10,329 nt of DNA from assembly GCA_002428445.1 (NCBI GenBank), contig DIWJ01000094.1, positions 1 through 10,329 on the forward strand. The letters run 5' to 3'. The stretch comes from Syntrophaceae bacterium UBA6109 (GTDB taxonomy: Bacteria > Desulfobacterota > Syntrophia > Syntrophales > UBA6109). Positions 1 to 10,329 of this stretch are shown piece by piece. The translations under genes and the position numbers were made by a program. The notes beneath the pieces are model-generated. The model was not told where the DNA came from, did not search any database, and worked only from the letters and a program-made list of their open reading frames with translations. Position 1 is the stretch's first letter. Every line of letters starts with the position of its first letter.

Positions 1-44
1 TTTCAACATAGAGGGGACGACAAAATGGAACGCGGGGATGACCG
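1..44 (+). repeat. Left window-end inverted repeat with repeat-tail fragments
   Basis: TTTCAACATAGAGGG (1-15) is the exact reverse complement of 10312-10326. Looser similarity continues to about base 44 and includes two tail-like pieces, GGGGACGACA and CGGGGATGACC. It probably marks the broken edge of a repeat. Confidence 0.75.
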
Positions 45-47
45 AAA

Positions 48-2123
48 GTGGGGGGAATCTTGGCCGGAGAGACGGTTCTCGGCATCTGGGACGGTCATGA
101 CGCCGGGGCGGCGCTGCTTCGCGGCGGCGATGTGCTCTTCGCCATCAACGAGGAGCGTCTTTCGCGCCGCAAACTCGACGTCGGCTTCCCCCATCTGTCC
201 ATCGCCGCCTGCCTGAAATTTGCGGGACTGGAAGCTTCGCAGATCCGGACCGTCGCCGCCTCGACGACGGATCCCGCCAAGACGCTGACCCGCCTCTTTC
301 CGTCTCTCAAGGAAGAGTACTACCTGATCCGGCGCCGCAAGAAGCCGCCGCGCCGGCTCGATCCCCTGCGCAAGGCCTTCAAGTACCGATTCACGGAACT
401 GGGGCCGAACTTCCTTTCGCGGGCGCTGAGCCGGGCCCATCTTTCGTCGGTCCTGGAGAAGGCCGGTTTCCGCGACTTTCAGCTCGACCTTGTCGATCAT
501 CACACCGCCCATGCCGCGTCCGCCGCTTTCTGCAGCGGTTTCCCCGAGGCGCTCGTCCTTACCCTCGACGGCGTCGGCGACGGCCTCTCCGGTTCGGCCT
601 GGCAGCTGCGGGACGGCAGCCTCGATCTGCTGAAGGCCTTCCCCGCGAACACCTCGCTCGGCATCTTCTTCGAACACGTGACCAACCTCATGAACATGCG
701 GGAACTGGAAGACGAGGGGAAGGTCATGGCGCTCGCGAACTACGCCTATCCCGTTCCGGACGAGGAGAACCCCCTCATGGGAATCGTCGCGGCCGACGCC
801 GAGGCGCTCGTCTCCCCCTACACGTCGACGGCCATGTTCCGCGAACTCAAGCGGATCATCTGGCGCTACCCCTCGGAGCAATTCGCCTACATGGCGCAGC
901 GCGCGCTGGAGCATTGCGCCCTCGGACTCGTCCGCGGCCTCGCACAGCGGACCGGCGCGCGGCGGATCGCCGCCGCCGGCGGCGTATTTTCCAACATCAA
1001 GATGAACATGGCGATCGCCGCGCTGCCCGGGATCGAACGGATCTACGTCTTCCCGCACATGGGGGACGGGGGCCTCGCCCTCGGCGCCGCGATGGAATCG
1101 AACCGCCGCCGCCACGCCGTATCCTCCTACACCCTCAAGGATCTCTACCTGGGCCCGTCCTTTTCGCAGGCGGAGATAGGAGAAGCGCTGGAGAAGTGCG
1201 GGGCGGACAACCTTGTCACCCCCGCGAAGGCGGGGGGCCAGCGCTCTGATTATGCACCGGGCACGGAAACAAACGCAAAGACCCTGGATTCCCGCTTTCG
1301 CGGGAATGACAAGAGCGATGAACCTTCTGTCGTCCCCGCGAAGGCGGGGACCCAGCTCTCTGGTTACGCGCCCGCCGCGGAAAGCAAAGACTCAAGACCC
1401 TGGATTCCCGCTTTCGCGGGAATGACAGACGAAGGAATGGATTCCCGCCTGCGCGGGAATGACACCCTTCGACAAGCGGCGGGTGACAAGAAGAGTCATT
1501 GCGAGGAGCCCGAAGGGCGACGCGGCAATCTCGCCCCGGAACCCCCTCTGCACGTCAGCCGTCCGGACGACCTGCCCGCCGTCGCGGCGCGCGCCATCCT
1601 CGACGGCGAGATCGTCCTGTGGTTCATGGGGCGCCTGGAAATCGGCCCGCGGGCGCTCGGCGGCCGGAGCATCCTCGCGCGCTCGGACCGCCGGGACGTC
1701 AAGGACCGCCTCAACGTGCTCCTCAAGAAGCGCGTCTGGTACCAGCCCTTCTGCCCCAGCATGGTGATCGAGGATGCGGCGGAACTCCTCTTCACGGAGG
1801 GGCAGGACATCGGCGACAACCGCTTCATGACGATGGCCTTCCGCGTGCGGCAAGATCGATTGCCCCTCATGGAGGGCGTCGTCAATATCGACGGCACCTG
1901 CCGTCCCCACTTCGTCGCGGGGGAGAATCCCCCCTACCGGAAAATGCTGGAACGGATCAAGGCGGAAACGGGTTTCGGCGTCGTGCTGAATACGAGCTTC
2001 AACATCCACGGCGAGCCGATGGTCTGCTCGCCGGCGGAGGCCCTCTTCATGCTCCGGGAGACGGGCATCCGCTATCTCTTTCTGGAGGATCTGCTCGTTG
2101 AGAACCTGGCTGCAAAGGATTGA
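48..2123 (+). CDS. NodU/CmcH/TobZ-family carbamoyltransferase with an in-frame repeat insertion between its two domains
   Basis: Likely transfers a carbamoyl group from carbamoyl phosphate (through carbamoyl-adenylate in this family) to a hydroxyl of a sugar or glycan in the cytoplasm. The N-terminal Kae1/TsaD-like domain (about residues 1-388) shows GIWDGHDAGAAL near the start, the metal-site cluster DHHTAHA (H151, H155), D174 in LTLDGVGDG, GKVMALA, and D340 in HMGDGG. The C-terminal YrdC-like domain (about 501-691) shows GRLEIGPRALGGRS with R535 and R540, then KKRVWYQPFCPS and LNTSFNIHGEP. Residues about 389-500 are not family sequence: they encode two dispersed palindromic repeats, a half arm and a second repeat type, all without a stop. 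Without them the length is about 580 residues, normal for the family. The start is uncertain: GTG at 48 is used, and TTG at 60 would also keep the whole domain. It overlaps the downstream glycosyltransferase gene by 26 bases, so the two are probably translated together. The exact acceptor is unknown. Confidence 0.93.
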   Translation: MGGILAGETVLGIWDGHDAGAALLRGGDVLFAINEERLSRRKLDVGFPHLSIAACLKFAGLEASQIRTVAASTTDPAKTLTRLFPSLKEEYYLIRRRKKPPRRLDPLRKAFKYRFTELGPNFLSRALSRAHLSSVLEKAGFRDFQLDLVDHHTAHAASAAFCSGFPEALVLTLDGVGDGLSGSAWQLRDGSLDLLKAFPANTSLGIFFEHVTNLMNMRELEDEGKVMALANYAYPVPDEENPLMGIVAADAEALVSPYTSTAMFRELKRIIWRYPSEQFAYMAQRALEHCALGLVRGLAQRTGARRIAAAGGVFSNIKMNMAIAALPGIERIYVFPHMGDGGLALGAAMESNRRRHAVSSYTLKDLYLGPSFSQAEIGEALEKCGADNLVTPAKAGGQRSDYAPGTETNAKTLDSRFRGNDKSDEPSVVPAKAGTQLSGYAPAAESKDSRPWIPAFAGMTDEGMDSRLRGNDTLRQAAGDKKSHCEEPEGRRGNLAPEPPLHVSRPDDLPAVAARAILDGEIVLWFMGRLEIGPRALGGRSILARSDRRDVKDRLNVLLKKRVWYQPFCPSMVIEDAAELLFTEGQDIGDNRFMTMAFRVRQDRLPLMEGVVNIDGTCRPHFVAGENPPYRKMLERIKAETGFGVVLNTSFNIHGEPMVCSPAEALFMLRETGIRYLFLEDLLVENLAAKD
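1214..1311 (+). repeat. Dispersed palindromic repeat, full copy inside the carbamoyltransferase gene (copy A)
   Basis: The left arm 1214-1241 begins TGTCACCCCCGCG. A 42-nt spacer follows, then the right arm 1284-1311 with core ATTCCCGCTTTCGCGGGAAT. It is read in frame as VTPAKAGGQ, then DYAP, then LDSRFRGND. Its spacer is 2 nt shorter than the other in-gene copies, which moves the right arm to another reading frame that is also open. Confidence 0.9.
1328..1464 (+). repeat. Dispersed palindromic repeat, full copy plus extra right half arm (copy B) inside the carbamoyltransferase gene
   Basis: Full copy 1328-1427: left arm 1328-1355, 44-nt spacer, right arm 1400-1427. An extra right arm at 1439-1464 follows with an altered loop (CCTG). 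It is read in frame as VVPAKAGTQ, then WIPAFAGMT, then MDSRLRGND. The order full copy plus half arm is the same as in the hydrolase gene. Confidence 0.9.
1495..1530 (+). repeat. Second palindromic repeat family, 36 bp, inside the carbamoyltransferase gene
   Basis: It begins GTCATTGCGAGG and ends CGCGGCAATC around the inner hairpin GCCCGAAGGGC (1508-1518). The outer ends ATTGC and GCAAT also pair. It matches 9538-9573 on the other strand with few differences and is unrelated to the first family, although it sits about 30 bases after it. It is read in frame here as SHCEEPEGRRGN. Confidence 0.85.
2084..2089 (+). promoter_or_regulatory. Ribosome binding site GGAGGA supporting the TTG start at 2098
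   Basis: GGAGGA lies 8 bases before TTG 2098, inside the end of the carbamoyltransferase gene. It is the best-spaced Shine-Dalgarno sequence for the glycosyltransferase gene. It supports the rare TTG start over the next in-frame ATG, about 120 bases later, which would lose the first membrane segment. Confidence 0.7.
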
Positions 2124-3882
2124 AAAAAGCGCATCGTTCCCGTGGGTCCTGGGTGTTCTGTACGCCGTCTTCGCAGTCGGCCTCGTCTGGGCCGTGGCGG
2201 GCATCAGCCGCTTCCGGATGGAACAGGCGCTCACCGTCTGGGTCCCCTGGAACCTCCGCACCGCCTTCCTGCTCCTGATCCTCGGCCTCTTCGCCTGCCG
2301 CCGCGATCTCAAGGCGGCCTTCGGGGACGTCTTTCTCCGGGAAGGCGAACCGGGGCGAAAGGGCATCGGCGGGATCTTCGGCCGGCTCTCGCCCGGCGGC
2401 GCCGCCCTCCTCGTTCTTCTCGCCGGCGCTCTGGTCCTCGTCGTTTTCGCGACGGAGCGGACGCACCGCATCTTCTTCGACGAAGACATCTACGCCAACA
2501 TGGCGCAGACCATCGCCGCGGCCGGCAAGGCCGGGATGTGCACCTACGGCACCTTCGAGTACGGCGAGTACTTCCCGAACCTGCTTTCGTACAACAAGGA
2601 TCCCGCCGGCTGGCCCTTCCTGATGAGCCTCGTGTTCCAGCTCTTCGGGACGAACGAACTCTTCGCCTTCCTGCTGAACAACCTCGTCTACGGCCTGGGC
2701 ATCGTCATCGCCTTCTTCATCGCCCGGACGATCGGGGGAGGGGCGGTTGCATCCTGGTTCGCGGCGGCCGTCTTCGCCCTCGCCCCGCACAACCTCATCT
2801 GGTCCAATACGCTCGCGGCGGAGCCCCCGGCGGCCCTCTTCGGCGGCATCGTCGCGCTGCTCCTCTTTCTCTATGTCCGCAGCGGAGAGAATCGCCACCT
2901 CTTTCTCCTTGCCGCCGCCGCGCCGCTCGCCTGCGCGATGCGGCCCGAATCCGGCATGATCGTGTTCTGGGCGGCCACCGCCCTCCTCGCGCTTCGTCCG
3001 GAGCTTCTCAAGAAAAGGGAATTCTGGGCGATGGGCCTGATGGCTGCGGTCCTCATCGCGCCGCAAGTCCTGCACACCTTCGCCATGTCGGGCGAATCCT
3101 GGGGAGCGACCGGGCCGAAGTTCTCACTCGCGTTTTTCGCCAAGAACATCGCCGTCAACGGCCCCTATTACCTGAACAATGCCGGGTTCCCGGCGGTCTT
3201 TTCGCTCCTGGCCCTCTTCGGCCTGCTGTCAAGGGGGGCGCGCCGGGAGAAGGCGCTGCTGATCCTGTGGTTCGTCCTCTTCTGGGGGATCTTCCTCTTC
3301 TTCTATGCAGGGAGCTACAAGTACGGGGCGGACGTGCGGTTTGCACTGCTTTCGTTCATGCCGCTCGCCGTTCTGGCGGGTCTGGGAGGGGAGGCTGTCG
3401 CAAGGTGGGCGGCAGGCGCGATAAAGGACCTCGCGCCGCCGGTGGGAGGAAATTCAATCGCCGCAACCGCCGGGGCGCTGGCGATCGTCGCCCTGTTCTT
3501 GTGGACGAGCTTTCTGCCGCTCATCAGGCTGGAGGGCCAGGAGGCCTGGGGGGCGCGGTCCGATCACCGCTTTGCCCGGGAGGCCGTCGAAAAGATCCCG
3601 GAGCGGTCGATTGTCCTCACCCATGTTCCGACCATGTTCCTCGTCTGGGGACGCAGCGCGATTTCGCCGAACATCGGGATCAGCGACCAGCCGCTGGTCT
3701 GGGACCTGATGCAGAGATACCGGGGGCATGTCTATTTCCACTGGGGGTACTGGTGCAATACGAAGGCGGACAGCAACCGGCAGATATGCGAGGAGATCTC
3801 CCGGAAATACAAGATGGAGCCGGCGGCCCAGGCCCGCGAACAGGATCACGAGTACGGGCTGTACAAGCTGACGTTCAAGTAA
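2098..3882 (+). CDS. GT-C fold membrane glycosyltransferase (PMT/ArnT-like, GT39/GT83 type)
   Basis: A 594-residue polytopic membrane protein. It probably transfers a sugar from a polyprenyl-phosphate donor to an acceptor on the outer face of the inner membrane. After a first membrane segment (about residues 15-37) and another near 57-68, the first periplasmic loop carries FFDEDIYANMAQTIA with the acidic pair D128/E129, the usual GT-C catalytic motif. A second family landmark is AAEPPAALF with E242 after two further hydrophobic helices. KYGADVRFALLSFMPLAVLAG matches the late RY/P membrane motif of the family. The C-terminal 120 residues are soluble and end FK. The TTG start follows a good ribosome binding site and overlaps the carbamoyltransferase gene, which argues for a shared operon and pathway. 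Donor and acceptor cannot be named. It resembles the ArnT/PMT superfamily in general, not ArnT itself. Confidence 0.85.
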   Translation: MRTWLQRIEKSASFPWVLGVLYAVFAVGLVWAVAGISRFRMEQALTVWVPWNLRTAFLLLILGLFACRRDLKAAFGDVFLREGEPGRKGIGGIFGRLSPGGAALLVLLAGALVLVVFATERTHRIFFDEDIYANMAQTIAAAGKAGMCTYGTFEYGEYFPNLLSYNKDPAGWPFLMSLVFQLFGTNELFAFLLNNLVYGLGIVIAFFIARTIGGGAVASWFAAAVFALAPHNLIWSNTLAAEPPAALFGGIVALLLFLYVRSGENRHLFLLAAAAPLACAMRPESGMIVFWAATALLALRPELLKKREFWAMGLMAAVLIAPQVLHTFAMSGESWGATGPKFSLAFFAKNIAVNGPYYLNNAGFPAVFSLLALFGLLSRGARREKALLILWFVLFWGIFLFFYAGSYKYGADVRFALLSFMPLAVLAGLGGEAVARWAAGAIKDLAPPVGGNSIAATAGALAIVALFLWTSFLPLIRLEGQEAWGARSDHRFAREAVEKIPERSIVLTHVPTMFLVWGRSAISPNIGISDQPLVWDLMQRYRGHVYFHWGYWCNTKADSNRQICEEISRKYKMEPAAQAREQDHEYGLYKLTFK

Positions 3883-3886
3883 GGTC

Positions 3887-4004
3887 TGTCGTCCCCGCGC
3901 AGGCGGGGACCCAGCGCTCTACTCTGCTCGGACGTTACAGAAAAAACCAAGGACACTGGATTCCCGCTTTCGCGGGAATGACAGAAAAGAAAACGGGAAT
4001 GACA
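3887..4004 (+). repeat. Dispersed palindromic repeat (copy D) with tail between two convergent genes
   Basis: Left arm 3887-3914 starts 4 bases after the GT-C stop codon. A 41-nt spacer follows, then the right arm 3956-3983 and a tail half stem ACGGGAATGACA at 3993-4004. It fills nearly all of the 148-base gap between the convergent GT-C and O-antigen ligase-like genes. Its hairpins could help end or protect both transcripts, but neither is followed by a clean T-run, so I do not call a terminator. Confidence 0.9.
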
Positions 4005-4030
4005 AAGGACGAAAATGCGATGACAGACGC

Positions 4031-6190
4031 TCACACCGGCGCTTCGCCCAGCGCCTGGCGGATGTGTTCATCGTCGGTGTAGAAGCTCTTCAGATAGTTG
4101 CGGATTTCGTCCTGCAAGTTCTTCCGCTTTCCGATCAGCTGCCGGGCCATGTCGTAGTGCCAGCAGGCCCTCGACCAGGCTGCGGCGCTTTCCATCCGCG
4201 CCGGTCCGAGGTTCCGCGACCGCATCACCCAGTAGTGGCCCATGCTGACGTGCAGACGCGGCTGGATGCCCCACGTCCCGCCGAAGTATGCCCCCCGTTC
4301 CATCGCGGTGTCCGCCGCCTTCATCCAGCGGGTCATGTAGTCCTTCTCGCGCCACATGTAGCTGTATTCCCAGCCGAGCATGACGTGGTACTCCGCGTTG
4401 AAGGGGTTCAGGCGCGCGGCCCGTTCGAGCGTTTCGATGATGGGTCCGTGCGAGCGCTGCCATGCTTCCTGGTCCTGGGTCTCCTGAATGGCGATGTCTC
4501 TTTTCGATGCCAGCGCCTGTGCCAGCCGGAAGGAGTAGGCGGCGTTGCCGCCGTCCCAGGCGAGCGCCCGCTCGATGAACCCGGCGGGGGGAGTCGCAGG
4601 CAGGTTCAGCGTCTTTCTCACCTGCGTGTGGCAGTAGGATTCCGCGACAAAATGCCGCACCGTCGCCGCGCCGGCCCAGAGAAGAACGAGGAGCGCAACC
4701 CCGGCGGCGATCGCGCCGGTCCAGCGCAGGGGAAGGACGCGGATCTCTGCGCCTGCTTCCGCCGGCTTGTGCCCGCCGTCCAGCCGCAGCGAGGCGATGC
4801 CGATCGCCAGCACGGCGGCAAGGAGCAGGACGTTCGCGGGGCGGTGCAGGTTGAAGTCGAAGAAGGAATGCACCGCCAGGGCCGCCATCGCAGTGTACAT
4901 CGCCGCGCCCATGCAGACGGAAAAGGAATTCCGGCGCTGGAGCCAGAGTCTCCCGGTGCGGAAGATGAACCAGGCGAGGCAGGCAAGCAGGATCAGCATG
5001 CCCGCAATGCCCGTCTCCACGAGGAGCTGCGCCCAGTCGTTGTGCGCGTAGTCGATGATGAGGCCCTCTAATCCCTGCTCGTGGAACTTGAGAAAGGCGT
5101 GCTGGAAGTTGCCGACGCCCAGTCCCGTCGCGGCATAGTTGTCGAAGAGCTGCATGGCATTTTCCAGGTAGCGGAGGCGCGCTTCATGGCCGATGTCGAT
5201 TGTCTGGAAACGGCTCACCGTGTAATCGATCCCGGCGATCAGGGCGTAGACGGTGGTCAGCGCGAAGAGCGCCAGGACGATCCGCCCCTTTTTCCGCTGG
5301 TCCTTCCGGATGTAGAAGAGCAGCCCCATGACGAGAAGGGCGAAGGCAGCGGAGATGACGCCTCCGCGCGAAGCGGAGAGGATCAGCCCCACGCCCATCA
5401 CCACGCCCGAAAAGAGGATGAGGAACCGCTGCAGGTGGAAGCGCTCGCCGGAGAAGATGCCGAGGATGCGGTCCTTCAGCCGACGGCGGCTGTAAGATCG
5501 CCGGGAACTGGTGCGGCGCCCGGCGGTGAAGGCGCCGGCATAGCCGATGGCGAGGGCGATGCCCATCTCCATGAAGCCCGCGAAGTGGTTGCGGTTGAGG
5601 TAGGTGCCCTGCACGCTCTTGTCGAGCAGTACATGCGGCAGCCACAATGCCTGATGGTGCCCGGAGTAGGTCTCGGCGATGCCGTAGAGGGCCTGGAAAC
5701 AGCCGGCGATAAGAAGAACCATGACGAGCGTCTCGATGCGGTCGCGGGTCTTCAACGTCTGCAGGAGGCCCAGGAAGAAGAGGCCGTAGACGACCCAGCG
5801 GATCAGCGAGAGCTTCACGGGATGGACGTAGGGGGCGATGGCGAACCATGGCCTCGATGCCGCGGCGGAGCCGGCCTGCGAGGCGGGCAGGGAGTTTCCG
5901 CCCACCGCGGCGGATTCCGGCGAGATCCACAGAAGGAGCGTTTCCGGGAGGGGCGTCATCTGAAAGACGAGATAGACGGCGAAGAGCCAGATCAGCGGAT
6001 CGAGGTCGGTCTTCGGCGCGCGGAAAACCCAGGTCCCGTTTTCCCGGACAATGCCGGCGCGCAGGAGCAGGACGCTCGCCGCCAGGATGCCGAGGAAGAC
6101 GAGCGTATAGGTCCACACGTCCGTGAGTCCGAAGAGAAGAGGACCCAGAACAAGGCAGATCAGATAGATGCCGAAGGCGGTCTTTTCCAT
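4031..6190 (-). CDS. O-antigen ligase/polymerase-like membrane protein (Wzy_C domain) with a soluble C-terminal domain
   Basis: A 719-residue protein of the WaaL/Wzy-like superfamily, which joins lipid-linked glycan chains to an acceptor or polymerises repeat units at the outer face of the inner membrane. About ten to twelve hydrophobic segments fill residues 1-520. Landmarks are GTYLNRNHFAGFMEMG (H202), SASRGG with R275, GLGVGNF, and DYAHNDWAQLLVETG with H383 in the large periplasmic loop; this Arg/His pair is typical of the active site. The last 200 residues are soluble and helical (NPFNAEYHVMLGWEYSY, then MTRWMKAADTA), resembling the TPR-like tails of long members, though no repeat is clear. 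The ATG at 6190 has only a weak AAAGA leader, and a dispersed repeat begins 8 bases upstream, so any promoter lies in or beyond the repeats. It converges with the GT-C gene. Ligase and polymerase cannot be told apart from sequence. Confidence 0.87.
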   Translation of the reverse strand: MEKTAFGIYLICLVLGPLLFGLTDVWTYTLVFLGILAASVLLLRAGIVRENGTWVFRAPKTDLDPLIWLFAVYLVFQMTPLPETLLLWISPESAAVGGNSLPASQAGSAAASRPWFAIAPYVHPVKLSLIRWVVYGLFFLGLLQTLKTRDRIETLVMVLLIAGCFQALYGIAETYSGHHQALWLPHVLLDKSVQGTYLNRNHFAGFMEMGIALAIGYAGAFTAGRRTSSRRSYSRRRLKDRILGIFSGERFHLQRFLILFSGVVMGVGLILSASRGGVISAAFALLVMGLLFYIRKDQRKKGRIVLALFALTTVYALIAGIDYTVSRFQTIDIGHEARLRYLENAMQLFDNYAATGLGVGNFQHAFLKFHEQGLEGLIIDYAHNDWAQLLVETGIAGMLILLACLAWFIFRTGRLWLQRRNSFSVCMGAAMYTAMAALAVHSFFDFNLHRPANVLLLAAVLAIGIASLRLDGGHKPAEAGAEIRVLPLRWTGAIAAGVALLVLLWAGAATVRHFVAESYCHTQVRKTLNLPATPPAGFIERALAWDGGNAAYSFRLAQALASKRDIAIQETQDQEAWQRSHGPIIETLERAARLNPFNAEYHVMLGWEYSYMWREKDYMTRWMKAADTAMERGAYFGGTWGIQPRLHVSMGHYWVMRSRNLGPARMESAAAWSRACWHYDMARQLIGKRKNLQDEIRNYLKSFYTDDEHIRQALGEAPV

Positions 6191-6198
6191 TCTTTATT

Positions 6199-6318
6199 TG
6201 TCGTCCCCGCGTAGGCGGGGACCCAGCTCTCTACTCTACACGGAAGTCACAGAACAAACCCAGGATCCTGGATTCCCGCTTTCGCGGGAATGACAAAAAA
6301 AGAAAACGGGAACGACAC
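6199..6318 (+). repeat. Dispersed palindromic repeat (copy E) with tail, upstream of the O-antigen ligase-like gene
   Basis: Left arm 6199-6226 contains the perfect 8-bp stem GTCCCCGC/GCGGGGAC with a GTAG loop. The spacer is 41 nt and the right arm is 6268-6295. A tail with CGGGAACGACA follows at 6307-6317. The hairpin ends 12 bases before the ligase-like gene's start codon, so it lies in that gene's leader. Confidence 0.9.
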
Positions 6319-6333
6319 ATTAAAGAAACCTTG

Positions 6334-6361
6334 TGTCGTCCCCGCGCAGGCGGGGACCCAG
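6334..6361 (+). repeat. Isolated left half arm just beyond the GIY-YIG stop codon (F)
   Basis: A 28-bp left arm with a GCAG loop and no spacer or right arm of its own. The preceding linker (ATTAAAGAAACC) resembles the linker before copy H, so it looks like the start of an array unit interrupted by the nuclease gene. With the left arm at 6669-6696 it forms a direct repeat around that gene. Confidence 0.9.
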
Positions 6362-6370
6362 AAATCTCTT

Positions 6371-6658
6371 TCAAACGATTTCGCAATATAAATCTTTCCA
6401 TTCGGGATTCTCTTTTTCAATAAGTTCCAGCTTCCATTTCCTGTTCCAATTCTTCAACTGCTTCTCTCTTGCAATGGCATCCACAACATCAGCGTATGCT
6501 TCGTAGTATACAAGGCTGTGAATGTCATATTTTTCCGTGAATCCTTCGGCAAGATTCTCTTTGTGTTCATGGACTCTTTTTCTTAAGTCGCTTGTCACAC
6601 CGACATACAGCGTTCCGTTCCTTTTGCTTGCGAGAATGTAGACGTAATATTGCTTCAT
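6371..6658 (-). CDS. Small GIY-YIG endonuclease embedded in the dispersed repeats
   Basis: A complete 95-residue single-domain GIY-YIG nuclease. It shows YYVYIL (Y5, Y7), LYVGVT (Y18, G20), the arginine helix DLRKRVHEHK (R28, H32), REKQLKNWNRKWK with the metal-binding glutamate E65, and the tail NPEWKDLY. All usual catalytic positions are present, so it should be active. The ATG at 6658 is preceded by GAGAAG as a ribosome binding site. The gene is about 40% GC by eye against about 65% around it, a sign of separate ancestry. It is wrapped in repeats: a left arm (6334-6361) ends 9 bases beyond the stop, and a full copy begins 10 bases upstream of the start. Related stand-alone members are often annotated as UvrC-like or excinuclease ABC subunit C-like, but this is not a repair excinuclease. 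As I recall, a Neisseria branch (Ssn) cuts single-stranded DNA at genome-dispersed repeats; that function here is an inference from context. Confidence 0.93.
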   Translation of the reverse strand: MKQYYVYILASKRNGTLYVGVTSDLRKRVHEHKENLAEGFTEKYDIHSLVYYEAYADVVDAIAREKQLKNWNRKWKLELIEKENPEWKDLYCEIV

Positions 6659-6668
6659 TGCTTCTCGT

Positions 6669-6765
6669 TGTCGTCCCCGCGTAGGCGGGGACCCAGCTCT
6701 CTACTCTGCACGGAAGTCACAGAACAAACCCAAGGCCCTGGATTCCCGCTTTCGCGGGAATGACA
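6669..6765 (+). repeat. Dispersed palindromic repeat (copy G) immediately upstream of the GIY-YIG gene
   Basis: Left arm 6669-6696 with a GTAG loop, 41-nt spacer, right arm 6738-6765. It begins 10 bases from the nuclease start codon, leaving room only for the ribosome binding site. It differs from copy H at one base in 97. Confidence 0.93.
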
Positions 6766-6783
6766 AATTAAAAGAAACTTTTT

Positions 6784-6902
6784 TGTCGTCCCCGCGTAGG
6801 CGGGGACCCAGCTCTCTACTCTGCACGGAAGTCACAGACCAAACCCAAGGCCCTGGATTCCCGCTTTCGCGGGAATGACAAAAAGAAAAAACGGGAATGA
6901 CA
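6784..6902 (+). repeat. Dispersed palindromic repeat (copy H) with tail
   Basis: Left arm 6784-6811, 41-nt spacer, right arm 6853-6880, then an A-rich linker and the tail ACGGGAATGACA ending near 6902. Copies G and H with their linkers fill the 266-base gap between the nuclease and hydrolase genes. I see no other gene or clear promoter there. Confidence 0.92.
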
Positions 6903-6931
6903 AATGAGAGTTCGCGTCCGTCTCTCATTTG
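6901..6931 (-). terminator. Candidate hairpin spanning the stop codon of the hydrolase-like gene
   Basis: CAAATGAGAG (6901-6910) pairs perfectly with CTCTCATTTG (6922-6931) around an 11-nt loop. On the minus strand it covers the TGA stop and is followed, 9 bases later, by two T-rich runs opposite 6880-6891. The stem is AT-rich and the T-run is distant, so this is only a weak terminator candidate. It may simply be an inverted duplication at a repeat insertion edge. Confidence 0.35.
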
Positions 6932-9900
6932 CCTCCCGCCGCTTTTATCAGAAATGCCTTCGTTTCGAAAGGCGCGAAGGAGGCGCGGATCACGCCGTCC
7001 TGAACCGGGTAGGCGCCGCTTCCGAAGACTTCCTCGGCGTTTCCATCGTTCGTCTTGTCCTTCCCGCGAAAGCGGGAATCCAGATCCTTTTCTGTTCTTC
7101 CCGCGGAAGCGGGAATCCAGTGTCTTGGGTCTTTGCCTGCCGCATTCGGTGCGTAATCAGAGCGCTGGACCCCCGCCTTCGCGGGGGTGACAGATGGGGG
7201 AAGGACGGCATTCGCCGGCAGCGACATTTCCGCCGAAACGCGGTGGCCGATCGTATTGACGGCGATCAGGAGGCGCTCGCCGTCCTTGGTCCTGAGAGCG
7301 GCCTGCACCGCGGGACGCCCCCTGGGATCGACGCGCCATTCCGAAACCATCTTCACGCTGACCGCGTCCTTGTCGTTGGCCTTCTGAAGCCACGGGTAGA
7401 CGGCATTCAGCCTGCCGGCGACGCGGGCCAGGCGCTCGCGGCCGTCTTCGTTGCGCCCCATGTCCGAAAAGCTGAAGAAGAAGACGCCCCGGCTGCCGTG
7501 GATCACGGAGAGGAAGGCAAGGCAGTCCATCTCCTCCCAGGTGGGCCAGCGTGTCCGCCCCACGGCCGCCTCGTCGCCGCCGCCGAAGGCCTGGATGACG
7601 GAGAGGAGCCGGTCCCGGCCCGTGTCCTGCGCCGCGCGGTCCATGGAATCGGACAGCAGCGTCATCGGCCGGAAGGGGACCGGGTACTGGTCCATCATGA
7701 AGAAATCCGCGGCATCGAGGTAATCGCGGCAGGCCTGCGGGCGGACGACAGCCATGCAGGCCGCGATTTTCGGAAAGCGGTCACGGATCATCCGCCGGAT
7801 GTCATGAGTCCGGCCGATGGGGATGGAGCGCAGCTCCGGCTCGTCCTCAACGTAGAAAGCGGCCTCGTGCTCGGTCAGCTTCAGGTCCGCCAGCCCGTCC
7901 AGGTAGATGCGCAGCCGCTCCGGCTCCTGCGGGACGGAGAGGACGAAGCGCAGCGCCAGCTCCCGGCACTTGCGGACCGTCCGGTGCAGCTCTTCGCCCT
8001 CGTCCCGGAGCAGCACCGTGTTGATCCCGAGACTCCTGATCTGCTCGAGATTGCCGCGGTTTGCCCCCCAGACGCCGAGGGGGAAGAATCCCGCGAAAAG
8101 CTGAGGCGCCGCAGCATCCGGCTTCCGCGGAGAGGGTTCTTCTTTCACAAGCGCGGGCTTTGCCATCCAGAAGGTCTGACCCGGCGCGTCGTTGATGAAG
8201 CGGAACCGGTTTTCGGCCGGAGCAGGCGGGCAGGCGATATGCGCGCGCAGCAGCTGGAAGCTCTTGATGGAGAAGACGTGGTTGTCCAGTTCGAAAGTTT
8301 CTCCCCAGGCGCTGATCCTGGGATAGGAGAGGTTGTCCCAATAGTCGCGGTAGAAAAAGCCCGTGAAGAGGTATTCCTCGCCGGGTTTGCAGGCCGGGAT
8401 CTCCGCACTCCATGCAGCCAGGCCGTCGCGGCTTCCGGTGATGCCCGCGGCGTTGGCAGGGGAGGGGCGGGCCAACTTCGCATCGAGTGTTTCGGCGCTC
8501 TTTATCATTCCGGCGGACGCACTTTTGGCATTCCCGCTTTTCTCTTTGTCATTCCCGCGGAAGCGGGAATCCATGCCTTTGTCTGTCATTCCCGCGGAAG
8601 CGGGAATCCAGAGTCTTGGGTCTTTGTCTGCCGCACCCGGTGCGTAATTAGGGCGCTGGACCCCCGCTTTCGCGGGGGTGACAGAAGAAAGCGCGGGGGT
8701 GACGATAGAGGATGCGGGGGTGACAGAAGAAAGCGCGGGGGTGACAATAGAGGATGCGGGGGTGACAGAAGCAGACGCGGGGACGGCAGAAGGTTCGTTG
8801 GTGTTGTCATTCCCGCGGAAGCGGGAATCCAGTGTCTTCAGGTTTTGTTCCAGTCTTCCGAATCTCCACCCCTCCGGCGCGTTTGCCCCTGCCGTTACGC
8901 GCATCTCGGGGTTCGGCAGCAGGTTCCGCGGCGGCGAGAAGGCCGCCAGCGCCTTCCACATGGCCGCCGGGTCCTTTGCCTTCTGCATCCCGCCGTAATG
9001 GAAAACGAGGATGCCGTCCGCGCCGCCCGTCCCCGCGCCGCGCAGGACCTCTGCGAGCTCGCCGGGATCCGTATCCGCCGACTGCACGATCGGCCAGACC
9101 GCGCAATGGGCCGACTCCTTGAAGTAGGCCGCCGTCTTCTCCACCCAGGCCGGGGGCTCGCCGCACATGCGGTGATAGGCCATGGGCGAGAGGACATCGG
9201 CGAATTCGGAAAGAAACGCCGCGTCCTGCCCCAATCGATAGGACACGTCCGCATTCCTTTCCCCCTTCGTCCATGGGACGACGAAGAGGCCGAGAAGAAG
9301 ATTCCCTTCCTTGTCATTCCCGCGGAAGCGGGAGTCCATGCCTTTGTCTGTCATTCCCGCGGAAGCGGGAATCCAGAGTCTTGAGTCTTTGCTTGCCGCG
9401 GCTGGTGCGTAATCAGGGCGCTGGACCCCCGCTTTCGCGGGGGTGACAATAGAGGATGAGGGGGTGACAGAAGAAAGCGCGGGGGTGACAATAGAGGATG
9501 CGGGGGTGACAGGCTTACCATTGCCGAACGAAGCCGGGATTGCCGCGTCGCCCTTCGGGAGCCTCGCAATGACGGCGGCTTGCATTGCCTCCTTCGCCTC
9601 CCTCACGAACGAGGAGATCTGCCCCTTCTTCCACTTCATCCACTCGTAGGGGTGATGCTTCGCGATCCAGGCGGCGGGGGCGGCATCGAAGGCGCGCCTG
9701 TCGGCGATGCGGATCCGCGTGTCCGCCTGGAATTTCTCGAGGCAGCGCGGGCAGTAGCAGGTGTCCGGCAGGTTCGGCGCGGGCTTTTCCCAGAAGCCGG
9801 GATAGCGGACATAATCCAGGAAGATCCCATCGATATCGGCACCGAAGCGCTGCATGACCGATTCGATCTGGCCGATGCGGTCCCTGCGCCAGCCGGCGTG

Positions 9901-10251
9901 CGAGGGGCACATCCCTTCCTGGCCCTTGTCCTCGGGCGCCGTCCCCAGCAGACGCCCGTCGGCCTTGACGGGCCTTGCGTCCGGGTATTTCTTCCAGCCG
10001 CCGCTGCCGCCGAAGGCGTTCAGGGCGACGAAGACGCGGAAGCCGAGCTTCCGGTAGTGCTTGATGGCATCGCCGTCGGCGGGGACGAAAACGGCGTTCG
10101 CGCCGGCTTCGCGAAGCGTCGGGAACGCGGCGGTCCTTTCCTTCCCCGAGGGGGCCGGGACCCCGTACAGGCCGACGACCGGTGCCGCCGCGGCGGCCGC
10201 CGGAAGGAGGAACAGGCAACAGCAAAGCACGAACGTTCTCAGTCGCTTCAT
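6925..10251 (-). CDS. Exported two-barrel glycoside-hydrolase-like protein with three in-frame repeat insertions
   Basis: A 1108-residue secreted protein, probably acting on or binding a polysaccharide outside the cytoplasm. MKRLRTFVLCCCLFLL followed by an alanine run is a signal peptide. Residues about 25-440 form a TIM-barrel of the glycosyl-hydrolase-like GHL10/DUF4015 kind, with FLDYVRYPGFW (near 143-153), DVLSPMAYHRMCG and a cysteine cluster CYCPRC. Residues about 445-710 look like a jelly-roll carbohydrate-binding module (NLLPNPEM, EGWRF). A second barrel-like domain follows (about 715-990; YVEDEPEL near 800, FFMMDQYPVPF near 850), then a beta-rich C-terminus. Repeats translate at about 225-314, 473-585 and 1020-1066; without them about 860 residues remain. 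Each insertion falls in a loop or linker and no stop results, so the gene is probably still functional. A start at 10290 is possible in frame, but the signal peptide and GGAGGT favour 10251. The substrate is not identifiable. Confidence 0.8.
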   Translation of the reverse strand: MKRLRTFVLCCCLFLLPAAAAAAPVVGLYGVPAPSGKERTAAFPTLREAGANAVFVPADGDAIKHYRKLGFRVFVALNAFGGSGGWKKYPDARPVKADGRLLGTAPEDKGQEGMCPSHAGWRRDRIGQIESVMQRFGADIDGIFLDYVRYPGFWEKPAPNLPDTCYCPRCLEKFQADTRIRIADRRAFDAAPAAWIAKHHPYEWMKWKKGQISSFVREAKEAMQAAVIARLPKGDAAIPASFGNGKPVTPASSIVTPALSSVTPSSSIVTPAKAGVQRPDYAPAAASKDSRLWIPASAGMTDKGMDSRFRGNDKEGNLLLGLFVVPWTKGERNADVSYRLGQDAAFLSEFADVLSPMAYHRMCGEPPAWVEKTAAYFKESAHCAVWPIVQSADTDPGELAEVLRGAGTGGADGILVFHYGGMQKAKDPAAMWKALAAFSPPRNLLPNPEMRVTAGANAPEGWRFGRLEQNLKTLDSRFRGNDNTNEPSAVPASASVTPASSIVTPALSSVTPASSIVTPALSSVTPAKAGVQRPNYAPGAADKDPRLWIPASAGMTDKGMDSRFRGNDKEKSGNAKSASAGMIKSAETLDAKLARPSPANAAGITGSRDGLAAWSAEIPACKPGEEYLFTGFFYRDYWDNLSYPRISAWGETFELDNHVFSIKSFQLLRAHIACPPAPAENRFRFINDAPGQTFWMAKPALVKEEPSPRKPDAAAPQLFAGFFPLGVWGANRGNLEQIRSLGINTVLLRDEGEELHRTVRKCRELALRFVLSVPQEPERLRIYLDGLADLKLTEHEAAFYVEDEPELRSIPIGRTHDIRRMIRDRFPKIAACMAVVRPQACRDYLDAADFFMMDQYPVPFRPMTLLSDSMDRAAQDTGRDRLLSVIQAFGGGDEAAVGRTRWPTWEEMDCLAFLSVIHGSRGVFFFSFSDMGRNEDGRERLARVAGRLNAVYPWLQKANDKDAVSVKMVSEWRVDPRGRPAVQAALRTKDGERLLIAVNTIGHRVSAEMSLPANAVLPPSVTPAKAGVQRSDYAPNAAGKDPRHWIPASAGRTEKDLDSRFRGKDKTNDGNAEEVFGSGAYPVQDGVIRASFAPFETKAFLIKAAGGK
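7056..7192 (-). repeat. Dispersed palindromic repeat plus half arm in the C-terminal domain of the hydrolase-like gene (copy I)
   Basis: On the minus strand: left arm 7192-7165, 44-nt spacer, right arm 7120-7093, then an extra right arm 7083-7056. It is read in frame as VTPAKAGVQ, then WIPASAGRT, then LDSRFRGKD, at about residues 1020-1066, between strands of the C-terminal beta-rich domain. The right arms have diverged slightly at their outer ends. Confidence 0.9.
8547..8683 (-). repeat. Dispersed palindromic repeat plus half arm in the carbohydrate-binding region (copy J)
   Basis: On the minus strand: left arm 8683-8656, 44-nt spacer, right arm 8611-8584, extra right arm 8574-8547, then degenerate tail pieces to about 8510. 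It is read in frame as VTPAKAGVQ, WIPASAGMT and MDSRFRGND. It lies after the 21-bp tandem array in the hydrolase reading direction. Confidence 0.9.
8684..8788 (-). repeat. Tandem array of five 21-bp units derived from the repeat tail
   Basis: Five 21-bp units, each carrying a half stem GCGGGGGTGAC and a linker that alternates between GAAGAAA and ATAGAGG types, giving a 42-bp higher order. The minus strand reads them as the heptapeptides SSIVTPA and LSSVTPA in turn. The array directly abuts the left arm of copy J, so it probably grew from that arm's edge. Confidence 0.9.
8805..8832 (-). repeat. Isolated right half arm at the N-terminal edge of the middle insertion
   Basis: A 28-bp right arm, read on the minus strand as LDSRFRGND. 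It marks the upstream border of the middle insertion in the hydrolase-like gene, so that insertion is bracketed by right arms on both sides. Confidence 0.88.
9312..9448 (-). repeat. Dispersed palindromic repeat plus half arm in the first barrel of the hydrolase-like gene (copy K)
   Basis: On the minus strand: left arm 9448-9421, 44-nt spacer, right arm 9376-9349, extra right arm 9339-9312. It is read in frame as VTPAKAGVQ, WIPASAGMT and MDSRFRGND. Its layout is nearly identical to copy J, so the two probably share a recent source. Confidence 0.9.
9449..9511 (-). repeat. Tandem array of three 21-bp units next to copy K
   Basis: Three units of the same 21-bp type as at 8684-8788, with the same alternation, again abutting the left arm. 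On the minus strand they encode the SSIVTPA and LSSVTPA heptapeptides. Confidence 0.9.
9538..9573 (-). repeat. Second palindromic repeat family, 36 bp, inside the hydrolase-like gene
   Basis: On the minus strand it begins GTCATTGCGAGG and ends CGCGGCAATC, matching 1495-1530 over the same 36 bp. It is read in frame as VIARLPKGDAAI, a different frame from the first copy. It forms the upstream edge of the N-terminal insertion. Confidence 0.85.
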
Positions 10252-10257
10252 GGCAGC

Positions 10258-10263
10258 ACCTCC
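10258..10263 (-). promoter_or_regulatory. Strong ribosome binding site GGAGGT of the hydrolase-like gene
   Basis: On the minus strand GGAGGT lies 6 bases before ATG 10251. It decides the start in favour of the methionine that opens the signal peptide, over the in-frame ATG at 10290, which lies in repeat-derived sequence. Confidence 0.8.
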
Positions 10264-10280
10264 GGTGGCGATTGTCCTCT

Positions 10281-10326
10281 GTCTTGTCATTCCCGCTCCT
10301 TCTCTGTCATTCCCTCTATGTTGAAA
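10281..10326 (-). repeat. Right window-end inverted repeat with repeat-tail fragments
   Basis: Reverse-complement partner of the left end, perfect over 10312-10326. On the minus strand it continues with two tail-like pieces, GAGGGAATGACA and GCGGGAATGACA, about 35 bases upstream of the hydrolase-like gene's start codon. I see no convincing promoter in it. Confidence 0.75.
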
Positions 10327-10329
10327 AGC

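What the first reader, a model, noticed from the sequence alone, without database searches (positions are those of the whole stretch)
6334..6696. GIY-YIG nuclease gene inserted between two directly repeated left arms of the dispersed element
Left arms at 6334-6361 and 6669-6696 are direct repeats (one base different, loops GCAG and GTAG) with the nuclease gene between them and only 9-10 bases of gap on each side. Joining the two arms would remove a 335-bp segment and restore one normal element. The AT-rich gene, its tight fit and its intact catalytic residues suggest that the nuclease and repeat move or are maintained together. The nuclease may cut the repeat hairpins, perhaps as single-stranded DNA, as I recall for the Neisseria Ssn group.
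Basis: partly seen in the sequence, partly recalled or inferred. Interest (0 to 1): 0.85.

Follow-up and report, generated by a model that had tools for sequence, protein, structure and literature searches.

The report
Repeat element carrying its own nuclease
A tiny DNA-cutting enzyme gene sits inside a family of short hairpin repeats, and the same pairing recurs in many bacteria with gene-less copies of the site, so the enzyme is probably what spreads or maintains repeats for which an earlier survey found no dedicated enzyme.

Summary
In detail: two 28-nt arms (27 of 28 identical) flank an intact 95-aa GIY-YIG gene, 9 and 10 bases away. The arms are CGTC-type REPs, which a 2013 survey said lack a dedicated transposase. 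A tagged arm lies within 100 bp of 56 of 80 homologous genes (both sides in 31; none in 24) and of 28 of 29 in one class, against 18 of 271 control ORFs (both sides in 0) and 0 of 28 other small GIY-YIG genes. Usually the arms are inverted with tails toward the gene, so the gene is the spacer of a head-head REP dimer; the window's direct pair is a minority form. Arm sequence tracks nuclease sequence. Gene-less sites exist in Bradyrhizobium (14 of 30 read), Azospirillum and Sphingobium. Best reading: a REP family with its own GIY-YIG nuclease, moved or maintained together. Cleavage of single-stranded DNA (Ssn family) is recalled, not shown. The Ssn paper was not held, so part of the pairing may be in print.

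The parts
6371..6658 (-). 95-aa single-domain GIY-YIG nuclease gene
   Evidence: Pfam PF01541 E 7.2e-17; Y18, G20, R28, H32, E65, N84 invariant in an alignment of 27 sequences that includes this one; 40% G+C
6334..6361 (+). solo left REP arm, TGTC-GTCCCCGC-gcag-GCGGGGAC-CCAG; downstream of the gene in gene orientation, tail toward the gene
6669..6696 (+). left REP arm of the dimer upstream of the gene; direct repeat of 6334-6361
6738..6765 (-). right REP arm; in gene orientation the usual upstream arm (TGTC-ATTCCCGC-gaaa-GCGGGAAT-CCAG)
6199..6295 (+). complete head-head REP dimer
6784..6880 (+). complete head-head REP dimer
3887..3983 (+). complete head-head REP dimer
1328..1427 (+). complete head-head REP dimer inside the carbamoyltransferase ORF

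Best explanation
The locus is a CGTC-type REP element that carries its own enzyme. The nuclease gene normally occupies the spacer of a head-head REP dimer (tag-hairpin-tail, gene, tail-hairpin-tag), and nuclease clades tend to have their own arm sequence. Gene-bearing units are gained and lost at sites where relatives have only a dimer, a bare hairpin or nothing. Most likely mechanism (inferred): the nuclease cuts the single-stranded or extruded hairpin of its own family of arms, and host recombination or annealing repairs the break from another copy. Gene-bearing copies thus enter gene-less arms (homing-like), and recombination between repeated arms or stems throws the gene out, leaving a dimer or hairpin. 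In the window the solo left arm plus dimer is such a recombining state. Shown: pairing, covariation, unit boundaries, gene-less sites, junction shapes. Inferred: cleavage of arms, preference for single-stranded DNA, homing.
For: Flanking: 56 of 80 loci with a tagged arm within 100 bp, 31 on both sides, against 18 of 271 and 0 of 271 control ORFs; 28 of 29 loci in a delta class; 0 of 28 other small GIY-YIG genes of the same genomes. Covariation: 37 label changes on the nuclease tree against at least 46 in 300 shuffles; Mantel r -0.40, 0 of 2000 permutations as strong; within Bradyrhizobium 14 against at least 18 in 300 shuffles. Unit: of four same-genome pairs at 80% or more DNA identity, three have homology that begins within 2 bases of the upstream tag; L015/L018 (363 bp) ends at the downstream tag and L163/L164 (413 bp) within about 3 bases of it. 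Gene-less sites: Bradyrhizobium 14 of 30 read, presence and absence needing 11 changes on the flank tree, no fewer than shuffled labels (mean 10.2); Azospirillum sufB-sufC; Sphingobium fnrL site, where two of four gene-less strains read keep one hairpin equal to the collapse of the two arms.
Against: 24 of 80 loci show no tagged arm within 100 bp by the strict rule, and 4 of the 12 plasmid-collection loci likewise; 6 of 28 further Bradyrhizobium loci had no arm by a third detector. Genomes without a detected nuclease can hold many repeats (65, 49 and 45 copies), so co-occurrence is only moderate: 44 of 55 against 53 of 94, p 0.003; part of this may be incomplete assemblies. GIY-YIG enzymes hydrolyse DNA and have no strand-transfer step that I know of, so a transposase-like role needs host repair. 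One of four close same-genome pairs (L170/L171) has homology that does not reach the arms. Tree tests are helped by shared descent. No biochemistry was possible.
Confidence: 0.66

Rival explanations
1. The nuclease is a host-kept modulator of DNA uptake or recombination (as recalled for Neisseria Ssn and its target repeats); the repeats are its dispersed targets, and nearness only reflects linkage of a gene to its sites, not mobility.
For: A Neisseria gonorrhoeae homologue (57% identity) lies in an array of ATTCCC hairpins, and dRS3 is CGTC-1. The recalled Ssn abstract reports modulation of transformation.
Against: Unit boundaries at the arms, presence and absence turnover at one site (11 changes among 30), a gene between sufB and sufC in A. 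lipoferum and in none of the 11 other Azospirillum records listed, and broken copies in one genome look like a mobile element.
Confidence: 0.2
2. Nuclease genes and REPs merely accumulate in the same permissive intergenic gaps.
For: REPs and small mobile genes both prefer intergenic space.
Against: 0 of 28 other small GIY-YIG genes; 0 of 271 control ORFs with arms on both sides; orientation bias 25 of 31 and 17 of 18; arm sequence tracks nuclease sequence.
Confidence: 0.04
3. REPs are moved by another enzyme (RAYT or another transposase), and the nuclease gene is cargo or a homing gene that uses REPs as landing sites.
For: GIY-YIG chemistry alone does not join ends; repeat-rich genomes without a detected nuclease exist; A. 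lipoferum carries dimer-gene-dimer, like a composite unit.
Against: Di Nocera 2013 found no transposase flanked by CGTC repeats. A different arm for each nuclease clade is expected for the specifying enzyme, not for cargo.
Confidence: 0.1

Closest known systems
CGTC-tagged REPs, CGTC-1 family (Di Nocera et al. 2013, PMC3733652; abstract, passages and one section seen)
   Same: TGTC/CGTC tag, 8-bp stem, 4-nt loop, CCA tail, head-head dimers with spacers of 20-100 nt in most dimers; Neisseria dRS3 and Rickettsia RPE-6 are CGTC-1
   Different: That paper reports no associated transposase, and 'GIY' has 0 occurrences in it. Here a nuclease gene lies in or next to the dimer. Left arms of the window begin GT, not AT.
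Ssn family of site-specific single-stranded nucleases (Chenal et al. 2025, recalled; not held)
   Same: Small single-domain GIY-YIG protein with a dispersed repeat as presumed target; a Neisseria homologue at 57% identity
   Different: As recalled, the stress is on ssDNA cutting and transformation; nesting in REP dimers, unit boundaries and empty sites are described here. Whether that paper also reports them I could not check.
RAYT / TnpA-REP with GTAG REPs (abstract and passages of PMC3733652, passages of PMC6006769)
   Same: One small enzyme gene acting on hairpin ends, flanked by palindromic repeats of its own specificity, with abundant gene-less dimers
   Different: RAYTs are HUH tyrosine transposases; this is a GIY-YIG nuclease without a known joining step
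GIY-YIG homing endonucleases (group I intron type)
   Same: Catalytic domain; homing-like re-entry into cognate sites is proposed here
   Different: No room in 95 aa for an extra DNA-binding domain of that type, and no intron noted; TIGR01453 scores 24.9 bits, below its cut-off of 56

Membership tests
CGTC-1 REP | CGTC or TGTC tag, 8-bp stem, 4-nt loop, CCA tail | tested here: met
   20 arms of the window have this form; the detector asks for tag and tail, and a few further arms of the window depart from it, e.g. 7056, 7093, 9312
CGTC-1 REP | stem begins with paired A-T, A-T (almost invariable) | tested here: inconclusive
   right arms ATTCCCGC meet it; the six left arms start GTCCCC
CGTC-1 REP | mostly head-head dimers, tags outside | tested here: met
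   5 dimers with 41-44 nt spacers in the window; definition
Ssn nuclease family | single GIY-YIG domain of about 95 aa, homologous to the Neisseria protein | tested here: met
   that the Neisseria gene is the published ssn is recalled, not checked
Ssn nuclease family | dispersed repeat near the gene as target | tested here: inconclusive
   nearness met; that it is the target is not tested
Ssn nuclease family | site-specific cleavage of single-stranded DNA only | not testable with these tools
   needs purified protein
RAYT / REPtron | HUH tyrosine transposase gene | tested here: not met
   Pfam gives GIY-YIG and T5orf172 only
RAYT / REPtron | enzyme gene flanked by its own REPs, with dispersed gene-less copies | tested here: met

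The most novel reading that the evidence does not exclude
Palindromic repeats headed by GTC (CGTC REPs, and also the GTCATTGCGA, GTCATCCTGA and GTCATTTCGA types) are miniature forms of a very widespread class of mobile element driven by a GIY-YIG nuclease instead of a transposase, each repeat family with its own nuclease clade, spreading by cutting hairpins and host repair.
Probability: 0.38. Interest if true: 0.9.

Novelty: new variant of a known kind. Interest (0 to 1): 0.74.

Why it matters
CGTC REPs (dRS3, RPE and kin) occur in many bacteria, and the 2013 survey left open what makes them. A nuclease gene nested in their dimers, with arms that vary along with it, names the candidate enzyme for each repeat family and makes the question directly testable. 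It would also offer many nucleases whose target can be read from the flanking arms.

Tried and rejected
Rejected: chance nearness (controls); arms as plain terminators (they are tagged and occur upstream too); an RNA family (no Rfam match at gathering score); a phage gene (11 weak matches among phage records, 10 of them Rhizobium phages); direct left arms as the general design (minority).

Led nowhere: the window's genome is not held, so there was no census in its own genome and no empty site for this exact locus. A viral-contig scan gave 5 homologues of 46-59% identity, not pursued. No structure was predicted. A Rhizobium plasmid site gave no comparable gene-less record.

Dropped or doubled before counts: one search removed ten duplicate places but left one (L053 = L126); one search repeats the counts without it. 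In one search six same-place rows and six loci without a label were left out, two mis-framed rows (L202, L210) stayed in, and dimers with two arm types got one label. In one search the 100% pair L129_1/L129_2 is one overlapping stretch and is not counted. The 28 control GIY-YIG genes are chosen from the weak matches (E 5e-22 to 8e-11); pieces of split copies and one match at a contig end were left out. My notebook gave 17 and 13 for the Bradyrhizobium sites; recounting one search gives 16 with gene and 14 without, used here.

Full report
What is there. The window (63% G+C) holds a 95-codon gene on the minus strand, 6371-6658, with 40% G+C and an intact GIY-YIG domain. It lies between two copies of a 28-nt hairpin arm that differ at one base, 9 and 10 bases away. 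The arm belongs to a dispersed element present as five complete dimers (left arm TGTC-GTCCCCGC-N4-GCGGGGAC-CCAG, spacer 41-44 nt, right arm CTGG-ATTCCCGC-tttc-GCGGGAAT-GACA) plus the solo left arm beside the gene. Joining the two left arms yields a normal dimer.

What the repeat is. Tag TGTC, 8-bp stem, 4-nt loop, CCA tail and head-head dimers match the CGTC-1 REPs of Di Nocera et al. 2013 (PMC3733652; abstract, passages and one section seen). [quoted passage not shown] In the window the left arms begin GT rather than AT, a small departure.

Is the pairing general? The protein has thousands of homologues (7,995 of the 7,999 candidates scored). In 12 loci from the plasmid collection, 11 had a hairpin within 200 bp of the gene, with different stems in different hosts; L005 had none. 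By the strict tag rule 8 of these 12 have an arm within 100 bp, 7 of them on both sides. One scan of representative genomes kept the best 80 of 580 relatives, from more than ten phyla by record title. A tagged arm lies within 100 bp in 56 of 80, on both sides in 31; 24 have none. Of 271 other ORFs of 100 aa or more in the same loci, 18 have an arm on one side and 0 on both. Among the 29 loci newly delivered for a class of deltaproteobacteria, 28 have an arm and 18 have arms on both sides. As a second control, 28 other small GIY-YIG genes from the same genomes have none within 100 bp (0 of 28). Of two-sided loci, 25 of 31 and 17 of 18 have the arms inverted with tails toward the gene: the gene is the spacer of a head-head dimer. 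The window's direct pair is a minority form, but its outer tags (6334 and 6765) make the usual arrangement too.

Does the arm follow the enzyme? With a relaxed detector 115 of 124 distinct nuclease places had an arm-like inverted repeat within 160 bp, 74 on both sides, against 60 of 252 and 6 of 252 control ORFs. Labelled by the first six stem bases, arms change 37 times on the nuclease tree against 46 or more in 300 shuffles (94 rows with labels held by three or more; one search gives the same with one doubled row). Protein identity and stem mismatch correlate at r = -0.40, 0 of 2000 permutations as strong (one doubled row included). Within Bradyrhizobium, where deep host kinship is removed, labels change 14 times against 18 or more in 300 shuffles (35 rows, two of them mis-framed; 6 of 28 loci outside the studied site had no arm by that detector). 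More distant paralogues have other GTCAT-headed repeats nearby: 8 of 18 within 150 bp, against 14 of 439 control ORFs, or 1 of 19 in the same loci. Neighbours on a tree can share arms by descent, which weakens these tests.

Is it a mobile unit? Of four same-genome pairs at 80% or more DNA identity, three have homology that begins within 2 bases of the upstream tag: L015/L018 (81% over 363 bp, ending at the downstream tag), L163/L164 (88% over 413 bp, ending within about 3 bases of it) and L123/L124 (82% over 339 bp). The fourth, L170/L171 (83% over 319 bp), does not reach its degenerate arms. One genome (G049) gave ten matches, which are about six copies, at least three of them broken, plus two of the weak kind used as controls.

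Gene-less sites. (1) Bradyrhizobium: the gene left of the site was found in 98 of 98 genomes searched; the 30 best-scoring loci were read. Sixteen carry the nuclease: 11 between two dimers in direct repeat (some arms degenerate), 4 with another nuclease version between simple inverted arms, and 1 hybrid. Fourteen lack it: 5 have exactly one dimer of the first kind, 1 has a bare, imperfect hairpin of the second kind, 3 have another dimer, 5 have no tagged arm. On a tree of the flanks presence and absence need 11 changes, no fewer than 200 shuffles (mean 10.2, minimum 6), so turnover is fast, or flanks and site recombine. (2) Azospirillum: A. lipoferum has dimer-gene-dimer between sufB and sufC; the 11 other Azospirillum records listed (23 Azospirillum records matched in all) cover only 67-70% of the query, and the three read have neither gene nor repeat. 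(3) Sphingobium: seven listed plasmid records are filled and five are shorter; of the four short ones read, two keep one bare hairpin with tags at both ends (one of them imperfect), which is what the two arms become if they collapse between their repeated stems, and two have no such hairpin.

Co-occurrence. Among 149 genomes of the delta class the commonest arm pattern occurs in 44 of 55 genomes with a nuclease (E up to 1e-20) and 53 of 94 without (p 0.003); for the closer subfamily 34 of 37 (p 4e-5). The genome with most copies (65) has no detected nuclease. Repeats can therefore persist, or be acquired, without a resident enzyme, or the assemblies are incomplete. In Bradyrhizobium 95 of 98 genomes have a homologue and 86 of 98 the type-A arm, so that genus is uninformative on this point.

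Mechanism. Shown: pairing, orientation, covariation, unit ends, presence and absence at one site, and the shape of gene-less junctions. Recalled, not shown: the Neisseria Ssn protein cuts single-stranded DNA at a repeat. Inferred: the enzyme cuts hairpins of its own family and host repair copies gene-bearing units into gene-less arms, while recombination between repeated arms removes the gene. This explains re-use of one site by two nuclease versions, the hybrid, the direct repeats, and why no joining enzyme is needed. The insertion in A. lipoferum, at a place where the relatives read show no repeat, would need either lost repeats or true new insertion.

Novelty. Word searches of the held library: GIY-YIG with 'repetitive extragenic palindromic' gave 0 papers; Ssn terms gave 0, 0 and 4 unrelated papers. 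Wider searches held GIY-YIG with REP words in 80, 110 and 60 papers, of which only 25, 15 and 20 were listed; no listed title links the two, and neither do the 7 titles. The Ssn paper itself is not held, so part of the pairing may be published there. I rate it a new variant of a known kind: it works like RAYT with GTAG REPs, but with a different enzyme.

Noticed in passing
window 1207-1530: A REP cluster lies in frame inside the carbamoyltransferase ORF (48-2123), between its N and C domains; about 112 residues more than a solved relative at that point. This resembles Rickettsia RPE insertions.
   Followed up: partly
window 7052-7197, 8522-8851, 9304-9530: Several REP clusters read in frame through the 1121-aa ORF 6925-10290 (minus strand), which has only a sub-threshold glycosyl-hydrolase-like Pfam match.
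   Followed up: partly
window 8672-8810 and 9437-9533: Tandem 21-bp units holding GCGGGGGTGACA, the outer half of a right arm, in the same ORF.
   Followed up: no
window 1495-1533 and 9535-9573: A second dispersed family, GTCATTGCGAGG...GCAATCTC; elsewhere nuclease paralogues L140 and L142 sit beside repeats of this type.
   Followed up: partly
L168-L173 (G049, Nitrospiraceae record): About six nuclease copies in one genome, at least three with stops or split, with varied arms.
   Followed up: partly
L005 2001-2285: Planktothrix plasmid homologue lies between an MmeI-like restriction gene and DISARM drmA; only imperfect repeats of the GTCATCCTGA/GTCATTCTGA type were found near it.
   Followed up: no
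L310 near 900-1320: The Sphingobium TomTYG73 copy looks frameshifted and is not annotated as a gene; intact copies exist in sister strains.
   Followed up: no
G267, G293, G232 (delta class): Genomes with 65, 49 and 45 exact arm copies but no nuclease detected at E up to 1e-20.
   Followed up: no
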